A stretch of 64,000 bases of DNA. Origin: Bacteroidota bacterium. Lineage in GTDB: Bacteria; Bacteroidota; Ignavibacteria; Kapaibacteriales; NICIL-2. The stretch spans positions 1-64,000 of the forward strand of contig JAIBAE010000013.1 of assembly GCA_019695345.1 (NCBI GenBank). The letters run 5' to 3'. Under the pieces are notes generated by a model. The model saw nothing but the letters and a program-made list of their open reading frames with translations, made no database searches and was not told the DNA's origin. The position numbers and the translations under genes were made by a program. Positions within the stretch are counted from its first letter, which is position 1. Each line of letters begins with the position of its first letter. This document shows positions 1-64,000 of this stretch, in pieces.

Positions 1-926
1 ATTTCAATTGTTGAAACACTATCCATCCTAACCGAGTACAGTTTATTAAATGTATCGTTAGTTAAATCATATGCAGTTACATTGGTTAGTTCACGGCGTT
101 CATTTATCATTTCTAAAGCAACCCAATAAATTGTGTGTTTGAGATTATCTATAAGCAAAGTATTAGTACCGCCACATGTACGTTTATCATCGGAAACCAT
201 AAATTCATGCAATTGTTTGAGTTTAATGGATGTGTCTGCGTTGTTAAGTGATACATCATAGAGTTTATAACCATCAAAAGAACCTTTTTTGTAATAAACT
301 GTTATCATTCGTAATTCATGTTGCTCTGTCTCGTAAAGGCAATACGAAAATGAACTTGTGTCAATTAGACCTACTCTGTTGACATTTTTAGGTTTGATAT
401 TATCAATAATTTGATTCCCAAGAAATACCTGTGCAAATAATCCATTAGGATATAACGCATCAGCAAAAACCATCACGTCTGACTTTCCATCCTTGTTAAT
501 ATCAGTTATTCTTAATTGGTCGTGCCGTAAACTATATTCTAATTTCTTGTTGCTTAATACTGGAGGTTTTCCTTGTTGTGTTCCTTGATAAATATTTCCT
601 TTGCCGTCTAGGTAGTCAATTATCCCGTCCCCATTGAAGTCTCCTGTTTTTATGTTGGCATCGCCGCCTTGCCATGTAAACACATTAACAGTATCCCACG
701 GGTAACGTAGTTGCCAAGTTTGTACCCCGTTGGGTGTGCTTATAACTAATGCACCTTTACCGTTGTAAAAATTTTCAAGCCACGTCATGCCGTTTATGCC
801 GTACCCCATGTTGTCGGCTCGCCACCATTCTTGTAATACAGGTACTGATTGAACCTCACTTTTTGGATTTGGAATTTGCGCAAGTAATGTACTTGCTGTG
901 AGAAGAAATACAACTACATACTTCAT
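1..926 (-). CDS. Secreted VCBS/FG-GAP repeat protein, 3' end outside window (partial)
   Basis: The reverse frame is open from an ATG at 926 to the window edge, giving 308 residues without a stop. It starts with a signal peptide (MKYVVVFLLTASTLLAQ) cut near Ala-Gln. Two FG-GAP/VCBS-like, Asp-rich calcium-loop motifs are visible, GDFNGDGIIDYLDG and ITDINKDGKSDVMVF, in roughly the 95-160 region. Such repeats build extracellular beta-propellers. The C-terminus lies outside, so any sorting domain cannot be seen. The sequence shows an exported Ca-binding-loop protein; the substrate is unknown. Confidence 0.75.
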   Translation of the reverse strand, partial: MKYVVVFLLTASTLLAQIPNPKSEVQSVPVLQEWWRADNMGYGINGMTWLENFYNGKGALVISTPNGVQTWQLRYPWDTVNVFTWQGGDANIKTGDFNGDGIIDYLDGKGNIYQGTQQGKPPVLSNKKLEYSLRHDQLRITDINKDGKSDVMVFADALYPNGLFAQVFLGNQIIDNIKPKNVNRVGLIDTSSFSYCLYETEQHELRMITVYYKKGSFDGYKLYDVSLNNADTSIKLKQLHEFMVSDDKRTCGGTNTLLIDNLKHTIYWVALEMINERRELTNVTAYDLTNDTFNKLYSVRMDSVSTIE

Positions 927-1034
927 TAGGAAACCTCGTTGGGATAGTGGGTAAATTTATATCAATAATGACAATTCATATTTCTTGTTTCAAATAAAAA
1001 AAGGGCAACGTTACATTAAAGCTCAAAGCCCGGT

Positions 1035-1120
1035 ACTTGGCGGTAACCGTTTTTCGGAACAATAAGAACGCGCCCGTTGCCGGGCGTTCCTTACTGTAAT
1101 CCGAATAATAACCGCCAAGT
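1035..1120. other. Nested three-stem hairpin in an intergenic gap
   Basis: The gap 927-1365 contains no credible gene. Within it is a perfect 10-bp inverted repeat (ACTTGGCGGT at 1035-1044, ACCGCCAAGT at 1111-1120). It encloses TTCGGA/TCCGAA (1053-1058, 1100-1105) and then a GC-rich CGCCCG/CGGGCG stem with a TTGC tetraloop (1071-1086), flanked by GAA/TTC. The three stems nest to one long hairpin. A T-run follows the outer stem on the plus strand (1121-1124), but no plus-strand gene ends here. On the minus strand it lies in the likely 5' region of the gene starting at 926. Confidence 0.55.
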
Positions 1121-1294
1121 TTTTGCTTTGAATACAGTATTAACGCTATGTATATCTATCTATATTTCTGTTCTTGCCTTTTATCCTTTGTGATTTTGTT
1201 CAAACATAGTGTTGTTGCTTTCAACTTGCAAACTTCTTTTTCAAGAATAATCTTTATTAATTCATAAGCTGCTCTTCTCAAAGATTGCGATGCT

Positions 1295-1352
1295 GTAACG
1301 GTTTGCCCCGCCCGTGTGCCGGCGCACAAGGCTCGCTTCGGCAAAAGGCGGG
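1295..1352 (+). repeat. F2 dispersed repeat, right-end type
   Basis: This stretch (CCCGCCCGTGTGCCGGCGC ... GCTTCGGCAAAAGGCGG) matches the right halves at 8614-8666 and 16341-16400 in order and spacing. It ends 13 bp from the stop codon of the S10 peptidase gene (1366). No matching left half was found upstream, so this copy appears solitary. A short reverse-strand reading frame crossing it (1156-1359) has no family likeness. Confidence 0.6.
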
Positions 1353-1365
1353 AAAACAATATCCG

Positions 1366-2835
1366 TTACCGTTTTTTACGCAATGTAGTTACGTAGAACT
1401 TTTCTACATCGGCGGTAAACTGTTCAAGCGATGGCTGATGAATGTACATCATGTGCCCGGCTTGGTAATAGGTTGTGGTAACTCGCTTTAATGCCTCGCG
1501 GCTTACTTCCAGGTGGTTAAGTGTGTACTCGGTTGCGCCAAATGGTGTTGCTAAATCGTAATATCCGTTGGCAACAAACACGTGCAAGTGTTGGTTAAGG
1601 CGCATGGCGGCGGCTAAATCGCTTGCAACGTTTACATATCCGCGGTCGGCATCGCCCCATTTCCATGGGTGTACGCTGGGGGTAAGAACCTCGTAGGTTG
1701 CCGAGGTTTCGTAGGCAAGCTCGCGACGTATGTAATCGTACACGGCGGCTGTATAGGGCGCAAGTATATTGCTGTAACTTGGGTCGTTCTCGGGCATTTC
1801 GGTTACGTGATTTGCATCCTCACCTTGGAATCTGCTATCTAACCTGCCAACCGTTATACGCTGTGTGCGCAGTAGTTCTTTGCAATACTGCATAGGGTGT
1901 ACGCGCAGATTACACAACTCTACAAACTGCTCGGTTAATCCTGTTAGTTGCGATATTGTTTTGGTAATGCTTTTACTTTTAGCGGGCGATAGTGCATGCC
2001 CTTGCATTAAGGCAAGAGTGTATTCGCCAAAGGCAAATGTGCGTGCGTCGCTTAGTAATTTTGGTAAGCTGCGTTGGTATGCCGGTTTTAATTGTTTGTG
2101 ATACCACGATGTTGCTGCCAATGCCGGTAAAAAGCAGATGTACGGTAAATCATTTCCGGCAGAATGTTCGTGTGCAATGGTTTGGAAACTGAGTACCGAT
2201 GAAATTAACGCAACACCGCTGATGTTCATGCCGTGTTTTGTTTGCATATAATGCGAGAGTCCGGCGGCGCGGGTTGTGCCGTAGCTTTCGCCTGCTAAAA
2301 ACTTAGGCGATAACCAACGCAGGTTCTCGCTGGTATAGCGGCGAATAAACTCCCCAACCGATTGAATATCTTCCGTTACACCGTGGAACTCCTCGCGCTT
2401 GGATTCGCCTGCTGTGCGGCTGTATCCTGTTCCTACGGGGTCAATAAATACTAAGTCCGTCCATTGTAACCATGTGTATTCATTATCGTTGTAGGCATAC
2501 GGCGCAGGAAGTGGATTTCCAATATCATCCATGTGGATTCGTTTGGGTCCTAACGCCCCAAGGTGCAACCATACAGAACTGGAGCCCGGTCCGCCATTAA
2601 AACAAAACGTAATAGGTCGGGTGCGTTCGTTAGCGGTATCTTTGGTATAAGCAACATAAAAGATGTTTGCGCGATGTTTCCCTTCGTCCGATTCCAATTT
2701 CATCATGCCGGTTGTGGCAGTGTATTGTACGTTTTTACCACGTACGGTAATTTGGTGTTTGGTAATGACGGGGGAGTCGTATTGTTCGGTTTCGGTAGTT
2801 GTTTCGGTTGTTTCGGATTCTGTTGTGTCGGACAT
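1366..2835 (-). CDS. Serine carboxypeptidase-like protein (peptidase family S10)
   Basis: The 489-residue protein has the S10 alpha/beta-hydrolase landmarks in order: the oxyanion-hole segment FNGGPGSSS (~79-87), GTGYS (~135-139), the nucleophile motif GESYG with Ser184, the acid Asp427 in YYDLATP, and His461 in AGHMMY. The family removes C-terminal amino acids from peptides. The N-terminus is a Thr/Glu-rich stretch without a signal peptide, which is odd for a family that is usually exported. The ATG at 2835 sits about 38 bp downstream of a TATCTTTG promoter box on the same strand. The gene is monocistronic, and an F2 repeat follows its stop codon. Confidence 0.88.
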   Translation of the reverse strand: MSDTTESETTETTTETEQYDSPVITKHQITVRGKNVQYTATTGMMKLESDEGKHRANIFYVAYTKDTANERTRPITFCFNGGPGSSSVWLHLGALGPKRIHMDDIGNPLPAPYAYNDNEYTWLQWTDLVFIDPVGTGYSRTAGESKREEFHGVTEDIQSVGEFIRRYTSENLRWLSPKFLAGESYGTTRAAGLSHYMQTKHGMNISGVALISSVLSFQTIAHEHSAGNDLPYICFLPALAATSWYHKQLKPAYQRSLPKLLSDARTFAFGEYTLALMQGHALSPAKSKSITKTISQLTGLTEQFVELCNLRVHPMQYCKELLRTQRITVGRLDSRFQGEDANHVTEMPENDPSYSNILAPYTAAVYDYIRRELAYETSATYEVLTPSVHPWKWGDADRGYVNVASDLAAAMRLNQHLHVFVANGYYDLATPFGATEYTLNHLEVSREALKRVTTTYYQAGHMMYIHQPSLEQFTADVEKFYVTTLRKKR

Positions 2836-2872
2836 AGGGTAATCACAAATAAATGTAGAACAATTCTGTGCG

Positions 2873-2880
2873 CAAAGATA
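2873..2880 (-). promoter_or_regulatory. Bacteroidota-type -7 box for the S10 gene
   Basis: The plus strand reads CAAAGATA, so the minus strand reads TATCTTTG followed by C. This fits TAnnTTTG, the -7 element used by the Bacteroidota primary sigma factor. It lies about 38 bp before the ATG at 2835. The same octamer precedes the CDGSH, TPR-LuxR and infC genes in this window. Confidence 0.6.
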
Positions 2881-2949
2881 GCGAGATTATGAATGAGCAA
2901 AGAATCTTCGTAGCTTGCGCATGCAACTTTATGTAATTCAGTACACCAC

Positions 2950-3855
2950 ATGACCATCAGCGACTTTTTACGTCAGCCATACCCAATAGAAACACTAATT
3001 CAGAACCGAGTGTTTAACGGAGTTGTATCTGCCATATTTGTTGCGGTATTTCTGGCGGTGTTTCAACCGTTTGGCATTCAGGATATTGAGTACAACAAAT
3101 ATTGGATTATAGCCGGATACGGTTTAGTAACCTTTTTGGCAGGTGCATTAAACTTTGTTGTATTGCCAACACTGTTCCCGCACTTCTTTACCGATGCCCG
3201 TTGGACGATACGCACGCATATTGTTTTTCAGGCATACAACATTCTGATAATTGCTGTTGGCAACTTGTATTACTCTAAGTTGGTAGAAGTAAGTGCCGTT
3301 AGCTTTTTAGGTTTTACAGGGTTTCTGTTTGCCACACTTGCCGTTGGGATTTTTCCGGTTATCTTTTTTACGTACATAGCATTTCAACGTGCAAACGAAT
3401 TGTACAGCGTAGAAGCCAAAAAACTATCGGAAGTTGTTGAAGAACACAATCAGCATGGTGGCACTATTGCTCAACACACGGAACAACACCTATCAACAAC
3501 AACACAACCCGAAACCCCGCATATAACGATAGCAGAAGACGAAGGGAAACAATCGGTTACGGTGCATCACGATGAACTACTGTTTATTGCCGCCGCCGAT
3601 AATTACGTAGAGGTAATCCACAAGCAACAACCCGCAACAGTAGTATTGCGAACAAGCTTAAAGAATATCGAAACACAACCGTTGCCGCCACATTGGTATC
3701 GCTGCCACAGGTCGTACATTGTAAATTTAAACAAGGTGCGCCGCGTTACAGGAAACTCGCAAGGTTTGAAACTTGAGCTGGAAAGTAACTATATTGTGCC
3801 CGTTGCCCGAAGTAAAACAAAAGAACTTCGTGAGTTGTTGATTCATCTATGCTAA
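2950..3855 (+). CDS. Membrane-anchored LytTR-family transcriptional regulator
   Basis: The 301-residue protein has about four hydrophobic segments in residues 20-150. A Gln/His/Thr-rich linker follows, then a C-terminal LytTR DNA-binding domain (about 195-300) with the family signatures LLFIAAADNYVEV, WYRCHRSYIVNL and an 'RSK' near the end. LytTR proteins bind promoter DNA. The usual receiver domain is replaced here by a membrane domain, a known architecture in Bacteroidota. No cognate kinase is adjacent. The last residues and stop (CTATGCTAAG) lie inside the left end of an F1 element, so the element supplies the terminus. Confidence 0.85.
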   Translation: MTISDFLRQPYPIETLIQNRVFNGVVSAIFVAVFLAVFQPFGIQDIEYNKYWIIAGYGLVTFLAGALNFVVLPTLFPHFFTDARWTIRTHIVFQAYNILIIAVGNLYYSKLVEVSAVSFLGFTGFLFATLAVGIFPVIFFTYIAFQRANELYSVEAKKLSEVVEEHNQHGGTIAQHTEQHLSTTTQPETPHITIAEDEGKQSVTVHHDELLFIAAADNYVEVIHKQQPATVVLRTSLKNIETQPLPPHWYRCHRSYIVNLNKVRRVTGNSQGLKLELESNYIVPVARSKTKELRELLIHLC

Positions 3856-4534
3856 GCCGCGCCAATTCTTGCACGTGTAACACGGCGGCATCCGGCGGGA
3901 GAGAGAACGTAACGGTAAGAACAACCGTGAATCATACAGTTGTAATTTATTAATTGATTATAGAGGTTTATAATGAAGACAGTTTGGAAAAACATCACCG
4001 CCATTGCACTGATTACACTGTGTGTTCTGGCAGTTCAATCCATATATGCAGGCAAAACGCCACAACCACAGTTGCCAAAATTCCGACTCAATAAAACACA
4101 AAAGATTATCCCCGGTGCTACTGTTGAATTCTTAGGTATGGATGGTAAGAAACTTGGCAGTGGTACAACAAACGATAAAGGTACCGTTGAGATAAAACTA
4201 ACTCATCGCGGACCAATACAGGTAAAGGTATCAGCGCCCGGTGTTACAGATAAAGCTCTGGTGCAATTTACTGTTGCATCAAACTCACAATTCTACGACC
4301 CACGCCAACACACCGACCCAAAAGAAATTGCAGACACCACAAAGAAATATTCGTGGACGTATATCATACCTAACAAGATGGTATTTTTAATGCCACCAGT
4401 AGTAAATGATGCAACTGTTACCTGCACCGTTAAAACAGAACGTTAATACATGGGGATGCGGATAAAGCAATGGTTCTATCCCGCATGCACACGGTTTAGA
4501 AGCAGATGACAGTTGGTGCGGTCGGGCGATAGCA
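3850..4534. mobile_element. F1 paired-end element enclosing the 157-residue secreted protein gene
   Basis: The left end, TGCTAAGCCGCGCC (3850-3863), is followed by an inner box CGGGAGAGAGAA at about 3896. The right end, GGTGCGGTCGGGCGATAGCA (4515-4534), is preceded by TCTATCCCGC. The ends are inverted relative to each other and about 685 bp apart, with the gene 3973-4446 inside. The left end is a degenerate copy, so the pairing is inferred from order and orientation. The right end lies 20 bp before the selD start. Confidence 0.5.
3973..4446 (+). CDS. Small exported protein with carboxypeptidase-regulatory-like fold (unknown function)
   Basis: The 157-residue protein begins with a signal peptide (hydrophobic core IALITLCVLAVQS, probable cut after YAG). 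The stretch PGATVEFLGMDGKKLGSGTTNDKGTVEI resembles the beta-sandwich repeats of CarboxypepD_reg/Big-like domains, which often bind or present surfaces outside the cell. I do not recognise a specific family. It stands alone between two F1 ends. Confidence 0.6.
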   Translation: MKTVWKNITAIALITLCVLAVQSIYAGKTPQPQLPKFRLNKTQKIIPGATVEFLGMDGKKLGSGTTNDKGTVEIKLTHRGPIQVKVSAPGVTDKALVQFTVASNSQFYDPRQHTDPKEIADTTKKYSWTYIIPNKMVFLMPPVVNDATVTCTVKTER

Positions 4535-4554
4535 ACTACAACATATACAATATC

Positions 4555-5631
4555 ATGATTAAACTTACGCAATACAGTCACGGTGCCGGATGCGGATGCA
4601 AACTTGCGCCATCTGTGTTAGACCAGATTTTACATACCAACCAACAACAACCCGATTACAAAAATCTGTTGGTAGGAAACAACACCCGCGACGACGCTGC
4701 CGTGTACGATTTAGGCAACGGGCAGGCATTAATAAGTACAACCGATTTCTTTATGCCTATTGTAGACGACCCCTACGACTTTGGCAGAATTGCATCGGCA
4801 AATGCAATAAGCGATGTCTATGCAATGGGTGGCACGCCGGTGTTGGCTATTGCTATCTTAGGGTGGACGATTGATAAACTCCCGGCCGAGATAGCCGCCG
4901 AGGTTATTCGCGGAAGCAGGGCTGTTTGCGCCGAGGCAGGAATACCACTTGCGGGCGGGCATAGTATAGATTCCCCCGAACCAATTTTTGGATTAGCTGT
5001 TAACGGATTAGTTCCGCTTGAACATTTAAAACAAAACAGCACTGCAACTGTTGGCAGTACATTATACCTAACAAAACCTGTTGGTGTTGGCATACTAACA
5101 ACTGCCGAGAAAAATTCAAAACTATTACCCGAACACAACGGCTTGGCAGCACAATGGATGACACGCCTTAACAGCATTGGTGCGGCGTTGGGGAACATCC
5201 GCGGTGTTTCGGCAATGACCGATGTAACGGGCTTTGGGCTGTTGGGTCACTTAACCGAAATGTGCGAAGGCAGTAATGTTGCCGCAGAGGTAGATATACA
5301 AGCAGTACAAACAATAACCAACCTAACAGAATACATACAACAACGCTTAACACCCGGCGGCACCAAACGCAACTGGATGAGTTACGGCAACAAAATACGT
5401 TTACCTAAACCAAGCAATGCAACCACGCTCAGCGATATATTCACCGAGCATTATTCTACTCTATCAATAGCGTGCGACCCCCAAACAAGCGGCGGCTTAC
5501 TGGTAGCAGTAGAGCCACAATCAACGCAGGAATTTTTAGATGCAATGCACGCGCACAACTTACAGGCTTACACAACGCCAATTGGTAAACTTATTCCGCG
5601 AACAACAGAAGAATATGTAACTATTATGTAA
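4555..5631 (+). CDS. selD: Selenide, water dikinase (selenophosphate synthetase)
   Basis: SelD makes selenophosphate from selenide and ATP, the selenium donor for selenocysteine or selenouridine. The N-terminal [10 protein letters not shown] carries Cys13, Cys15 and Lys16, equivalent to the catalytic Cys17/Lys20 segment of E. coli SelD. The nucleotide-binding stretches [21 protein letters not shown] and DVYAMGG follow, with QTSGGLL near the C-terminus. The length, 358 residues, is normal. I chose the ATG at 4555; an in-frame TTG at 4513 would translate the F1 repeat and lacks family similarity. No selA, selB, selC or selU is in the window. Confidence 0.95.
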
Positions 5632-5638
5632 GGTTTAT

Positions 5639-5879
5639 GCTATCGCCCGACCGCACCGAACGCAGTGCTAATGAACAGCGTTGCATGGCGGATGAGAACA
5701 ACGTATCCATTGTAAATCTTATCGTGGTTCGTGTATTATAGTAGAGTATTGAATGCCTGAAGGTTAGATACTAACGTGTAAAATCACTATCACGTGTACG
5801 TTGTATTGCGAACAAGGAACTGAAACCGCGCTGAAGGTTGTTATGCAAGCAGTCCGTACGGAACGGACTGCGTTAGCAT
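5639..5879. repeat. F1 paired-end element, empty
   Basis: The left end TGCTATCGCCCGACCGCACC (5639-5658) starts 8 bp after the selD stop and is followed by GCGGATGAGA. The right end is weak (GGACTGCGTTAGCA, 5866-5879) but resembles the right end at 43597-43615. Just inside it is a 9-bp perfect hairpin, GCAGTCCGT/ACGGACTGC, at about 5850-5872. The ~240 bp interior carries no gene. Confidence 0.5.
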
Positions 5880-5904
5880 AGAATAAAGAATTAAGAATTA
5901 AGAA

Positions 5905-6123
5905 TTAAGATTGAGCTTCTTCTGCTTCCCAGCCAATTGTTTTATGGGTTGAATCGCAAAACGGTGGATTTTTAGTTTGTCCGCAGCGGCAGAAACTTGC
6001 TTTTTCTTTTACTTCTATTCTGCCATCGGCGTGGTGAAGTGTAAAGGGTCCGATAACCCGTAGCGAACCACCTTTGTTTACCGTTACCGTTGTTGTTGGG
6101 AGCTCTTGTTGTTGTTCTTCCAT
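5905..6123 (-). CDS. CDGSH iron-sulfur domain protein
   Basis: The 72-residue protein contains CRCGQTKNPPFCDSTH, the C-x-C-x(n)-P-x-C-D-x-x-H signature that binds a [2Fe-2S] cluster with three Cys and one His. Single-domain CDGSH proteins of this size are common in bacteria, with proposed electron-transfer or redox roles. The ATG at 6123 is preferred over an upstream in-frame TTG at 6150 because a TATCTTTG promoter box lies only 39-46 bp upstream. It is divergent from the dienelactone hydrolase gene. Confidence 0.88.
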   Translation of the reverse strand: MEEQQQELPTTTVTVNKGGSLRVIGPFTLHHADGRIEVKEKASFCRCGQTKNPPFCDSTHKTIGWEAEEAQS

Positions 6124-6161
6124 TGTATAGATGATTATTAAAATTGACAAACATGTACGTG

Positions 6162-6169
6162 CAAAGATA
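6162..6169 (-). promoter_or_regulatory. -7 box for the CDGSH gene
   Basis: The minus strand reads TATCTTTG, fitting TAnnTTTG, about 40 bp upstream of the ATG at 6123. It faces away from the plus-strand box at 6197-6204, giving a compact divergent promoter region. Confidence 0.6.
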
Positions 6170-6196
6170 GCAGGGTTTGGTTTTATAGCATATAGC

Positions 6197-6204
6197 TATG
6201 TTTG
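6197..6204 (+). promoter_or_regulatory. -7 box for the dienelactone hydrolase gene
   Basis: TATGTTTG fits TAnnTTTG and is preceded at about 17-19 bp by TTTGG, a plausible -33 element. The ATG at 6227 follows 22 bp downstream, with AAAGGAG just before it. Confidence 0.55.
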
Positions 6205-6226
6205 CAGGGTATCATAAAGGAGTAGT

Positions 6227-7072
6227 ATGAAGGTTATTCTTTTTATTTCGCTGATAGTATGTGTTGCTAGAACTTATTCTGTTGCCCAGCAATGTTGTTC
6301 GGGTAAGAGCAGTTCTACAGCGCAGTTTGCAATGCTTACTAAAAGCACGGCTTTTAAAAAGGCACATGCCGAGCCATTACCCTTTACGTTATCCGAGCAA
6401 CATGGTGCAATGATAACAATACCATGCGATGACGGTAAAAAAGCAAACGTGTACGAAGTTCGCGCAGAACAACCAACCAAAAACGTTGTTGTTATGGTGC
6501 ACGAATGGTGGGGATTAAACGATTACATTAAACGCGAAGCAGACCGCCTGCACCACGAGCTTGGTAACGTAACAATTATTGCCATTGATTTATACGATGG
6601 CAACGTTGCAACCAAACGCGAAGAGGCAGCTGCCTATATGAGTGCTGCAAAAGAAGAAAGAATTCGGACTATACTAAAAGCAGTACAAACCTATATGGGC
6701 AACGATGCCCACGTGTGTACAATTGGTTGGTGTTTTGGTGGCGGATGGTCGTTACAGGCGTCGTTACAGTTTGGCAACAACGCAGTTGGGTGCGTGATGT
6801 ATTATGGGATGCCGGAGAGTGATACTAAAAAGCTGCAACAATTACACGCACCTGTGTTGGGTATTTTTGCAAATAAAGATAAATGGATAACTCCGGCAGT
6901 GGTAAAAACATTTGCCGATGCCATGAAACAACTTGGGAAGCAATGCACTATTGCACAGTACGATGCCGACCACGCTTTTGCAAACCCAAGTAATCCCGGT
7001 TATGCAAAAGAGTTTGCCGAGGAAGCACATACCAAAGTCGTTGAGTTTATGAAAAAGTGTTTTGCACAATAA
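6227..7072 (+). CDS. Exported dienelactone hydrolase family protein
   Basis: The 281-residue alpha/beta hydrolase has an N-terminal signal sequence (hydrophobic core ILFISLIVCVA, cut near SVA-Q). Family features are the oxyanion-region motif HEWWGLNDYI, the nucleophile elbow GWCFGGGWS with Cys in place of Ser as in true DLH enzymes, and the C-terminal acid/His pair around DADHAF. The prototype hydrolyses dienelactone in chloroaromatic breakdown, but most bacterial paralogues have unknown substrates. An AAAGGAG ribosome site precedes the ATG. It ends 1 bp before the next gene's start, so both are likely co-transcribed. Confidence 0.87.
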   Translation: MKVILFISLIVCVARTYSVAQQCCSGKSSSTAQFAMLTKSTAFKKAHAEPLPFTLSEQHGAMITIPCDDGKKANVYEVRAEQPTKNVVVMVHEWWGLNDYIKREADRLHHELGNVTIIAIDLYDGNVATKREEAAAYMSAAKEERIRTILKAVQTYMGNDAHVCTIGWCFGGGWSLQASLQFGNNAVGCVMYYGMPESDTKKLQQLHAPVLGIFANKDKWITPAVVKTFADAMKQLGKQCTIAQYDADHAFANPSNPGYAKEFAEEAHTKVVEFMKKCFAQ

Positions 7073-7073
7073 C

Positions 7074-8408
7074 ATGAGATACGTTTGTTTTGCCATATTG
7101 CTGGGCGTTCTTGCTGTAACAGGTTGCAAGGAAACCAATACGAATATTCCGGCTCCGCCAACACGGGCAGACTCGGTAGAGATTTTCCGGAAGGCATTTA
7201 CAACACCGGAAGATTGCAAAACATGCCACCCCAAACAATACGAAGATTGGTCTATGTCTATGCATGCCTATGCAATGGTAGACCCTGTGTTTTTCAGTTT
7301 AAACAAGATGGGGCAAGATTTAACCAACCATAAGTTAGATCAATTTTGTGTAGCGTGTCACTCGCCGTTTGCTACTCTGCTTGGCGAAGCACCCAACGGG
7401 ATTCCCAATACAACGCTATCACCAATATCCCGCGGAGGTGTTACATGCGAAAATTGCCATAGGGCTACATCACACATACCCGGGCATCCTATATCAACGT
7501 ATCGTTTAGATAACACATTTCTTGGCCCGTTGCGCGATGCGCAATCAAACTCATTCCATAAATCACAGTTCGATACCGTATTTCACCAAGGCATTGTGTG
7601 TGCAGGTTGCCATGATGTTATAAACCCTCGTGGCATTCCTGTTGAACAAACATTTACCGAATGGCAAAATAGTGATTACCCGGGGCAGGGGATTCCTTGC
7701 CAGGTTTGCCACATGAAATGGGAAAAAGGTTCTATTGCCGTTGGTGGCCCGCCGGACAGAATGGTACACAGCCATACTATGGAAGGTGTGGATGTACCGC
7801 TTGTGGACTTCCCAAACCGCGATAAAATGATTGAGAAGGTTGCCTACGCATTACAATATGCTGTAGCCGCACAGTTAAATGTTCCCGCAACTATTACACG
7901 TGGCAAAAACGTTCCGATAACCTATAATATTTACAATCAGATTACCGGGCACAACATACCAAGCGGAACAATATTCGAGCGGCAGATGTGGGTGGAAGCT
8001 GTAGTTACCAACGAGAATGGCGATACATTATTTACATCGGGTTTTACCGACCCCAACGGAGATTTGCTCAATCAAAAAAGTGATTACGTTAAAAAGGGGT
8101 TACGCACAAAAGATACATCATTGGTATTGTTTAACGGAACAGCATACAGACTAAATCAGGAAATTGATTTCTTCTTTGATGCCGATGCAGTTGTTAATCG
8201 CACCATACCGCCGTTTCAATCACGCTTTGCAAAGTATATTCTTACTCCGTCGCAATATGGTTCATCGCAAGAGGTGATGGTACATATACGTTTGTTATTC
8301 CGCGCTATGCCGCCATACCTTTTGCGTATGCTTGGTCATGCCGATTTGATTCCCAAGATGCCAACCTTTGTAATGGAAGAAGCCGAAGAAGTAATCAGTA
8401 TAAAATAA
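7074..8408 (+). CDS. Five-haem c-type cytochrome lipoprotein (cytochrome c554-like)
   Basis: The 444-residue protein starts with a lipoprotein signal (LGVLAVTGC, lipobox Cys near residue 16), so it is probably lipid-anchored outside the inner membrane. Five CxxCH haem-binding motifs occur: CKTCH (48-52), CVACH (92-96), CENCH (125-129), CAGCH (176-180) and CQVCH (209-213). The spacing and the PKQYEDWSMSMHAYA segment recall cytochrome c554/multihaem family proteins. The C-terminal half (about 250-440) has no haem motif. It probably shuttles electrons in the periplasm or at the outer membrane. The ATG at 7074 follows the previous stop directly. Confidence 0.85.
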   Translation: MRYVCFAILLGVLAVTGCKETNTNIPAPPTRADSVEIFRKAFTTPEDCKTCHPKQYEDWSMSMHAYAMVDPVFFSLNKMGQDLTNHKLDQFCVACHSPFATLLGEAPNGIPNTTLSPISRGGVTCENCHRATSHIPGHPISTYRLDNTFLGPLRDAQSNSFHKSQFDTVFHQGIVCAGCHDVINPRGIPVEQTFTEWQNSDYPGQGIPCQVCHMKWEKGSIAVGGPPDRMVHSHTMEGVDVPLVDFPNRDKMIEKVAYALQYAVAAQLNVPATITRGKNVPITYNIYNQITGHNIPSGTIFERQMWVEAVVTNENGDTLFTSGFTDPNGDLLNQKSDYVKKGLRTKDTSLVLFNGTAYRLNQEIDFFFDADAVVNRTIPPFQSRFAKYILTPSQYGSSQEVMVHIRLLFRAMPPYLLRMLGHADLIPKMPTFVMEEAEEVISIK

Positions 8409-8440
8409 GATTGCCGTACGTAATATGTTTGGGTTTGTGT

Positions 8441-8666
8441 CTGCTGCCGCAGCGCGCCTAGTGGGCGGCAACTCAGTCCGCTCCGCGCGTTACAGCGTCG
8501 CTGTAGTGTGTTCAGGATGTATTTGTTATAAAGAATTACTATACACCTATCTGCTACCAAACCAGAAGATATATTGTAATGTTAAGATTGGATTCTTCTT
8601 GCGAAAGCAAAACGGCCGGCTCCGCCCGTGTGACGGCGCACTACGGGTTGCTACGGCAGATGCGGG
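8441..8666. repeat. F2 paired-end repeat between convergent genes
   Basis: The left part (CTGCTGCCGCAGCGCGCC, 8441-8458) and the right part (GGCTCCGCCCGTGTGACGGC ... TACGGCAGATGCGGG, 8620-8666) are roughly inverse of each other. They match F2 copies at 16091-16400 and 53850-54076. The element fills the gap between the convergent cytochrome and kinase genes and ends 17 bp from the kinase stop. A role as a bidirectional terminator is possible. Confidence 0.5.
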
Positions 8667-8683
8667 AACCACATTGTTCGTGC

Positions 8684-9940
8684 TTAAATCTGTACGCCAA
8701 GCTGAGCGGCTAATTGTGTGTAATCGCCACTTACTTCAAGCTGAGGTATAGGAACACTAATTGTAAAGCGCGTTCCGCCCGTTGGGCGTTGCTCGTGCTG
8801 AATAGAGCCTTGCATTGTATCTACACACATTCTTACTAATGCCAACCCTAAACCCAAACCACGTGTTGAACCCATTTGTGTTTCGTTCATACCACGGTGG
8901 AACCACTCGTACATCGAGCGTTCGTCTTCCGGGGTAATTCCTTTTCCTTCATCTTCTACTGATATGCGCATTAGATTTTGTTCTGCCATCATGCGAACAG
9001 TAACAGTGCTAAAATCGGGAGAGTATTTTATTGCATTTTTCAGAAGCTGTGTAATTGCCATTGAAAGGTTATCGGGCATGATAAAGCCAACGATTTCCGA
9101 TTGAGGTAAACTTAGTTCCACATTTTGTTTTGGCATAAAACGCTTGTTGAACTGAGTTACAGTATCGTGGATGTAGGCATTTATCATCATCTCTACGGGC
9201 TGCTCGTGTATTAGCGTTGTATGTGTGCGTAGCATATCGCTTATTGATTCGAGATGATTGGTCATGATAGTAATACTATCGGTTATCTGAGTACCAATTT
9301 TATCTCGTTGGGAGTTTGCTTCTTCCGCAGGTAATGTATCCGCATAGTGCATTAACTCAACGCCATTTTGAATTATGGTCATGGGTGTGCGGAATTCGTG
9401 GCTTATCAAACCAATCAACCCCATGGTCATTTGGTTAAAGCGTTTTTCCTGATGCAAGGATGCTTCAAGTTCTTGTGTTCTGTTGGCAACATGCATCTCC
9501 AGCGATGCATTGATGTCTTCGAGTATCTGATTTTTTTCGTTTACAATACGTTGCAGATACCCAACTTTACAGTGTGTGTTTACTCGCGCAAGAAGTTCTG
9601 CATTATTAAACGGCTTATTTACAAAATCGACAGCTCCTAATTCAAATCCTTTAACGGCGGCATCAATTTCGTTTAATGCAGTTAAAAATATGATAGGGAT
9701 ATTATTAGTAGCCGGATTGGCTTTGAGTTTTTCGCAAACTTCGTAGCCATCCATTCCGGGCATCATTACATCCAGTAAGATTACATCAGGTTTTATTGAT
9801 TGCACGCGCTCTAAAGCTTCCTCGCCACTGGTGGCAAAACTTACGTTAAAGCCGTCTGAGCGAAGGGCAGTAGCGGCTACCTGAATATTTTGCGGAATAT
9901 CATCCACAATAAGAATCGTAAATTTTTGTGCGTCGTACAT
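8684..9940 (-). CDS. Receiver-histidine kinase (REC-HisKA-HATPase)
   Basis: The 418-residue protein carries an N-terminal receiver domain (about 8-125) with the phosphoacceptor Asp57 in VILLDVMMPG and Lys109 in FVNKPF. A short coiled coil follows, then a HisKA domain with H181 in ISHEFRTP. The HATPase_c domain has the N box QLLKNAIKYSP, EDEGKGI and GLGLGLALVRM. There is no transmembrane segment, so it is cytoplasmic. Its REC domain could take phosphate from the giant kinase just upstream; the two genes are 15 bp apart on the same strand and are probably one operon. Confidence 0.93.
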   Translation of the reverse strand: MYDAQKFTILIVDDIPQNIQVAATALRSDGFNVSFATSGEEALERVQSIKPDVILLDVMMPGMDGYEVCEKLKANPATNNIPIIFLTALNEIDAAVKGFELGAVDFVNKPFNNAELLARVNTHCKVGYLQRIVNEKNQILEDINASLEMHVANRTQELEASLHQEKRFNQMTMGLIGLISHEFRTPMTIIQNGVELMHYADTLPAEEANSQRDKIGTQITDSITIMTNHLESISDMLRTHTTLIHEQPVEMMINAYIHDTVTQFNKRFMPKQNVELSLPQSEIVGFIMPDNLSMAITQLLKNAIKYSPDFSTVTVRMMAEQNLMRISVEDEGKGITPEDERSMYEWFHRGMNETQMGSTRGLGLGLALVRMCVDTMQGSIQHEQRPTGGTRFTISVPIPQLEVSGDYTQLAAQLGVQI

Positions 9941-9955
9941 ATCAATAACTCCGTA

Positions 9956-12900
9956 TTACTGTATCTGCTTGTCCACAGCTTCCACCATTTGTGTGTAACG
10001 GTTAAGCTCGGACTTAAGATTAACGATATCAAATGCCTCGTAAGCATTTCGGATTTTACTAATGTATCGGCTGATTGCTCTGGTTTTAAAGTTTTTCTCT
10101 ACATTTTCTAATGCAGAAATGAAATTTTCTACATCGTTACTGCCAAATGTATCGTGGGCAATGTGCCATTCATTATTGCAAATTGTATGTAAAATCTCTC
10201 GATATTCCTCAATTTGTTCAGTTGTCAGCTCGTCAGAAAGTGATTCTTCTTGTGGCGTTTCGGTTTCCTCTGTACTTTGTTCAATGATTTCGTTATGCGG
10301 TAAATATTTTTTAAGTTCATCTAACAGGTCTTCCGATGTTACCGGTTTTAGCAGGTACCCATCAAATGCACTGTTTCCTACTAAGTCGGATTTAGCCTCT
10401 TGCACAGTAGCTGATACAGCTACTATTGGCGTTTTTACAAACCGTTGGTCTCTGCGTAACAGTTCACGTGTTTCGTGCCCGTCTAATTCGGGCATGCGTA
10501 AATCCATTAACACAACATCAGGAGTCCAGTCTTGAGTCATGGCTATGGCCTCACGTCCCGACTGTGCTAATTTAATGTCAAAGTTTTGTGACTGTAATAA
10601 AGCATACATATACTTCAGATTTTCCGAGTTATCATCTACCGCAAGAATAGAGGCCGGTTTAAACACTAACTTTTTACCGGATGTTGTTGGGGTTGTAATG
10701 ATGTTATCGGCTATTAGAACATTACGAAGTGTTATTGTAAACGAAGTTCCGATGCCCGGCTCACTTTCAACAGAGATATCGCCTCCCATAATATTTACTA
10801 AACGCTTACAAATACTTAAACCTAATCCAGTACCGCCAAACTTACGTGTACTTTGCCCTGCTACTTGCCTGAACGCTTCAAATATTAACTCTTGTTGGTC
10901 GTGTGGAATTCCGATACCGGTATCACTTACAACTAATGATAATATACATGATTTACCATCGCTATCGGGCATACCGCTAACATTAACGGATATAGTTCCT
11001 TCGTTATCGGTAAACTTAATCGCATTCCCAATAAGGTTAAACAGAATCTGACGAACTCTGACCTCATCTAACATTAATGCTTGAGGAATATTAGAACTGA
11101 TGTTGCTGATAAAGCGAAGCTTTTTCTCATCTATCTTTTGGTAAAAAAGTCTTCCTATATCTTCAACAACACTACCTATGTGTACTGGCTCGGGTTTAAT
11201 GCTTAACATCCCGGCTTCAACTTTAGATAAGTCAAGAACATCGTTGATAATTTGCATCAATGCTGCGCCACCTGCCTGAATACTTTTTATATACTCTTGC
11301 AGTGTAGGCTCTTTAATATGGCTGCCAAGTAAGTTGGTAAACCCTAACACTGCATTCATGGGTGTACGGATTTCATGGCTCATGTTTGCTAAAAATTCAC
11401 TCTTGGCCCTGCTTGCCTGTTCTGCCTTTTCTTTTGCTATAATCAATTCCTGCTGCTGTATTCTACTGCTAGTTATGTCCTGCACCGTACCCGATAAGCG
11501 TACTACATTACCTTTTTCATCGCTAATTGGTCTCCCTAAACTCAATACATGATGCAACGACCCTTTGTGTGAGAATATCCTATGTTCTATGGAATAGCTT
11601 GTACAGTTTTGTACGGCATCATCAATTACAGTATACACCGTGTTTCTGTCGTCATAATGAACCGCATTGATATAGTCTGCAAACGAGAGAAGTTTGTTAT
11701 CGATTTCAATACCAAACAGTTCGTACATTTGCTTGCTCCAACGCATTTCTCCGGTAATGATATTATAATCCCAGCTTCCAATGTTAGCTAACATCTGTGA
11801 CTCATTTAATAACTCCTCACTTCGGCGTATGGACTCTTCGTATGTCCGTTCTTTGGTAACATCCCAGTTCAAGCCAATCATACGTTGTGGTTTGCCGCTA
11901 CTATCACGTAAAATGGTACCATGTGCATTAATATACCGTACCTCTCTTGCGGGTGTATTGATTTTGAATCCAAAATTGAATGACTTTGTATTTGTATTAT
12001 TGAGTATACTGTTAACAAGATCAAATGTTTGTTTTTTATCACTGCTATGAACTAAGTTTTTCCAGCAGTCATATGAGTTACTAAATTCTTTAGGTGTTAC
12101 GCCATACATCTTATACATTTGGTCATCCCATTCTAGATATCCTGTCTCAATATTCCAATCCCATAATCCAAATGCCCCGGACTCAGATGCTATCTGTAGA
12201 CGCTCTGCTGTTCTTAATAAGGCATCTTCTGCCATTTTGCGCTCGGTAATATCCTGCACTGTACCCCGTAGTCTTTTTACCTCGCCGTTTGCATTTGTAA
12301 ACGGATGCCCAACACCAAATACAATGCGTATATTACCGTTAGGAAGTACAATACGGTGTTGAATTTCGTAAGGAGTATTTTCTGTTATACATTTACCAAT
12401 TACCGTTTGTAACTGCAACTTATCTTCGTCATGCACTTGTCCCATATACTGAGCCATGGAGACATATGGCTGTACTTCTATGCCAAAAATTCTGAATGTA
12501 TTATCAGACCATATTGCTTTACCTTCATCTACTAAGAACTCCCAGCTACCAATATTGGCAAGTTGCTGAGACTCATTCAATAATTCCTCCATGTATTTAC
12601 GTTTTTCTTCTATCGTGCACTGCTCGGTTACGTCTTGGGTTACACCTATTAACCGTAAGTTTTTCCCAAAGCCATCTCGCACAACAACTGCATTTTCACG
12701 TAAATAGTGGATAGTTCCATCTCTGTGGATAACACGGTAGTCAGCAGATAGTTTGCCGTCTGTACTTTTAACAGCATCACTTAGTGCTTTCACTACAATG
12801 TCTAAATCTTCCGGATGAACTCTGTTTCGCCAAATTTCGTGTAAGTGTTCTTTTTGAGTTGTATCAATATCGTACAGTTTATATGTTGTTTCATCCCAAA

Positions 12901-15900
12901 TAGACTCTTGCGAGTTATAGTCCCATTCCCAAATACCAATACCAATGCCACTTGTGGCAAGTGTTAAGCGTTCGCTAAGTTCGCGGATTTGTTCTTCTTT
13001 GTACACTCTTTCGGTTATATCCTGAATACTGCCGGTATATTTAATTAACGTACCGTCGTCTCTTTTCAGAGGGTGTGCAGTTGCACGTAACACCTTTGTA
13101 GTTGAACCCGATTGTATGTGCAAATCATCGCAATAATCAGAACCATTGCACATTGCTTCTAAAAAATACTCGTGTTTTTTCTTTCGTTCATTGGGTGCTA
13201 TTATATCCCAAAATGCTTCTCTGGAGATTATACCATCCTTAGGAGTCTTAATGCCGCATAACGTAAATGTTTCGTCGCTACACCGGTAGTAACAACCGGT
13301 TATATCAAGTTCCCAACTTCCTGTTTTGGTAAGTGTTTGTGTTTCTTGTAAAAGTTGTTCTTTGTATTCCCGTTCAATTTGTGCCAAACGTTCGTTGGTT
13401 ATTTCCCAACTTACCCCTATCATACTTTGGGGACTACCATTGTTATAAACAACGGTAGCTTTTAGCTTCATATATTTTACAGTGTCATCGGGTAGTACTA
13501 TTCTATATTCAGTTTCAATATCGCCTTTCTCTATTGCCGAACTGAGAAGTTGCTCTATTCTTCGGCGCTCATCGGGGTGTACTCTTCTAATCCAGAACCT
13601 CTTTACTTTTTCCGGGGGGACGTTATATTTATTGGTAGCAAACATTTCGTACGTGTGTTCATCCCAAATTACAGTATCATGTTGTAAATCCCATTCCCAA
13701 ATACCAATTCCAACACCGTTTGTAGCTAACAACAAACGTTTTTGTAATTGTTCAACTTCTAAAAATGCAATTTTATCTTTAGTAACATTTTGCGTGGTTC
13801 CTGTGTAGTGAGTTATACTACCATCTGGGTTAACTAACGGGTTTACAATAGCATGAATGTATCGTGTCTCGTTTTGTACCAATGCCCTGAACTCTATGTC
13901 CACAGATTGTCTGTTTTGCACCGCGGACATTATTTTTTCAACAACATCATCTCTGTCTTCCGGGTGGAAACTTTCTGCAATTTGTGTAAGGGCTATATTA
14001 TTATCGGGTGTTTTACTAATTCCGTATATATTAAAGATTTCATCGGATACGCGTACTATTCGCGTGTTTATATCCAACAACCAGCTGCCTACGTGTGACC
14101 TACGTTGTGTATCTGCAAGTATCGCAGTAATTCTCCTCTGTTCAAATTCCTGTAAGTGTTGCTCGGTCATGTCCTGAACAATCCCAAGGTACGCTTCCAC
14201 TTTGCCATTTTTGTTTAGTACGGGATGCCCCGCACAACGTATCACTCTGATATCATTTTCAATAACAACTCTAAATTCAATATCAAATGTTTTGCCTTCA
14301 ACAATTGCATCTTGTATTGCTGTTCGTGCCGCATCTCTGTCATCGGGGTGGTATGTTTCTATTAAACGTTCTCGTGGTATTGTAAAGTCATCGGTTAATT
14401 CAATACCATACATTGCAAACGCTTCTTCCGATGCAAAAATCATTTGCGTCTGGAAATTTAGTTCCCAGCTTCCAATCTTAGCCACTCTCTGTGTTTCGGT
14501 AAGTAGCTGCTGCATTATATGTTGCTGTGATTCCTGTTTCCTCTGTTCAGTAATATCAATTACAACACCTAATAGTTGCGATACCGTACCGTCGGGGTTT
14601 CTGGCAAATACAGTCTTTCTGTCGTGTAACGTTTTAACGCTACCATCTTTACAAATAACCCTGAATTCGTTTTCACAAACCTCGCCATCTTTCAAATTAG
14701 GATATGCGTCTCTGTAACGTTCGTACACTTCTTCTTTTTCTTCGGGGTGAACTACAGTGCTTAAGATACTGTTGCCTAACCCTTCAAAATCCTTTTTATT
14801 ATATCCTAGTATTGTATATAAACGCTCGTTCGCAAACACTGTAGTTTTCTCGTTTAAGTCGTATACATAAATACCGGTAGGAGTAGTGGTATTTATCTTA
14901 TTAATAAAATCATTTTTGGCAAGTATTTCGTTTTGAATATTCTTCAACTCAGTAACATCGGTATGTGTTAATACGCCGCCAATAACAGCACCATTGTTAT
15001 CAAACATAGGCGTTGCCCGTTGTACATAATGGAATTCACCAATGCTGTACTCATTATACATTACCTGGCCACGCAACGTTGCTTGTACGTTCTGAACTGT
15101 CTCGCGGAAAAATGATTCTTCAATTAATGGGCGGCCTTCTACCGTTTGTTGCAGATATGCAATTACCTCTGTAATGTTACGCCCTTCGGCTTCTTCGTGT
15201 GGTAGTTTTACGCGTCCTAAGTTTGTGCCACGTACAACAGTAAAGTTCAGGTTGGTATCATAGGCCATTACCACAGTTTCCGGTAATGTAGTTAACACCG
15301 AATTATACAAGTTTTTTTGTTGTACAAGTGTTTCCCTAAATTTAACTTGTTCGGTAACATCCTTTATAACAAACGAATACAATGTTTCACCATGTATCTG
15401 AAAGCTCGAAATAGTAACTTCCACTTCTCCTTTACCTATTACTTTTTTCGATGTCAGTCTTTCGTCTCCTTCAAAAACAACAAACGGTTGGTTTTCTAAT
15501 TTTTTACTAATAGTACTGGCAATTTTATATTCGCTATCGTCGGCAAACAGCATCACTATTGGCTTCCAGAGAATATCCTCAACAGTAAATCCAAACAAAC
15601 GTTCAACGGCTGTATTGGCTGTTATAATTATTCCATGTTTATCGGTGGTAATTACACATTCTCTGATACTATTAAAAACGGCTTCGCGTTCCTTTTGTAA
15701 AAAGCTAATTTGTTTGCGCCCATAATTTCCCATTAACTTCATTGCAATAGCACATCCAACTAATAATATGGTGTTTATCACTACATCAATCACCGGAAAA
15801 TTAGTGGCAGAATCGTGCAGATTAACAGCATAAACGTATATGTTATATGTAATAACAATACAGAGTAAGGTTATCATTACCCTACGTAGGTATGTAATTC

Positions 15901-15946
15901 TTGGGTTTATCTGTTGGCGTGATACAGAGCGAAGTGTAGATAACAT
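9956..15946 (-). CDS. Giant multi-PAS hybrid histidine kinase (about eleven PAS, HisKA, HATPase, REC)
   Basis: The ~1996-residue protein starts with two hydrophobic segments (about 20-75). About eleven consecutive PAS/PAC units follow (about 85-1490); several open with the PAS_3 type 'IGSWE' or 'GIWEWD' and end 'GxxQDITER'. Then come HisKA with MSHEIRTPM (~1520), HATPase_c with NLIGNAIKF and GGTGLGLSI (~1705), a receiver domain with VVLMDLRMPELDG (~1767-1878), and a helical C-terminal tail. Such proteins sense small ligands or redox state. I start at the ATG at 15946; the frame extends to 16093, but the added residues look non-coding. No output regulator is adjacent. Confidence 0.93.
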   Translation of the reverse strand: MLSTLRSVSRQQINPRITYLRRVMITLLCIVITYNIYVYAVNLHDSATNFPVIDVVINTILLVGCAIAMKLMGNYGRKQISFLQKEREAVFNSIRECVITTDKHGIIITANTAVERLFGFTVEDILWKPIVMLFADDSEYKIASTISKKLENQPFVVFEGDERLTSKKVIGKGEVEVTISSFQIHGETLYSFVIKDVTEQVKFRETLVQQKNLYNSVLTTLPETVVMAYDTNLNFTVVRGTNLGRVKLPHEEAEGRNITEVIAYLQQTVEGRPLIEESFFRETVQNVQATLRGQVMYNEYSIGEFHYVQRATPMFDNNGAVIGGVLTHTDVTELKNIQNEILAKNDFINKINTTTPTGIYVYDLNEKTTVFANERLYTILGYNKKDFEGLGNSILSTVVHPEEKEEVYERYRDAYPNLKDGEVCENEFRVICKDGSVKTLHDRKTVFARNPDGTVSQLLGVVIDITEQRKQESQQHIMQQLLTETQRVAKIGSWELNFQTQMIFASEEAFAMYGIELTDDFTIPRERLIETYHPDDRDAARTAIQDAIVEGKTFDIEFRVVIENDIRVIRCAGHPVLNKNGKVEAYLGIVQDMTEQHLQEFEQRRITAILADTQRRSHVGSWLLDINTRIVRVSDEIFNIYGISKTPDNNIALTQIAESFHPEDRDDVVEKIMSAVQNRQSVDIEFRALVQNETRYIHAIVNPLVNPDGSITHYTGTTQNVTKDKIAFLEVEQLQKRLLLATNGVGIGIWEWDLQHDTVIWDEHTYEMFATNKYNVPPEKVKRFWIRRVHPDERRRIEQLLSSAIEKGDIETEYRIVLPDDTVKYMKLKATVVYNNGSPQSMIGVSWEITNERLAQIEREYKEQLLQETQTLTKTGSWELDITGCYYRCSDETFTLCGIKTPKDGIISREAFWDIIAPNERKKKHEYFLEAMCNGSDYCDDLHIQSGSTTKVLRATAHPLKRDDGTLIKYTGSIQDITERVYKEEQIRELSERLTLATSGIGIGIWEWDYNSQESIWDETTYKLYDIDTTQKEHLHEIWRNRVHPEDLDIVVKALSDAVKSTDGKLSADYRVIHRDGTIHYLRENAVVVRDGFGKNLRLIGVTQDVTEQCTIEEKRKYMEELLNESQQLANIGSWEFLVDEGKAIWSDNTFRIFGIEVQPYVSMAQYMGQVHDEDKLQLQTVIGKCITENTPYEIQHRIVLPNGNIRIVFGVGHPFTNANGEVKRLRGTVQDITERKMAEDALLRTAERLQIASESGAFGLWDWNIETGYLEWDDQMYKMYGVTPKEFSNSYDCWKNLVHSSDKKQTFDLVNSILNNTNTKSFNFGFKINTPAREVRYINAHGTILRDSSGKPQRMIGLNWDVTKERTYEESIRRSEELLNESQMLANIGSWDYNIITGEMRWSKQMYELFGIEIDNKLLSFADYINAVHYDDRNTVYTVIDDAVQNCTSYSIEHRIFSHKGSLHHVLSLGRPISDEKGNVVRLSGTVQDITSSRIQQQELIIAKEKAEQASRAKSEFLANMSHEIRTPMNAVLGFTNLLGSHIKEPTLQEYIKSIQAGGAALMQIINDVLDLSKVEAGMLSIKPEPVHIGSVVEDIGRLFYQKIDEKKLRFISNISSNIPQALMLDEVRVRQILFNLIGNAIKFTDNEGTISVNVSGMPDSDGKSCILSLVVSDTGIGIPHDQQELIFEAFRQVAGQSTRKFGGTGLGLSICKRLVNIMGGDISVESEPGIGTSFTITLRNVLIADNIITTPTTSGKKLVFKPASILAVDDNSENLKYMYALLQSQNFDIKLAQSGREAIAMTQDWTPDVVLMDLRMPELDGHETRELLRRDQRFVKTPIVAVSATVQEAKSDLVGNSAFDGYLLKPVTSEDLLDELKKYLPHNEIIEQSTEETETPQEESLSDELTTEQIEEYREILHTICNNEWHIAHDTFGSNDVENFISALENVEKNFKTRAISRYISKIRNAYEAFDIVNLKSELNRYTQMVEAVDKQIQ

Positions 15947-16090
15947 AAATATTCTTCCATAAATCAAATCAATCCAACGGGATACTCCTATCCCGCATTC
16001 GCTTGTGCAACTGCAAGCAACGTGCCACGAGCATAAAATGGACGAAATCCTTAAAAATTCTACAAAGAGGAGGGTTTTTGGTAAACCACA

Positions 16091-16400
16091 CACGTCCGAA
16101 GCAATCCTTCAGCGCGCCAACCCGGTGCGAACCGTACCTTCAGCGTCGCATATAATTACGAGTTACGTGCTCGTGTTTTATACAGTTGCTTTAGTTGTCA
16201 TTCTGAGCAACGCGAAGAATCTCTCTGATAGCTACGTATGATAGTAGAGACTCGTAATCACTTACCTCATGGGCGAATATCTATTCGCACCTATGTACTT
16301 GTACTGTAATGATTGTGATTTCGTAATTAAAAACCGTGCCGCTGCAACGGTTGGCTCCGCCTGTGTGACGGCGCACAAGGCGTGCTTCGGCAGAGGCGGG
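16091..16400. repeat. F2 paired-end repeat with inner small repeats
   Basis: The gap 15947-16422 has no supported gene. The left half (TCCGAAGCAATCCTTCAGCG onward, 16094-16136) shares most of its length with 53857-53900. The right half (16341-16400) ends GCTTCGGCAGAGGCGGG, 22 bp from the stop of the next kinase. Between them lie GTCATTCTGAGCAACGCGAA at about 16197, resembling a motif I know as dispersed in many genomes of this group, and a GGCGAATA/TATTCGC hairpin at 16272-16287 that recurs at 53934-53951. Confidence 0.55.
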
Positions 16401-16422
16401 GAGCAACATTGGTATGATATAA

Positions 16423-17523
16423 TTAGTTTTTAAGCGTAAACGAAATGGTTGTTCCTTTATCAAGTTCGCTGTGCAACGTAATGGTAGAGTTATGTGCCTC
16501 TAATATGTGCTTTACAATTGCCAATCCTAATCCGCTGCCGCCAATACTTCTGGAGCGATTGGTATCGGCGCGGTAAAAACGTTCGAATATTCTTGGTTGA
16601 TGCTCGGTGTCGATGCCTATTCCTGTATCGGTTATAGTTACAGTAGTTTCGTGTTGCCCCCGCTTACATACAATATGTACAGTGCCATTGGGCTTGTTGT
16701 ATTTAACAGCATTGGATATAAGATTGGTGAGAACCTGTGTTATCCGTTCCTTATCACCAAATACAGAAACATCCTGTTCAACGTTGTTGGTATAGATAGT
16801 AATAGCAGAAGTAACGGCATTGGTATCACGTTCGGACTGAGCTACATCGCGTATTACATCGGCAATGTTAAAATACCGGAAACTTAAGCGCATCTCGCCC
16901 GATTCTATGCGGGAGATATCTATTAAATCTGCCAACAGCGTGTTTAACCGTTGAGTGTTTGCGTATGCTTTTTCTACAAATCGTTTACTTACGGTTGAGT
17001 CTTCCAAAGCACCATGCAGCAATGTTTCCAGATATCCTTGTATGGCAAAAATCGGCGTACGTAATTCGTGCGATACATTCCCTAAAAACTGACTGCGTAC
17101 CTGCTGAAGTTTGTGCATTTGTTCCAGAACTTCTTCATTCTGATTTTTAAGAGCGTTGGTTGCATTGGCTATTTCCATAACGGCCTGTGGGGAATCGGAA
17201 CTGGTAATAAATTCACTTTCTTTATCTTCCGTTATCCGCCTGATTTTATTGGCTACCGATTGTAGTTGTTCTATTGTTTCAGTTTCGGCTACAGTTATTA
17301 CGCGGCGCATAACCCAGTATCCACAAACCAACCATACTAATGCCCATAATACTACTTCCTGCCACAAATGCAACTCGCCTAAAAACAACCTGAGAATTAA
17401 AAGCACCATACAACTGCTAAACACAGTGATAAATAAAAGAAGTGCATTACGTTGGGTGCTTCGTAGTACGTTCACAGAATTTTCTAGCTCCGTAACTATG
17501 GTTTTTATCGGATTCAGCCGCAA
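16423..17523 (-). CDS. PhoR-like sensor histidine kinase
   Basis: The frame encodes up to 366 residues: two transmembrane segments (about 27-50 and 57-76), a helical linker, HisKA with NVSHELRTP and a long 'IFAIQGYLETLLHGAL' typical of PhoR/VicK-type kinases, and HATPase_c with NLISNAVKYN, DTGIGID and GGSGLGLAIVK. It would phosphorylate an OmpR-class regulator, but none is adjacent. The longest start is a TTG at 17523 that overlaps a promoter-like TATATTTG, so translation more likely begins downstream, for example at the GTG at 17475. It is divergent from the next kinase gene. Confidence 0.9.
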   Translation of the reverse strand: MRLNPIKTIVTELENSVNVLRSTQRNALLLFITVFSSCMVLLILRLFLGELHLWQEVVLWALVWLVCGYWVMRRVITVAETETIEQLQSVANKIRRITEDKESEFITSSDSPQAVMEIANATNALKNQNEEVLEQMHKLQQVRSQFLGNVSHELRTPIFAIQGYLETLLHGALEDSTVSKRFVEKAYANTQRLNTLLADLIDISRIESGEMRLSFRYFNIADVIRDVAQSERDTNAVTSAITIYTNNVEQDVSVFGDKERITQVLTNLISNAVKYNKPNGTVHIVCKRGQHETTVTITDTGIGIDTEHQPRIFERFYRADTNRSRSIGGSGLGLAIVKHILEAHNSTITLHSELDKGTTISFTLKN

Positions 17524-17528
17524 ATATA
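17521..17528 (-). promoter_or_regulatory. Possible -7 box for the PhoR-like kinase
   Basis: The minus strand reads TATATTTG, matching TAnnTTTG. If used, transcription would start about 5-8 nt further on, inside the longest frame. That argues for the internal GTG at 17475 or another downstream start. Confidence 0.4.
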
Positions 17529-17620
17529 GCTATCCGTATCTGTTTCAACATTTTGAGTTTTAGTCCGATACTCCACTACAAAGTGTATGGTGTTGTAACC
17601 TGCACCCCCGATAAGTATAT

Positions 17621-20600
17621 ATGGTAAATAACGACGACATACTATATTTAGATGTAGCGCAACGGAGATTTATCCGAAGCTACAAGATTATGTTAGCACT
17701 AACAATTATTAGTGCTATTGGTGCTATTGGTTTGAATATGGTGATTGTATCGAATATTAAGCAATATACAGAACTATGTCAGCAATGGAAGAATTGTGAT
17801 TTTAATCTTGCTCAGGTGCAATTATGTGTTTCGCAATGGAAGATCAATGGTAATGCTATTGATAGCTCAATCAACACTCAAACCAAGGTACAGGCTAATG
17901 ATGTATTGGCAAAAATCTTTGCCTCACGCTTTAAAACACTTGATAGTAGTATAACGTCCACTCAAAAATTACTACCGGAATATAGACAATCTGTTACTCA
18001 TCTTCGCCGCATCGACTCACTATCTGCATTAGTAATAACATTAAACAGCGAGGTTGCATTACAACTCCCTAATAGAAAAAGCAACGTTGCATTACATTCT
18101 GAATTAGACGCATGTTTAACGTTGCTTAACATCGAGTTATTACAATTACATGAGATATTAGGACATGCCGAAAGTAGTTATGCCGCAAGTATTGTTCATT
18201 ATCAGGAACAGTATAGTGCTTTTTTGAATTTGTTGTGTATAAGTGCTTTAATTGTAATATCAGCCGGTGCTATTTGGGGAGTAAAACTAGCTTCTATAAT
18301 GAAGAAAAACTCGGTGAATCGCTATAAGCAATACAAAACTATGATGGGGAGTTTTGATAAGAACCAGCAACTTCTTACAGAATTGGGTGAAAGTGAAAAG
18401 AAAATACGGCGGATTACCAATACAATTCCTGGAACGGTATGTCAGTATCGTATATCTTCGGATTTATCGAGATTGAGTTATATTTTTATTTCGGAAGGCT
18501 CGAAAAAGCTATTTGGGTACGAGCCACACGAGTTTTTAGAAGACAGCTATTTAATACAGAAGAATATTCCTTCAGAATACTACAATAAGATTCTGGAGCT
18601 AACAAAACAATCTATTGCAAACAATACATTGCTTGAATTAGAGTTCCCGTATAATCATCCCGTTGATAACAGGCAAGTGTGGATACATACTACGGCATTG
18701 CCAGAAGTGTTAGGGAATGATTATGTTGAGATGTACTGCATTTTCTCCGATATCACTGATGTAAAGGAAGCAATAGGGGCAATGCATAGCAGCGAGAAAC
18801 AACTGCTTGACATATCACATGCAATTCCGGGTGTTGTATATCAGTTACAAATGCATCCAAGCGGGCAACGTGATTATCTGTTTATTAGCAGCGGTACTTC
18901 TGAGTTGTTTGGACTTTCCTCGGAAGAAATCACTCGTAACCCGTACACTATCTCGGAGAAAATCCACAAAGATGATTTACAAGGAATTGGGCAGAGGATA
19001 ACAGCGGCAATGAATACGCTAAGTATCTATCAATATGAGTACCGCTATATTATGCCCAATGGTACAGAGCGTTGGATTAGTGAACTATCGGTACCGGAGT
19101 TACAACAGGACGGAAGTATCATTTGGAGTGGAATTCTTACAGATACTACAGAACGTAAAATACAACAAGAAGCACTTCGCCATAGCGAAGAAATGCTGAA
19201 TGAAGCACAAGGTATTGCACAACTTGGGTCGTGGGAACTTGATATGAGAAGCGGCACCATGCGGTGGAGTGCCCATATGTATAAAATTGCAGGATTTGAC
19301 CCCACGCTACCTCCACCGGATTTCTCCGATGTGATGATGTACAATGTATTAAAACGTGATATAAAGAAATGGTATAAATCCATATATGCTTGCGTTGAGG
19401 GGGTAAATCGTTTTGATTGGGATATGAACGTTGTTACAAATGCCGGTGAACGTAAGATATTTCATATAATGGGGAAAGTTGCTGCCGATGAATTTGGTAA
19501 CATTGTAAAAATTGTAGGTACAGCACAAGACATTACAGAACGTACAAAAATTCAGGAGCAGTTACAGCGTGCAAATACTGTTGTTGAAAACAGTACCTCT
19601 GTGTTGTTCCGTTGGGAGCATAATCCTGATTGGCAAATGACGTACATCTCAACGAATGTTAAGCAATGGGGCTATGAACCTGAGCAATTAGTAGGAAGTA
19701 ACGAAGTAATATCTCAGTTTGTACATCCCGATGATATTGAGCAGCTTGTTAACAATGTTAACCAACATCATGCTGCACACAACACCCGATATACGTTAGA
19801 GTATCGCCTGAGAAACAGCAACAATGAATACAGATGGGTTGAAGAGCGTGACTTTGTTACTGTAGATGGAGATAATCGAATAGTAAAAATTGAAGGTATC
19901 ATTACCGACATTAACGATAGAAAAGTTGCCGAAGTTCAGCTACAAAGCAAAATGTTAGAGCTACACCGCCAGGATTATCTGTTAAAAGTAACGGCAGAAT
20001 CGCTCAAACAAATTGTTACAACCGCAGAAGATTTTGACGCAATGATGGATCGTGCCATAGGTCAGATTGCAGAAGCAATGGATACCGACAGAATTTTTAT
20101 GTATGAAACAACACAAATTGAGAATACCGAAGAAACTCTTTCTGCATTACAGTATTCATGGTCGCGTATAGAGCAAGAGCCCCACGAAGTGTTTAAGAAT
20201 ATTCTTCCCAAACGCCTTGGATTAGATGAGATTGCAGTACAAATGCTAAACGGGAAAATATTCCGTCAGAATCTGGATGTAATTAATACTAAAGCTAAAC
20301 GCCTGTTAAAAATGTATGGTGTGCAATCAATTGTAGCAATACCTATTTTCCTCCGGAATAAATTCTGGGGATTTATTATGATGCACGATTGTAATACTCA
20401 GCGCGAATGGCTTGACTTTGAAATAAACGTGCTTACAGGTGCAGCTGCTTCTATGGCAGGATCTATAGAACGTAATCGTGCCGAGCGAAAACTTAAAGAG
20501 TATGCTGAATACTTAAAAGATGCAAAATCAAAACTAGAGGTTCAGGCGCATGAATTATTAGAAAGCAACAGAGAGTTGTTGCTTGCCCGTGAAGTAGCGG

Positions 20601-22030
20601 AAACATCCAACAAAGCAAAATCAGCTTTCCTCTCTTCTATGTCGCACGAGTTACGTACGCCACTAAACGCTGTACTTGGTTTTACCCAGATTTTGAAGAA
20701 AGATGAACAGTTAAATAAACAACATCACAAGTATCTGGATACGATGTACAACAGCGGACAGCATTTGCTTGCCATGATTAATGATATTCTTGATGTATCA
20801 AAAATTGAAGCCGGTAAGATAGAGTTGCAATTAGATCATGTATCCATTGAGAATTTCTGCACAGAACTACGTTCAATGTTTCAGGTACGCTGTACCGAAA
20901 AACAATTGTCGTACTCCGTATCATTACGTCAAAGCGTTCCCGATTACATTCGTGCCGATGTTGTGCGGTTGCGCCAGGTAATGATTAACCTGATTGGGAA
21001 TGCCGTGAAGTTTACTCAGCCCGGTGGTAGCGTTGCCGTTGTTATAGATTGTGTGGGTACTACCAACAACAATTCCAACGAAGCAATTCTGCGTTTTGAA
21101 GTACGCGATACGGGAAGAGGTATTCCTGATAATCAGTTAAAAACTATATTCGAGCCCTTCCGACAGGTAAATGGTATGTACAGCGAAGGAACCGGATTAG
21201 GCTTAGCAATTTCTTCTAAACTGGTTAGCTTAATGCAAGGAGATTTACGTGTTCAAAGCACAATAAACGCAGGTAGTGTATTCTCTTTTGAAGTGCCATT
21301 TGAGATAGGACAAGTTACAACACAACCAAAATCGGTTTTTCATCAAACAGTAATTGCTATCGAAGGGCAGAAAAAGTACTCTGTATTGTTGGTTGATGAT
21401 ATTCAAAGCAATCGTGATGTTATACGTGGTATGCTAGAGCCATTAGGGGTTAATATTCAAGAAGCACAAAATGGCAAAGAGGCGTTAGAAGTTCTCAATA
21501 CATTTATTCCCGACATTATCTTCCTTGATTTGTTAATGCCAGTAATGAATGGAGAGGAAACAATAGCAGAGATCAGGAAACAATCGAAATTCAATACTAT
21601 TCCGGTAATTGCAATAACTGCCAGTGGTTTCGACGGCAAGCGTGAGGAAGTAATTAGTACCGGATTTAATGAGTATATCCACAAACCATTTAAAGAAGAA
21701 GATTTATTTTTGGTTATGGAACGCTTTGCAGGTTGTAGATTTATTTACAAACCTACTGAGTATACGGAGATAACAGAGATTGTTCAGGGGGGCACTGCGC
21801 AGGAAGCATCGGCATTGAATATTATTTCTCTTATCAGAAGCTTGCCTTCCCATACCGCAGCAGAATTGCAAGAGGCAATTGAGATTCAGGATTTTGATGC
21901 CGTACGTTCGATTGTTGGCAGTATAGAATTATTTGATGACCAGCAAAAACAAGTGCTTGCACAACTTGGCAACGCAGCAGCCGAAAACAATTTCCGCCTG
22001 TTCCTCGAGATGAGCAATTCTCTTAATTAA
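17621..22030 (+). CDS. Hybrid histidine kinase with four PAS domains, GAF and receiver
   Basis: The 1469-residue protein has a transmembrane segment at about 25-48, an extracytoplasmic helical domain, a second segment at about 201-226, four PAS/PAC units (about 260-772), and a GAF domain (about 785-955, ending SIVAIPIFLRNKFWGFI). HisKA follows with MSHELRTPLNAVLGF (about 1008), then HATPase_c with NLIGNAVKF and GTGLGLAIS, and a receiver with IIFLDLLMPVMNGE (about 1254-1370). The ~100-residue tail is helical and lacks a clear HPt histidine motif. Its architecture parallels the giant kinase, so the two may be paralogues. The ATG at 17621 fits the membrane topology. Confidence 0.93.
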   Translation: MVNNDDILYLDVAQRRFIRSYKIMLALTIISAIGAIGLNMVIVSNIKQYTELCQQWKNCDFNLAQVQLCVSQWKINGNAIDSSINTQTKVQANDVLAKIFASRFKTLDSSITSTQKLLPEYRQSVTHLRRIDSLSALVITLNSEVALQLPNRKSNVALHSELDACLTLLNIELLQLHEILGHAESSYAASIVHYQEQYSAFLNLLCISALIVISAGAIWGVKLASIMKKNSVNRYKQYKTMMGSFDKNQQLLTELGESEKKIRRITNTIPGTVCQYRISSDLSRLSYIFISEGSKKLFGYEPHEFLEDSYLIQKNIPSEYYNKILELTKQSIANNTLLELEFPYNHPVDNRQVWIHTTALPEVLGNDYVEMYCIFSDITDVKEAIGAMHSSEKQLLDISHAIPGVVYQLQMHPSGQRDYLFISSGTSELFGLSSEEITRNPYTISEKIHKDDLQGIGQRITAAMNTLSIYQYEYRYIMPNGTERWISELSVPELQQDGSIIWSGILTDTTERKIQQEALRHSEEMLNEAQGIAQLGSWELDMRSGTMRWSAHMYKIAGFDPTLPPPDFSDVMMYNVLKRDIKKWYKSIYACVEGVNRFDWDMNVVTNAGERKIFHIMGKVAADEFGNIVKIVGTAQDITERTKIQEQLQRANTVVENSTSVLFRWEHNPDWQMTYISTNVKQWGYEPEQLVGSNEVISQFVHPDDIEQLVNNVNQHHAAHNTRYTLEYRLRNSNNEYRWVEERDFVTVDGDNRIVKIEGIITDINDRKVAEVQLQSKMLELHRQDYLLKVTAESLKQIVTTAEDFDAMMDRAIGQIAEAMDTDRIFMYETTQIENTEETLSALQYSWSRIEQEPHEVFKNILPKRLGLDEIAVQMLNGKIFRQNLDVINTKAKRLLKMYGVQSIVAIPIFLRNKFWGFIMMHDCNTQREWLDFEINVLTGAAASMAGSIERNRAERKLKEYAEYLKDAKSKLEVQAHELLESNRELLLAREVAETSNKAKSAFLSSMSHELRTPLNAVLGFTQILKKDEQLNKQHHKYLDTMYNSGQHLLAMINDILDVSKIEAGKIELQLDHVSIENFCTELRSMFQVRCTEKQLSYSVSLRQSVPDYIRADVVRLRQVMINLIGNAVKFTQPGGSVAVVIDCVGTTNNNSNEAILRFEVRDTGRGIPDNQLKTIFEPFRQVNGMYSEGTGLGLAISSKLVSLMQGDLRVQSTINAGSVFSFEVPFEIGQVTTQPKSVFHQTVIAIEGQKKYSVLLVDDIQSNRDVIRGMLEPLGVNIQEAQNGKEALEVLNTFIPDIIFLDLLMPVMNGEETIAEIRKQSKFNTIPVIAITASGFDGKREEVISTGFNEYIHKPFKEEDLFLVMERFAGCRFIYKPTEYTEITEIVQGGTAQEASALNIISLIRSLPSHTAAELQEAIEIQDFDAVRSIVGSIELFDDQQKQVLAQLGNAAAENNFRLFLEMSNSLN

Positions 22031-22042
22031 ACCTATAGGTTT
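22029..22042 (+). terminator. Weak terminator-like palindrome after the hybrid kinase
   Basis: AAACCTATAGGTTT overlaps the stop codon and is followed by a pyrimidine-rich tract with a TTTTTTT run. The stem is short and AT-rich, so function is uncertain. Confidence 0.3.
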
Positions 22043-22106
22043 GTCTTTTCTTTTTTTACCTTTCCTTCTTATACTACCTTCACGATAGCTGTATCTTCTT
22101 GCTTGT

Positions 22107-22168
22107 GTATCTCATCCGCAGCACAAGGTGTTTTATACGCTAAACAGCCGGTGCGGTCTTGCAACGCA
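22107..22168. repeat. Solitary F1 right end
   Basis: TCTCATCCGCA at about 22108 and GGTGCGGTCTTGCAACGCA at 22150-22168 match the inner and outer boxes of the F1 right end. No left partner was found in the gap 22031-22245. The end lies about 78 bp before the GWxTD gene start. Confidence 0.45.
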
Positions 22169-22245
22169 AAAAAATCTATCTGCTACTGTATCGTTATAGC
22201 ATTGGTGTTTTCGTTATCTTGCATTGATTTATTTATGGATTGTGT

Positions 22246-23550
22246 ATGAAGTTTTGGTGTTACGTAGTATTATGTTGTATACCATTGTGTAGTGCAATGG
22301 CACAACCTGTATTCACTGCCGACCAGCCTACGGTGCTTATCAGCGCGTTGAGTTTTAAGGGAGATACCCCGGACTCGGCTCGGGTTGATGTGTATGCGGC
22401 TATGCCATTTCAATTATTACAGTTTGTGAGTGCAAATAATAAGTTAGGAGCAAAATACAACCTGCAAATAACCTTGCGCGATTCCACCGGTAATAAAGTT
22501 ACCGAGCGTAAGATAGAACGCAAAGTTGTAGAAACTGATTACGAGGTTTCGCGTGGTTCTACCGGACGTGCCGATGTTACTCAAACCATTTTTAATGCTC
22601 TTCCCGGCTCGTACAGAGTGGAGGTATTTGTTACTGATATTATTAATAACCGCGAGTTTTCTGCATCCCGCAGATTTACCGTTCCGGCTTATACAACACA
22701 AGAGTTTGCTGTTAGCAGTCCAATGATAGTTAGCGCAATTGAACAAAAAGATGATGGATACATTATTACGCCATATATCAACGATAACATTGGTAATCTG
22801 CCCGATGGATTTTTTGTATTCTTTGAAGCGTATAACAAACGTAAATACGATACGCTGGACTTTGCTATTGAATTATACGACGGCACCAAACAAGTATATA
22901 AAACCATACGCCAGCCATTTGCAGTAAAGGAAGCTCGCACACAGCAATTTATAAAAGTGAATGTACCGGGCAGTTTACCTGCAGGCTCTTACACATTAAA
23001 AGCCATTGCTGTTAGTGTTACTGCTCCCAAAAATTACAACGAAAGCGATTACCTTGCATCAAGCCAACGGCAAATAGTAGTAGAGCGTGGCATTGCCGGT
23101 ACTGCAGTTTCCGATATTGATAAAGCCATCCGTCAGTTGCGCTATGTTGCAACGCAATCGGAGATAGATTCTATTCAATCGCCATCATCGCCGGAAGAAC
23201 GGCGCAAACGGTTTGAAGCATTTTGGAAACAGCTGGACCCATCGCCCAATACAATCCGTAACGAAGCATTTGAAGAATACTATGCACGTGTAGATTACGC
23301 TAACAAAAACTACCGCTCGTATAACGATGGCTGGTTAACCGATATGGGTATGATTCACATTGTACTTGGCGCACCTTCAACGTCGGACCGGCGTGTAAAT
23401 ACCTACGATGGCAGGACGTCCATAACCTGGACGTATTCCGGCTCGAACCGACGTTTTGTGTTTATAGATAACACCGGATTTGGCGATTACCGCCTTTCGC
23501 CCAGCACACCGTTCCCCATGAGCGAAAAATATAAGTACACCGGAATGTAA
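22246..23550 (+). CDS. GWxTD domain-containing exported protein
   Basis: The 434-residue protein has a signal peptide (WCYVVLCCIPLCSAMAQ), a long beta-rich central part, and the C-terminal GWxTD domain with FEEYYARVDYANKNY...YNDGWLTDMGMIHIVLGAP (about 340-430). GWxTD is a domain of unknown function found in Bacteroidota/Chlorobi-type bacteria, often 30 residues after a conserved Arg-rich segment. It is therefore a lineage marker more than a functional clue. I use the ATG at 22246; an in-frame TTG lies 6 bp upstream. A near-consensus TATCTTGC sits about 30 bp upstream. Confidence 0.85.
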   Translation: MKFWCYVVLCCIPLCSAMAQPVFTADQPTVLISALSFKGDTPDSARVDVYAAMPFQLLQFVSANNKLGAKYNLQITLRDSTGNKVTERKIERKVVETDYEVSRGSTGRADVTQTIFNALPGSYRVEVFVTDIINNREFSASRRFTVPAYTTQEFAVSSPMIVSAIEQKDDGYIITPYINDNIGNLPDGFFVFFEAYNKRKYDTLDFAIELYDGTKQVYKTIRQPFAVKEARTQQFIKVNVPGSLPAGSYTLKAIAVSVTAPKNYNESDYLASSQRQIVVERGIAGTAVSDIDKAIRQLRYVATQSEIDSIQSPSSPEERRKRFEAFWKQLDPSPNTIRNEAFEEYYARVDYANKNYRSYNDGWLTDMGMIHIVLGAPSTSDRRVNTYDGRTSITWTYSGSNRRFVFIDNTGFGDYRLSPSTPFPMSEKYKYTGM

Positions 23551-23559
23551 AATGTTTTC

Positions 23560-23804
23560 CGCTGTCGCATGACGGCACCGTATGTTGGTGTTTAATATAT
23601 CCTTTTCTTGCCGGAAAGTTCCTTGTTTAATTCCTTCAACACAAAAGGGACATAAGGAAAAACAAAAGATAACACAAAAGGGTAGAGAGTTTCTCTCAAA
23701 ACTCACTTCTATCACGATAAACGGTATTGTTTACACTACACTTCTGCGCGGCATTGTGTGGATATGTTGATAAATCTGTGGCTTGGTGCCGTCCTGCGAT
23801 AGCA
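23560..23804. repeat. F1 paired-end element, empty
   Basis: The left end CGCTGTCGCATGACGGCACC (23560-23579) and the right end GGTGCCGTCCTGCGATAGCA (23785-23804) are inverse complements at 17 of 19 aligned positions, including the variant GCCGTC/GACGGC shared only within this pair. The interior of about 205 bp is AT-rich with no gene. The right end is 6 bp from the stop codon of the DUF4349 gene; the left end is 10 bp after the GWxTD stop. Confidence 0.65.
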
Positions 23805-23809
23805 AAAGA

Positions 23810-24673
23810 CTACCACACAAACAACCATTTAACTGCACTATATAAACCTACAAACACATACCCAAGTGGTCCGGGTGTAGTTTTTTCCGATAGTGTTACG
23901 GTTATGGTAGAGTAGGTAATAGATTGATTCATGCGTGCAAGCTGACTTTTGTACGATTCAATCAGAGAGCTTACACGGTCAATTTCTTTTTCTACGGTAA
24001 CAGCACTTTCTACGGTGTTTGCTTTGGCAAGTAAATCTAAAAAGCGTTGAAGAGTTTTTTCGGCATTGGTAATACGTGTTTGTAAATCCAGATAGTTATC
24101 GGCTACATCGTTACCGCGTATGTTTTTGTAGTGAACTTGACCAAGCGTGCTAATCTTGCGGATGGTAGTATCCAGCATAACCGAAGGCACTGCTATGGTA
24201 ATTGTTTGTGCATCGGAATACAGTACATATCCGGTGTTACGTTTGGCTGTTTCGGTAATAGCTGTAAGGATGGAATCGAAATGTGTTTTAGCATACATGC
24301 GTAGTGTGGCAGAATATGCTAAGACGCGCTCCTTTGGTTTGGGAGAGTTTTCATTGAGAGCGTTTTTTGCAAGAAGAGTTGTCTCCTGCATTTTAGCCGA
24401 AACGTTTGATTGTTGCACATATTGCATGGAAGCAATCTGTGCTTCGGTTTGTGCGTTTCTTGTAGTACCAACACTAACTATACTTTCAAGGAAATCTCCA
24501 CTTTGGCCTCTTGACGGATTTAACGGATTAGATTCATCAGTTTCGCCCGATGAATACGAATACTCACCATAGTACTCCTGTTGCATAGAACTGCTTGCAC
24601 ACGATTGCAAACCAATAGATACCAAAACCACCATTAAGAATAAACTCCACGTGTTGCGTGTAATACGTTTCAT
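23810..24673 (-). CDS. DUF4349 domain lipoprotein
   Basis: The 287-residue protein starts with a lipoprotein signal ending SIGLQSCAS. The C-terminal two thirds match the DUF4349 pattern: YSATLRMYAKTHFDSIL, a beta-alpha region with TITIAVPS, a long helix LDLQTRITNAEKTLQRFLDLL followed by VEKEIDRVSSLIESYKSQL (coiled coil), then beta strands ITYSTITVTL. The family often ends in a transmembrane segment; here residues after about 268 (LGYVFVGLYSAVKWLF) are hydrophobic. Function is unknown. I use the ATG at 24673 rather than an upstream TTG. Confidence 0.8.
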   Translation of the reverse strand: MKRITRNTWSLFLMVVLVSIGLQSCASSSMQQEYYGEYSYSSGETDESNPLNPSRGQSGDFLESIVSVGTTRNAQTEAQIASMQYVQQSNVSAKMQETTLLAKNALNENSPKPKERVLAYSATLRMYAKTHFDSILTAITETAKRNTGYVLYSDAQTITIAVPSVMLDTTIRKISTLGQVHYKNIRGNDVADNYLDLQTRITNAEKTLQRFLDLLAKANTVESAVTVEKEIDRVSSLIESYKSQLARMNQSITYSTITVTLSEKTTPGPLGYVFVGLYSAVKWLFVW

Positions 24674-24808
24674 ACCATCTCCTATCAATTATACATGTAT
24701 TCTGTTGCAGGATGAGTAAAACAACCGGCATTTGGTTACATTGAAGACATCTGTGTTATGATATTAGGTTGTTTCTTTATATTGGAACAAGTATAACCGT
24801 GTATTTCT

Positions 24809-25729
24809 ATGACGTCTATATTTCTTTCGTTTTTTGCGTTAATGATGTGCGGAGCTTTGTGGCGTTTTATACCACGCGTTCCCGATGGCACTACCGTACG
24901 TGCGGCAATCAGCGCTGTGGTTATGAATATTCTGTTGCCCGCACTAACATTTAAGGTTTTGTATAATGCACCGCTACAACACGATATTTGGCAAGTGCCC
25001 GTAACAGCATTAGTATCGTGTTGTGTAAGTGTGTTATTGGCGGTTGTTATATATCAGGTACTTCTGCCACGGGTATTAGCATTGCCAATGCAAAGCCGTG
25101 GTGCAATGATTCTTGCCTCGGCATGGGGAAATGTAACGTATCTGGGAATCCCCATTGTTACGGCATTAGTTGGCGAAGAATTTCAGCGTGTTCCTATTTA
25201 CTTCGATTTACTCTCGCTAACGCCGTTGTTGTGGTCGGTTGGGGTTGTAATTGCCGCACGGTACGGAACTACTACAAGTGTACATCCTGTTAGGCATTCG
25301 TTACAAACGCTGTTACGCTTGCCACCGTTATATGCGGCTTTGCTTGGCTTACTTTGTAATGCGTTGCATATTCCCATACCCGAGTTTATAGTAAAAGCAT
25401 GTTCTACAGCGGCGGCGGCAGTTGCTCCGCTTATGATTATCAGCGTTGGCATTGCCCTGCGGTTTACGCAACTTCATAAAACAATACAAGCATTACCGGC
25501 AGTAGCACTTAAACTTGTTGTTGTACCAATTGCGGCAATTGCTCTGGCACATCAACTGGGGATTAGCGGCGGTGTGTACACGGCAACGGTTGCAGAAGCA
25601 GCAATGCCAACAATGGTACTTACAATGGTTGTATCGGAGCAGTTTGGCTTAGACTCCGAGCTTCTTGCGCAGGCAATTGCGTTATCTACCGTATTATCGT
25701 TTATTACTATTCCGTTTTGGTGTGGGTAG
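24809..25729 (+). CDS. AEC-family transporter (auxin efflux carrier type)
   Basis: The 306-residue protein has about ten hydrophobic segments in two halves, with the family's VVMNILLPALTFKVLYNAPL near the N-terminus, MILASAWGNVTYLGIPIV in the middle, and AAMPTMVLTMVVSEQFGLD near the end. Bacterial members export or import organic anions such as malate or malonate; the substrate here cannot be told. It sits divergent from the DUF4349 gene and codirectional with the bicarbonate transporter gene 126 bp further on. Confidence 0.85.
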   Translation: MTSIFLSFFALMMCGALWRFIPRVPDGTTVRAAISAVVMNILLPALTFKVLYNAPLQHDIWQVPVTALVSCCVSVLLAVVIYQVLLPRVLALPMQSRGAMILASAWGNVTYLGIPIVTALVGEEFQRVPIYFDLLSLTPLLWSVGVVIAARYGTTTSVHPVRHSLQTLLRLPPLYAALLGLLCNALHIPIPEFIVKACSTAAAAVAPLMIISVGIALRFTQLHKTIQALPAVALKLVVVPIAAIALAHQLGISGGVYTATVAEAAMPTMVLTMVVSEQFGLDSELLAQAIALSTVLSFITIPFWCG

Positions 25730-25855
25730 TTGAGATGCTATGGCTCTGTAGAGTATAACTACTACCAGCTATACAATAAATATTCGTCTATTCTGTATAT
25801 ACCGTGCTATTAATCTGATGCTACAGAATTATAACAATAATTTTACGGTAAAATA

Positions 25856-26818
25856 ATGGACTTTCAGATACTTATAACAAACCTAACCAACCCAACGTTG
25901 CTTTTTTTTATTTTGGGAATAGTAGCAACAATGGTAAAAAGCGACTTAGAAATTCCACAAACATCAAGCAAGTTCATCTCTTTGTATTTGCTGTTTGCCA
26001 TTGGGTTTAAGGGCGGGCAAGAACTTGCACACAGTAACTTCCAAGCAGAAATATCATATTCAATTCTGTTTGGTTTGCTTATATCATCGCTTATCCCATT
26101 GTACACATTCTTTATACTTAAACGTAAGATTTCGATAAGCGATGCAGGAGCTGTTGCCGCAACTTATGGTTCTGTTAGTGCGGTAACATTTGTATCGGCT
26201 GTTTCGTTTTTAGAGTTACAGCAAATTCAATACAGCGGGCACATGGTGGCAGTAATGGCATTTATGGAATCACCCGCCATTATTGTTGGGGTAATCTTAC
26301 TTTCCATGTACGATAAAGAATCGCGCGGCACAACAAACGTGGCTTCTATTGTTCAGCATTCGTTTACTAACGGAAGTGTATTGTTAGTGTTAGGAAGTTT
26401 GCTGATTGGATTTATTGCCGATAGTAAACAAGCAGAAGGCATCAAGCCATTTACCACCGATATCTTTAAGGGATTCTTGGCAATATTTTTATTGGAAATG
26501 GGAATGGTAACAGCAAAACGTTTCGCAGCATTTAAAAAGTACGGGTTGTTTTTAAGTGTGTTTGCCATACTTATTCCTGCTGTTAACGGTTGTATTGTTG
26601 CCGTAGCAAGTAGCATTGTAACGGCAGATATTGGGAACAGATTTATCTTTGCCATACTTGCAGCAAGTGCATCGTACATTGCTGTGCCGGCAGCTATGAA
26701 ATTAGCTGCGCCCAAAGCCGACCCCGGACTTTTTATTCCAATGGCGTTAGGGTTAACATTCCCGTTTAATATTTCCATTGGGATGCCCTTATATTTTATG
26801 ATTATCTCTCATACATAA
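25856..26818 (+). CDS. SbtA-like sodium-dependent bicarbonate transporter family protein
   Basis: The 320-residue protein has about ten transmembrane segments. The repeat halves show LLFAIGFKGGQELA and AAASYIAVPAAMKLAAP-type helices seen in SbtA (DUF897) proteins, with conserved PALTFPFNI-like LGLTFPFNISIG near the C-terminus. SbtA imports bicarbonate with sodium in cyanobacteria; non-photosynthetic bacteria also carry relatives. No companion SbtB (PII-like) gene is next to it. Confidence 0.82.
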   Translation: MDFQILITNLTNPTLLFFILGIVATMVKSDLEIPQTSSKFISLYLLFAIGFKGGQELAHSNFQAEISYSILFGLLISSLIPLYTFFILKRKISISDAGAVAATYGSVSAVTFVSAVSFLELQQIQYSGHMVAVMAFMESPAIIVGVILLSMYDKESRGTTNVASIVQHSFTNGSVLLVLGSLLIGFIADSKQAEGIKPFTTDIFKGFLAIFLLEMGMVTAKRFAAFKKYGLFLSVFAILIPAVNGCIVAVASSIVTADIGNRFIFAILAASASYIAVPAAMKLAAPKADPGLFIPMALGLTFPFNISIGMPLYFMIISHT

Positions 26819-27173
26819 CAACACTTCATCAGAGTGTATAAGCAGATTGTTTTAGCACATAGGTACTAGTACTTACATATTGATGTTGCTATCGCAATCC
26901 GCGCCAACCCGCTCATAACTATACGCACGTTCATCTGCGGTGATAAAACGCCCACAACACCGCAACGTGCATCGTGACAGATGTACACCAAAACGTAGGG
27001 GCATATAGATATACGCACACCACCATAGCTACGCCTACCCACATACATACAATCACAGGTAGTATAGTAATTTCATACTTAAACCGTAAGGTAGTTATTA
27101 TGTACTCACTACTAAATGTGGAAAAGTATTTGGAAGCATCATATAAAACCTGCCGAAATTTTAAAATTACAGC

Positions 27174-27195
27174 GGTACTCTATCAACAGAGTACC
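27174..27195. promoter_or_regulatory. Perfect 8-bp hairpin and 13-mer direct repeat upstream of the AbiC-like gene
   Basis: GGTACTCT ATCAAC AGAGTACC is a perfect inverted repeat about 250 bp before the AbiC-like start. TACTCTATCAACA from its 5' arm and loop recurs at 27381-27393, about 70 bp before the start. This could be an operator pair. The rest of the gap 26819-27446 holds the F1 left end and no credible gene. Confidence 0.35.
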
Positions 27196-27446
27196 AACCA
27201 CCGTAGTTTTTGAGTAGTGACTTTAAGAAAATTATTTGCGTTATTTGTGGTGAGTCGAATTTACTTTGGTTGAGTTAACAAGTAAGCTTAGAACTAAGGA
27301 ATATAAAATTGAAGATATGTGTCCTTTCATCTGTTAGAAAGTGGTGACCGACACAAAAGATGAAGCGGCTTATAATCAAATACTCTATCAACAAAATTTA
27401 AGTAATAAGCAATACTTAATTAGTTTGACAACCTCACTTCGTTTAT

Positions 27447-28838
27447 ATGTCTTGTATATTTTTTGAGAATGAATATAACATGTTAACAATCTATCGTAAA
27501 TTTAAGGCATGGTTACGAAATCACATAATAGGAATATCGTTTCTAATAATAATTTTTACTATAGCACTTACTATAGTTCTATGGCAGCAGGTCAATCACT
27601 ACTGGGTTACGCTACTGACCGAAGACCCGAAGGGACATTCGGTTAATGATACATTTAACCCAATAAGTGCTTATGGATCTATTGTATCAGCAATAGCCAC
27701 CGTTTTAATTGGTACTATTAATGTAATTCTTTTAATTAGAACTATATCTTTACAACGTGAACATTTTTTTTATGAGAAATCAGAGAATAGAATTTTTGAA
27801 TTGTTAAAGATACACCGGGAAAATGCCGCAAATGTTACACTAACTATTGTTCACGACAACAATAAAGAGAAGACCGAGAAGATACAGGGTTATCGCGTAT
27901 TTATACAATTGAAGAACGAGTTTATTTTTTGCAATTATCATGTAGAACAATACACTAAACAACATCAAGAAATTTCATTATTACAAATTGATATTCTCGG
28001 AATTGCATACTTATATTTCTATTTTGGTATAGATAGGGAGTATAAAGGATATATGGCAAAAGATGAAGATACAAGGAACGATGATGCTTATGATAATGTT
28101 TTTAATAACATTCACATACACTCACCTTTATATAGTCAACTTTACGATTTAATAAAGAATAGATTAGTGCAAGAAGGTGCTCAAGAATTTTCAACTACCA
28201 ATAATTCGCAGATACAATCTTTTTTACGAGGGCTGCTCGAGGAAATGATTAGTCATAGATTTATATATGCTCGGCACTTCCTTAATGAATACAATAAGGT
28301 TTTCGGGGAAACCCAAACCAATTGCATTATAAATGAAAGAAGTCCCTTGAGTCAAACTTATCTTTATGGGATGAAGGATTCTCTTGGACTTTACTACCGT
28401 CATCTCTTTCAAACCGTTCGATATGTTAATACTTTGGGTATACCCTATAACAAACAATACCAATACATTAAGATTCTACGCGCCCAGTTATCTGATGCAG
28501 AACAGACATTATTATTGTGGAATAGTCTATCGCCACTAGGTCAAGAATGGGAGTTAAGGTATAGGAATAAAACTGGTTATACTGTTGTAAAAAGGAATGA
28601 TGCAGATACTAATGATTACGACGAGAATTGCCTTATAACTAAGTATAATCTTATTGCAAATATTGCTGGCTATGGAAATCAATCCGAGCAAGTACAAACA
28701 AGATGGGAAACTTACTATCCACTCGTTCGTTACGAGCATGACCCCGAAGGCATACCATCAAAAAGAAACGAGTTAGAAAACCAATTTAAGCTTTGGACAG
28801 CAATCAGAGAGACATCTAGTGATTTCGACTTAACATAA
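27447..28838 (+). CDS. Putative phage abortive infection protein (AbiC-like)
   Basis: The 463-residue protein has two N-terminal transmembrane segments (about 28-50 and 75-98) separated by an 'FNPISAYGSI' turn. The cytoplasmic part ends in the region YYRHLFQTVRYVNTL...YIKILRAQLSDAEQTLLLWNSLSPLG (about 312-370), which matches the signature of the putative AbiC family of phage-exclusion proteins. These proteins are thought to block phage growth at the host's cost; the mechanism is not established. A second ATG at 27480 (codon 12) may be the true start. The gene is AT-rich and stands in the F1-flanked island. Confidence 0.72.
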   Translation: MSCIFFENEYNMLTIYRKFKAWLRNHIIGISFLIIIFTIALTIVLWQQVNHYWVTLLTEDPKGHSVNDTFNPISAYGSIVSAIATVLIGTINVILLIRTISLQREHFFYEKSENRIFELLKIHRENAANVTLTIVHDNNKEKTEKIQGYRVFIQLKNEFIFCNYHVEQYTKQHQEISLLQIDILGIAYLYFYFGIDREYKGYMAKDEDTRNDDAYDNVFNNIHIHSPLYSQLYDLIKNRLVQEGAQEFSTTNNSQIQSFLRGLLEEMISHRFIYARHFLNEYNKVFGETQTNCIINERSPLSQTYLYGMKDSLGLYYRHLFQTVRYVNTLGIPYNKQYQYIKILRAQLSDAEQTLLLWNSLSPLGQEWELRYRNKTGYTVVKRNDADTNDYDENCLITKYNLIANIAGYGNQSEQVQTRWETYYPLVRYEHDPEGIPSKRNELENQFKLWTAIRETSSDFDLT

Positions 28839-29212
28839 CCAACGGAATATCATGGTTTCTTGCCCTATTAAATTCGATACTCTTAAAAGTACTTCTTTTT
28901 ACGAAACGCTAAATCAAAAAGTTGTATACGTAACTTTGGATAATTAGCTGCTAGCAAAACCATAGTCTACTCGCGAATGAAATGTACTTGCAAGGTTCGA
29001 CAATCATCAAAAGGATTATACAAAACTAATTAGTAGTTACATAGCGGTTTTTAAGTGAAATGTATATAAGGGATGCTAAAGTTAAACGTTAAATGATAGA
29101 ATATGTTTTAATAGATAAGGCATTCATTATAATGCAGAACCATTCTTAAGTGTAAAAAAATACTTATTATTTTTCGATTTTTCATTTTTTACAAAATTTA
29201 TGAAATGTTACA
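28839..29212. other. AT-rich spacer without supported gene
   Basis: The 374-bp stretch between the AbiC-like gene and the unknown gene has no family-like reading frame. A 31-codon frame (28852-28947) exists but has no ribosome site or other support. The last 60 bp are extremely AT-rich and may contain the promoter of the next gene. Confidence 0.5.
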
Positions 29213-30028
29213 ATGAATAAAAAGCAAAGGAAACAATTGCTAATTCCCAGTTTCAAAGAGAATACGAATATTGGAGGCTTTCATGAAGAAGATGGTATAT
29301 TTTCTTTCAAAGATCCAAAAGGAAAGATAATAATTCCTACATCTATGTTTGTTGCTGAAACTTATCTAAAGAACAATGGAAAATTTAAAGTACTTTCACA
29401 AATACCAACAAGAAATGAAAGAATAAACTTAAATACCTTTCAGAATAATTTGAATTATGATTGGCTACTAGTAATTGATACAAACTCAAAAGAGTATAAT
29501 GGAAAAAAAATATCAGTTTCATGCTCAGCTTTTTTTACTATATCTTTGGATGAACCTAAAAAAAACAAAGGAAGTTGGGAACAAAGTTGGGAAATATCAT
29601 TCCAGTTGTTAGATGCGTTTATTGCAATTAATCCAAAAATAAACCCTGAGATACTTGGTTGGCTGATAATCATAGATTGGGTATTAAAAGCAAAACGCTT
29701 CAAAAAGTCTTACAAAGTGGGTATAATTGTAGATAGCCTTTTAGACAAAATCCCTAATATTAATCGCAGAAAGGAAACAATTATTGAGAACTATTTTTTA
29801 CCCCCCAATTTTGAATTAATTTATGCCAGTTCGGATGTTGGGAAGGATAACCCAAATAACAAAATGATAACAATCTGTGATAGAATGGCAAATAAAGTTT
29901 GGGAGTATATTTTGAAAAACCCAGAAGTATTAAATAATAATCTTGAAAATATTGATAATCATATGGATGCATCAACAATTGTTGATGCAAACACGGTTTA
30001 TAACATTTATAAAACTCACTATCTTTAA
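29213..30028 (+). CDS. Unknown protein in AT-rich island (possible RNase H-like fold)
   Basis: I do not recognise this 271-residue protein. It has no signal peptide or membrane segment. Visible elements are a strand with LLVIDTNSKEYNG (acidic residue at the strand end), a Trp-rich helical stretch (WEQSWEISFQLLDAF), a strand YKVGIIVDSLLD, and FELIYASSDVGKDNPNNKMITICDRMA. Acidic residues at strand ends plus a late 'D..Np....cD..A' pattern recall DUF3800-type RNase H-like proteins, but this is a weak resemblance. It lies 374 bp after the AbiC-like gene on the same strand, so a joint defence role is possible but unproven. Confidence 0.6.
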   Translation: MNKKQRKQLLIPSFKENTNIGGFHEEDGIFSFKDPKGKIIIPTSMFVAETYLKNNGKFKVLSQIPTRNERINLNTFQNNLNYDWLLVIDTNSKEYNGKKISVSCSAFFTISLDEPKKNKGSWEQSWEISFQLLDAFIAINPKINPEILGWLIIIDWVLKAKRFKKSYKVGIIVDSLLDKIPNINRRKETIIENYFLPPNFELIYASSDVGKDNPNNKMITICDRMANKVWEYILKNPEVLNNNLENIDNHMDASTIVDANTVYNIYKTHYL

Positions 30029-30238
30029 ATCAGATATTAACCTTGATTCTAGCTCCATAACAAGTTGTGAAAAGCTAGTTTTTGTCCATTGATTAATCCT
30101 AAACACCAAAAACAACTCTACTTCGTAATACTGTTACTTCTATACACAATAAACGCTGTTAATAGTTGGTGCTTCTATCCCGCAAGGTAGCGGTGTGTTA
30201 TTGTTTGGCGTTCGGTGCGGTCAGGCGATAGCAGAATA

Positions 30239-30667
30239 TTAAAATGCTGATGCTATAACAACTATATAGAGTACAAGCACCACAAAAAACGGAATGAGTA
30301 TCTTTTTGTTTGCTTGCTTCTGTTCGTGTTCGGGCAGTAACAGAAATTGTTCTACGTGTTTTGCAAAGTTATTTTTACTGCCAATGGTGTTGCTTACAAT
30401 AAGGTATGTTATACCAAGTATGGGTATCGCAAGAATTTTACCCATTGTTTTACCACTCAGGTACTCAAGCATATCGGTAAGAAAGCTACCATGCAGAAAT
30501 GTAAGTATGGAAGTAAAGTAATGCAAATACGATACTACCGTAAGCATAGCTAAAACAAGAAATACCGATAAAAACAAATTACCGTTTAAGCGTCCGGCGT
30601 TGCCGTCTTTCCCACGTTGTGCAATTTCGGTGTATTGGCTTCCGTATAATGCTTGTATGTGCGTCAT
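30239..30667 (-). CDS. Small integral membrane protein, unknown
   Basis: The 142-residue protein has three hydrophobic segments (about 29-55, 75-92, 122-141), separated by a charged loop (PEHEQKQANKK). No conserved family was recognised. It precedes nothing on its strand downstream except an F1 right end, 6 bp after the stop. It is 61 bp upstream-side of the vWA-OmpA gene on the same strand and may be its operon partner. Confidence 0.6.
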   Translation of the reverse strand: MTHIQALYGSQYTEIAQRGKDGNAGRLNGNLFLSVFLVLAMLTVVSYLHYFTSILTFLHGSFLTDMLEYLSGKTMGKILAIPILGITYLIVSNTIGSKNNFAKHVEQFLLLPEHEQKQANKKILIPFFVVLVLYIVVIASAF

Positions 30668-30728
30668 GGTTATTCCTTTGTTGCATGTTACGCGTGCAAC
30701 TTATGGTGTAATAACGCACAAACAGCTA

Positions 30729-32414
30729 CTACTTTTTTACTACAACAAACTCGGTGCGTCGGTTTTTGGCGCGGTTGATTTCGGTGTCGTTATCGGTAAG
30801 CGGTTGTGTTGCGCCAAATCCTCTTGTTGTAAGGCGGCGGCGGTCTATACCCATGCGCTCCAGTTCGTTTACAACAGCAATGGCACGTTGTTCGGATAGC
30901 TTCATGTTAAAGTCATCGCTTCCGCGGTTATCGGTATGCCCGCGTATTTCCATTTCTAATGTTGGGTTTGCCGATAGAACATCGGCCATGCGCTCTACTA
31001 ATGGCAACGACTCTTTGCGTATTACAGCTTTGCCTGTTTCAAACTCAATATTTACAAACGAGATTGAACCAACGGTGTCGGTTTCGCGGTAGAGAGATTT
31101 ATCGTACGTGCCGCGCCCAATAACACGTTTAACTCCGTACTCCGGAATACGCACGCCAAACTGTACATAGTGTATGCCGCTACATTTGGGTGGGTGGTAT
31201 GTTATACGATAGTAATTTTTTAATGCCTGATAAATATCGGCAAACACATACGGAAATTCTTTGGTAGAGTAAATGCGATACAAGCGTCCGCTTGTTAGTT
31301 GTGTAAGTTTTTCAAGCGGCTCTTCGTCGGTTACGCCGTAACTGATTGCATAAATGGCAACGTTTTTCTCGCGGGCTTTACGGCAAGCGTCTTCGAGTTT
31401 TAGTTTGGATGTATTGTCTTCGCCATCGGTAAGTAAGATGATAGCGCGTTTATAATTAGCCGGAGCAAATGCAAGTTCTTTTGCGGCAACATCAACGGCA
31501 TCGTAGATAGAAGTTCCACCGCGTACTTTGGCAGGTTTATCTACGTTAAACTTAGCGCGCCACTCGGCGGTATCGCTGGTTAAGGGTAACTCGGTTGTAA
31601 CGCCGCCGGCAAACGGAATCACCGAAATCATATCTCCGCGTTTTACAATTCCCATTGTGCGGCGCACTGCCTCGCGTAAGCGTTGAATGCGCATATCACC
31701 CATCGAGCCGGAATGGTCTATCACAAACGATACAGCGTGCTTATCGTTCGCATCTTCGTGAACCTCCGTTACGGTAAAGTCGGTAATCTCGCTTCGTGTA
31801 CCATTACACGAATCAAACAATGTATTCCAGTAGTTGCGGTACGTTCCCGTACCTATAAAACGCGGCGGAGCCAACCCGGTAATAAAGCGTCCGGCAGTGT
31901 CGGTAAGTGATGTTCGTATTTCAATGCTATCGGGATACCGTTTGTCTTCTATACTCCGCACCTGAATCTTAACGGGAGATTTCAAAAACGCCTGAAGCGA
32001 ATCGCTGAGTTTGTTCATGCGTTCCTTGCGTTTGTTATCGCCAGTCATGGTTACGGTAAGCGAGGTTGAACCGGATTTCTTGTGATACACAGTATCTTCG
32101 GCAGAAGTACGGCGCGATGAATCGGTACTGGGATTAGTCTTTGTAACAGGAAGCGAATCAGTGTTATCTTTTGTAAGGCGTTCCAACTCGGCTTCTTCGT
32201 CGTACATCTTTGTAGAGTCTACCAACCCTTTGCGAAGTTTCTCCTGATATTGCTCTTGCAGTTTTTTAAGCGATACTCCGCTACTCATGTACACGGGTTT
32301 GTATCCTTTGGGCGGAATCATCTTTTCTACTTGCTCCACCATAGTTTGCGGACACCCCGTAAAGCTAAGGCATAGCACAGCAAACATTACAACAAGAACA
32401 GAAAAACGTTTCAT
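30729..32414 (-). CDS. OmpA-family lipoprotein with von Willebrand A domain
   Basis: The 561-residue protein starts with a lipoprotein signal (VVMFAVLCLSFTGC). After a long Lys/Asp/Ser/Thr-rich linker comes a vWA domain (about 223-390) with an intact MIDAS start, DHSGSMG, and LLTDGEDN. The C-terminal OmpA/MotB domain (about 452-558) has EFETGKAVI, IRGHTDNRGS and NRRTEFVV. OmpA domains grip peptidoglycan, and vWA domains bind partners through a metal. A role as a cell-envelope adaptor is inferred. An ATG 9 bp upstream (32423) is also possible. It follows rlmH by 38 bp. Confidence 0.88.
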   Translation of the reverse strand: MKRFSVLVVMFAVLCLSFTGCPQTMVEQVEKMIPPKGYKPVYMSSGVSLKKLQEQYQEKLRKGLVDSTKMYDEEAELERLTKDNTDSLPVTKTNPSTDSSRRTSAEDTVYHKKSGSTSLTVTMTGDNKRKERMNKLSDSLQAFLKSPVKIQVRSIEDKRYPDSIEIRTSLTDTAGRFITGLAPPRFIGTGTYRNYWNTLFDSCNGTRSEITDFTVTEVHEDANDKHAVSFVIDHSGSMGDMRIQRLREAVRRTMGIVKRGDMISVIPFAGGVTTELPLTSDTAEWRAKFNVDKPAKVRGGTSIYDAVDVAAKELAFAPANYKRAIILLTDGEDNTSKLKLEDACRKAREKNVAIYAISYGVTDEEPLEKLTQLTSGRLYRIYSTKEFPYVFADIYQALKNYYRITYHPPKCSGIHYVQFGVRIPEYGVKRVIGRGTYDKSLYRETDTVGSISFVNIEFETGKAVIRKESLPLVERMADVLSANPTLEMEIRGHTDNRGSDDFNMKLSEQRAIAVVNELERMGIDRRRLTTRGFGATQPLTDNDTEINRAKNRRTEFVVVKK

Positions 32415-32452
32415 ACAATACATAGATAATTAAGTACGCTAACTATTAGCAC

Positions 32453-32926
32453 TTACTCGTGGTGATACGGCTCGCCCCGCAGAATAGTAAACGCACGGTA
32501 CAACTGTTCGGCAAAGATAACCCGCACCATCTGATGCGAAAACGTCATTAACGAAAGCGACATCTTTCCGTTTGCCCTGTTGTACACTGCATCCGAAAAA
32601 CCATACGCGCCGCCAATAACAAACACAAGGCGTTTTGTGCCCGCATTCATCTTTCGTTGCAGCATATCGGCAAACTGTGGCGATGTATATTGTTTACCCA
32701 AGGCATCAAGCAATATCACGTCGTCGGAACTATGAATACTACCAAGGAGTGCTTCGCCTTCTTTTTGTTTCAGTTGTTCCTGCGGAAGCGACTTGGCATT
32801 TTTGACATCGGGCACAATAGTAACGCTAAACTGAGCGTACCGTTGTAATCGTTTTTCGTATTCGGCAAAACCTGTACGCAGATATTCAGCATCGGTTTTC
32901 CCAACAGCAAGTAAAAGGATATTCAT
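32453..32926 (-). CDS. rlmH: 23S rRNA pseudouridine-1915 N3-methyltransferase
   Basis: The 157-residue protein is the usual RlmH length and shows the SPOUT-fold signatures: ILLLAVGKTDAEYLRTGFAEYEKRL at the N-terminus, LLDALGKQYTS, FVIGGAYGFSDAVY, and the C-terminal SLSLMTFSHQMVRVIFAEQLYRAF with final GEPYHHE. It methylates pseudouridine 1915 in helix 69 of 23S rRNA using SAM. It begins a minus-strand unit with the vWA-OmpA and small membrane protein genes. Confidence 0.96.
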   Translation of the reverse strand: MNILLLAVGKTDAEYLRTGFAEYEKRLQRYAQFSVTIVPDVKNAKSLPQEQLKQKEGEALLGSIHSSDDVILLDALGKQYTSPQFADMLQRKMNAGTKRLVFVIGGAYGFSDAVYNRANGKMSLSLMTFSHQMVRVIFAEQLYRAFTILRGEPYHHE

Positions 32927-32970
32927 GCTGTAAGATAACAGTTATTTTTTGTTTGTGTATAATGTGTTTC

Positions 32971-33921
32971 TGCTATCGCAAACCGCACCAAACGCTACAT
33001 CAATGCAAACCGTTACCCTGCGGGAAAGTACCGCACCAAACAAACACCGTTGTTCGTGATAGCTGTGTTGGTTATGTTTGTGGAGGAGAGAGTGAATGTA
33101 TTTTTATAAGGCATTCTGCCAAATCAATTGGCATGAAGAACTTTGCTTAACACATACCGTGATAATAAAGACCACTACTAATTATGCAAATAAGAATCCT
33201 ATATAACATTCTGATACTTCTAATAATAGGAACAGGTCAATGTCTTGCGCAATCCAAAGACTCGATAACAAACGAAATTACAATACGATGCCAAAAAATT
33301 GATAGCCTTCGTTCATACTACGAGATTACTATGAAGGATTACGACGATGGCTCGGTACTTGGAGGCCAAGTAACAACAGTATACGATGAAAAGAGTGTCA
33401 GATTGATTGAATTATATACGGAGTCAAGAAACATCAGATACTATTTCGAAAATGAGCAACTAATCTATGCAGTTGAAACTAAAACAATCCGCAAAAATCA
33501 AACAAACATAGATAGTTCCAAAGTAAACGGATTAGGCGATAGTTTGAATATTGATAATTACAATTCAAATACAATACAAGATCTCTATTTCTTCAAAGAC
33601 CAAAAGTTAATCAACTACATTGTTCACGAAGAAAAAGAATATGATAGGCTCTTTAGCAAAGATTCTCAGATAAAAAAAGCTATGATAGAAGCTACTGCAG
33701 AAAGAATGAAATCAGAGGCTTATAAGCTTAAGGAAAAGTACAAAAACTAAAAGGCACCAGCTATACATCGGCTTCAGACTATGCAGACACAATGTAAGCC
33801 CGAAGCCGTTACCATTAGTTATTTACCCACACGATAACCATTCTTTTGTGTATACGATTCTCATCCGCAAGATTCGGGTGGGGTGTACCATCAGTTGCAT
33901 GGGTGCCGTCACGCGATAGCA
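32971..33921. mobile_element. F1 paired-end element enclosing the 188-residue secreted protein gene
   Basis: The left end is TGCTATCGCAAACCGCACC (32971-32989), the right end GGTGCCGTCACGCGATAGCA (33902-33921). The first ~120 bp inside match 37072-37195 closely (both carry AAACGCTACAT/CAAACCGTTACCCTGCGG, AACACCGTTGTTCGTGATA and GTTGGTTATGTTTGTGG). The last ~90 bp match 37349-37436 (CACGATAACCATTCTTTTGTG, TCTCATCCGCA). The element is thus the filled form of the 37052-37436 element, with a gene placed in the middle. Confidence 0.65.
33184..33750 (+). CDS. Small exported protein, unknown, cargo of F1 element
   Basis: The 188-residue protein has a signal peptide (NILILLIIGTGQCLAQ, cut near LAQ-S). 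The mature part alternates charged helices and beta strands (SVRLIELYTESRNIRYYFENEQLIYAVETKTI) and ends in a basic, helical tail. No family was recognised. A+T content is higher than in flanking genes. It lacks a clear promoter inside the element. Confidence 0.6.
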   Translation: MQIRILYNILILLIIGTGQCLAQSKDSITNEITIRCQKIDSLRSYYEITMKDYDDGSVLGGQVTTVYDEKSVRLIELYTESRNIRYYFENEQLIYAVETKTIRKNQTNIDSSKVNGLGDSLNIDNYNSNTIQDLYFFKDQKLINYIVHEEKEYDRLFSKDSQIKKAMIEATAERMKSEAYKLKEKYKN

Positions 33922-33941
33922 AAAACATGCGTTACGCTATA

Positions 33942-36923
33942 TCAGTATTTGAATGTAGTTCGCACAAATAGTTTTTTACCTGTTTTTAGTTTCCAGTCCG
34001 ATTGCAGTTTGCCCTCTGCTGAATACGTAGCAACATAAAAATCGGTGATAACACCCGAGGCATCGGTGGGCGATTCGTAGTTCCACGCAAAATCTGAGGA
34101 CACTTTGTAATAGTTTGCTAAGGGTACATTTGATACCGAAATTTTCATGATGACTTTTCCGTAGCTGTTCGTCCTTGTATATGTTCCGCTTTGAATTGTT
34201 TTACCATCGGATGCAAGTGTTACCGATACAGTAATAGTTGAACCATCGCCCGGAACAGGTGCCGACCATATATATCCGGTTCCGGTTTTTGTTAAAGTGT
34301 TTGATGGCGAGACTGACGGAACAAGTGATTCGGTGAAGTTGTAATCGTTTACCCATGTACTGATAGGTTTTCCGTTAGCATCGTAACCGGTGTATGTGCA
34401 GTTTGCAATACCCGACCAATATCCTATGTACATTGTAGATGCACGTTGCAATAATGTAAAGATGTCTTTAGGAAGTGAACGCCAGTATGGTTTTGTTGTA
34501 GCATCATAACGGTTTACCTCATCAATAGCTGCTTTAAACAGATACACATATTGTTGTCCATCGTAATAATCAGGGACAACACATTCAATTTTTGTATCCG
34601 TCCAGGTTTGTATTTGGGGCACCAACGAGTCGCCAAATCGTATTGTATCTCCGGACATCTTAACGCCAAACCCTTTTCCATTTATAGTCATCAGTGTGTT
34701 TTTGGTAACGGTGTCGGGGCTGATAGAAGTAATCTCACATTTTACAAGATTGAAATCCCACGAACCAAGCCATGTGTAGGACATAGTAGATGAATTGTAC
34801 AACCGCACTTTAATTTTGTAGTTACCATATACAGAACTCCAACTTGAGTTATTAATGATAGCTTCTATTCGTGTATCAGACCAATAGCGGCTGTGTATTG
34901 CTCTGTAGTTATGATTATCTACATCGTTAGGGTGGTGAAGTGTTACTTCATCGCCGTCGCGTTGAATGTTACCAAAACCACTACCTGTGATAACAATTAC
35001 TTGACCGTTAGGTCCCGATGTTGGGTACATAGAACCGGCCCCTATTATTTCTGCGTTGGCGGAGTCTTTGGAAAGTTGGAGATGAGAGGTTGCATCAAAC
35101 AGAGTGGTGCGAATAGTAAATGTACCGGACTTTGTATAGGTATGTTTGGCGTAGTTGATATTATCGGTACGTTGTTCGGAGGTACCATCGCCAAAATTCC
35201 ATTTCAGATAATACTTCAATTCTTTTGGGATGCTATCGGTAGTTATATTCCATGTATATTCTTTGTTCTCGTCACCTTTCATGTTCTTGGGTATTATTTT
35301 GAAAGGATAGTTTTTGTAATACACTGTTATCCACTTAAAGTCTATAAAACTGACATCTTTTGTAGTTCCTTTTTCTCCTTCCACTAAAACACCAAGTTTG
35401 TTCTCGCCTGCGCTCAGTTGTACCCTGTATAAACCACTTCCTTCGTTTACTTGTATAGTATTGCCGGCAGTGTTAAATACCGTTGTAAGTATTCTGCGTT
35501 TACCGTCAACATTCCATCCCCACTGGGCAGTTGGGCAATCGGTATAGAGGCGTAATGTATCGGAGTTTGATACAAATCCATCGGTTAACTGGGCATCGGG
35601 GGTACTTTTGTTGTACAGTGTATAAGCAGGAAATATACCATTACCAATTGTGCCATTTAGTAACTCGGTATACCGTGATTCAATCTTGCTCCAATCAATA
35701 AGCGATGTTTTTGCCATTGGCGTAATAAACGGGAATTCACTTGATGCAGCATTCCCATTTAGTTTGGATTGATATGGTTTAAAATGGTCGTTTATCAACT
35801 CTATACTTTGAGCATTGTTTGGTGTGTTAGGGTCTGATATTAATATTTTCTTTTCGTTCATAGATACACCATAACATACAATTGCATGCCCGGCATATTT
35901 GGGTTTGTTATCATCATCAACACCATCTTGGTAGGCAATCGAAATATATAATGGTTCGTGAGTAACATACAACGCACCTGCAGTAGTTAAGAATTTGATT
36001 TTATCAAGGTTTGTATCAAGCCGCACGGTGTTGCGCATAAATCCTGTAAAAAGGGACTGCGGTAACAAGTCTTTCTGTAATACGGAACTAAATCTGTAGC
36101 CACGTGCATTATCCTGCCATAGGTTTGGATTATCGCTAAACTTGTTAAAGAGCTTTTCTCCTGTTTTCGATTTCTTCTCGTACCAATACCACATTGCTCC
36201 AATGCTTTGCCCAGCACAATGCCCACCAGGTGCTACATACGAACCCCAGTTTACAAACTCCCAATCGTCCACACCAACGGCAAAGCCCGTGGTTATGGTT
36301 CCTGCTGCATTAAGCAAAGATTCCTTTAACGAGCTTACAAAGAACGATGAATACTCTTCTAAACCTTGTACTTTGGAACCAATCAACTTCGCCGCACCTT
36401 GGGGGTGTATTACCGATGTTGCAAAGTGGCGTGTCAGTGCAGTTACCGAGGTAGCGTTATAATACTGAACAATCATTGGTTCAAGTTTACCGGTTTGCTC
36501 GTCGTAGATAAACACCAACGGAATCTCGCCTTGCGGCAGGGTAATCGGAATTTTCACTTCATATATGCCATCGGCATAGCCACCCGAACTTGTTACACGG
36601 ATAAGCGGCGTTATTGGGTTAACATTTGTACCAAACTTGTGGCTTTTAATCTCAAACGATGTTACCGTAAACGGTCTGGCATTGGTGTATGCACCGGTGG
36701 GAATAGTAATAGTCATCCCGTTTAACACATTCCCGGGTTTGTTTATGGTAACAACCGAACCTGCATTTTGTTGTGTTTGGTTAAGTTGTGTTTCCGTACC
36801 CAGTTCTAATTTGTTTTCAACCGGAGTTACCGGATTATTGGTATCGGGGCATCCGGCAAATAACAACCCTAAAAGCACTATTGCTACAAACTGTGCTTTC
36901 CATTGTACACCTGTTGTTCTCAT
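33942..36923 (-). CDS. Large lipoprotein with papain-like peptidase, PKD and IPT/TIG domains
   Basis: The 993-residue protein has a lipoprotein signal (FVAIVLLGLLFAGC, Cys25). The region 230-365 has GGHCAGQSIGAMWYW, GHAIVCYG and SDPNTP, a Cys-His-Asp order typical of papain-like (C39-type) peptidases. A PKD-like domain follows at about 575-612 (LKWNFGDGT, HTYTKSGTF), then two IPT/TIG domains (MYPTSGPNGQVIVITGSGFG and ITSISPDTVTKNTLMTINGKGFG). The C-terminal ~180 residues are beta-rich. A surface-anchored peptidase is inferred. I use the ATG at 36923, which gives the signal; the frame extends to 36989. Confidence 0.75.
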   Translation of the reverse strand: MRTTGVQWKAQFVAIVLLGLLFAGCPDTNNPVTPVENKLELGTETQLNQTQQNAGSVVTINKPGNVLNGMTITIPTGAYTNARPFTVTSFEIKSHKFGTNVNPITPLIRVTSSGGYADGIYEVKIPITLPQGEIPLVFIYDEQTGKLEPMIVQYYNATSVTALTRHFATSVIHPQGAAKLIGSKVQGLEEYSSFFVSSLKESLLNAAGTITTGFAVGVDDWEFVNWGSYVAPGGHCAGQSIGAMWYWYEKKSKTGEKLFNKFSDNPNLWQDNARGYRFSSVLQKDLLPQSLFTGFMRNTVRLDTNLDKIKFLTTAGALYVTHEPLYISIAYQDGVDDDNKPKYAGHAIVCYGVSMNEKKILISDPNTPNNAQSIELINDHFKPYQSKLNGNAASSEFPFITPMAKTSLIDWSKIESRYTELLNGTIGNGIFPAYTLYNKSTPDAQLTDGFVSNSDTLRLYTDCPTAQWGWNVDGKRRILTTVFNTAGNTIQVNEGSGLYRVQLSAGENKLGVLVEGEKGTTKDVSFIDFKWITVYYKNYPFKIIPKNMKGDENKEYTWNITTDSIPKELKYYLKWNFGDGTSEQRTDNINYAKHTYTKSGTFTIRTTLFDATSHLQLSKDSANAEIIGAGSMYPTSGPNGQVIVITGSGFGNIQRDGDEVTLHHPNDVDNHNYRAIHSRYWSDTRIEAIINNSSWSSVYGNYKIKVRLYNSSTMSYTWLGSWDFNLVKCEITSISPDTVTKNTLMTINGKGFGVKMSGDTIRFGDSLVPQIQTWTDTKIECVVPDYYDGQQYVYLFKAAIDEVNRYDATTKPYWRSLPKDIFTLLQRASTMYIGYWSGIANCTYTGYDANGKPISTWVNDYNFTESLVPSVSPSNTLTKTGTGYIWSAPVPGDGSTITVSVTLASDGKTIQSGTYTRTNSYGKVIMKISVSNVPLANYYKVSSDFAWNYESPTDASGVITDFYVATYSAEGKLQSDWKLKTGKKLFVRTTFKY

Positions 36924-37051
36924 TGCAATCCCTTTTTCTGTAGTGGGTAAGTCTATCTTCTTTTCCGAACCGAACATACGGTAGTACACAACACCATACT
37001 ATGACATTTATCAGGTTTTGAAAAGGTAGTGAATAATAATAGAAATGGTTC

Positions 37052-37436
37052 TGCTATCGCACGTCCGCACCAAACCACATTGTATGCAAACCGTTACCCT
37101 GCGGCAGAAAGTACCACAACCAACAAACACCGTTGTTCGTGATAAATGTGTTGGTTATGTTTGTGGGGAAAAGTGAATGTATTTTATAAGGTATAAGATG
37201 CTTCGCTTAGCTCATGCCCCGACATTAAAAATAGTAAGGCGTGTCAGGAGACACTTCGTTTAACTCCTGACACAACAGTATATAGACTTTTGTGCTCTGA
37301 GTGCCGCCCGAAGGTAAACCTGCGAACTATTCCTATCAACTATTCCTTCACGATAACCATTCTTTTGTGCATACGGTTCTCATCCGCAGAGTGCGGGTAT
37401 GTTGTGTTTGTAGCCGGGTGCGGTCGGGCGATAGCA
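37052..37436. repeat. F1 paired-end element, empty form
   Basis: TGCTATCGCACGTCCGCACC (37052-37071) and GGTGCGGTCGGGCGATAGCA (37417-37436) bound 385 bp without a gene. Inside, GTGTCAGGAG/CTCCTGACAC at about 37242-37272 form a further hairpin. Both flanks match the filled element 32971-33921. The gap 36924-37508 holds this element and little else. Confidence 0.65.
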
Positions 37437-37508
37437 AAAACTACTACTATTACTAACAGAAAATCCATTGTATTTTGCAGGTAGTTTGAAATGTACTTTG
37501 GAGTTTAT

Positions 37509-40500
37509 ATGCGTTATGTGTTGTTGTTTGTTATTTGTTCTTGTGTTTCTGTGGCACAGTTAGTATCGCCACTTTCAGTGCCGCCACCAACCGATTCCAT
37601 GCCTTCGTGGTGTGTGCATTTATACAAGCAACCGCTTAATGTGCTTGCGTTGGATAGTGCTTATAACCATTATTACGCAACACATGAGTTTGTTAAAAAC
37701 AATTACACACGGTATTACAAACGCCTTATTAAAGTTGCACAGCAATACCTTACTGCCGATGGCATTGTGCGCCCAATAACGCAGCGTGATGTAATGCGTC
37801 CCGAACAGAAATCAACAGCATTACAAGCCCCAACTGCTGCTCAGTGGAAAGCGATAGGTCCGCACGAAACATACGGTACACCCGGAGCCAATGGACTTGG
37901 TGCATTGTGTCCGTGGCAGGCAAATATCTATGCGTTTGATATAGCGCCCTCCAACCCAAACATACTTTATGCAATGGGAGAAACCGGTGGTTTGTTCAAG
38001 ACCACCAATAAAGGTAAACAATGGATACAATTGGAAACCGGAGTGAATTCGAGTAGCGAGGCAGTGTGTGTGCACCCAACAAACCCCGATGTATGTTTTA
38101 TTGGTGTACGTGGCGGGATAATCCGTACCGGAGATGGGGGAGTTACGTGGGCATCTGCATGGAAGCTACAAGATGTGTGGGTGTATGATATTAAGATTAA
38201 TGCAGCAAATACACAGATAATACTTGCAGGCACCAACAAAGGATTATTCCGCAGTACCAATGGTGGTGTACAATGGCAAAAGATATTAAATGGTGCGGTG
38301 TGTGATGTTAAAATGAATCCGGCGAACAATAACGAATGTTACGCTTTACAAAATAATCAATTTACATTACGCTATGAGTTTTGGAAATCAACCGATGCAG
38401 GTGCAACATTTAGTTTAAAGCCGAACGGCTGGTTGAACAACATAGGAAGTAATGGCGGTGGGCGCATGGCAGTAACCCCTGCCGATGCTAAACGCATATA
38501 TGTTGTTTTATTAAGCGACACTGCATCTACTCCCTTTATATTACGAAGCGATGATAGTGGTGAAACGTGGATTACAGCAGTAGTAGGCAGAACACTTCAG
38601 CTAACCATGGATAACGGGCAAGGATATTATGATTTGGGTATTGCTGCTTCGCATACCAATGCCGATGGCGTTATTGTTGGTACTCAAACAACGTATCGCT
38701 CTACCGACGGTGGCAAAAACTTTACGGCACTTGGCGGGTATTCTGGTCCGTTTCCCATTCATCCCGATTTACAAGATATAAAATGTTTTGGCAGTGATAC
38801 ATGGATTGCAACCGATGGCGGAGTAACACTCTCTACTGATTTCTTTGCCGACACCAAAAATGCCGAAGCACGTACGGTTGGATTAAACGGCGCAGACTTC
38901 TGGGGATTTGACTGTGGCTGGAACGAGGATGTTCTTGTAGGCGGCAGATACCATAATGGCAATACAGCATGGCACGAGAACTATAGTACAAAGTTTTACC
39001 GCATGGGTGGCGGTGAAGCCGCAACAGGATATGTAAACCCAATTGAAAACCGCCGCATGTATTTCTCTGATATTGGCTCGTATACAATTTCCAATGATGT
39101 AAATGGAAAGATTGTATCCAATACTGTTAGTAAATATCCTAACGAAAGTTACTATGCTATGGAATATAGCACAATGGTGTGGGACCCGCGTTGTTACAAC
39201 ATTGTATGGATTGGTAAAGGTAATACGCTGTGGCGTAGTACCAATGGTGCACAATCGTACGATTCAATCTTTGCATCGCCCGATAAAGGTGCAATGATGG
39301 AACACATTGTTATTGCCCGTAGTAATCCAAACTACATGTATGTAACACAGCGCAGTAACGATTTGCGCGACGGTAAAATCTGGAAATCCACCGATGCCGG
39401 AAAAACCTGGCGTGCTGTAAACGACCCACCCGTTACATCGGGGTCCGAGCGTAGAGTAAGCAACATAGCTGTTAGTTATACTAACGAAAAAGAACTGTGG
39501 CTTGCGTACCGCGCCGGTAGCAGAAGTAATAAAGTATTTCATAGTGTTAATGGCGGGGATACATGGATTAACTTAACTACATCAATGGTAGAAGAAGAGA
39601 CATCAAGCGATATTATTCATCAGGCGGGAACGAATGGTGGCGTGTACCTTGCGTGCGACCGTGGTAAAATCTTTTACCGCAACAACACCATGAGCGATTG
39701 GGTTTTACATGGTAGCGGTTTACCATATGCACACTTTACGCGTGCGTTAAAACCGTTCTACCGCGATAATAAGTTACGGAATGGTTCATCGATGGGAATT
39801 TGGGAAGTGCCGTTATACGAACACAGCAAACCCATTGCACAACCAAGCGTAGATAAATTTACAACCGCGTGCGAACGCGATACATTTTACTTTGATGACT
39901 ACTCCGTGTTAGAGCGTGCTCATGCACAATGGCAATGGTCGTTCCCGGGTGCTGTGTATGTAAGTGATAGCACAGCTCGCAACCCAAAAGTGTTATATGG
40001 AAAAGAAGGTATCTATCCGGTATCATTAACGGTAAAGAACGACTACGGCACCGACACATACACAAATGATTCGTTTATAGAAGTACGAACATTAGAATGT
40101 GGAATTGACTCCGTTGCCAACAAAGCTCTCTCGCTAAGTGCAAGTAACGATGTTGCAACAATACCCCCACTTCCTGCACTTAAAAATGCAAAAGGATTTA
40201 CGGCAACCATGTGGTTAAAGCTAGATTCCATTCAGTATTCCTTTTCGCAATTACTTTCTAATTGGGCAAGTGATGTAGGATTCTCGTTTGGGTTCTCGTT
40301 TCAGGGTTATAAGCAAAACACCAACCTTACATTTTACTGGAAGAATGTTCCGTATCAGTTAACATCGGCGTTTAACCTTCCCATTGGAGATTGGGTTCAC
40401 GTGGCAATCTCGATTGATACCAATAAAGTTACCTTGTACATGAACGGCGAGCCGTGGGAATACAAAAACACGAACGCAAACTTCAAAGACTTTAACCTAT

Positions 40501-41474
40501 CGGAAACACCGTGGGAAATTGGTGGTGGTTTACCCGGACAAGGTGGAAACTACCGCGGGTTAATGGAAGAGCTCCGCATATACAACCGTACTTTTACTAC
40601 AACCGAAATTCGTCAGGCAATGCATCTAACCGAACGCGGGAATAACCCATCGTTAGTTGCATACTACCAATTTAACGAGAGTACAGTCGCACGCTTTTAC
40701 AACCGTACAGGCGCAGTACACGCAACCAATGGCGGCGGAACATTAGTGCAATCAACTGCTCCGGTTGCATTTGGTGTATCGGATATAGCAACAAAAACAA
40801 ACCAAGGGTGGAACTTTCCAAATGTTGGATTACAACTTCATTCCACTAAAGAAAGTGATACCACCAAACGTGTGCTTGGCGCGTACCGATTATTTGCCGA
40901 GCCAGATACAATACCAAGCGTAGCCGGTGCGCAACGCAATACAAACAGTTATTGGATAGTGCGCAGTTGGTGGAATAACAAACCGTTACTAACCGATTCT
41001 CTCATCTTTACCGGAATAGGAACGATGTCTGCCAAGGATGCGTCATCACCAAATAACTTTGTAATAAGCAAACGCGCCATAGCAAACGAACACCGTAAAA
41101 CATGGTTTACGCAATCGCCAATCCGTGTAGATAGTGCGTATCAGCTTGTTGCAATGGGCACCGATACAAATGTGGTTGGTCAGTACATTATTACAACACT
41201 GGGTAACTCACCCCTTGGAGTTGAAGAAACAAGTACTACATCTCCAATACAATTGCTACCAAACCCTGCCGGAAATACGGTAACGGTGTTTATTAATATC
41301 AACACTCCTGTTACGGTGCGTATTATTAATAATCTGGGGCAGGTTGTAGCAACCGAGCAATGCTCAACATCACTGCTTACACTTAATACATCGGCATTAC
41401 CAAACGGAGCGTATACCGTGCATATAGAAAGCGGTAAACAATATTATACAGAGAAGTTGATTCTGCTTCGCTAA
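37509..41474 (+). CDS. T9SS-exported BNR-repeat, PKD and LamG-like surface protein
   Basis: The 1321-residue protein opens with a signal peptide (MRYVLLFVICSCVSVAQ). Residues ~155-740 carry about nine BNR/sortilin-like propeller blades (GLFKTTNKGKQW, GIIRTGDGGVTW, LFRSTNGGVQW, ILRSDDSGETW, IWKSTDAGKTW and others). A PKD domain (~784-857) and a LamG/concanavalin-like domain (~870-1045, with VHVAISIDTNKVTLYMNG) follow. The last ~75 residues are a Por/T9SS sorting domain (LLPNPAGNTVTVFI ... LPNGAYTVHIESG ... EKLILLR). It would be exported by the type IX system. Its stop codon lies inside the left end of an F1 element. Confidence 0.9.
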   Translation: MRYVLLFVICSCVSVAQLVSPLSVPPPTDSMPSWCVHLYKQPLNVLALDSAYNHYYATHEFVKNNYTRYYKRLIKVAQQYLTADGIVRPITQRDVMRPEQKSTALQAPTAAQWKAIGPHETYGTPGANGLGALCPWQANIYAFDIAPSNPNILYAMGETGGLFKTTNKGKQWIQLETGVNSSSEAVCVHPTNPDVCFIGVRGGIIRTGDGGVTWASAWKLQDVWVYDIKINAANTQIILAGTNKGLFRSTNGGVQWQKILNGAVCDVKMNPANNNECYALQNNQFTLRYEFWKSTDAGATFSLKPNGWLNNIGSNGGGRMAVTPADAKRIYVVLLSDTASTPFILRSDDSGETWITAVVGRTLQLTMDNGQGYYDLGIAASHTNADGVIVGTQTTYRSTDGGKNFTALGGYSGPFPIHPDLQDIKCFGSDTWIATDGGVTLSTDFFADTKNAEARTVGLNGADFWGFDCGWNEDVLVGGRYHNGNTAWHENYSTKFYRMGGGEAATGYVNPIENRRMYFSDIGSYTISNDVNGKIVSNTVSKYPNESYYAMEYSTMVWDPRCYNIVWIGKGNTLWRSTNGAQSYDSIFASPDKGAMMEHIVIARSNPNYMYVTQRSNDLRDGKIWKSTDAGKTWRAVNDPPVTSGSERRVSNIAVSYTNEKELWLAYRAGSRSNKVFHSVNGGDTWINLTTSMVEEETSSDIIHQAGTNGGVYLACDRGKIFYRNNTMSDWVLHGSGLPYAHFTRALKPFYRDNKLRNGSSMGIWEVPLYEHSKPIAQPSVDKFTTACERDTFYFDDYSVLERAHAQWQWSFPGAVYVSDSTARNPKVLYGKEGIYPVSLTVKNDYGTDTYTNDSFIEVRTLECGIDSVANKALSLSASNDVATIPPLPALKNAKGFTATMWLKLDSIQYSFSQLLSNWASDVGFSFGFSFQGYKQNTNLTFYWKNVPYQLTSAFNLPIGDWVHVAISIDTNKVTLYMNGEPWEYKNTNANFKDFNLSETPWEIGGGLPGQGGNYRGLMEELRIYNRTFTTTEIRQAMHLTERGNNPSLVAYYQFNESTVARFYNRTGAVHATNGGGTLVQSTAPVAFGVSDIATKTNQGWNFPNVGLQLHSTKESDTTKRVLGAYRLFAEPDTIPSVAGAQRNTNSYWIVRSWWNNKPLLTDSLIFTGIGTMSAKDASSPNNFVISKRAIANEHRKTWFTQSPIRVDSAYQLVAMGTDTNVVGQYIITTLGNSPLGVEETSTTSPIQLLPNPAGNTVTVFININTPVTVRIINNLGQVVATEQCSTSLLTLNTSALPNGAYTVHIESGKQYYTEKLILLR

Positions 41475-41792
41475 GCCGCACTGTATGTTGTGCACAACAT
41501 AACGTCTTGCAGCGGGATAGAGAATCTCTATTGTATTCACAACGGTTATCGTGGATGAGAATGTACCGCAAGCCAATACTGAGAGTTTTCTCGCAAGGTG
41601 CGCAAGGATACGGTCAAAAAATGGCGCGCAAAGTAAACATATAGTACTTAAGCTTCTCTCTGTGCAACTCTGTGAAGAACATTGTGAACTCTGTGGGAAT
41701 ATCTTTATATCAACGTAGTGTTTACCACCAAGATCTCTCCCGCACAGCAAGGTTTGTTTGTGCTAAAGGTGCGGTGCGGTCGGGCGATAGCA
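41464..41792. repeat. F1 paired-end element, empty, overlapping the stop of the preceding gene
   Basis: The left end TGCTTCGCTAAGCCGCAC (41464-41481) contains the TAA stop of the BNR protein. The right end GGTGCGGTCGGGCGATAGCA (41773-41792) is 6 bp from the next gene's stop (41798). The interior (about 41512-41770) matches 50780-51035 over most of its length, including GTTATCGTGGATGAGAATGTA, CTCGCAAGGTGCGCAAGG, GGCGCGCAAAGTAAA and CTCTGTGAA...CTCTGTG. Confidence 0.65.
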
Positions 41793-41797
41793 ACAAC

Positions 41798-43258
41798 TTA
41801 CTCTAAAAAAACCTGAATGAGTTCTTCGTAGTGGCGGATGATACCTGCGTAAGTACTGGCATCTAATTGGGCAAGCCGCGTGCGAAACATTTGTAGTTCT
41901 TTGTGAATGTTGTGGTAATCTTCTTTTCCGGCAATTGCGTTGATAAACCGAAGAAGTTCTTTCTCGAATTTCCCCGAACTTTTCATATCCTTTAATACAC
42001 GCTGAAACGACCTTGCTCGGGAAATAACCAGTGCTGTGTTGTGGAGTTTCCAGTGTAAAAGTATTTCAAATATTCGGGCATGATTTAATGTTGCCGTAAA
42101 CAGTTCCACATCGGGGTCGGTAAGAAATCTGTTTAGCCAATCTATACTTGCACTCAGATTACCACACTTAAAGTATCCTATTGCGATATTAAAACTTAAC
42201 TCTACTCTGCGAACAGGAATAAAATTTTGAATAAGATGTTTATTTTGTTCAACGTGTTCTACGGACTCGGTAAAATGAGAGTAATCGCCCGAAAGAGAAA
42301 TTAAGCCGAATTGCAACGTAAGGTAATGTTCAAATTTTACGTGTTCATGTCCCTCAACTTCATCCATTAACTCCTGAATAAACTGTGCGGTGGTTTTGTA
42401 AAATTCCAAATTGCGTGTACGGAACGCACTGGACATGGCGTTTTGCATAGCCCGAAGATATGCAGATTCCCTGATGCTTTTGTAGTGTTTGTTTTGCACA
42501 CGAAACTCGGTAAGATATTGACTAATGTATTTGTGTGCTGTTGTAAACTCGCTTAGCATAAAGTAACAAACTGTTTGAGCAGAATATAACTTCCGCCTGG
42601 CATCCATAGTAAGATTTGCGGGTTGATAACTGGCAAGTTGTTGCAAGTATTGTTGAATTAATTCTTGTTGTGCAGACGATGGGCGTGTACTGCACTGAGA
42701 CTCCAACTTAAAGATTTCCCAATGCAGTGAACTTAGCTCGTTTTCTGTTTTAACTGCAGAAAAAATCTTGTTCATCTGAACATGAACTTTTGCAATCTCG
42801 TCCGTTAGACCCTGATATATCGATTCTTCAATATATAATAGTTCAAGTGCGTTGGCAAAATCTTCTGCATCAATGGTGCGTTGCTTCAGTTTTTCAATTA
42901 ATCTTATTGCGTGAGTGTTTTGTTTTTTGCTTAGTAAAAACCTGATGTCGGCAATTGCAGCATATACTTCTGCATAGTAATTGCCGCCACCTTTGGCATA
43001 CGAGCGCATTGCTTCAAGGATTACATCAAGTAAATATGCCTTGGTTTTGGAGTAGTATTTACGGACAACGTCTCCGGGCACGGCATTCAGCAGCGCATCT
43101 TTATTAAACACTTTACTTTGCGCCAATACATCAAACACCTGAATATACTTTTCCAACTCGCCGTGCGCCAAACCCCGGAAATAGATTTTAAAGTACCGCC
43201 GCTCGGCACTTGTTAGCGATTGGATTAAATCATATAATTCGTCAGACTTTTCTTGCAT
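41798..43258 (-). CDS. Helical-repeat (TPR-like) protein, unknown
   Basis: The 486-residue protein is almost wholly helical with no signal peptide, membrane segment or metal site. The opening MQEKSDELYDLIQSLTSAERRYFKIYFRGL is conserved-looking and amphipathic. The rest resembles degenerate TPR pairs, for example YIEESIYQGLTDEIAKVHVQMNKIF and YFKCGNLSASIDWLNRFL. I do not recognise a family. It stands alone between F1 elements. Confidence 0.72.
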   Translation of the reverse strand: MQEKSDELYDLIQSLTSAERRYFKIYFRGLAHGELEKYIQVFDVLAQSKVFNKDALLNAVPGDVVRKYYSKTKAYLLDVILEAMRSYAKGGGNYYAEVYAAIADIRFLLSKKQNTHAIRLIEKLKQRTIDAEDFANALELLYIEESIYQGLTDEIAKVHVQMNKIFSAVKTENELSSLHWEIFKLESQCSTRPSSAQQELIQQYLQQLASYQPANLTMDARRKLYSAQTVCYFMLSEFTTAHKYISQYLTEFRVQNKHYKSIRESAYLRAMQNAMSSAFRTRNLEFYKTTAQFIQELMDEVEGHEHVKFEHYLTLQFGLISLSGDYSHFTESVEHVEQNKHLIQNFIPVRRVELSFNIAIGYFKCGNLSASIDWLNRFLTDPDVELFTATLNHARIFEILLHWKLHNTALVISRARSFQRVLKDMKSSGKFEKELLRFINAIAGKEDYHNIHKELQMFRTRLAQLDASTYAGIIRHYEELIQVFLE

Positions 43259-43401
43259 AAAGTATATAATCGGCTAAATTTTGAAAAAATCTATCTTTTG
43301 GACTTTGGGTACATGGGGCAAACTTGGTAAAAATACACTAAATCTGTATGAACGTTTACATTGGCATTTCACTATTTTAGTTATAGGTAGTAATATATTA
43401 T

Positions 43402-43615
43402 TGCTTCGCCTGACCACACCAACCCTTAGTTATAATGGTACCGCTTGGTTGGTGGAGAGGGAACGCCGGGTAAGAACACAACGGCTATCGTTGCTAAAGT
43501 AATAATGTAGGGGATAACAAAAAATCACGATGTAGGGTTGATGAAACATTAAGGATATCTTCCGCCACAAGGATGTTAGGATACAGTACAAGGCCCGGAG
43601 CGGTTCGCGTTAGCA
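43402..43615. repeat. F1 paired-end element, empty
   Basis: The gap 43259-43695 has no supported gene. A left end, TGCTTCGCCTGACCACACC (43402-43420), with GTTGGTGGAGAGGGAAC as inner box, and a right end, GGAGCGGTTCGCGTTAGCA (43597-43615), bound 214 bp. The ends deviate from consensus in the same way as the pair at 5639-5879 (GCGTTAGCA). Confidence 0.5.
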
Positions 43616-43695
43616 AAAACAACGTAAGCTAGTGCTTCTCTGATAAAGTATATATCATATTCAATTACTGTTACATAATACAGAGGTCTACACAG

Positions 43696-46600
43696 ATGAA
43701 TTCCAACATTGTGTTTCATCAAGTTCCATCTTTACGTATTGCGTTTGCCCTTGTAATAATTATTACGAGTGTATCTGTACGTACCGTAGATGTATTTGGG
43801 CAAACAAACCCAGCACCACAGGCATTGCCTTATAGCCAGAACTTCAGTTCGGGTTTTGCGCATAATACTGCAACGTATCCTGCCGGTTGGCAGGGCTGGG
43901 ATATTGCCAATTCATTCCCAAGTACGTTTTCTACAACATCGCCGGTTGCAAATTTTAATTTACGTATTACCGGTTCGGCCTCCAGCACCATTGGCGGCGT
44001 GCATAATTACAATGGGAAAATTGGATTTATGGCAGCAGATACATCCGAGGACCCGTCATTGTGCTTAGCATTAAATACTACGGGGTCATCGGGCGTTACG
44101 TTAACGTTTTCGGTGATGACTATTCGCAACCCGTACGATGGAAGTTCGAACACAAGAATTAATCAGGTTGATATCCAGTATCGTGTAGGAACCTCGGGAG
44201 CGTTTACATCTATTACCGGTGCATCAGGTGGTATTTATGAGAATAATACAACAACACAAATAGGGTCGGGCGTAACTACACCACAAAACAATCAAAACGT
44301 TTGTTTGGTGTTGCCATCGGCTTGCGATAATCAGGCAGTAGTTCAACTGCGTTGGGTTCAGAGAGATGTAAGTGGCACAGGAGGCAGACCAAGTTTTGCT
44401 ATAGATAATGTTTCGCTGTGTTCGGGTACAGTTTGCTCGCAAGGAAATGATGAGTGTTGCGGAGCAATATCGCTAACTGTTGGAAGTTCATGCTCGCCCT
44501 CAACGTATTCTAATGTAGGTGCTTCTGCATCATCAACAGTAGCCAATCCGAGTTGTGGTTTTTACCAAGGTGGAGATGTGTGGTTTTCTGCTGTGGTACC
44601 AACATCGGGTAATATGAGAATAGAAGTTAATGGTGTTTCGGGTATTAATGCACAGTGGGCAATGTATACTGGGTCGTGTTCATCGCTTACGCAGTATTCG
44701 TGTAATCAAAGCGATGCCGCAAACACAGTATCTGATGCTTCGCTATCGGGGCAAACAGTATACATTAGAGTATGGAACTTTAATAGTGCATCGGGCGGAG
44801 TATTTAATATTTGTGTGTGGGAACCATCTATACCAACTCATAACAATTGTGCTAATGCTTCTATGCTTACGGTTGGTAGTTCATGTTCCATGAGTTCGTT
44901 TACCAATGCGTATGCAACGGCAGAAGCAACATCGGTATCACCAAATCCATCGTGCGGGTTTTATGCAGGTGGCGATGTATGGCACACATGTGTTATGCCT
45001 GCTTCGGGTAAACTCAGAATAGAACGAACAAATGGTACTGCAAATGCACAGATTACGTTGTATCAGGGAACATGCGGCTCCATGACGGAGCTTATGTGTA
45101 TGCAACTTGATGGAGACCGTACATACTACAACCCTTCGCTTGCGGGACAAACCTTGTACATAAGAGTTTATAATTTTAATAATGAAGATGGTGGAACATA
45201 TAACATTTGTGTATGGGAGCCACCTATGCCATCGCACAATTTTTGTGCTAACGCGGCACCGTTAACAGTAGGTGCATCATGCTCAATGAGTTCATTTAGC
45301 AATGCATACGCCACTGCCGAGGCTACATCGGTATCGCCAAATCCTTCGTGTGGATTTTATGCCGGTGGTGATGTGTGGCATACATTTGTTATGCCTGCCT
45401 CGGGGAAACTCAGGATTGAACGCACAAACGGTACTGCTAATGCGCAGATTGCAGTGTACCAGGGAACGTGTGGCTCGATGAGTGAAGTTTTGTGTATGCA
45501 ACTTGATGCAGATAGAACATATTTCAATCCTTCGCTTGCCGGACAAACGTTGTATCTACGTGTATATAATTATAACAACGAAGAAGGTGGAACATATAGT
45601 ATTTGTTTGTGGGAGCCAACTATGCCGGCACATGACCTGTGTGCCAATGCTATTCCACTAACCGTAGGTTCAACATGTTCAATGAGTTCGTTTACAAATG
45701 CGTATGCATTAGCGGAAGCAACATCGGTATCGCCAAATCCAACGTGTGGGTTTTATGCTGGTGGCGATGTGTGGCATACATTTGTTATGCCTACATCGGG
45801 TAAACTTAGAGTAGAGCGTACAAATGGAACTGCTAACGCACAGATTGCAGTGTACCAGGGGACGTGTGGTTCGATGTCGCAATTATTCTGTATGCAACTA
45901 GATGGTGACCGAACTTACTACAATCCTTCGTTGGCCGGACAAACATTGTATATGCGAGTATATAATTATAACAACGAAGAAGGAGGCACATATAGCGTGT
46001 GTGTTTGGGAACCGCCCATACCGGTAAATGATAATTGTGCAAATGCAATCCCAGTAACTGTTGGCGGAACATGTTCAATGATTTCTTCAACGAATGCGTA
46101 CGCCACGTCAGAGTCAACATCTATTGCGCCAAACCCGTCGTGTGGATTTTATTCCGGTGGCGATATATGGTATAAACTAATAATGCCAACCACAGGTAAT
46201 CTGAAGATTGATAGAACAAACAGTGCAGGTGCTAATGCACAATGGGCTATGTACACAGGCACATGCGGTTCGTTCTCACAAATAGTATGCGCTCAGTTAA
46301 CCAGCAGCACAACACTGGCAAATGCATCACTTGCCGGACAAACACTGTACCTTCGATTTTTTAGTTATAGTAGTGAAGAAGGGGGAGCATTTACTTTTTG
46401 TGCTTACGACCCAACATGTACAGCACCAACATTTACAACGTGCTCTTCTACTATAAACGATAACACCGGTAGTTCTGGCGGATGCTCTAAAGTTGAAACA
46501 TACACGGTATCTGCAACGGGTTCTCCAACTCCAACGTACTCATATAGCTTCAGCGGGGCTACCACCGGAAGTGGTACCGGAACGGGAAGTGGTTCCACCT

Positions 46601-49600
46601 TTAATGTTGGAACTACCGCTGTCGCAGTATCGGCAACTAATAGTTGTGGTACTACTACTTGTACATTTAATGTTGTACTTAATGATACTCAAAATCCAAC
46701 TATAACCTGCCCGGGTAATCAGAGTTATAATACTGTTCCGGGAGATTGCCATGCAGTATTGTTGTCGCTTGGTAATCCTATAACTTCGGATAACTGTGGA
46801 ATAGCCTCGATTGTTACAAATCACCCATCTACTATATATCCATTAGGGACTACTACAGTGCTATGGACGGTAACTGACGTAAATGGGAACACAGCAACAT
46901 GTAACCAAACAATTACAATTACAGATACTCATCTTCCTACTATTATTTGTCCCGATGATATCAATGTAAATGTTGATGCTGGAACATGTAATGCAACAGG
47001 TGTATCTTTGGGAACACCAACTACATCAGATAATTGTGGTGTAGCTACGATAGTAAATAATCACCCATCTACAACATACCCTGTTGGAACAACCACCGTA
47101 GTGTGGACGGTAACAGATGTAAATGGCAATTCTTCTACGTGTAATCAAGTTGTAACGGTTACTGATAATATAGCTCCAAGTATAACGTGTCCAACAAATA
47201 TTACCGTGAATAATACTACAGGATTGTGTGGCGCAATTGTGTCTCCATTAGGCACACCAACCACATCCGATAACTGCGGTGTACAATCTGTTACTAATAA
47301 TCACATCTTTTCAACGTATCCTTTAGGTACTACAACAGTTATTTGGACGGTAACAGATGTAAACGGCAATACTTCAACCTGTAATCAAACAGTAACAGTA
47401 GTAGATGCACAGAATCCAACTATAACCTGTCCATCTAACATTAGTGTATATGCAGCAATAGGAAGTTGTAGCGCTGAGGTAAGTACATTAGGTACACCAA
47501 CTACATCTGATAACTGCGGTGTGGCAAGTGTAGTGAATAATCACTCATCAACAAGTTATCCGGTAGGAACAACCACCGTAGTGTGGACGGTAACAGATGT
47601 AAATGGCAATACGGCAACCTGTAACCAAGCGGTAACAGTAACAGATAATCAAAACCCAACTATTACCTGTCCATCCGATATAACTATCAATGCCGATGCC
47701 GGTCAATGCGGTGCTGTTGTAAGTACCTTAGGTACACCAACCACATCCGATAACTGCGGTGTGGCAAGTGTAGTGAATAATCACCCATCAACAAGTTATC
47801 CGGTGGGAACAACCACCGTAGTGTGGACGGTAACAGATGTAAATGGCAATACGGCAACCTGTAACCAAACAGTAACAGTAACAGACAATCAAAACCCAAC
47901 TATTACCTGTCCATCCGATATAACTATCAATGCCGATGCCGGTCAATGCGGTGCTGTTGTAAGTACCTTAGGTACACCAACCACATCCGATAACTGCGGT
48001 GTGGCAAGTGTAGTGAATAATCACCCATCAACAAGTTATCCGGTGGGAACAACCACCGTAGTGTGGACGGTAACAGATGTAAATGGCAATACGGCAACCT
48101 GTAACCAAACAGTAACAGTAACAGACAATCAAAACCCAACTATTACCTGTCCATCCGATATTACTATCAATGCCGATGCTGGTCAATGCGGTGCTGTTGT
48201 AAGTACATTAGGCACGCCAACTACATCCGATAACTGCGGTGTGGCAAGTGTAGTGAATAATCACTCATCAACAAGTTATCCGGTAGGTACAACTACAGTA
48301 GTGTGGACGGTAACGGATGTGAATGGTAACACAGCTACTTGTAATCAAACGGTAACAGTAACAGACAATCAAAACCCAACTATTACCTGTCCATCCGATA
48401 TAACTATCAATGCCGATGCCGGTCAATGCGGTGCTGTTGTAAGTACCTTAGGCACACCAACTACATCCGATAACTGCGGTGTGGCAAGTGTCGTGAACAA
48501 TCACTCATCAACAAGTTATCCGGTAGGAATAACCACCGTAGTGTGGACGGTAACAGATGTAAATGGCAATACAGCAACCTGTAACCAAACAGTAACAGTA
48601 ACAGATAATCAAAACCCAACTATTACATGCCCATCTAACATTAGCGTAAATGCAGCAACAGGAAGTTGTAGCGCAACCGTTAGTACGCTTGGCACACCAA
48701 CCACATCCGATAATTGTGGTGTAGCAAGTGTAACAAATAATTATTCATCTTCTGTATATCTTGTAGGTGTAACCACAGTAGTGTGGACAGTAACAGACGT
48801 AAATGGCAATACGGCAACTTGTAATCAAACAGTAACAGTAACAGATAATCAAAACCCAACTATTACTTGTCCAACCAATATCAGTGTAAATGCTGCGACA
48901 GGAAGTTGTAGTGCAACCGTTAGTATGCTTGGTACACCAACTACATCCGATAACTGCGGTGTAGCAAGTGTAACAAATAATCATTCGTCTGCTAGTTACC
49001 CAGTTGGTACAACAACGGTATTATGGACAGTGACAGATATGCATGGTAACACAGCAATCTGTAATCAAACAGTAACAGTAACAGATAATCAAAACCCAAC
49101 TATTACATGCCCTTCAAACATTACAGCAACGGCAACAAGTAGCGCCGGTGCCGTGGTAAACTACACTACACCGATTGGAACGGACAACTGTTCTGGAGCT
49201 ACAACTGTACGTACAGCAGGTTATGCAAGTGGCTCAACATTCCCAATCGGAACAACCACGGTTACACACACGGCAACTGATGCTTCGGGTAACATTAGTT
49301 CTTGCTCGTTTACAGTAACTGTTGTTACAACAGGAACGGCCCCAACTGTTACCTGTCCGGGAACTATTACGGTAAACAATACAACTGGTTCATGTTCTGC
49401 AAATGTTACGTACACTGTATCTGCAACAGGAACTCCAACACCAACTATTACATATAGCAAAGCATCAGGAAGTTCCTTTAACGTTGGAACCACAGCAGTA
49501 ACTGTAACTGCAACAAATTCATCAGGTACTGCTTCGTGTACGTTTAACGTGGTTGTTCACGATAACCAACAACCAAGTATAACAGCACCAAGTAACATCG

Positions 49601-50628
49601 AATTCTGCTTTGGCCAGTATAATAATGGTTGTAGTGTTAGTTTAGGTACGCCATCAACCTCAGATAATTGCGGGGTAGCTTCGGTAACAAACAATGCGCC
49701 TTCGTGCTTTAATGTAGGTACAACAACAGTAACATGGACGGTAACCGACACCCACGGCAACACAAAAACTGCAATACAAACAGTGCGCAGAAATGCCAAA
49801 CTAAAATTAAAAGTATGTGCAACTCCGGCACGCCGAATTGTTCGTGGTACATATCAAAATGTCGGACCACTTGGGCCTCAATCCATACCGTTAACAACAA
49901 CGGTTACAGGTGGAACACCGGGTTACTCTTATTCATGGTCACCTTCAACCGGATTAAGCAGTACAACGGCAGCAAATCCATCAGCAAGCCCCAATACAAC
50001 AACAACATACACGGTAACCGTAACCGACTCCAAAGGATGTACAATTTCTAAGTCAATAACCATTGTAGTTGTTCAACTTTCTAGTATTGTATGCCAGACA
50101 GGTAATAACTGGAAAGTAAAAGTATGTCATCATCCATCAAACGATGACGACGAAGATGATGACGGACAGCAACTATGCGTGTCGTACAATGCACTCTCAG
50201 CACACATTAACAATGGAAACGGACATAGTGGATGTTACCTTGGCGAGTGTATGGAACATCGTTGCAGTGGTGGTAACGATGATGATGACGATGACGACGG
50301 AGATGATGACGATGATGATAACGACAAAGCAGTTGCGCAGGATGAAATTAATAATATTTCTACCGATCACGCTTTTGTACAATATCATCCAAATCCTGCA
50401 AACTCAGTTGCACTGTTTAAAGTAATGGTGCCCGAAGCAGGAAGATGTAAACTCGAAATCCTTGATGCACGCGGTATAACCATATCGGAAATGTTCGATG
50501 GAATGATACAACGCAATCAGGAACTCAATATCGAATTTGATGTTTCCATGTTGCCCGATGGCTTATACTTCTACCGTTTAACATCAGCAAACGAAACCAT
50601 AACAGGCAAGCTTATCGTGTTGCATTAA
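43696..50628 (+). CDS. Giant T9SS-exported HYR-repeat adhesin-like protein
   Basis: The 2310-residue protein has an N-terminal signal region (residues ~15-36, AFALVIIITSVSVRTVDVFGQ). A jelly-roll-like domain (~45-245) and five PPC-like repeats of ~132 residues (~250-905; GDVWHTFVMPASGKLRI, SLAGQTLYIRVYN) follow. Then come about twelve HYR domains of 80 residues (~996-1990; PTITCPSDIT, TSDNCGVASV, VVWTVTDVNGN) and a PKD-like segment (SYSWSPSTGLSST). A CHxP-type Cys domain is interrupted by Asp tracts (~2140-2215), and a T9SS sorting domain ends the protein. HYR domains are Ig-like and typical of adhesion. Long and repetitive, it probably forms a cell-surface fibre; its ligand is unknown. Confidence 0.92.
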   Translation: MNSNIVFHQVPSLRIAFALVIIITSVSVRTVDVFGQTNPAPQALPYSQNFSSGFAHNTATYPAGWQGWDIANSFPSTFSTTSPVANFNLRITGSASSTIGGVHNYNGKIGFMAADTSEDPSLCLALNTTGSSGVTLTFSVMTIRNPYDGSSNTRINQVDIQYRVGTSGAFTSITGASGGIYENNTTTQIGSGVTTPQNNQNVCLVLPSACDNQAVVQLRWVQRDVSGTGGRPSFAIDNVSLCSGTVCSQGNDECCGAISLTVGSSCSPSTYSNVGASASSTVANPSCGFYQGGDVWFSAVVPTSGNMRIEVNGVSGINAQWAMYTGSCSSLTQYSCNQSDAANTVSDASLSGQTVYIRVWNFNSASGGVFNICVWEPSIPTHNNCANASMLTVGSSCSMSSFTNAYATAEATSVSPNPSCGFYAGGDVWHTCVMPASGKLRIERTNGTANAQITLYQGTCGSMTELMCMQLDGDRTYYNPSLAGQTLYIRVYNFNNEDGGTYNICVWEPPMPSHNFCANAAPLTVGASCSMSSFSNAYATAEATSVSPNPSCGFYAGGDVWHTFVMPASGKLRIERTNGTANAQIAVYQGTCGSMSEVLCMQLDADRTYFNPSLAGQTLYLRVYNYNNEEGGTYSICLWEPTMPAHDLCANAIPLTVGSTCSMSSFTNAYALAEATSVSPNPTCGFYAGGDVWHTFVMPTSGKLRVERTNGTANAQIAVYQGTCGSMSQLFCMQLDGDRTYYNPSLAGQTLYMRVYNYNNEEGGTYSVCVWEPPIPVNDNCANAIPVTVGGTCSMISSTNAYATSESTSIAPNPSCGFYSGGDIWYKLIMPTTGNLKIDRTNSAGANAQWAMYTGTCGSFSQIVCAQLTSSTTLANASLAGQTLYLRFFSYSSEEGGAFTFCAYDPTCTAPTFTTCSSTINDNTGSSGGCSKVETYTVSATGSPTPTYSYSFSGATTGSGTGTGSGSTFNVGTTAVAVSATNSCGTTTCTFNVVLNDTQNPTITCPGNQSYNTVPGDCHAVLLSLGNPITSDNCGIASIVTNHPSTIYPLGTTTVLWTVTDVNGNTATCNQTITITDTHLPTIICPDDINVNVDAGTCNATGVSLGTPTTSDNCGVATIVNNHPSTTYPVGTTTVVWTVTDVNGNSSTCNQVVTVTDNIAPSITCPTNITVNNTTGLCGAIVSPLGTPTTSDNCGVQSVTNNHIFSTYPLGTTTVIWTVTDVNGNTSTCNQTVTVVDAQNPTITCPSNISVYAAIGSCSAEVSTLGTPTTSDNCGVASVVNNHSSTSYPVGTTTVVWTVTDVNGNTATCNQAVTVTDNQNPTITCPSDITINADAGQCGAVVSTLGTPTTSDNCGVASVVNNHPSTSYPVGTTTVVWTVTDVNGNTATCNQTVTVTDNQNPTITCPSDITINADAGQCGAVVSTLGTPTTSDNCGVASVVNNHPSTSYPVGTTTVVWTVTDVNGNTATCNQTVTVTDNQNPTITCPSDITINADAGQCGAVVSTLGTPTTSDNCGVASVVNNHSSTSYPVGTTTVVWTVTDVNGNTATCNQTVTVTDNQNPTITCPSDITINADAGQCGAVVSTLGTPTTSDNCGVASVVNNHSSTSYPVGITTVVWTVTDVNGNTATCNQTVTVTDNQNPTITCPSNISVNAATGSCSATVSTLGTPTTSDNCGVASVTNNYSSSVYLVGVTTVVWTVTDVNGNTATCNQTVTVTDNQNPTITCPTNISVNAATGSCSATVSMLGTPTTSDNCGVASVTNNHSSASYPVGTTTVLWTVTDMHGNTAICNQTVTVTDNQNPTITCPSNITATATSSAGAVVNYTTPIGTDNCSGATTVRTAGYASGSTFPIGTTTVTHTATDASGNISSCSFTVTVVTTGTAPTVTCPGTITVNNTTGSCSANVTYTVSATGTPTPTITYSKASGSSFNVGTTAVTVTATNSSGTASCTFNVVVHDNQQPSITAPSNIEFCFGQYNNGCSVSLGTPSTSDNCGVASVTNNAPSCFNVGTTTVTWTVTDTHGNTKTAIQTVRRNAKLKLKVCATPARRIVRGTYQNVGPLGPQSIPLTTTVTGGTPGYSYSWSPSTGLSSTTAANPSASPNTTTTYTVTVTDSKGCTISKSITIVVVQLSSIVCQTGNNWKVKVCHHPSNDDDEDDDGQQLCVSYNALSAHINNGNGHSGCYLGECMEHRCSGGNDDDDDDDGDDDDDDNDKAVAQDEINNISTDHAFVQYHPNPANSVALFKVMVPEAGRCKLEILDARGITISEMFDGMIQRNQELNIEFDVSMLPDGLYFYRLTSANETITGKLIVLH
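44830..46413 (+). repeat. Four tandem 396-bp coding repeats (PPC-like domains)
   Basis: Units start at 44830, 45226, 45622 and 46018, exactly 396 bp (132 codons) apart, each opening (M/I)P-x-H/N-x-x-CANA. A more divergent unit precedes them at about 44437. They lie inside the HYR protein gene and keep frame. Confidence 0.9.
46681..49080 (+). repeat. Ten tandem 240-bp coding repeats (HYR domains)
   Basis: Ten units of exactly 240 bp (80 codons) run from 46681 to 49080. Units at 47641, 47881, 48121 and 48361 are nearly identical at DNA level; the outer units differ more. Pattern: ancient array with recent homogenisation or duplication at the centre. Copy number may vary between strains or be misassembled. 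Confidence 0.95.
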
Positions 50629-50668
50629 CGCACCAAGATAATACTCAGGTATTTTCCTATTAACGTAA

Positions 50669-50705
50669 AGGGCTGGATGCAGTTATGCATTTCAGCCCTG
50701 TTTAT
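50669..50705 (+). terminator. Rho-independent terminator after the HYR gene
   Basis: AGGGCTG (50669-50675) pairs with CAGCCCT (50693-50699), and the loop holds a second short palindrome, TGCA/TGCA. GTTTATT and, further on, a run of eight T (50715-50722) follow. It lies 40 bp after the stop codon. Confidence 0.75.
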
Positions 50706-50721
50706 TGTAGTATGTTTTTTT

Positions 50722-51058
50722 TGCTATCGCCTGACCGCACCAAGCATACTGTGCTACTAACAGCGTTATGTGTGCGGGAGAGAGAACTTGGCTGTATTTT
50801 CAACAGTTATCGTGGATGAGAATGTAACGCAAGTCAATACTGAGAATCTTCTCGCAAGGTGCGCAAGGTTACGGTCAAAAATGGCGCGCAAAGTAAAGTG
50901 AATATATGGTACGTAAGCTTCTCTCTGTGCAACTCTGTGAAGTACATTGTGAACTCTGTGAGAATATCTTCATTACCGTGTAGTATGTACTAACAAGGTT
51001 CTCTCCCGCACAGCAAGGTTTGTTTATGCTTTGGGTGCGGTGCGGTCAGGCGATAGCA
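50722..51058. repeat. F1 paired-end element, best-preserved copy
   Basis: The left end TGCTATCGCCTGACCGCACC (50722-50741) and the right end GGTGCGGTCAGGCGATAGCA (51039-51058) are perfect inverse complements. With three flanking T/A the match reaches 23 bp (50719-50741, 51039-51061). Inner boxes GCGGGAGAGAGAA (about 50777) and TTCTCTCCCGCA (51000) pair too. The interior matches 41512-41770. No gene lies in the gap 50629-51158. Confidence 0.8.
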
Positions 51059-51158
51059 AAAGATTAATACCCAACACTGTACATTAACATTATAAGCACG
51101 CAACATATCCTTGTTCTATCCGTTACACACACCATTCAATATTGAGAGATAGAATAGT

Positions 51159-52013
51159 ATGCCTGATATAGTTGTTGTGTTTGGTGCAAGTGGAAATGTA
51201 GGGAAAGCAGTTGTGCGGGAACTTCGCAAACGAGAGTACATTGTGCGTGCAGTTGTCCGCTCGGAAAAAAGGGGCGAGACGCTTGCCGGGATTGCGCACG
51301 ATGTTGTTATGAATGATTGTACAGATGCCGAAAGCTTACGTAATGTATTACAAGGTGCTGATTATGTTATATCGTCTTTAGGGAAAAGTGTATCGGTTAA
51401 TGATACGTCTAAACCAACCTTCCGCGATGTTGATTACACGTTGAATGTAAATATCCTGACCGCCGCCAAACACGCCGGTGTTAAAAAGTTTGTGTACGTG
51501 TCTGCGTTCCATGCCGAAGAGTTTGCGCACTTGGAGTACTTTAAGGTTCATGCCGATGTAACAGCGCGCATTGTTGAGTCGGGCATTGGATATTGTATTG
51601 TAAAACCACCGGCAGTGTTTTCGGCATTTTGGGATGTGGTTGACTTAGCCAATAAAGGTAGATTGATGAATATTGGTAAAGGCGATAAACAAACAAACCC
51701 AATTTGCGAAACCGATGTAGCCGTGTTATGTGCCGATGCTTTGGTGAAGAATGCCACAGTAATAGAAGCCGGTGGCAATACCGTGTACACCAGAAAAGAG
51801 ATTAACCAACTTGCCGCACGTGTGGCAGGGAAACCAACAAACCTCTTGGGTGTTCCTTTGTGGGTGGTGAAGGGTATGGTACCACTTCTAAAACCTTTTA
51901 ATAAGAACATGTATGATAAACTTGCATTTTTTGTTGCCGTTATGGAAGAAGATTTACTTGCCCCACGTGTTGGTATGATAACCTTAGAAGAATACTTCGG
52001 GCTGACGAAGTAA
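51159..52013 (+). CDS. NAD(P)-binding Rossmann-fold protein (NmrA/SDR-like)
   Basis: The 284-residue protein begins VVVFGASGNVGKAVVREL, a GxxGxxG dinucleotide-binding loop, followed by RAVVRSEKRGE. Later are VISSLGKS, VKKFVYVSAFHAEEF and YCIVKPPAVFS, which fit the atypical SDR (NmrA/UbiE-associated CC3-like) class that binds NAD(P) and may act as a sensor or reductase. The C-terminal part carries two weak hydrophobic stretches. No operon partner is clear; substrate unknown. Confidence 0.85.
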   Translation: MPDIVVVFGASGNVGKAVVRELRKREYIVRAVVRSEKRGETLAGIAHDVVMNDCTDAESLRNVLQGADYVISSLGKSVSVNDTSKPTFRDVDYTLNVNILTAAKHAGVKKFVYVSAFHAEEFAHLEYFKVHADVTARIVESGIGYCIVKPPAVFSAFWDVVDLANKGRLMNIGKGDKQTNPICETDVAVLCADALVKNATVIEAGGNTVYTRKEINQLAARVAGKPTNLLGVPLWVVKGMVPLLKPFNKNMYDKLAFFVAVMEEDLLAPRVGMITLEEYFGLTK

Positions 52014-52030
52014 TGTAGATGTGCGGTTTT

Positions 52031-52086
52031 CTCCCGCAGTACAACAACCTGAAACGCAGAACATTTGCTGCGGTCATGCGCAAGCA
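52031..52086. repeat. Solitary F1 right end
   Basis: CTCCCGCAG (52031-52039) and GCTGCGGTCATGCGCAAGCA (52067-52086) match the inner and outer boxes of F1 right ends. No left partner is present between this and the preceding stop at 52013. It sits about 52 bp before the next gene. Confidence 0.45.
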
Positions 52087-52137
52087 AAAGCGTAATTTCG
52101 TACGTAATTGTATGAAATTGATTTCTCCTGTTGCCAG

Positions 52138-52728
52138 ATGAAAAAAGTAGTTATTGCATGGATGATATTCCTGCCCGTGATTTTTGTGCTTTCGTATCTG
52201 ATTGCAGAAACATATCCCACATTTGTTATGCCCGGCTTTGCCCGTATTTACCACAATGGCGATAACACCATTACCTTTGATGAACCTGTTATTTCTGTTA
52301 CGTGTGCCGATAGCTCGGTAAAGATTGTACCGTATGCCAGTTTGTTTTCCGATTTACAGAATATGTCGCCCACGGCAGTTATGAAGAATGAGTTTACGTC
52401 ATCGCATTTAGTACGCACAGCGGTAGATACCAACGCAACATCTATATACCAGCGCATGAAACGTGTGCGATATGACATGCAAATGTGGGCAAGCAACGCA
52501 ATGCACTCTGTGTACGGACGTGCTACCGATAACAAAGCAACACATCCCGAAACACGAGAGTGGTTGCGCAAACGGCTTGCGGTATTGTTACCACAATCCA
52601 CCCCGTTGCTAGTAGCCGTGCGTTGGAACACAAGCACGTACGAACTTCGGGATACATCGTTGGTGTTTGTAAAGAACGTCCGGACGGATTCTGTCTTCAT
52701 ACCAATACAAACCGGAGGTACCGAATGA
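52138..52728 (+). CDS. Membrane-anchored protein preceding HTTM gene, unknown
   Basis: The 196-residue protein has one N-terminal transmembrane segment (VIAWMIFLPVIFVLSYLIA) and an extracytoplasmic domain with no recognised family. The final codons overlap the start of the next gene (ATGA at 52725-52728), so the two are translationally coupled. This suggests it serves the HTTM membrane protein. I prefer the ATG at 52138 to an upstream TTG at 52108. Confidence 0.7.
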   Translation: MKKVVIAWMIFLPVIFVLSYLIAETYPTFVMPGFARIYHNGDNTITFDEPVISVTCADSSVKIVPYASLFSDLQNMSPTAVMKNEFTSSHLVRTAVDTNATSIYQRMKRVRYDMQMWASNAMHSVYGRATDNKATHPETREWLRKRLAVLLPQSTPLLVAVRWNTSTYELRDTSLVFVKNVRTDSVFIPIQTGGTE

Positions 52729-53831
52729 AACTGTTTGGAACTACCTGGATTGATAATGCTATTAACAGCTATAACTTTAGCGAACAACGGTTAGGAATGT
52801 TCAGAATAATCTTTGGTCTCAATCTGCTTATAACCGGAACAATTCCTAACATCTTTTACCTTGCCTCGTTCCCCGATTCCTTTTTTACGCCACCAATTGG
52901 CCCCACAATATTCTTTAACGGATTTCCATCGTTACCGTTTATGTGGGTATTATATACGTGTACTTTTATTGCCTGTGTGCTTATGGTATTGGGAGTGTAC
53001 ACAAGGGCAACATCGTTGGCGTATGCACTGCTGTCGCTGTTAGGGTTCAGCTTTATGTTCTCGTTGGGAAAGATAAGCCATAACACCGGCTTTTATTTTT
53101 TACCAATGGTTCTTGCATTTAGCGATTGGGGCGCGGCGTACTCTTGGGATGCGCATCACCGTAATGTTGCTACAAACCGCTTGCGCAGTAACACCGCTGT
53201 GTTTATCTATGCGTTAACGCTTGGCTGGATGTTCTTTACGGCGGGTGTTCCAAAACTTATTGGCGGTTGGCTTAGTTTCTCTACCCAAGCGGGGTACGGT
53301 TATTTTGTGAATTACCATTATGTAGAAAACGTCCGGTACTTTTTATCGCCGGTACTTATTAAAGTTACCTGGCCGGTGTTCTGGGAAATTGGAGATTGGT
53401 TTACCACCGCGTTTGAACTTGCGTTTTTATGGGCTGCATTCCGAAGCACGCGTATAGTTGTATTGTGCGCAATTGCTACGTTGTTTCATTTCTTTGTGTT
53501 AAACACATTAAACATTCCGTCCGGTGCATTTTTGTTCTGCTACCTATTGTTTGCCGATTGGAATGCACTTGCAGCAAAAAGTTCCGTGTTGCAAAAGTTC
53601 TTCCGTAGTGTAGATTTATTTTTCCGAACACAATGGGTACTGCTTCTTGCTGCGCCGCTTGTGGCGTTGCTTATGGTTATTAATTATAATTATGGCGGAG
53701 TTGTAGATGTAGTTCTGAACGGTATCTTCCACACTCCCGATTCCACACGTGCGTATGCTTTTATAGTGGAGCTTGTTGGCTTTATTGTAGCACTGTGGTT
53801 TTTATTCCGCAAAGTGCGTTCGTTAGTATAG
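52725..53831 (+). CDS. HTTM-domain (vitamin K-dependent carboxylase-like) membrane protein
   Basis: The 368-residue protein has about eight hydrophobic segments. Near the start, EQRLGMFRIIFGLNLLI and the central NTGFYFLPMVLAFSDWGAAYS with PKLIGGWLSF fit the HTTM (horizontally transferred transmembrane) family related to vitamin K gamma-carboxylase. The N-terminal Lys/Tyr and other catalytic residues cannot be confirmed by eye. The bacterial role is unknown. The start overlaps the preceding stop by ATGA, which fixes the ATG at 52725. Confidence 0.75.
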   Translation: MKLFGTTWIDNAINSYNFSEQRLGMFRIIFGLNLLITGTIPNIFYLASFPDSFFTPPIGPTIFFNGFPSLPFMWVLYTCTFIACVLMVLGVYTRATSLAYALLSLLGFSFMFSLGKISHNTGFYFLPMVLAFSDWGAAYSWDAHHRNVATNRLRSNTAVFIYALTLGWMFFTAGVPKLIGGWLSFSTQAGYGYFVNYHYVENVRYFLSPVLIKVTWPVFWEIGDWFTTAFELAFLWAAFRSTRIVVLCAIATLFHFFVLNTLNIPSGAFLFCYLLFADWNALAAKSSVLQKFFRSVDLFFRTQWVLLLAAPLVALLMVINYNYGGVVDVVLNGIFHTPDSTRAYAFIVELVGFIVALWFLFRKVRSLV

Positions 53832-53849
53832 TAAAAGTATTTTTGGTTT

Positions 53850-54076
53850 CCCGCATCTGCCGAAGCAATCCTTCAGCGCGCCAACCCGGTGCGAACCAAA
53901 CGTTGTGCGGCGCATAGTTGCTGTTTTATTATTGGCGAATATCTATTCGCCCCTACGAACAGCATTGATTATTCATTCGTATTTCGTAATACCGTAATTC
54001 GTTATTGACTATTGCGCCGCTGAAGGTGCGGAGCGGACAGGGTTGCCGCGCACATCGAGCGTTTCGGCAGATGCGG
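53850..54076. repeat. F2 paired-end repeat between convergent genes
   Basis: The left half begins CCGCATCTGCCGAAGCAATC at 53851 and runs to about 53900. The right half (54015-54076) ends CGTTTCGGCAGATGCGG, inverse to the start. Between them is GGCGAATATCTATTCGCC (53934-53951), an 8-bp palindrome also at 16272. The element ends 7 bp from the stop of the TPR-LuxR gene. Confidence 0.6.
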
Positions 54077-54083
54077 CTTACAC

Positions 54084-55883
54084 TTACATTCCTGCAAGCA
54101 CCGATGATAATGATGCTGTTTTTGAGAGTTGTAATTTTTTGCGGATGTTCAGGCGGTGCTTTTCTATTGCGCGGTCGGTTATGTGCAATATCATTGCTAT
54201 GTCTTTAGAGCTAAGTTGTAGGCGAAGCAACGCGCATACTTTGAGTTCGGTTGATGTAAGATTGTTGTATTGCGATGCCAGGCGTGCTATAAAATCGTGA
54301 CTGATACGCTCGAACTGTTCGCGGAAGATGTTCCAATCGCGCGAGGATGCTTCGGCTTCGCGCTCTAAGGTTGTTAGCACTTTTTGGAAACCGTCGGCTG
54401 TGTTTGTTTGGAATTGTTTTTTTGATTCTTCTATGGTGCGTTTTAGCGATGCAATGAGTTCTTGTTTTTCTACAAGATGCAGTGCCATAGAGTTGAGTTC
54501 GCGTTCTTTGGTTTCTAATTCGGTTTGCAGTTGTTGGGCGCGCATATCTGCAAGTTGCCGTTCTAATTCTGCCCGTTGTACATGTAGTTGCACGCCGTAA
54601 AGCTCTAAACGTTTTGCCGATTCCTCGTTGTGAATCTTCTGATATGTTTCAAAGAGTTGTTGTTGTAGTTCCAGCGAGCGTTTGTATTTGCCTGTTTGTG
54701 CATATAATTCCGAACCATACCGTAATAAATTTACGATAAACGTTTTAGTTTGAATGGTTTTAGATAACGCTACACCTTCGGTAAAGTACTTTTCCGCTGC
54801 TGTCCAGTCTTTTGTTTTGAGTGATGATTCCAATAGCCCAATCAGAGCATATATTACAAGGCGCGGCATAGTGCATTGTTTTGCAAGTTTAAGCGAATGA
54901 AGTAATGCGGTTTTTGCTTTGCGGTGATTCCCCATTGCAATGTATGTTCTGCCGATATTTCCCTCTTGCTGAGCCATGTCTTCGGTTGCATCAAGTTCCT
55001 TAAACATGTTGTAAGCATGTTGGTAATACTGTAGTGCTTTTGTGTACTGGTTGGTTTGATAGTAGTAGCCTCCAATATTTCCTATTACAATAGACTCGCC
55101 GTGTTTGTTATGTAAGTCTTGATTTGCAGCTAATGCTAATTGTAATGCATCGTATGCCTGCTGATAGTACTGTGCATGAAACAACGCTGTTGAGATGTTG
55201 TTAAGTGCTTGCGCTTCGCTTGTTTTAATTCCATAAGTACGTGCTAAGTCAATGCCGCGTTGGTATTGTGCAATAGCTTTATCGTATTCATTCAGTTGTT
55301 CGTATAAAATACCAATACCATTGTTAGCACTAATTTCCAGATGGTGATATTTAAACTCCCGCGCAATATTCTGCACGTGGGTATATGTTTCAAAAGCTAA
55401 TGCTATATCACCTCTGCGGTAATAGATGAGTGCTAAATTATAAGCGGCTTGTGCTTCTGCATCTTTACGTCCTGCAGCAACAAAATACTTCTTTGCTTTT
55501 TCCTGATACAACAAACTTTCGTCTTGTTTCCCTTGTTGTAATACAATACTGCCCCACAGCATATAACATTTACCAAGTACTTCGTTATCACCTAACTGAT
55601 GTGCTTCGTTGGTAATGTTTTCAATATTTGTTCGTGCTGTAACGGTATCGCCTTTGGTAAATTCACGTTGTACTATTACCAATAAGGCACTAATACGTTC
55701 TTTCTGTACTTTAAACCGTATTGTAGGTGTTAGGTGCTGTTGTAATAAGTAAGAAGATAAATCTAATGCTTGTTTTCCCAATGTATAAGCCTTAGAAGGA
55801 TTACGGGCAATAAGAGCAAAAGCTTCATCCAGCAACAGGGATAGCTTTTTAACATCGGATGATATTACAGTCTTTTTTGCCAT
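54084..55883 (-). CDS. TPR-repeat regulator with C-terminal LuxR-type helix-turn-helix
   Basis: The 599-residue protein has about eight TPR units (residues ~80-400; AYNLALIYYRRGDIALAFETY, ALNNISTALFHAQYYQQAYDAL, IGNIGGYYYQTNQYTKALQYY). A coiled coil (~410-500) and a HTH (~535-599) with LTSTELKVCALLRLQLSSKDIAMILHITDRAIEKH follow. The design resembles Bacteroidota TPR-LuxR regulators. It probably binds DNA in response to an unknown partner. A TATCTTTG box lies 29 bp before the ATG at 55883. Confidence 0.9.
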   Translation of the reverse strand: MAKKTVISSDVKKLSLLLDEAFALIARNPSKAYTLGKQALDLSSYLLQQHLTPTIRFKVQKERISALLVIVQREFTKGDTVTARTNIENITNEAHQLGDNEVLGKCYMLWGSIVLQQGKQDESLLYQEKAKKYFVAAGRKDAEAQAAYNLALIYYRRGDIALAFETYTHVQNIAREFKYHHLEISANNGIGILYEQLNEYDKAIAQYQRGIDLARTYGIKTSEAQALNNISTALFHAQYYQQAYDALQLALAANQDLHNKHGESIVIGNIGGYYYQTNQYTKALQYYQHAYNMFKELDATEDMAQQEGNIGRTYIAMGNHRKAKTALLHSLKLAKQCTMPRLVIYALIGLLESSLKTKDWTAAEKYFTEGVALSKTIQTKTFIVNLLRYGSELYAQTGKYKRSLELQQQLFETYQKIHNEESAKRLELYGVQLHVQRAELERQLADMRAQQLQTELETKERELNSMALHLVEKQELIASLKRTIEESKKQFQTNTADGFQKVLTTLEREAEASSRDWNIFREQFERISHDFIARLASQYNNLTSTELKVCALLRLQLSSKDIAMILHITDRAIEKHRLNIRKKLQLSKTASLSSVLAGM

Positions 55884-55911
55884 TTACACAATATTTGCAG
55901 AAAATCGTACA

Positions 55912-55919
55912 CAAAGATA
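55912..55919 (-). promoter_or_regulatory. -7 box for the TPR-LuxR gene
   Basis: The minus strand reads TATCTTTG, matching TAnnTTTG, 29 bp upstream of the ATG at 55883. It follows directly after the tRNA-His terminator. Confidence 0.6.
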
Positions 55920-55926
55920 CGGATAT

Positions 55927-55965
55927 AAAAAAAGGATGACTCGGGGTAAACCAAATCATCCTTTT
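55927..55965 (-). terminator. Intrinsic terminator of tRNA-His
   Basis: On the minus strand AAAAGGATGA (55965-55956) pairs with TCATCCTTTT (55939-55930) around a 16-nt loop, and the run of T continues (55927-55933). It starts 7 nt downstream of the tRNA 3' end and separates it from the TPR-LuxR gene. Confidence 0.8.
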
Positions 55966-55971
55966 CATAAG

Positions 55972-56045
55972 GGCGAACGACGGGGCTTGAACCCGCGACA
56001 ACCGGAACCACAATCCGGGGCTCTACCAACTGAGCTACGTCCGCC
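55972..56045 (-). tRNA. trnH: tRNA-His (GTG anticodon)
   Basis: Reading the minus strand, acceptor arms GCGGACG/CGTTCGC pair fully. D-arm GCTC...GAGC, anticodon stem CCGGA/TCCGG with loop TTGTGGT (anticodon GTG), and T-arm GCGGG TTCAAGC CCCGT are all present. An extra encoded G before position 1 pairs with C73, the hallmark recognition feature of bacterial tRNA-His. The 3' CCA is not encoded. A terminator follows. Confidence 0.97.
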
Positions 56046-56062
56046 ATACTGTTTTTCCACGC

Positions 56063-56087
56063 GTTTTCCACACAGTGTGGAGAAAAC
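56063..56087. promoter_or_regulatory. DnaA-box-like near-palindrome upstream of tRNA-His
   Basis: TTTTCCACACAGTGTGGAGAAAA (inside 56064-56086) is a near-perfect palindrome, and TTTTCCACG occurs just before it (52-60 of the same line). Each arm resembles TTWTNCACA, the DnaA box. The position lies upstream of tRNA-His on the minus strand and 270 bp before infC. Function unknown. Confidence 0.3.
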
Positions 56088-56311
56088 GGGGTGCGAATTT
56101 ACGGTATTTACTACAAGGTACAAAACCAAATTTACATTTGCTTGCGCAAAGCCGCTCCAACCATGCAGTATGCTATTTTACCTCAATACCGGCGAAAGAG
56201 CCTCGACAATTACCCAAATATATACTACGAACATATTGGGTAATATCTTATTATTTATGCCTAATTGATACCAAGAGTAATAAATACAGGCAATTAAGCA
56301 AAATATGTTGC

Positions 56312-56341
56312 TTGTCATGTGGAACTGTTTCTCTATCTTTG
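56312..56341 (+). promoter_or_regulatory. infC operon promoter (-33 TTG, -7 TATCTTTG)
   Basis: TTG at 56312-56314 and TATCTTTG at 56334-56341 are separated by 19 bp, matching the Bacteroidota promoter layout. The remaining gap from the tRNA to here (56046-56311) shows no gene. Confidence 0.7.
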
Positions 56342-56359
56342 CCAACTGCATTTAGTACA

Positions 56360-57016
56360 ATGCAGGTAGTATATGGTTTTTGTTTCATAAATGTACTGGA
56401 TAATTTGAAGAGTAGCAGACCCCCACAAGGTCATTTTGACCGCAACCGCCCGAATACACGGACGGACAACAATAAAAGTGGTGTCCGAATCAATGAAGAG
56501 ATTAAAGCCCCAACCATCCGCGTTGTTGATAGCGAAGGAAACATGTTAGGAATCATGCCCGTACGCGAAGCCCGCGATATAGCATATCAGCAAGAAAAAG
56601 ATTTGGTGGAAATCGCCCCGCAGGCAAACCCTCCGGTGTGTAAGATTATTGATTTTGGTAAATACCAATACGAACTCCATAAACGCGAAAAAATGCAGAA
56701 AAAACAACAGCATCAATCGCAATTGAAGGAAGTTCGCTTTAAAGCCGGTACTGATACTCACGATTTTGATTTCAAAACACGTCATGCCCGTGAGTTTTTA
56801 CTAGAAGGCGATAAGGTAAAAGCAACGGTGTTTTTCCGTGGACGTGAAATCCAGCACACAGAATTTGGCGCGCAACTTCTTTTACGGTTTATTGAGAAAT
56901 TGGAAGATGTTTCCAAGGTCGATCAGCCATTAAAAGCAGAAGGTAAAACATTAAGCGTTACCTTGGCTCCCGATAAAGAGAAACAAAAGAAAAATCAAAA
57001 AGCTAAAACTGAATAA
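56360..57016 (+). CDS. infC: Translation initiation factor IF-3
   Basis: IF-3 binds the 30S subunit and checks start-codon pairing. Here NEEIKAPTIRVVDSEGNMLGIMPVREA, CKIIDFGKYQYELHKREK, QLKEVRFKAGTDTHDFDFKTRHAREFL and VKATVFFRGREIQHTEFG are family landmarks. I take the ATG at 56360 (218 residues), though this gives an N-terminal extension of about 45 residues, and the start is only ~19 bp after the -7 box. A later start (CTG, TTG or ATA between 56390 and 56405) is possible, in keeping with IF-3's use of rare start codons. The frame also extends upstream to 56075, past the promoter. Followed by rpmI. Confidence 0.92.
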   Translation: MQVVYGFCFINVLDNLKSSRPPQGHFDRNRPNTRTDNNKSGVRINEEIKAPTIRVVDSEGNMLGIMPVREARDIAYQQEKDLVEIAPQANPPVCKIIDFGKYQYELHKREKMQKKQQHQSQLKEVRFKAGTDTHDFDFKTRHAREFLLEGDKVKATVFFRGREIQHTEFGAQLLLRFIEKLEDVSKVDQPLKAEGKTLSVTLAPDKEKQKKNQKAKTE

Positions 57017-57056
57017 AATTCTGAATAGTTAATAATAATCAATTGAGGTACACGCG

Positions 57057-57254
57057 ATGCCTAAAATGAAAACATTAAGCGGAGCTAAAAAGCGTTATAA
57101 GATTACCGCAAGCGGTGGTATTAAACGCCAAAAAGCTTTTCGCAGCCACATCTTAACGTCTAAAACGCGCAAACGTAAACGTCAGTTGCGCCAGAATTCT
57201 ATGGTGGATTCGGCAAACTTGAACTTAGTTAGCCGCCAATTAGTAATTGGGTAA
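57057..57254 (+). CDS. rpmI: Ribosomal protein bL35
   Basis: The 65-residue basic protein ([36 protein letters not shown]) is a normal-length bL35 of the large ribosomal subunit. It follows infC by 40 bp in the usual infC-rpmI-rplT order. Confidence 0.97.
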
Positions 57255-57419
57255 GATGGTAAACGCTTAGCAGTGTGTTAGTGTAGTTGTCTTTTCGTGT
57301 TAGTGATAAGTCCGATTACGTTTAGTGAACACTTGCTCTTTTTAATTGTCAGGATGTAAGGGCTGAGCGCTACTCTCCTTGCTCCGTTTTTAATAACACA
57401 TAACAACATAGGAGTTACT
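57255..57419 (+). promoter_or_regulatory. 165-nt spacer/leader between rpmI and rplT
   Basis: The spacer is longer than usual for this operon. It contains GAGC...GCTC followed by CGTTTTT near 57366-57394 and an AGGAG ribosome site before rplT. In many bacteria L20 represses this operon by binding a leader that mimics its rRNA site; whether this stretch does so here is inference. Confidence 0.3.
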
Positions 57420-57767
57420 ATGCCACGTAGTGTCAATAAAGCAGCAGCGCACCGTAAACGCCGTAAGTTTATAAAACTTGCCAAAGGTTACTGGGGCGCG
57501 CGCTCTAAGGTGTGGACGATTGCTAAAAACCACATCGAAAAAGGTTTAGGGTATGCATACCGCGACCGCCGTGCTAAAAAACGTCATTTCCGCAGCTTAT
57601 GGATTGTGCGTATCAACGCTGCAGCCCGTGCAAACGGAACAACATATTCACGGTTAATTGATGCATTACACAAAAAAAATATCGGTATTAATCGTAAAGT
57701 GCTTGCCGATTTAGCCATGAATCACTCAAATGTATTTGCGGCAATCGTTAAGCAGGCATTGGCATAG
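57420..57767 (+). CDS. rplT: Ribosomal protein bL20
   Basis: The 115-residue basic protein with [29 protein letters not shown] and [20 protein letters not shown] is full-length bL20, an early-binding 23S rRNA protein needed for assembly of the large subunit. AGGAG precedes its ATG by 8 nt. Confidence 0.98.
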
Positions 57768-57805
57768 TTAGCCAATGTGTATTTTTCTCACTAACAGTTA
57801 GTCGG

Positions 57806-58135
57806 ATGAAACTCTATATCGGTAACATTAGTTACCAAACGAAAGACAGCGATTTGGAATCGCTTTTTGCGGCACATGGCGATGTTGTATCGGCACGTGT
57901 CATGATGGATAAACAAACAGGCAGAAGCCGTGGCTTCGGTTTTGTTGAAATGGCAAGCGATGAAGCAGGTTCCAATGCTATCACAGCGTGCAATCAAATG
58001 AACTTTATGGGTAGAACCATAACAGTTAATGAAGCACGTCCGCAAGAGCAACGCGCTCCACGTTCCGGTGGTGGTGGTTACAGCCGTGGTGGTGGACGTG
58101 GCGATAGCTACGGAAACCGTCGCGACGATTACTAA
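57806..58135 (+). CDS. Glycine-rich RNA-binding protein (single RRM)
   Basis: The 109-residue protein has one RRM (residues 1-80) with the RNP2-like LYIGNISY and the RNP1 octamer RGFGFVEM, followed by an RGG/Gly-Arg-rich tail (GGGGYSRGGGRGDSYGNRRDDY). Such proteins are common in cyanobacteria and Bacteroidota, and act in RNA folding at low temperature or in mRNA handling. It starts 38 bp after rplT and ends before a strong terminator, so it may be the last gene of the operon. Confidence 0.94.
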   Translation: MKLYIGNISYQTKDSDLESLFAAHGDVVSARVMMDKQTGRSRGFGFVEMASDEAGSNAITACNQMNFMGRTITVNEARPQEQRAPRSGGGGYSRGGGRGDSYGNRRDDY

Positions 58136-58163
58136 TCGCATTCCTACAACGCAAATGATGTTT

Positions 58164-58190
58164 GGGCAGAGAGCAATCTCTGCCCTTTTT
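58164..58190 (+). terminator. Intrinsic terminator after RRM gene
   Basis: GGGCAGAGA and TCTCTGCCC form a perfect 9-bp stem around a GCAA tetraloop, followed by TTTTT. It would close the infC-rpmI-rplT-RRM unit. Confidence 0.92.
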
Positions 58191-58206
58191 CGTTTAAAGG
58201 ATATGT

Positions 58207-58364
58207 TGCTATCGCAAGCCGCACCTAATCTCTCCTATAACACAACCTCCAACAGCGGGATAGTACAATCACATCACGGTAAAGCGTTTATCGTTACGTA
58301 CGGTTCTTACCGGACGTTTGAGGATATGTATAGCAGGTGGTATGGTGCCCGTCCGGCGATAGCA
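58207..58364. repeat. F1 paired-end element, shortest copy
   Basis: TGCTATCGCAAGCCGCACC (58207-58225) and GGTGCCCGTCCGGCGATAGC (58344-58363, then A) bound only 158 bp. The inner box AGCGGGATAGTAC is present at about 58253. No gene. It separates the ribosomal unit's terminator from the denitrification promoter. Confidence 0.65.
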
Positions 58365-58441
58365 GAATAGAATAATTGCAATTTTTTGGAATGTATGTTT
58401 GTTTGGTACGGCTGAATTGGATAGTTTTGTTTTAAATAAGA

Positions 58442-58460
58442 GATAAGTTTGTATCTTATC
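58442..58460 (+). promoter_or_regulatory. Candidate promoter with operator palindrome for the nor-nir cluster
   Basis: GATAAG TTTGTAT CTTATC is a perfect 6-bp inverted repeat with a 7-nt spacer. It covers a TAAGTTTG that fits the -7 box TAnnTTTG. Further TAnnTTTG matches lie upstream (TATGTTTG near 58392, TAGTTTTG near 58421). The arms do not match the FNR/DNR site TTGAT-N4-ATCAA. TGGAGG lies 6 nt before the norC ATG. Confidence 0.5.
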
Positions 58461-58489
58461 ACTCAATTCAATATCCACTGGAGGATGAA

Positions 58490-59173
58490 ATGCTCAGTAA
58501 AAAACAGGCACGTATGCTGTTCATAGTAAGCACAGGGCTGTTTGCCATTGTGTTTTTAGCATTAACCTACGACTCAATGCAGCAAATACCTGCACGAACA
58601 AATGCACACAATCTGAGTGCAAGTGCAATTAGGGGACATGAAATTTGGAACGACAACAACTGTATGGGTTGCCATACGGTATTAGGAGAGGGTGCGTACT
58701 ACGCACCGGAGTTAACAAGAGTGTACGAGCGTAGAGGGGAGAAATGGATGAAAATGTTTTTGAAAAATCCGGAAGCTATGTATCCCGGACAACGGAAGAT
58801 GGTACAATACAACTTTACCGACGGACAGATTGATGATTTGATTTCGTTCTTTAAATGGATTGGAGAAATGGATTTGAACGGATTCCCGGCCAAGCCAACC
58901 ATTAAAATGAGTTCTGCGCAAAATAATGGCGCGGTTTCGGCAAACTCGCCGCAGGTTTTTAAGGATGTATGTGTTGCTTGCCACTCTGTGAATGGTTCAG
59001 GCGGCAATGTGGGTCCGGCTCTAGACCATGTAGGTAGCAAGTTTGACGCTGCGTATCTGAATAAATGGATTAGCGACCCGCAGGCAGTAAAACCGGGTAC
59101 GGCAATGCCGCAGCTAAATGTAAGCGATGCTGACAGAGCATTGGTAGTAGAGTTTTTAAGCGGCTTAAAGTAA
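58490..59173 (+). CDS. norC: Nitric oxide reductase subunit C with extra C-terminal cytochrome c domain
   Basis: NorC delivers electrons to NorB for 2 NO to N2O. The 227-residue protein has an N-terminal transmembrane anchor (LFIVSTGLFAIVFLALTY), then the NorC-type domain with CMGCH (58-62), GEGAYYAPELTRV and MVQYNF. A linker leads to a second CxxCH, CVACH (161-165), with TAMPQLNVSD supplying the likely Met ligand. Classical NorC has one haem and about 150 residues, so this is a diheme fusion. A good ribosome site (TGGAGG) precedes the ATG. It is followed by norB after 42 bp. Confidence 0.93.
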   Translation: MLSKKQARMLFIVSTGLFAIVFLALTYDSMQQIPARTNAHNLSASAIRGHEIWNDNNCMGCHTVLGEGAYYAPELTRVYERRGEKWMKMFLKNPEAMYPGQRKMVQYNFTDGQIDDLISFFKWIGEMDLNGFPAKPTIKMSSAQNNGAVSANSPQVFKDVCVACHSVNGSGGNVGPALDHVGSKFDAAYLNKWISDPQAVKPGTAMPQLNVSDADRALVVEFLSGLK

Positions 59174-59215
59174 GTACCAATTAACAAGAACAAAAAAACT
59201 AACTACGGAAATACT

Positions 59216-60583
59216 ATGAAATACAAATCACAAATTGTTGCATACTGGTTTTTTGCTACCTGTATGTTGTTACTGTCACTTCAGGTGATTTATGGATTTA
59301 TTATGGGCTTTGCCCACATGGGCTTTGATAATCTCCATTCCATTATACCATTTAATGCTGCACGTGCCACACATACCAACTTGTTGGTTGTTTGGTTGCT
59401 AACTGGATTTATGGGTGCGGCATATTATATCATTCCCGAAGAATCAGACCGAGAACTGTATGATGTGCGTTTGGCATATATACAATTGATTTCGTTGATA
59501 GTGGTAGGCGTAACAGCTATTATTGGCTTCCACCTGAATTGGTGGGAAGGCCGCAAGTTTTTAGAGATACCACGTCCGTTGGATTATTTGGTGGTGGTAA
59601 ATGTGTTGGTGTTTATCTATAACATTGGAATGACGATTTGGAAGGGAAACAAATTTTCTACAACACAGCTTGTGCTATATGTAGGATTGTTATCTGCCGC
59701 ACTGTTGTACTTACCGGGTATGATAAGTTTTGAAAACCAAACATTGGATTCGTATTACCGTTGGTGGGTTGTTCATCTTTGGGTTGAAGGTGTTTGGGAG
59801 TTAATTATGGGTTCGATACTCGCATTCTTACTCATTAAACTTACCGGTGTTGACCGCGAAGTAATTGAGAAGTGGTTATACATTATAGTAGGCATTACAT
59901 TTTTATCGGGTATTCTTGGAACCGGCCACCACTACTATTACATTGGAACACCAAAATACTGGCTTGCCGTAGGCGGTTTCTTTTCTGCTCTTGAACCTAT
60001 TGCTTTTTTAGGTATGGCATTGTATGCAATTACCATGTACCGCCGCAGCGGCCGTAACCACCCCAACAAAGTTGCATTGTATTGGACTATGGGATGTGCT
60101 GTTATGTCGTTTGTTGGCGCAGGTTTCCTAGGTTTTGCACATACGCTGCCACAGGTAAATATGTACACACACGGAACCTTGATTACAGCAATGCACGGGC
60201 ACATGGCGTTTTGGGGTGCGTATGCAATGCTCGTTCTAGCAATTATAAGTTATGCAACACCAATCATGACCGGAAGAAAGCTATGGAATAACATGGCTTC
60301 TATGTTAGCATTCTGGTTATCGAATATAGGGATGGTTGGTATGACCGGCGCATTTGCCGTTGCCGGCATTACACAGGTATATCTTGAACGCAAAATGGGA
60401 ATGGATTTTCTTACCGTACAAAAGGAAATTGAAGTACACTTTTTTGGATTGATATTAGCCGGATGCCTCTTCACCACAGGCATAGTACTATATATCTATA
60501 ATTTTATAAAACACGGAGTACCCGCACCGGGTAACTCTTTAACCGAAGCAGACGAGGTGGAATCGGTTCCATCGTTGATATAA
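59216..60583 (+). CDS. norB: Nitric oxide reductase subunit B (cNor type)
   Basis: The 455-residue protein is a 12-helix haem-copper oxidase relative that reduces NO to N2O at a haem b3/Fe_B site in the membrane. The helix IV-type GTGHHYYYIG with His238-His239 gives conserved Fe_B ligands, and HGHMAFWGAYAML adds further His. The short N-terminus without a quinol-oxidase-like extension, and the partner norC, make it cytochrome-fed cNor rather than qNor. Followed by nirK after 35 bp. Confidence 0.95.
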   Translation: MKYKSQIVAYWFFATCMLLLSLQVIYGFIMGFAHMGFDNLHSIIPFNAARATHTNLLVVWLLTGFMGAAYYIIPEESDRELYDVRLAYIQLISLIVVGVTAIIGFHLNWWEGRKFLEIPRPLDYLVVVNVLVFIYNIGMTIWKGNKFSTTQLVLYVGLLSAALLYLPGMISFENQTLDSYYRWWVVHLWVEGVWELIMGSILAFLLIKLTGVDREVIEKWLYIIVGITFLSGILGTGHHYYYIGTPKYWLAVGGFFSALEPIAFLGMALYAITMYRRSGRNHPNKVALYWTMGCAVMSFVGAGFLGFAHTLPQVNMYTHGTLITAMHGHMAFWGAYAMLVLAIISYATPIMTGRKLWNNMASMLAFWLSNIGMVGMTGAFAVAGITQVYLERKMGMDFLTVQKEIEVHFFGLILAGCLFTTGIVLYIYNFIKHGVPAPGNSLTEADEVESVPSLI

Positions 60584-60618
60584 ATAACTAATTATTTTAT
60601 TACAAAGGGGTTTGTAAC

Positions 60619-62121
60619 ATGAGTTACGACATTGGATTAAAAAAAGTACTGTGGTGGAAGTTTAGCATTTTTTGTTCAACATTATTAGTGTTAAGTGCTA
60701 CCAGTGCATTTACACCAAATTTCTACGACCCGATTGAGGGAGAAGAAACGGCAATACTTACAAGCGCACCAACTGTGCCACCTCCTATTACACGGAAACA
60801 TGCAACAAAAGTTATTGTAAATCTGGAAACAAAAGAAGTTGTAAAAAGAATGGCTGATGGTGTTGAATATACATTTTGGACATTTGGCGGAGATGTCCCG
60901 GGTAAGTTTATTCGTGTTCGTGAAGGTGACTTTGTTGAGTTTCATTTAAGTAATCATCCATCCAGTAAAATGCCGCATAATATAGATCTTCATGCTGTAA
61001 CCGGGCAAGGTGGTGGCGCAGGTGCATCATTAACATCGCCAGGACACACTTCAACATTTTCTTTCCGTTGTATGAATCCGGGCTTGTATGTGTATCATTG
61101 TGCAACGGCACCGGTGGGTATGCACGTAGCAAACGGTATGTACGGATTGATACTTGTTGAACCCAAAGAAGGATTACCAAAAGTTGATAAAGAATTTTAC
61201 GTAATGCAGGGAGACTTTTATACAAAAGGTGCGTATGGCGAAGAAGGACTTCAGCCGTTCTCTATGGAAAAAGCTGTACTTGAGCATCCTGATTACGTTG
61301 TGTTTAATGGCTCGGTTGGCTCGATGGTTGGTGATAACGCATTACGCGCTAAAGTTGGGGAGAAAGTTCGTATTTACTTTGGTAATGGTGGCCCCAACTT
61401 AACATCATCGTTCCACGTAATTGGCGAAATCTTTGATAAGGTATATACCGAGGGTGGTGTGAAAGCAAATCAGGAACAAGTGCAAACAACATTAGTACCT
61501 CCCGGTGGTTCATGTATGGTAGAGTTTGGCTTGGAAGTTCCGGCAACATATATTCTTGTGGACCACGCATTGTTACGTGCCTTTAACAAAGGTTGTATTG
61601 GAATGTTAAAGGTTGAAGGTCCGGAGAATAAAGAAATCTATACCGGTAAGCAAAATGATGTTGTGTATTTACCCGAAGGCGGCGCTATCCAAACTATGGA
61701 CGATGAAGTTTCCAAACGTCCGGCTCCGGTTACAAAAGCCGAATTAATGGCTCGGGGTAAGCGGGTGTTTGAAGCTAATTGTATGGCGTGCCACCAAGGT
61801 AGCGGAGAAGGTATTGCAAATGTGTTCCCGCCGCTGGCAAAATCCGATTTCTTGATGGCAGATAAAAACCGCTCCATTCAAATTGTATCTAAAGGTCTTA
61901 GCGGAAGCATTAAAGTGAATGGTAAAACATTTAATAGTGTTATGCCAGCACAAGCGCTCAATAACGAAGACATTGCATCGGTGTTAACCTACGTACGTAA
62001 CAGCTTTGGTAACTCGGGTGATATTGTTACTGTACAGGATGTTGTAGCAGGGCGTGCATCAGCAGTTCAGCCAACACCTACCACAACCAAAAAACCAAAA
62101 GCAAAATCCAAAGGGAAATAA
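60619..62121 (+). CDS. nirK: Copper nitrite reductase fused to cytochrome c (NirK-cyt c)
   Basis: NirK reduces nitrite to NO in the periplasm. The 500-residue protein has a signal/anchor (FCSTLLVLSATSAFT), two cupredoxin domains and a C-terminal cytochrome c. By alignment to known NirK, type 1 Cu ligands are H120, C161, H169 and M174; type 2 Cu ligands are H125, H160 and H316; catalytic residues are D123 and H266. The short HCATAPVGMHVANGM loop is of the class II kind. CMACH (388-392) binds haem. The basic tail (KKPKAKSKGK) is odd. AAGGGG precedes the ATG. The fused haem may accept electrons directly. Confidence 0.96.
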   Translation: MSYDIGLKKVLWWKFSIFCSTLLVLSATSAFTPNFYDPIEGEETAILTSAPTVPPPITRKHATKVIVNLETKEVVKRMADGVEYTFWTFGGDVPGKFIRVREGDFVEFHLSNHPSSKMPHNIDLHAVTGQGGGAGASLTSPGHTSTFSFRCMNPGLYVYHCATAPVGMHVANGMYGLILVEPKEGLPKVDKEFYVMQGDFYTKGAYGEEGLQPFSMEKAVLEHPDYVVFNGSVGSMVGDNALRAKVGEKVRIYFGNGGPNLTSSFHVIGEIFDKVYTEGGVKANQEQVQTTLVPPGGSCMVEFGLEVPATYILVDHALLRAFNKGCIGMLKVEGPENKEIYTGKQNDVVYLPEGGAIQTMDDEVSKRPAPVTKAELMARGKRVFEANCMACHQGSGEGIANVFPPLAKSDFLMADKNRSIQIVSKGLSGSIKVNGKTFNSVMPAQALNNEDIASVLTYVRNSFGNSGDIVTVQDVVAGRASAVQPTPTTTKKPKAKSKGK

Positions 62122-62123
62122 TC

Positions 62124-62915
62124 TTGTACAAGACACTACATAGAGTTTGTATTACTATGTTTCTACTATATGTGGTTGTTGTAAATGTAGTTGGCAATAC
62201 ACCGGAAGGAATGATACGCATTCCTTTCGGTGTTTATAAACCACTCTATAAAGATGACTCGCTTGCAAGTTCCATTCCCGTCCAATCTTTTTTTCTGGAT
62301 GCAACACCGGTTACCAACCGCGAATATCTTCTGTTTGTTAAAGCTAACCCACAATGGAAACGCTCATCGGTAAAACGGTTGTTTGCCGATAGTGCATACC
62401 TGCAACACTGGCAAAGCGACGAAACGCTTGGAAACAATGCACCGGAAAAATCTCCTGTTGTATGTGTTTCGTGGTATGCAGCAAAAGCATATTGTGCGTG
62501 GAAAGGGAAACGCCTTCCTACCGTTGCAGAATGGGAGTATGTTGCATCGGTTAGCGAAAACACCATTGATGGGTATTCCGACCCCGCGTTTCTGAAGCGA
62601 ATACTTGAATGGTATTCCAAACCAACACCACATGTATTGCCGGTTATTAAAACAACATCCAAAAATATGTTTGGTGTGTACGACATGCACGGGTTGATTT
62701 GGGAATGGACTTCGGATTTTAACAGCATTTTGGTTTCGGGGGAATCGCGTGGAGATACCGGATTAGAGCGTGATTTGTTTTGTGGAAGCGGCTCGCTTCG
62801 TTCGTCGGACTTTAAAAACTATGCTGCCTTTATGCGGTATGCATTTAGGGGTAGCTTAAGTGCAAACTATACAACTGCATCGCTGGGTTTCAGATGCGCC
62901 AAAGATGCACCATAA
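62124..62915 (+). CDS. nirV: SUMF1/formylglycine-generating-enzyme family protein, NirV-like
   Basis: The protein of up to 263 residues belongs to the SUMF1 fold, with VQSFFLDATPVTNREYLLFVKANPQW, PVVCVSWYAAKAYCAWKGKRLPTVAEWEYVA, DMHGLIWEWTSDF and AFRGSLSANYTTASLGFRCA. NirV sits next to nirK in many denitrifiers and its role is unsettled. It starts 2 bp after nirK at a TTG; an ATG at 62157 gives a clean signal peptide (FLLYVVVVNVVG) and may be the true start. The two Cys of a formylglycine active site are not clearly in place, so enzymatic activity is uncertain. Confidence 0.85.
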   Translation: MYKTLHRVCITMFLLYVVVVNVVGNTPEGMIRIPFGVYKPLYKDDSLASSIPVQSFFLDATPVTNREYLLFVKANPQWKRSSVKRLFADSAYLQHWQSDETLGNNAPEKSPVVCVSWYAAKAYCAWKGKRLPTVAEWEYVASVSENTIDGYSDPAFLKRILEWYSKPTPHVLPVIKTTSKNMFGVYDMHGLIWEWTSDFNSILVSGESRGDTGLERDLFCGSGSLRSSDFKNYAAFMRYAFRGSLSANYTTASLGFRCAKDAP

Positions 62916-62934
62916 CTTTATCATAAAAACACAC

Positions 62935-64000
62935 ATGAAATATCTATATCATTTTACTATACTGTGTAGTGTGATATTAGCTTCACTACAAACAGGCATA
63001 GCACAAAACACCGGAACACCAACATATCCCGAAGTTTCGTTTAACGGTATGGTACGGTTTCGCATAGAATCGGATGGTCGGTTTTTCGATTTTAATGCAA
63101 AGCCGTTATCGATAGATTTACTCAAAACACAAATAGGTGCTACAGTAAAAATCAGTCCCGATATAACACTTTTTACTAAACTTCAGGATTCACGCAACTT
63201 TGGCGAAGGTGATGCAACACAGGCACGTGGTACATTGGATGGCATGGCTAAAAACTTCGGCTTGCGCGAAGGGTGCGTTCAATGGAATAATTTCTTAACC
63301 GATGGACTTACAGTAAAATTCGGACGAATGATTTTTACAACAAACAACGAACGGTTAATTGGCGCACTTGATTGGCACAACGTTGGCCGCAGTTACGATG
63401 GTAATGTCATCTCCTATAAAGCCGGAGATAAAACACAGTTCCGGGCGTTTGCATTTAAACTCGGGCACGACGAGTTAACCATGACCCAAGCCAAAGTTCA
63501 GTTGCCACAGGCATTGCTGGGTGCCGATGTTGATTTGCCGTGGCAAGATAAACTCAACCTCTATTATTATCATGATAGAAATGCAGCGTTGTTAATGCGT
63601 GGACCCGATGCCGGTAAAACACAATTGGAACGTAGCAGTATAGGTGCCTATATAAAAAATGCAATAAGCGGTATCGAGTACGAAGTGGAAATAACACATC
63701 AACTTGGCTCGCGTAAAACAACCGATAGTACCGCCCGTGCCGATATCAATGCAAACATGGTAGCTGCGTATGTATCGTACAAAGTGCAAAGCAACCTAAG
63801 CATTGGTGCCGGATGTGATTACTACACCGGCGATGACCCCACAACCACAACCACCAACGAGTCGTTCGACCATTTATTTATTACCGTGCATAAATTTTAT
63901 GGGTATATGGATTTTTTTCCGTCAACTGTGTTGCCTGTAACAGGTCAGCGTAAGGCACTTGCTGTTACCAATGCCGGCTTGCTTATGCCGTATCTTAAAT
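62935..64000 (+). CDS. Alginate-export-type outer-membrane porin, partial (3' end outside window)
   Basis: The frame is open from ATG 62935 to the end (355 residues), with a signal peptide (HFTILCSVILASLQTGIAQ). The mature part shows alternating beta-strand, Gly/aromatic-rich pattern: FNGMVRFRIESDGRFFD, TLFTKLQDSRNFG, GLTVKFGRMIFTTNNERLIGALDWHN and GIEYEVEITHQLGS. The early GRM...NERL..LDW.N segment is typical of the Alginate_exp/AlgE-like porin family. It lies 19 bp after nirV, so it may provide nitrite or other anion passage for the cluster. Confidence 0.82.
   Translation, partial: MKYLYHFTILCSVILASLQTGIAQNTGTPTYPEVSFNGMVRFRIESDGRFFDFNAKPLSIDLLKTQIGATVKISPDITLFTKLQDSRNFGEGDATQARGTLDGMAKNFGLREGCVQWNNFLTDGLTVKFGRMIFTTNNERLIGALDWHNVGRSYDGNVISYKAGDKTQFRAFAFKLGHDELTMTQAKVQLPQALLGADVDLPWQDKLNLYYYHDRNAALLMRGPDAGKTQLERSSIGAYIKNAISGIEYEVEITHQLGSRKTTDSTARADINANMVAAYVSYKVQSNLSIGAGCDYYTGDDPTTTTTNESFDHLFITVHKFYGYMDFFPSTVLPVTGQRKALAVTNAGLLMPYLK

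Follow-up and report, generated by a model that had tools for sequence, protein, structure and literature searches.

A short repeat family, F1, was identified in the stretch of 64,000 nucleotides analyzed here (the window) and throughout the genome from which it derives, and it is best explained, with a probability that we put at roughly 0.65, as a family of mobile elements, dispersed and non-autonomous, in which two arms of ~92 nt lie in inverted orientation, gene-free units copy locally and other arm pairs bracket AT-rich, probably foreign genes. What we observed directly comprises the repeat itself, its copy number, the geometry of the pairs, a covarying base pair, copies of whole elements, a contrast in GC content and gene length in two genera, and one orthologous arm pair that holds different genes.

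Two F1 elements in the window, one with a gene and one without, lie 4 kb apart in one orientation. Their parts are listed below, where an arm that reads inward on the + strand is termed L, an arm that reads inward on the - strand is termed R, and scores in bits are those of the R1 covariance model.

32971..33114, + strand: left arm (L) of the gene-carrying element; R1 59.7 bits; 86% identity to 37052-37194
32971-33061, + strand: the 92-nt arm proper within this left arm; a second conserved block, short and hairpin-like, comes next
33184..33750, + strand: cargo gene, 188 aa, GC 0.33; family search, nothing above cut-off; homolog search in 40 relatives, none found
33827..33921, - strand: right arm (R) of the gene-carrying element; R1 43.7 bits; 77% identity to 37349-37436
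37052..37194, + strand: left arm (L) of the gene-free element; R1 58.7 bits
37241..37276, no strand assigned: unrelated palindromic repeat, GTGTCAGGAG...CTCCTGACAC, inside the gene-free element; ~8 further matches in the genome
37346..37436, - strand: right arm (R) of the gene-free element; R1 69.6 bits

The initial annotation had described 32971-33921 and 37052-37436 as filled and empty forms of one element that share their first ~120 bp and last ~90 bp around unrelated middles, and pairwise alignment bore this out. The left ends (32971-33114 and 37052-37194) were 86% identical in 148 columns, corresponding to ~144 bp with perhaps weak similarity beyond, and the right ends (33830-33921 and 37349-37436) were 77% identical in 92 columns, with identical order and identical strand; the two words quoted for the ends, AACACCGTTGTTCGTGATA and CACGATAACCATTCTTTTGTG, were located in both elements. 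Flanks that were not collinear, or similarity limited to the terminal 60 nt, would have refuted the claim, and neither was found, as the similarity past the first 60 nt of the left end scored 106 against a shuffle maximum of 27, and that ahead of the last 30 nt of the right end scored 70 against a maximum of 24 (1000 shuffles each). The middles showed no likeness above chance, with an alignment score of 22 that fell inside the shuffled range. The gene for a 188-residue protein is present at 33184-33750, but its description as secreted rests only on a hydrophobic N-terminus judged by eye. The shorter element is without a gene comparable to this one, and we call it gene-free rather than empty because a dispersed palindromic repeat sits at 37241-37276. 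Each left arm of the two elements has the other as its best match, with a clear lead (61 vs 42), and the right arms are likewise each other's best match, but only narrowly (46.5 vs 45.5), so that, also being 4 kb apart in the same orientation, the pair fits the pattern of local copies described below. The pair is best interpreted as one element in two local copies, only one of which holds a cargo gene. As for the further claim that F1 interiors can carry or lose cargo genes, the existence of gene-bearing and gene-free interiors was supported genome-wide, but the direction cannot be read from this pair, by which gain or loss of the gene is not shown.

The ends of F1 have TGCTATCGCnnGACnGCACC in common, which was matched 795 times with up to 2 mismatches in the source genome (4.56 Mb in 163 contigs), whereas the reversed pattern was matched 6 times. 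A profile search of sampled stretches totaling 1.44 Mb (32% of the genome) detected 463 arms, and none in the reversed sequence, which scales to ~1,450 arms per genome. The consensus of 74 aligned copies, ~92 nt in length, is TGCTATCGC-nn-GA-CCGCA-CC...loop...TGCGG-GAnAGAAC...GGTTATCGTG, in which the arm starts with TGCTATCGC and a 5-bp stem, CCGCA...TGCGG, encloses a variable loop of ~39 nt; a conserved 20-nt block at both ends of the element forms terminal inverted repeats. The stem pair of columns 15 and 61 was C-G in 41, G-C in 24 and U-A in 8 of the 74 arms, and no other covariation in the arm came close to it in strength (z = 45, the next being 6); this pair was complementary in 406 of 417 parsed arms, where 213 were expected. 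The covariation lies mainly in this one base pair, with the remaining stem pairs hardly varying, and the figures count sequences rather than independent events, of which few may underlie them. The folding energy of single arms was only slightly below that of shuffles (mean z of -0.9 and -0.7), so that stability alone gives no support for a hairpin. Arm subtypes differ in a spacer of 3 or 4 nt; because these combine freely, the possibility of two distinct end types was rejected. At variable positions, the two arms of one element resembled each other no more than expected. Searches of other collections, from which the source genome and near relatives may have been left out, yielded two matches among viruses and one in a genome collection, all read as chance, and no match among plasmids. 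Other palindromes, GGGGCGTATTGCATACGCCC, GTAGGGGGAATTCATGAATTCCCCCTAC and GGGCAGAAAATTTTCTGCCC, were seen in or near F1 arms (for example at L130:1060-1090, C41:70509 and C33:6418), and 15 of 16 matches to four such palindrome patterns lay within 300 bp of an arm edge.

The arrangement of neighboring arms was highly ordered. All 76 neighbors spaced 120-400 bp apart were L-R, with no R-L, L-L or R-R pair, and among arms outside these short pairs, neighbors 700-1500 bp apart comprised 35 L-R, 14 R-L, 4 L-L and 7 R-R. The L-R spacing is thus bimodal, in that gene-free elements measure 120-400 bp whereas pairs 700-1500 bp apart form a second class with room for a gene. L-R intervals shorter than 5 kb make up ~11% of the sampled genome, and the arms are dispersed across all sampled contigs in both orientations without forming an array. 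They are mostly intergenic, with only 46 of 477 arm midpoints inside predicted ORFs against a coding fraction of 0.86 (gene calls were plain ORFs); 214 were on the start side and 256 on the stop side of a gene, and in 125 of these 256 the outer edge fell 0-10 nt past the stop codon. Many arms have no detected partner, although partners may have gone unseen because arms were found by similarity. Contigs of the assembly also often end near F1 arms (for example C148, C142, C92 and C33), so that assembly breaks may hide some element pairs. The other F1 arms and elements noted in the window are as follows (no strand is assigned to the pairs).

4446..4534, - strand: unpaired R arm, from the R1 covariance model
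5638..5729, + strand: unpaired L arm, 7 nt past a stop codon
23560..23804: gene-free L-R pair, kin along its full length to elements on contig C142
26887..30233: L-R interval enclosing a 271-aa gene at 29213-30028 (no family match); R1 33.6 and 74.9 bits
41464..41792: gene-free L-R pair; identity of 41512-41793 to 50774-51059, 85%
50722..51058: gene-free L-R pair, a local relative of 41464-41792 in the same orientation
58207..58364: gene-free L-R pair; R1 46.9 and 50.8 bits

The window also contains a second dispersed repeat family, GC-rich, with inverted arms and at first sight unrelated to F1 (1292-1353, 8606-8667, 16341-16402 and 53850-54076), and two long coding tandem repeats in large proteins, one of 396 bp in ~5 copies (44545-46415) and one of 240 bp in ~10 copies (46684-49784).

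The genes enclosed by inward-facing arms differed from those between outward-facing arms. For intervals of 500-2500 bp, the L-R genes had a mean GC of 0.372 and a median length of 201 aa, whereas the R-L genes had a mean GC of 0.435 and a median length of 379 aa (p = 4e-17 for GC), and the contrast in GC was also found at 2.5-5 kb (0.358 vs 0.423) and above 5 kb (0.390 vs 0.414). In a Pfam search of 20 cargo proteins, 13 were without a match and the others were a GNAT acetyltransferase, two glyoxalase-like proteins, Imm26, DUF2461, DUF1761 and a Crp-like protein, whereas ten R-L control proteins were mostly housekeeping enzymes and transporters. The genes within L-R pairs are probably foreign in origin. 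The cargo proteins were nearly all unique within the sample, and no whole gene-carrying element was found in two copies in the sampled third of the genome; hence, joint movement of cargo and arms is not shown. A type IX secretion sorting domain was also present in the genome, which fits Bacteroidota and their neighbors.

Evidence for copying came from the gene-free elements, three pairs of which were 89-97% identical end to end, with the match stopping at the arm edges. Strongly similar arms cluster within 20 kb in the same orientation, and within 5 kb similar arms were found in 22 of 290 same-orientation pairs and in none of 349 opposite pairs, the background being 0.2%. Tandem gene duplication was rejected as the source of this local similarity, because none of 39 similar-arm pairs had homologous flanking genes. 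No excess of matching flanks, as expected of a target-site duplication, was seen in 138 elements. As judged by comparing copies, gene-free elements are thus copied as whole units, locally, in one orientation and without target-site duplication. Ends that matched on both sides over long stretches, around different interiors, were found in C41:46243-48104 and C41:114884-115711, in C41:65527-68288 and the gene-free element of the window pair, in C31:79863-81626 and its gene-carrying counterpart, and in C41:91923-92881 and an element on C84. The comparison included no strain-level relative, so that no single site was directly seen to gain or lose a gene.

The exact F1 pattern gave only one stray match, in a single genome, among 60 relatives. 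The covariance model, however, found diverged arms in one sister genus (G002), 85 in 756 kb and none in the reversed sequence, and found nothing in other genomes of the family and order. The sister genus exhibited the same contrast between enclosed genes, with a GC of 0.386 for 18 L-R genes and 0.531 for 15 R-L genes (p = 3e-6), and a homolog in the sample was found for 1 of the 18 and 10 of the 15, respectively. The initial annotation had proposed searching related genomes for other genes in the same inner position, and one such case was found, in which C41:104675-106294 and contig C377 of the sister genus represent an orthologous place, where the proteins on either side are 86% and 75% identical. 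At both ends arm sequence could be aligned, but the protein genes between the arms differed (138 and 237 aa vs 284 aa). A conserved stretch of ~280 nt in this place overlaps three tandem matches to Y RNA-like (YrlA) sequences, all below the gathering score, at C41 ~105675-106183 (L056:5675-6183) inside the L-R interval, which may represent a Ro/Y-RNA locus inside an F1 element. At six syntenic places with F1 in the source genome, the corresponding gap in the sister genome measured no more than 164 bp and no arms were detected in it, although some of the protein identities were low.

These results bear on the possibility, which we consider open but rather doubtful, that old L-R pairs are fixed sockets that stay put while foreign genes are inserted or lost between them, by homologous recombination between arms or by illegitimate insertion into a tolerated site. 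That orthologous arms enclose different genes in the two genera is what this would produce; the cargo of each element being unique and the accumulation of other palindromic repeats near arms are also consistent with it. However, gene-free elements do move as units, and the arm positions common to both genera (4 of 20, with ~5 expected by chance) are not above chance, for which reason shared positions were rejected as proof of fixed sockets. This alternative differs from our preferred reading mainly in the route by which cargo arrives.

For the window pair only, it is conceivable, but in our judgment unlikely, that two single arms came separately around a resident gene and became alike through gene conversion involving the complete element close by, in which case 32971-33921 is not one cargo element. 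Conversion predicts similar arms that are local and in the same orientation, as they generally are, and the right-arm match is the best only marginally. Against this, both the left arms, by their wide margin, and the right arms are mutual best matches, the order and orientation of the two elements match, and the 188-aa gene is AT-rich and an orphan, like cargo elsewhere.

According to the mechanism that we propose for a mobile F1 family, two ~92-nt arms in inverted orientation would constitute one non-autonomous element. Gene-free elements copy as units to nearby intergenic sites, often right behind a stop codon, with their orientation kept, and other arm pairs bracket one or a few AT-rich genes. 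It is inferred that cargo may enter or leave between the arms. The covarying stem, the inverted pairing and the absence of target duplications suggest recognition of a folded strand or a hairpin-containing site, so that the arms may be recognized in the folded state by an enzyme acting in trans. A more specific version, which we regard as an outside possibility, is a dispersed gene-cassette system without a platform, in which inverted hairpin sites, ~1,450 in number, would be recognized in folded form by an XerA/IntI-like recombinase that itself lies in such a cassette, giving an intergenic, AT-rich and changing gene pool.

The enzyme that moves F1 or its cargo is not identified; the search covered Y1 enzymes and tyrosine recombinases only, not all transposases. 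A tyrosine recombinase of 372 aa (C37:7625-8740) starts just inside an F1 arm, and its homolog in the sister genus, 49% identical, likewise lies just inside an arm of the type found there and adjoins a tyrosyl-tRNA synthetase gene. The recombinase scored 204 bits against the integron-integrase model TIGR02249 (cut-off 265), and the one model that it passed was that of the broader XerA/integrase family, NF040815. Close homologs within the taxonomic family are limited to the one in the sister genus, but across the order homologs 38-61% identical occur in a number of the 80 genomes searched, including some in which the arm model finds nothing, and in the one genome inspected, the homolog had no flanking arms. 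A recombinase confined to F1 genomes was accordingly rejected, leaving a weak association. Because of these homologs, and because accessory genes lie between arms anyway, this protein is only a candidate, and its identification as the F1 enzyme is speculative. Both intact Y1 genes of the source genome lie between F1 arms, one encoding a RAYT (81.9 bits against a cut-off of 80) and the other an IS200-type enzyme. RAYT/Y1 enzymes were rejected as the mobilizer on the grounds that accessory genes lie between arms anyway and that the sister genome (91% complete assembly) has arms without a Y1 gene, which makes a Y1 enzyme unlikely as a shared mobilizer. A degenerate Y1 transposase gene, interrupted by several stop codons, was also noted between an L and an R arm at G000:C53:24389-24763 (L059).

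It is improbable that the arms are merely boundary signals at the edges of core genes, pointing away from them (for example, for 3'-end processing or insulation), with the accessory genes between arms simply being without them. Such signals would predict the contrast between L-R and R-L genes equally well, and the intergenic position of the arms and the frequent placement of their outer edges directly past stop codons agree with them. However, arms abut gene starts too, L-R elements are copied whole, both arms together with the interior, between unrelated neighbors, and genomes of the same family, as well as syntenic gene pairs in the sister genus, do without arms. It is likewise improbable that F1 represents a normal REP/REPIN family dispersed by the RAYT or IS200-type Y1 transposase of the genome. 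Inverted intergenic hairpin pairs without target duplication and the two enzymes between arms agree with this, but accessory genes lie between arms in any case, the sister genome lacks a Y1 gene, and F1 arms are longer, with a shorter stem, than REPs and have no GTAG/GGAG tag in their consensus.

REPs, MITEs and similar dispersed short repeats are usually treated as gene-free, and mobile insertion cassettes, exemplified by MIC231, are said to carry passenger genes. As far as the accessible part of the source reports, REPINs/BIMEs are inverted REP doublets with a spacing of ~71-110 bp, for which no cargo is described there, and they resemble F1 in their hundreds of intergenic copies, in the inverted hairpin pair as the replicative unit and in the presence of singlets beside doublets (PMC3116915); the lack of a target duplication in F1 is also REPIN-like. 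F1 differs in its ~92-nt arms, 5-bp stem, ~39-nt loop and second class of pairs that enclose genes. It meets the REPIN criterion of an inverted hairpin pair at short intergenic spacing, with 76 L-R pairs at 120-400 bp, but fails those of a short palindrome with a 5' GTAG/GGAG tag, given its long loop and untagged consensus, and of a linked RAYT in all repeat-bearing genomes, since the RAYT of the source genome lies between F1 arms and the sister genus has no Y1 gene. MITEs, Correia elements (PMC2649163) and mobile insertion cassettes, among which MIC231 is listed as an element type (PMC6542083), are likewise short elements with inverted ends and no transposase of their own. F1 meets their criterion of terminal inverted repeats (the 20-nt block at both ends) but fails that of target-site duplication (138 elements), and it differs further in its covarying hairpin arms and in a much larger number of copies that carry genes, the gene differing from copy to copy.

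In the pdif modules of Acinetobacter, accessory genes are framed by sites of inverse orientation and the two orientations alternate, as in F1; the pdif sites themselves, which belong to XerC/XerD, are short and plasmid-borne (PMC13141974), whereas F1 arms are ~92 nt, chromosomal and present in ~1,450 copies, with many gene-free pairs. The conserved block was not visibly dif-like on inspection of the consensus, without a dif search. Integron cassettes and their attC sites (PMC8352920) resemble F1 in small, mostly unknown genes alongside acetyltransferase, glyoxalase and immunity-type genes, in a site kept by base pairing with a variable loop, and in the XerA/IntI-like recombinase of the F1 genome, but F1 arms lie on both sides of the cargo, inverted, and are dispersed rather than arrayed. 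The F1 arm has one well-paired box (98%) and one weaker, possible outer box (71%), and the RYYYAAC/GTTRRRY core was not visible in its consensus, which was inspected without an attC model. An integron was rejected, as no integrase exceeded the integron-integrase cut-off. Because the defining tests of each fail, F1 is not classed as a member of any of the families compared; by analogy, gene-free F1 may work most like a REPIN and gene-carrying F1 most like a pdif module.

A single repeat family thus divides the chromosome, with AT-rich accessory genes between inward-facing arms and core-like genes between outward-facing arms, in two genera whose arms have diverged. If this is confirmed, the arms would provide a rule, based on sequence only, for delimiting single-gene acquisitions in this lineage, and the family would offer a tractable system for studying the way in which a repeat without genes begins to carry them.
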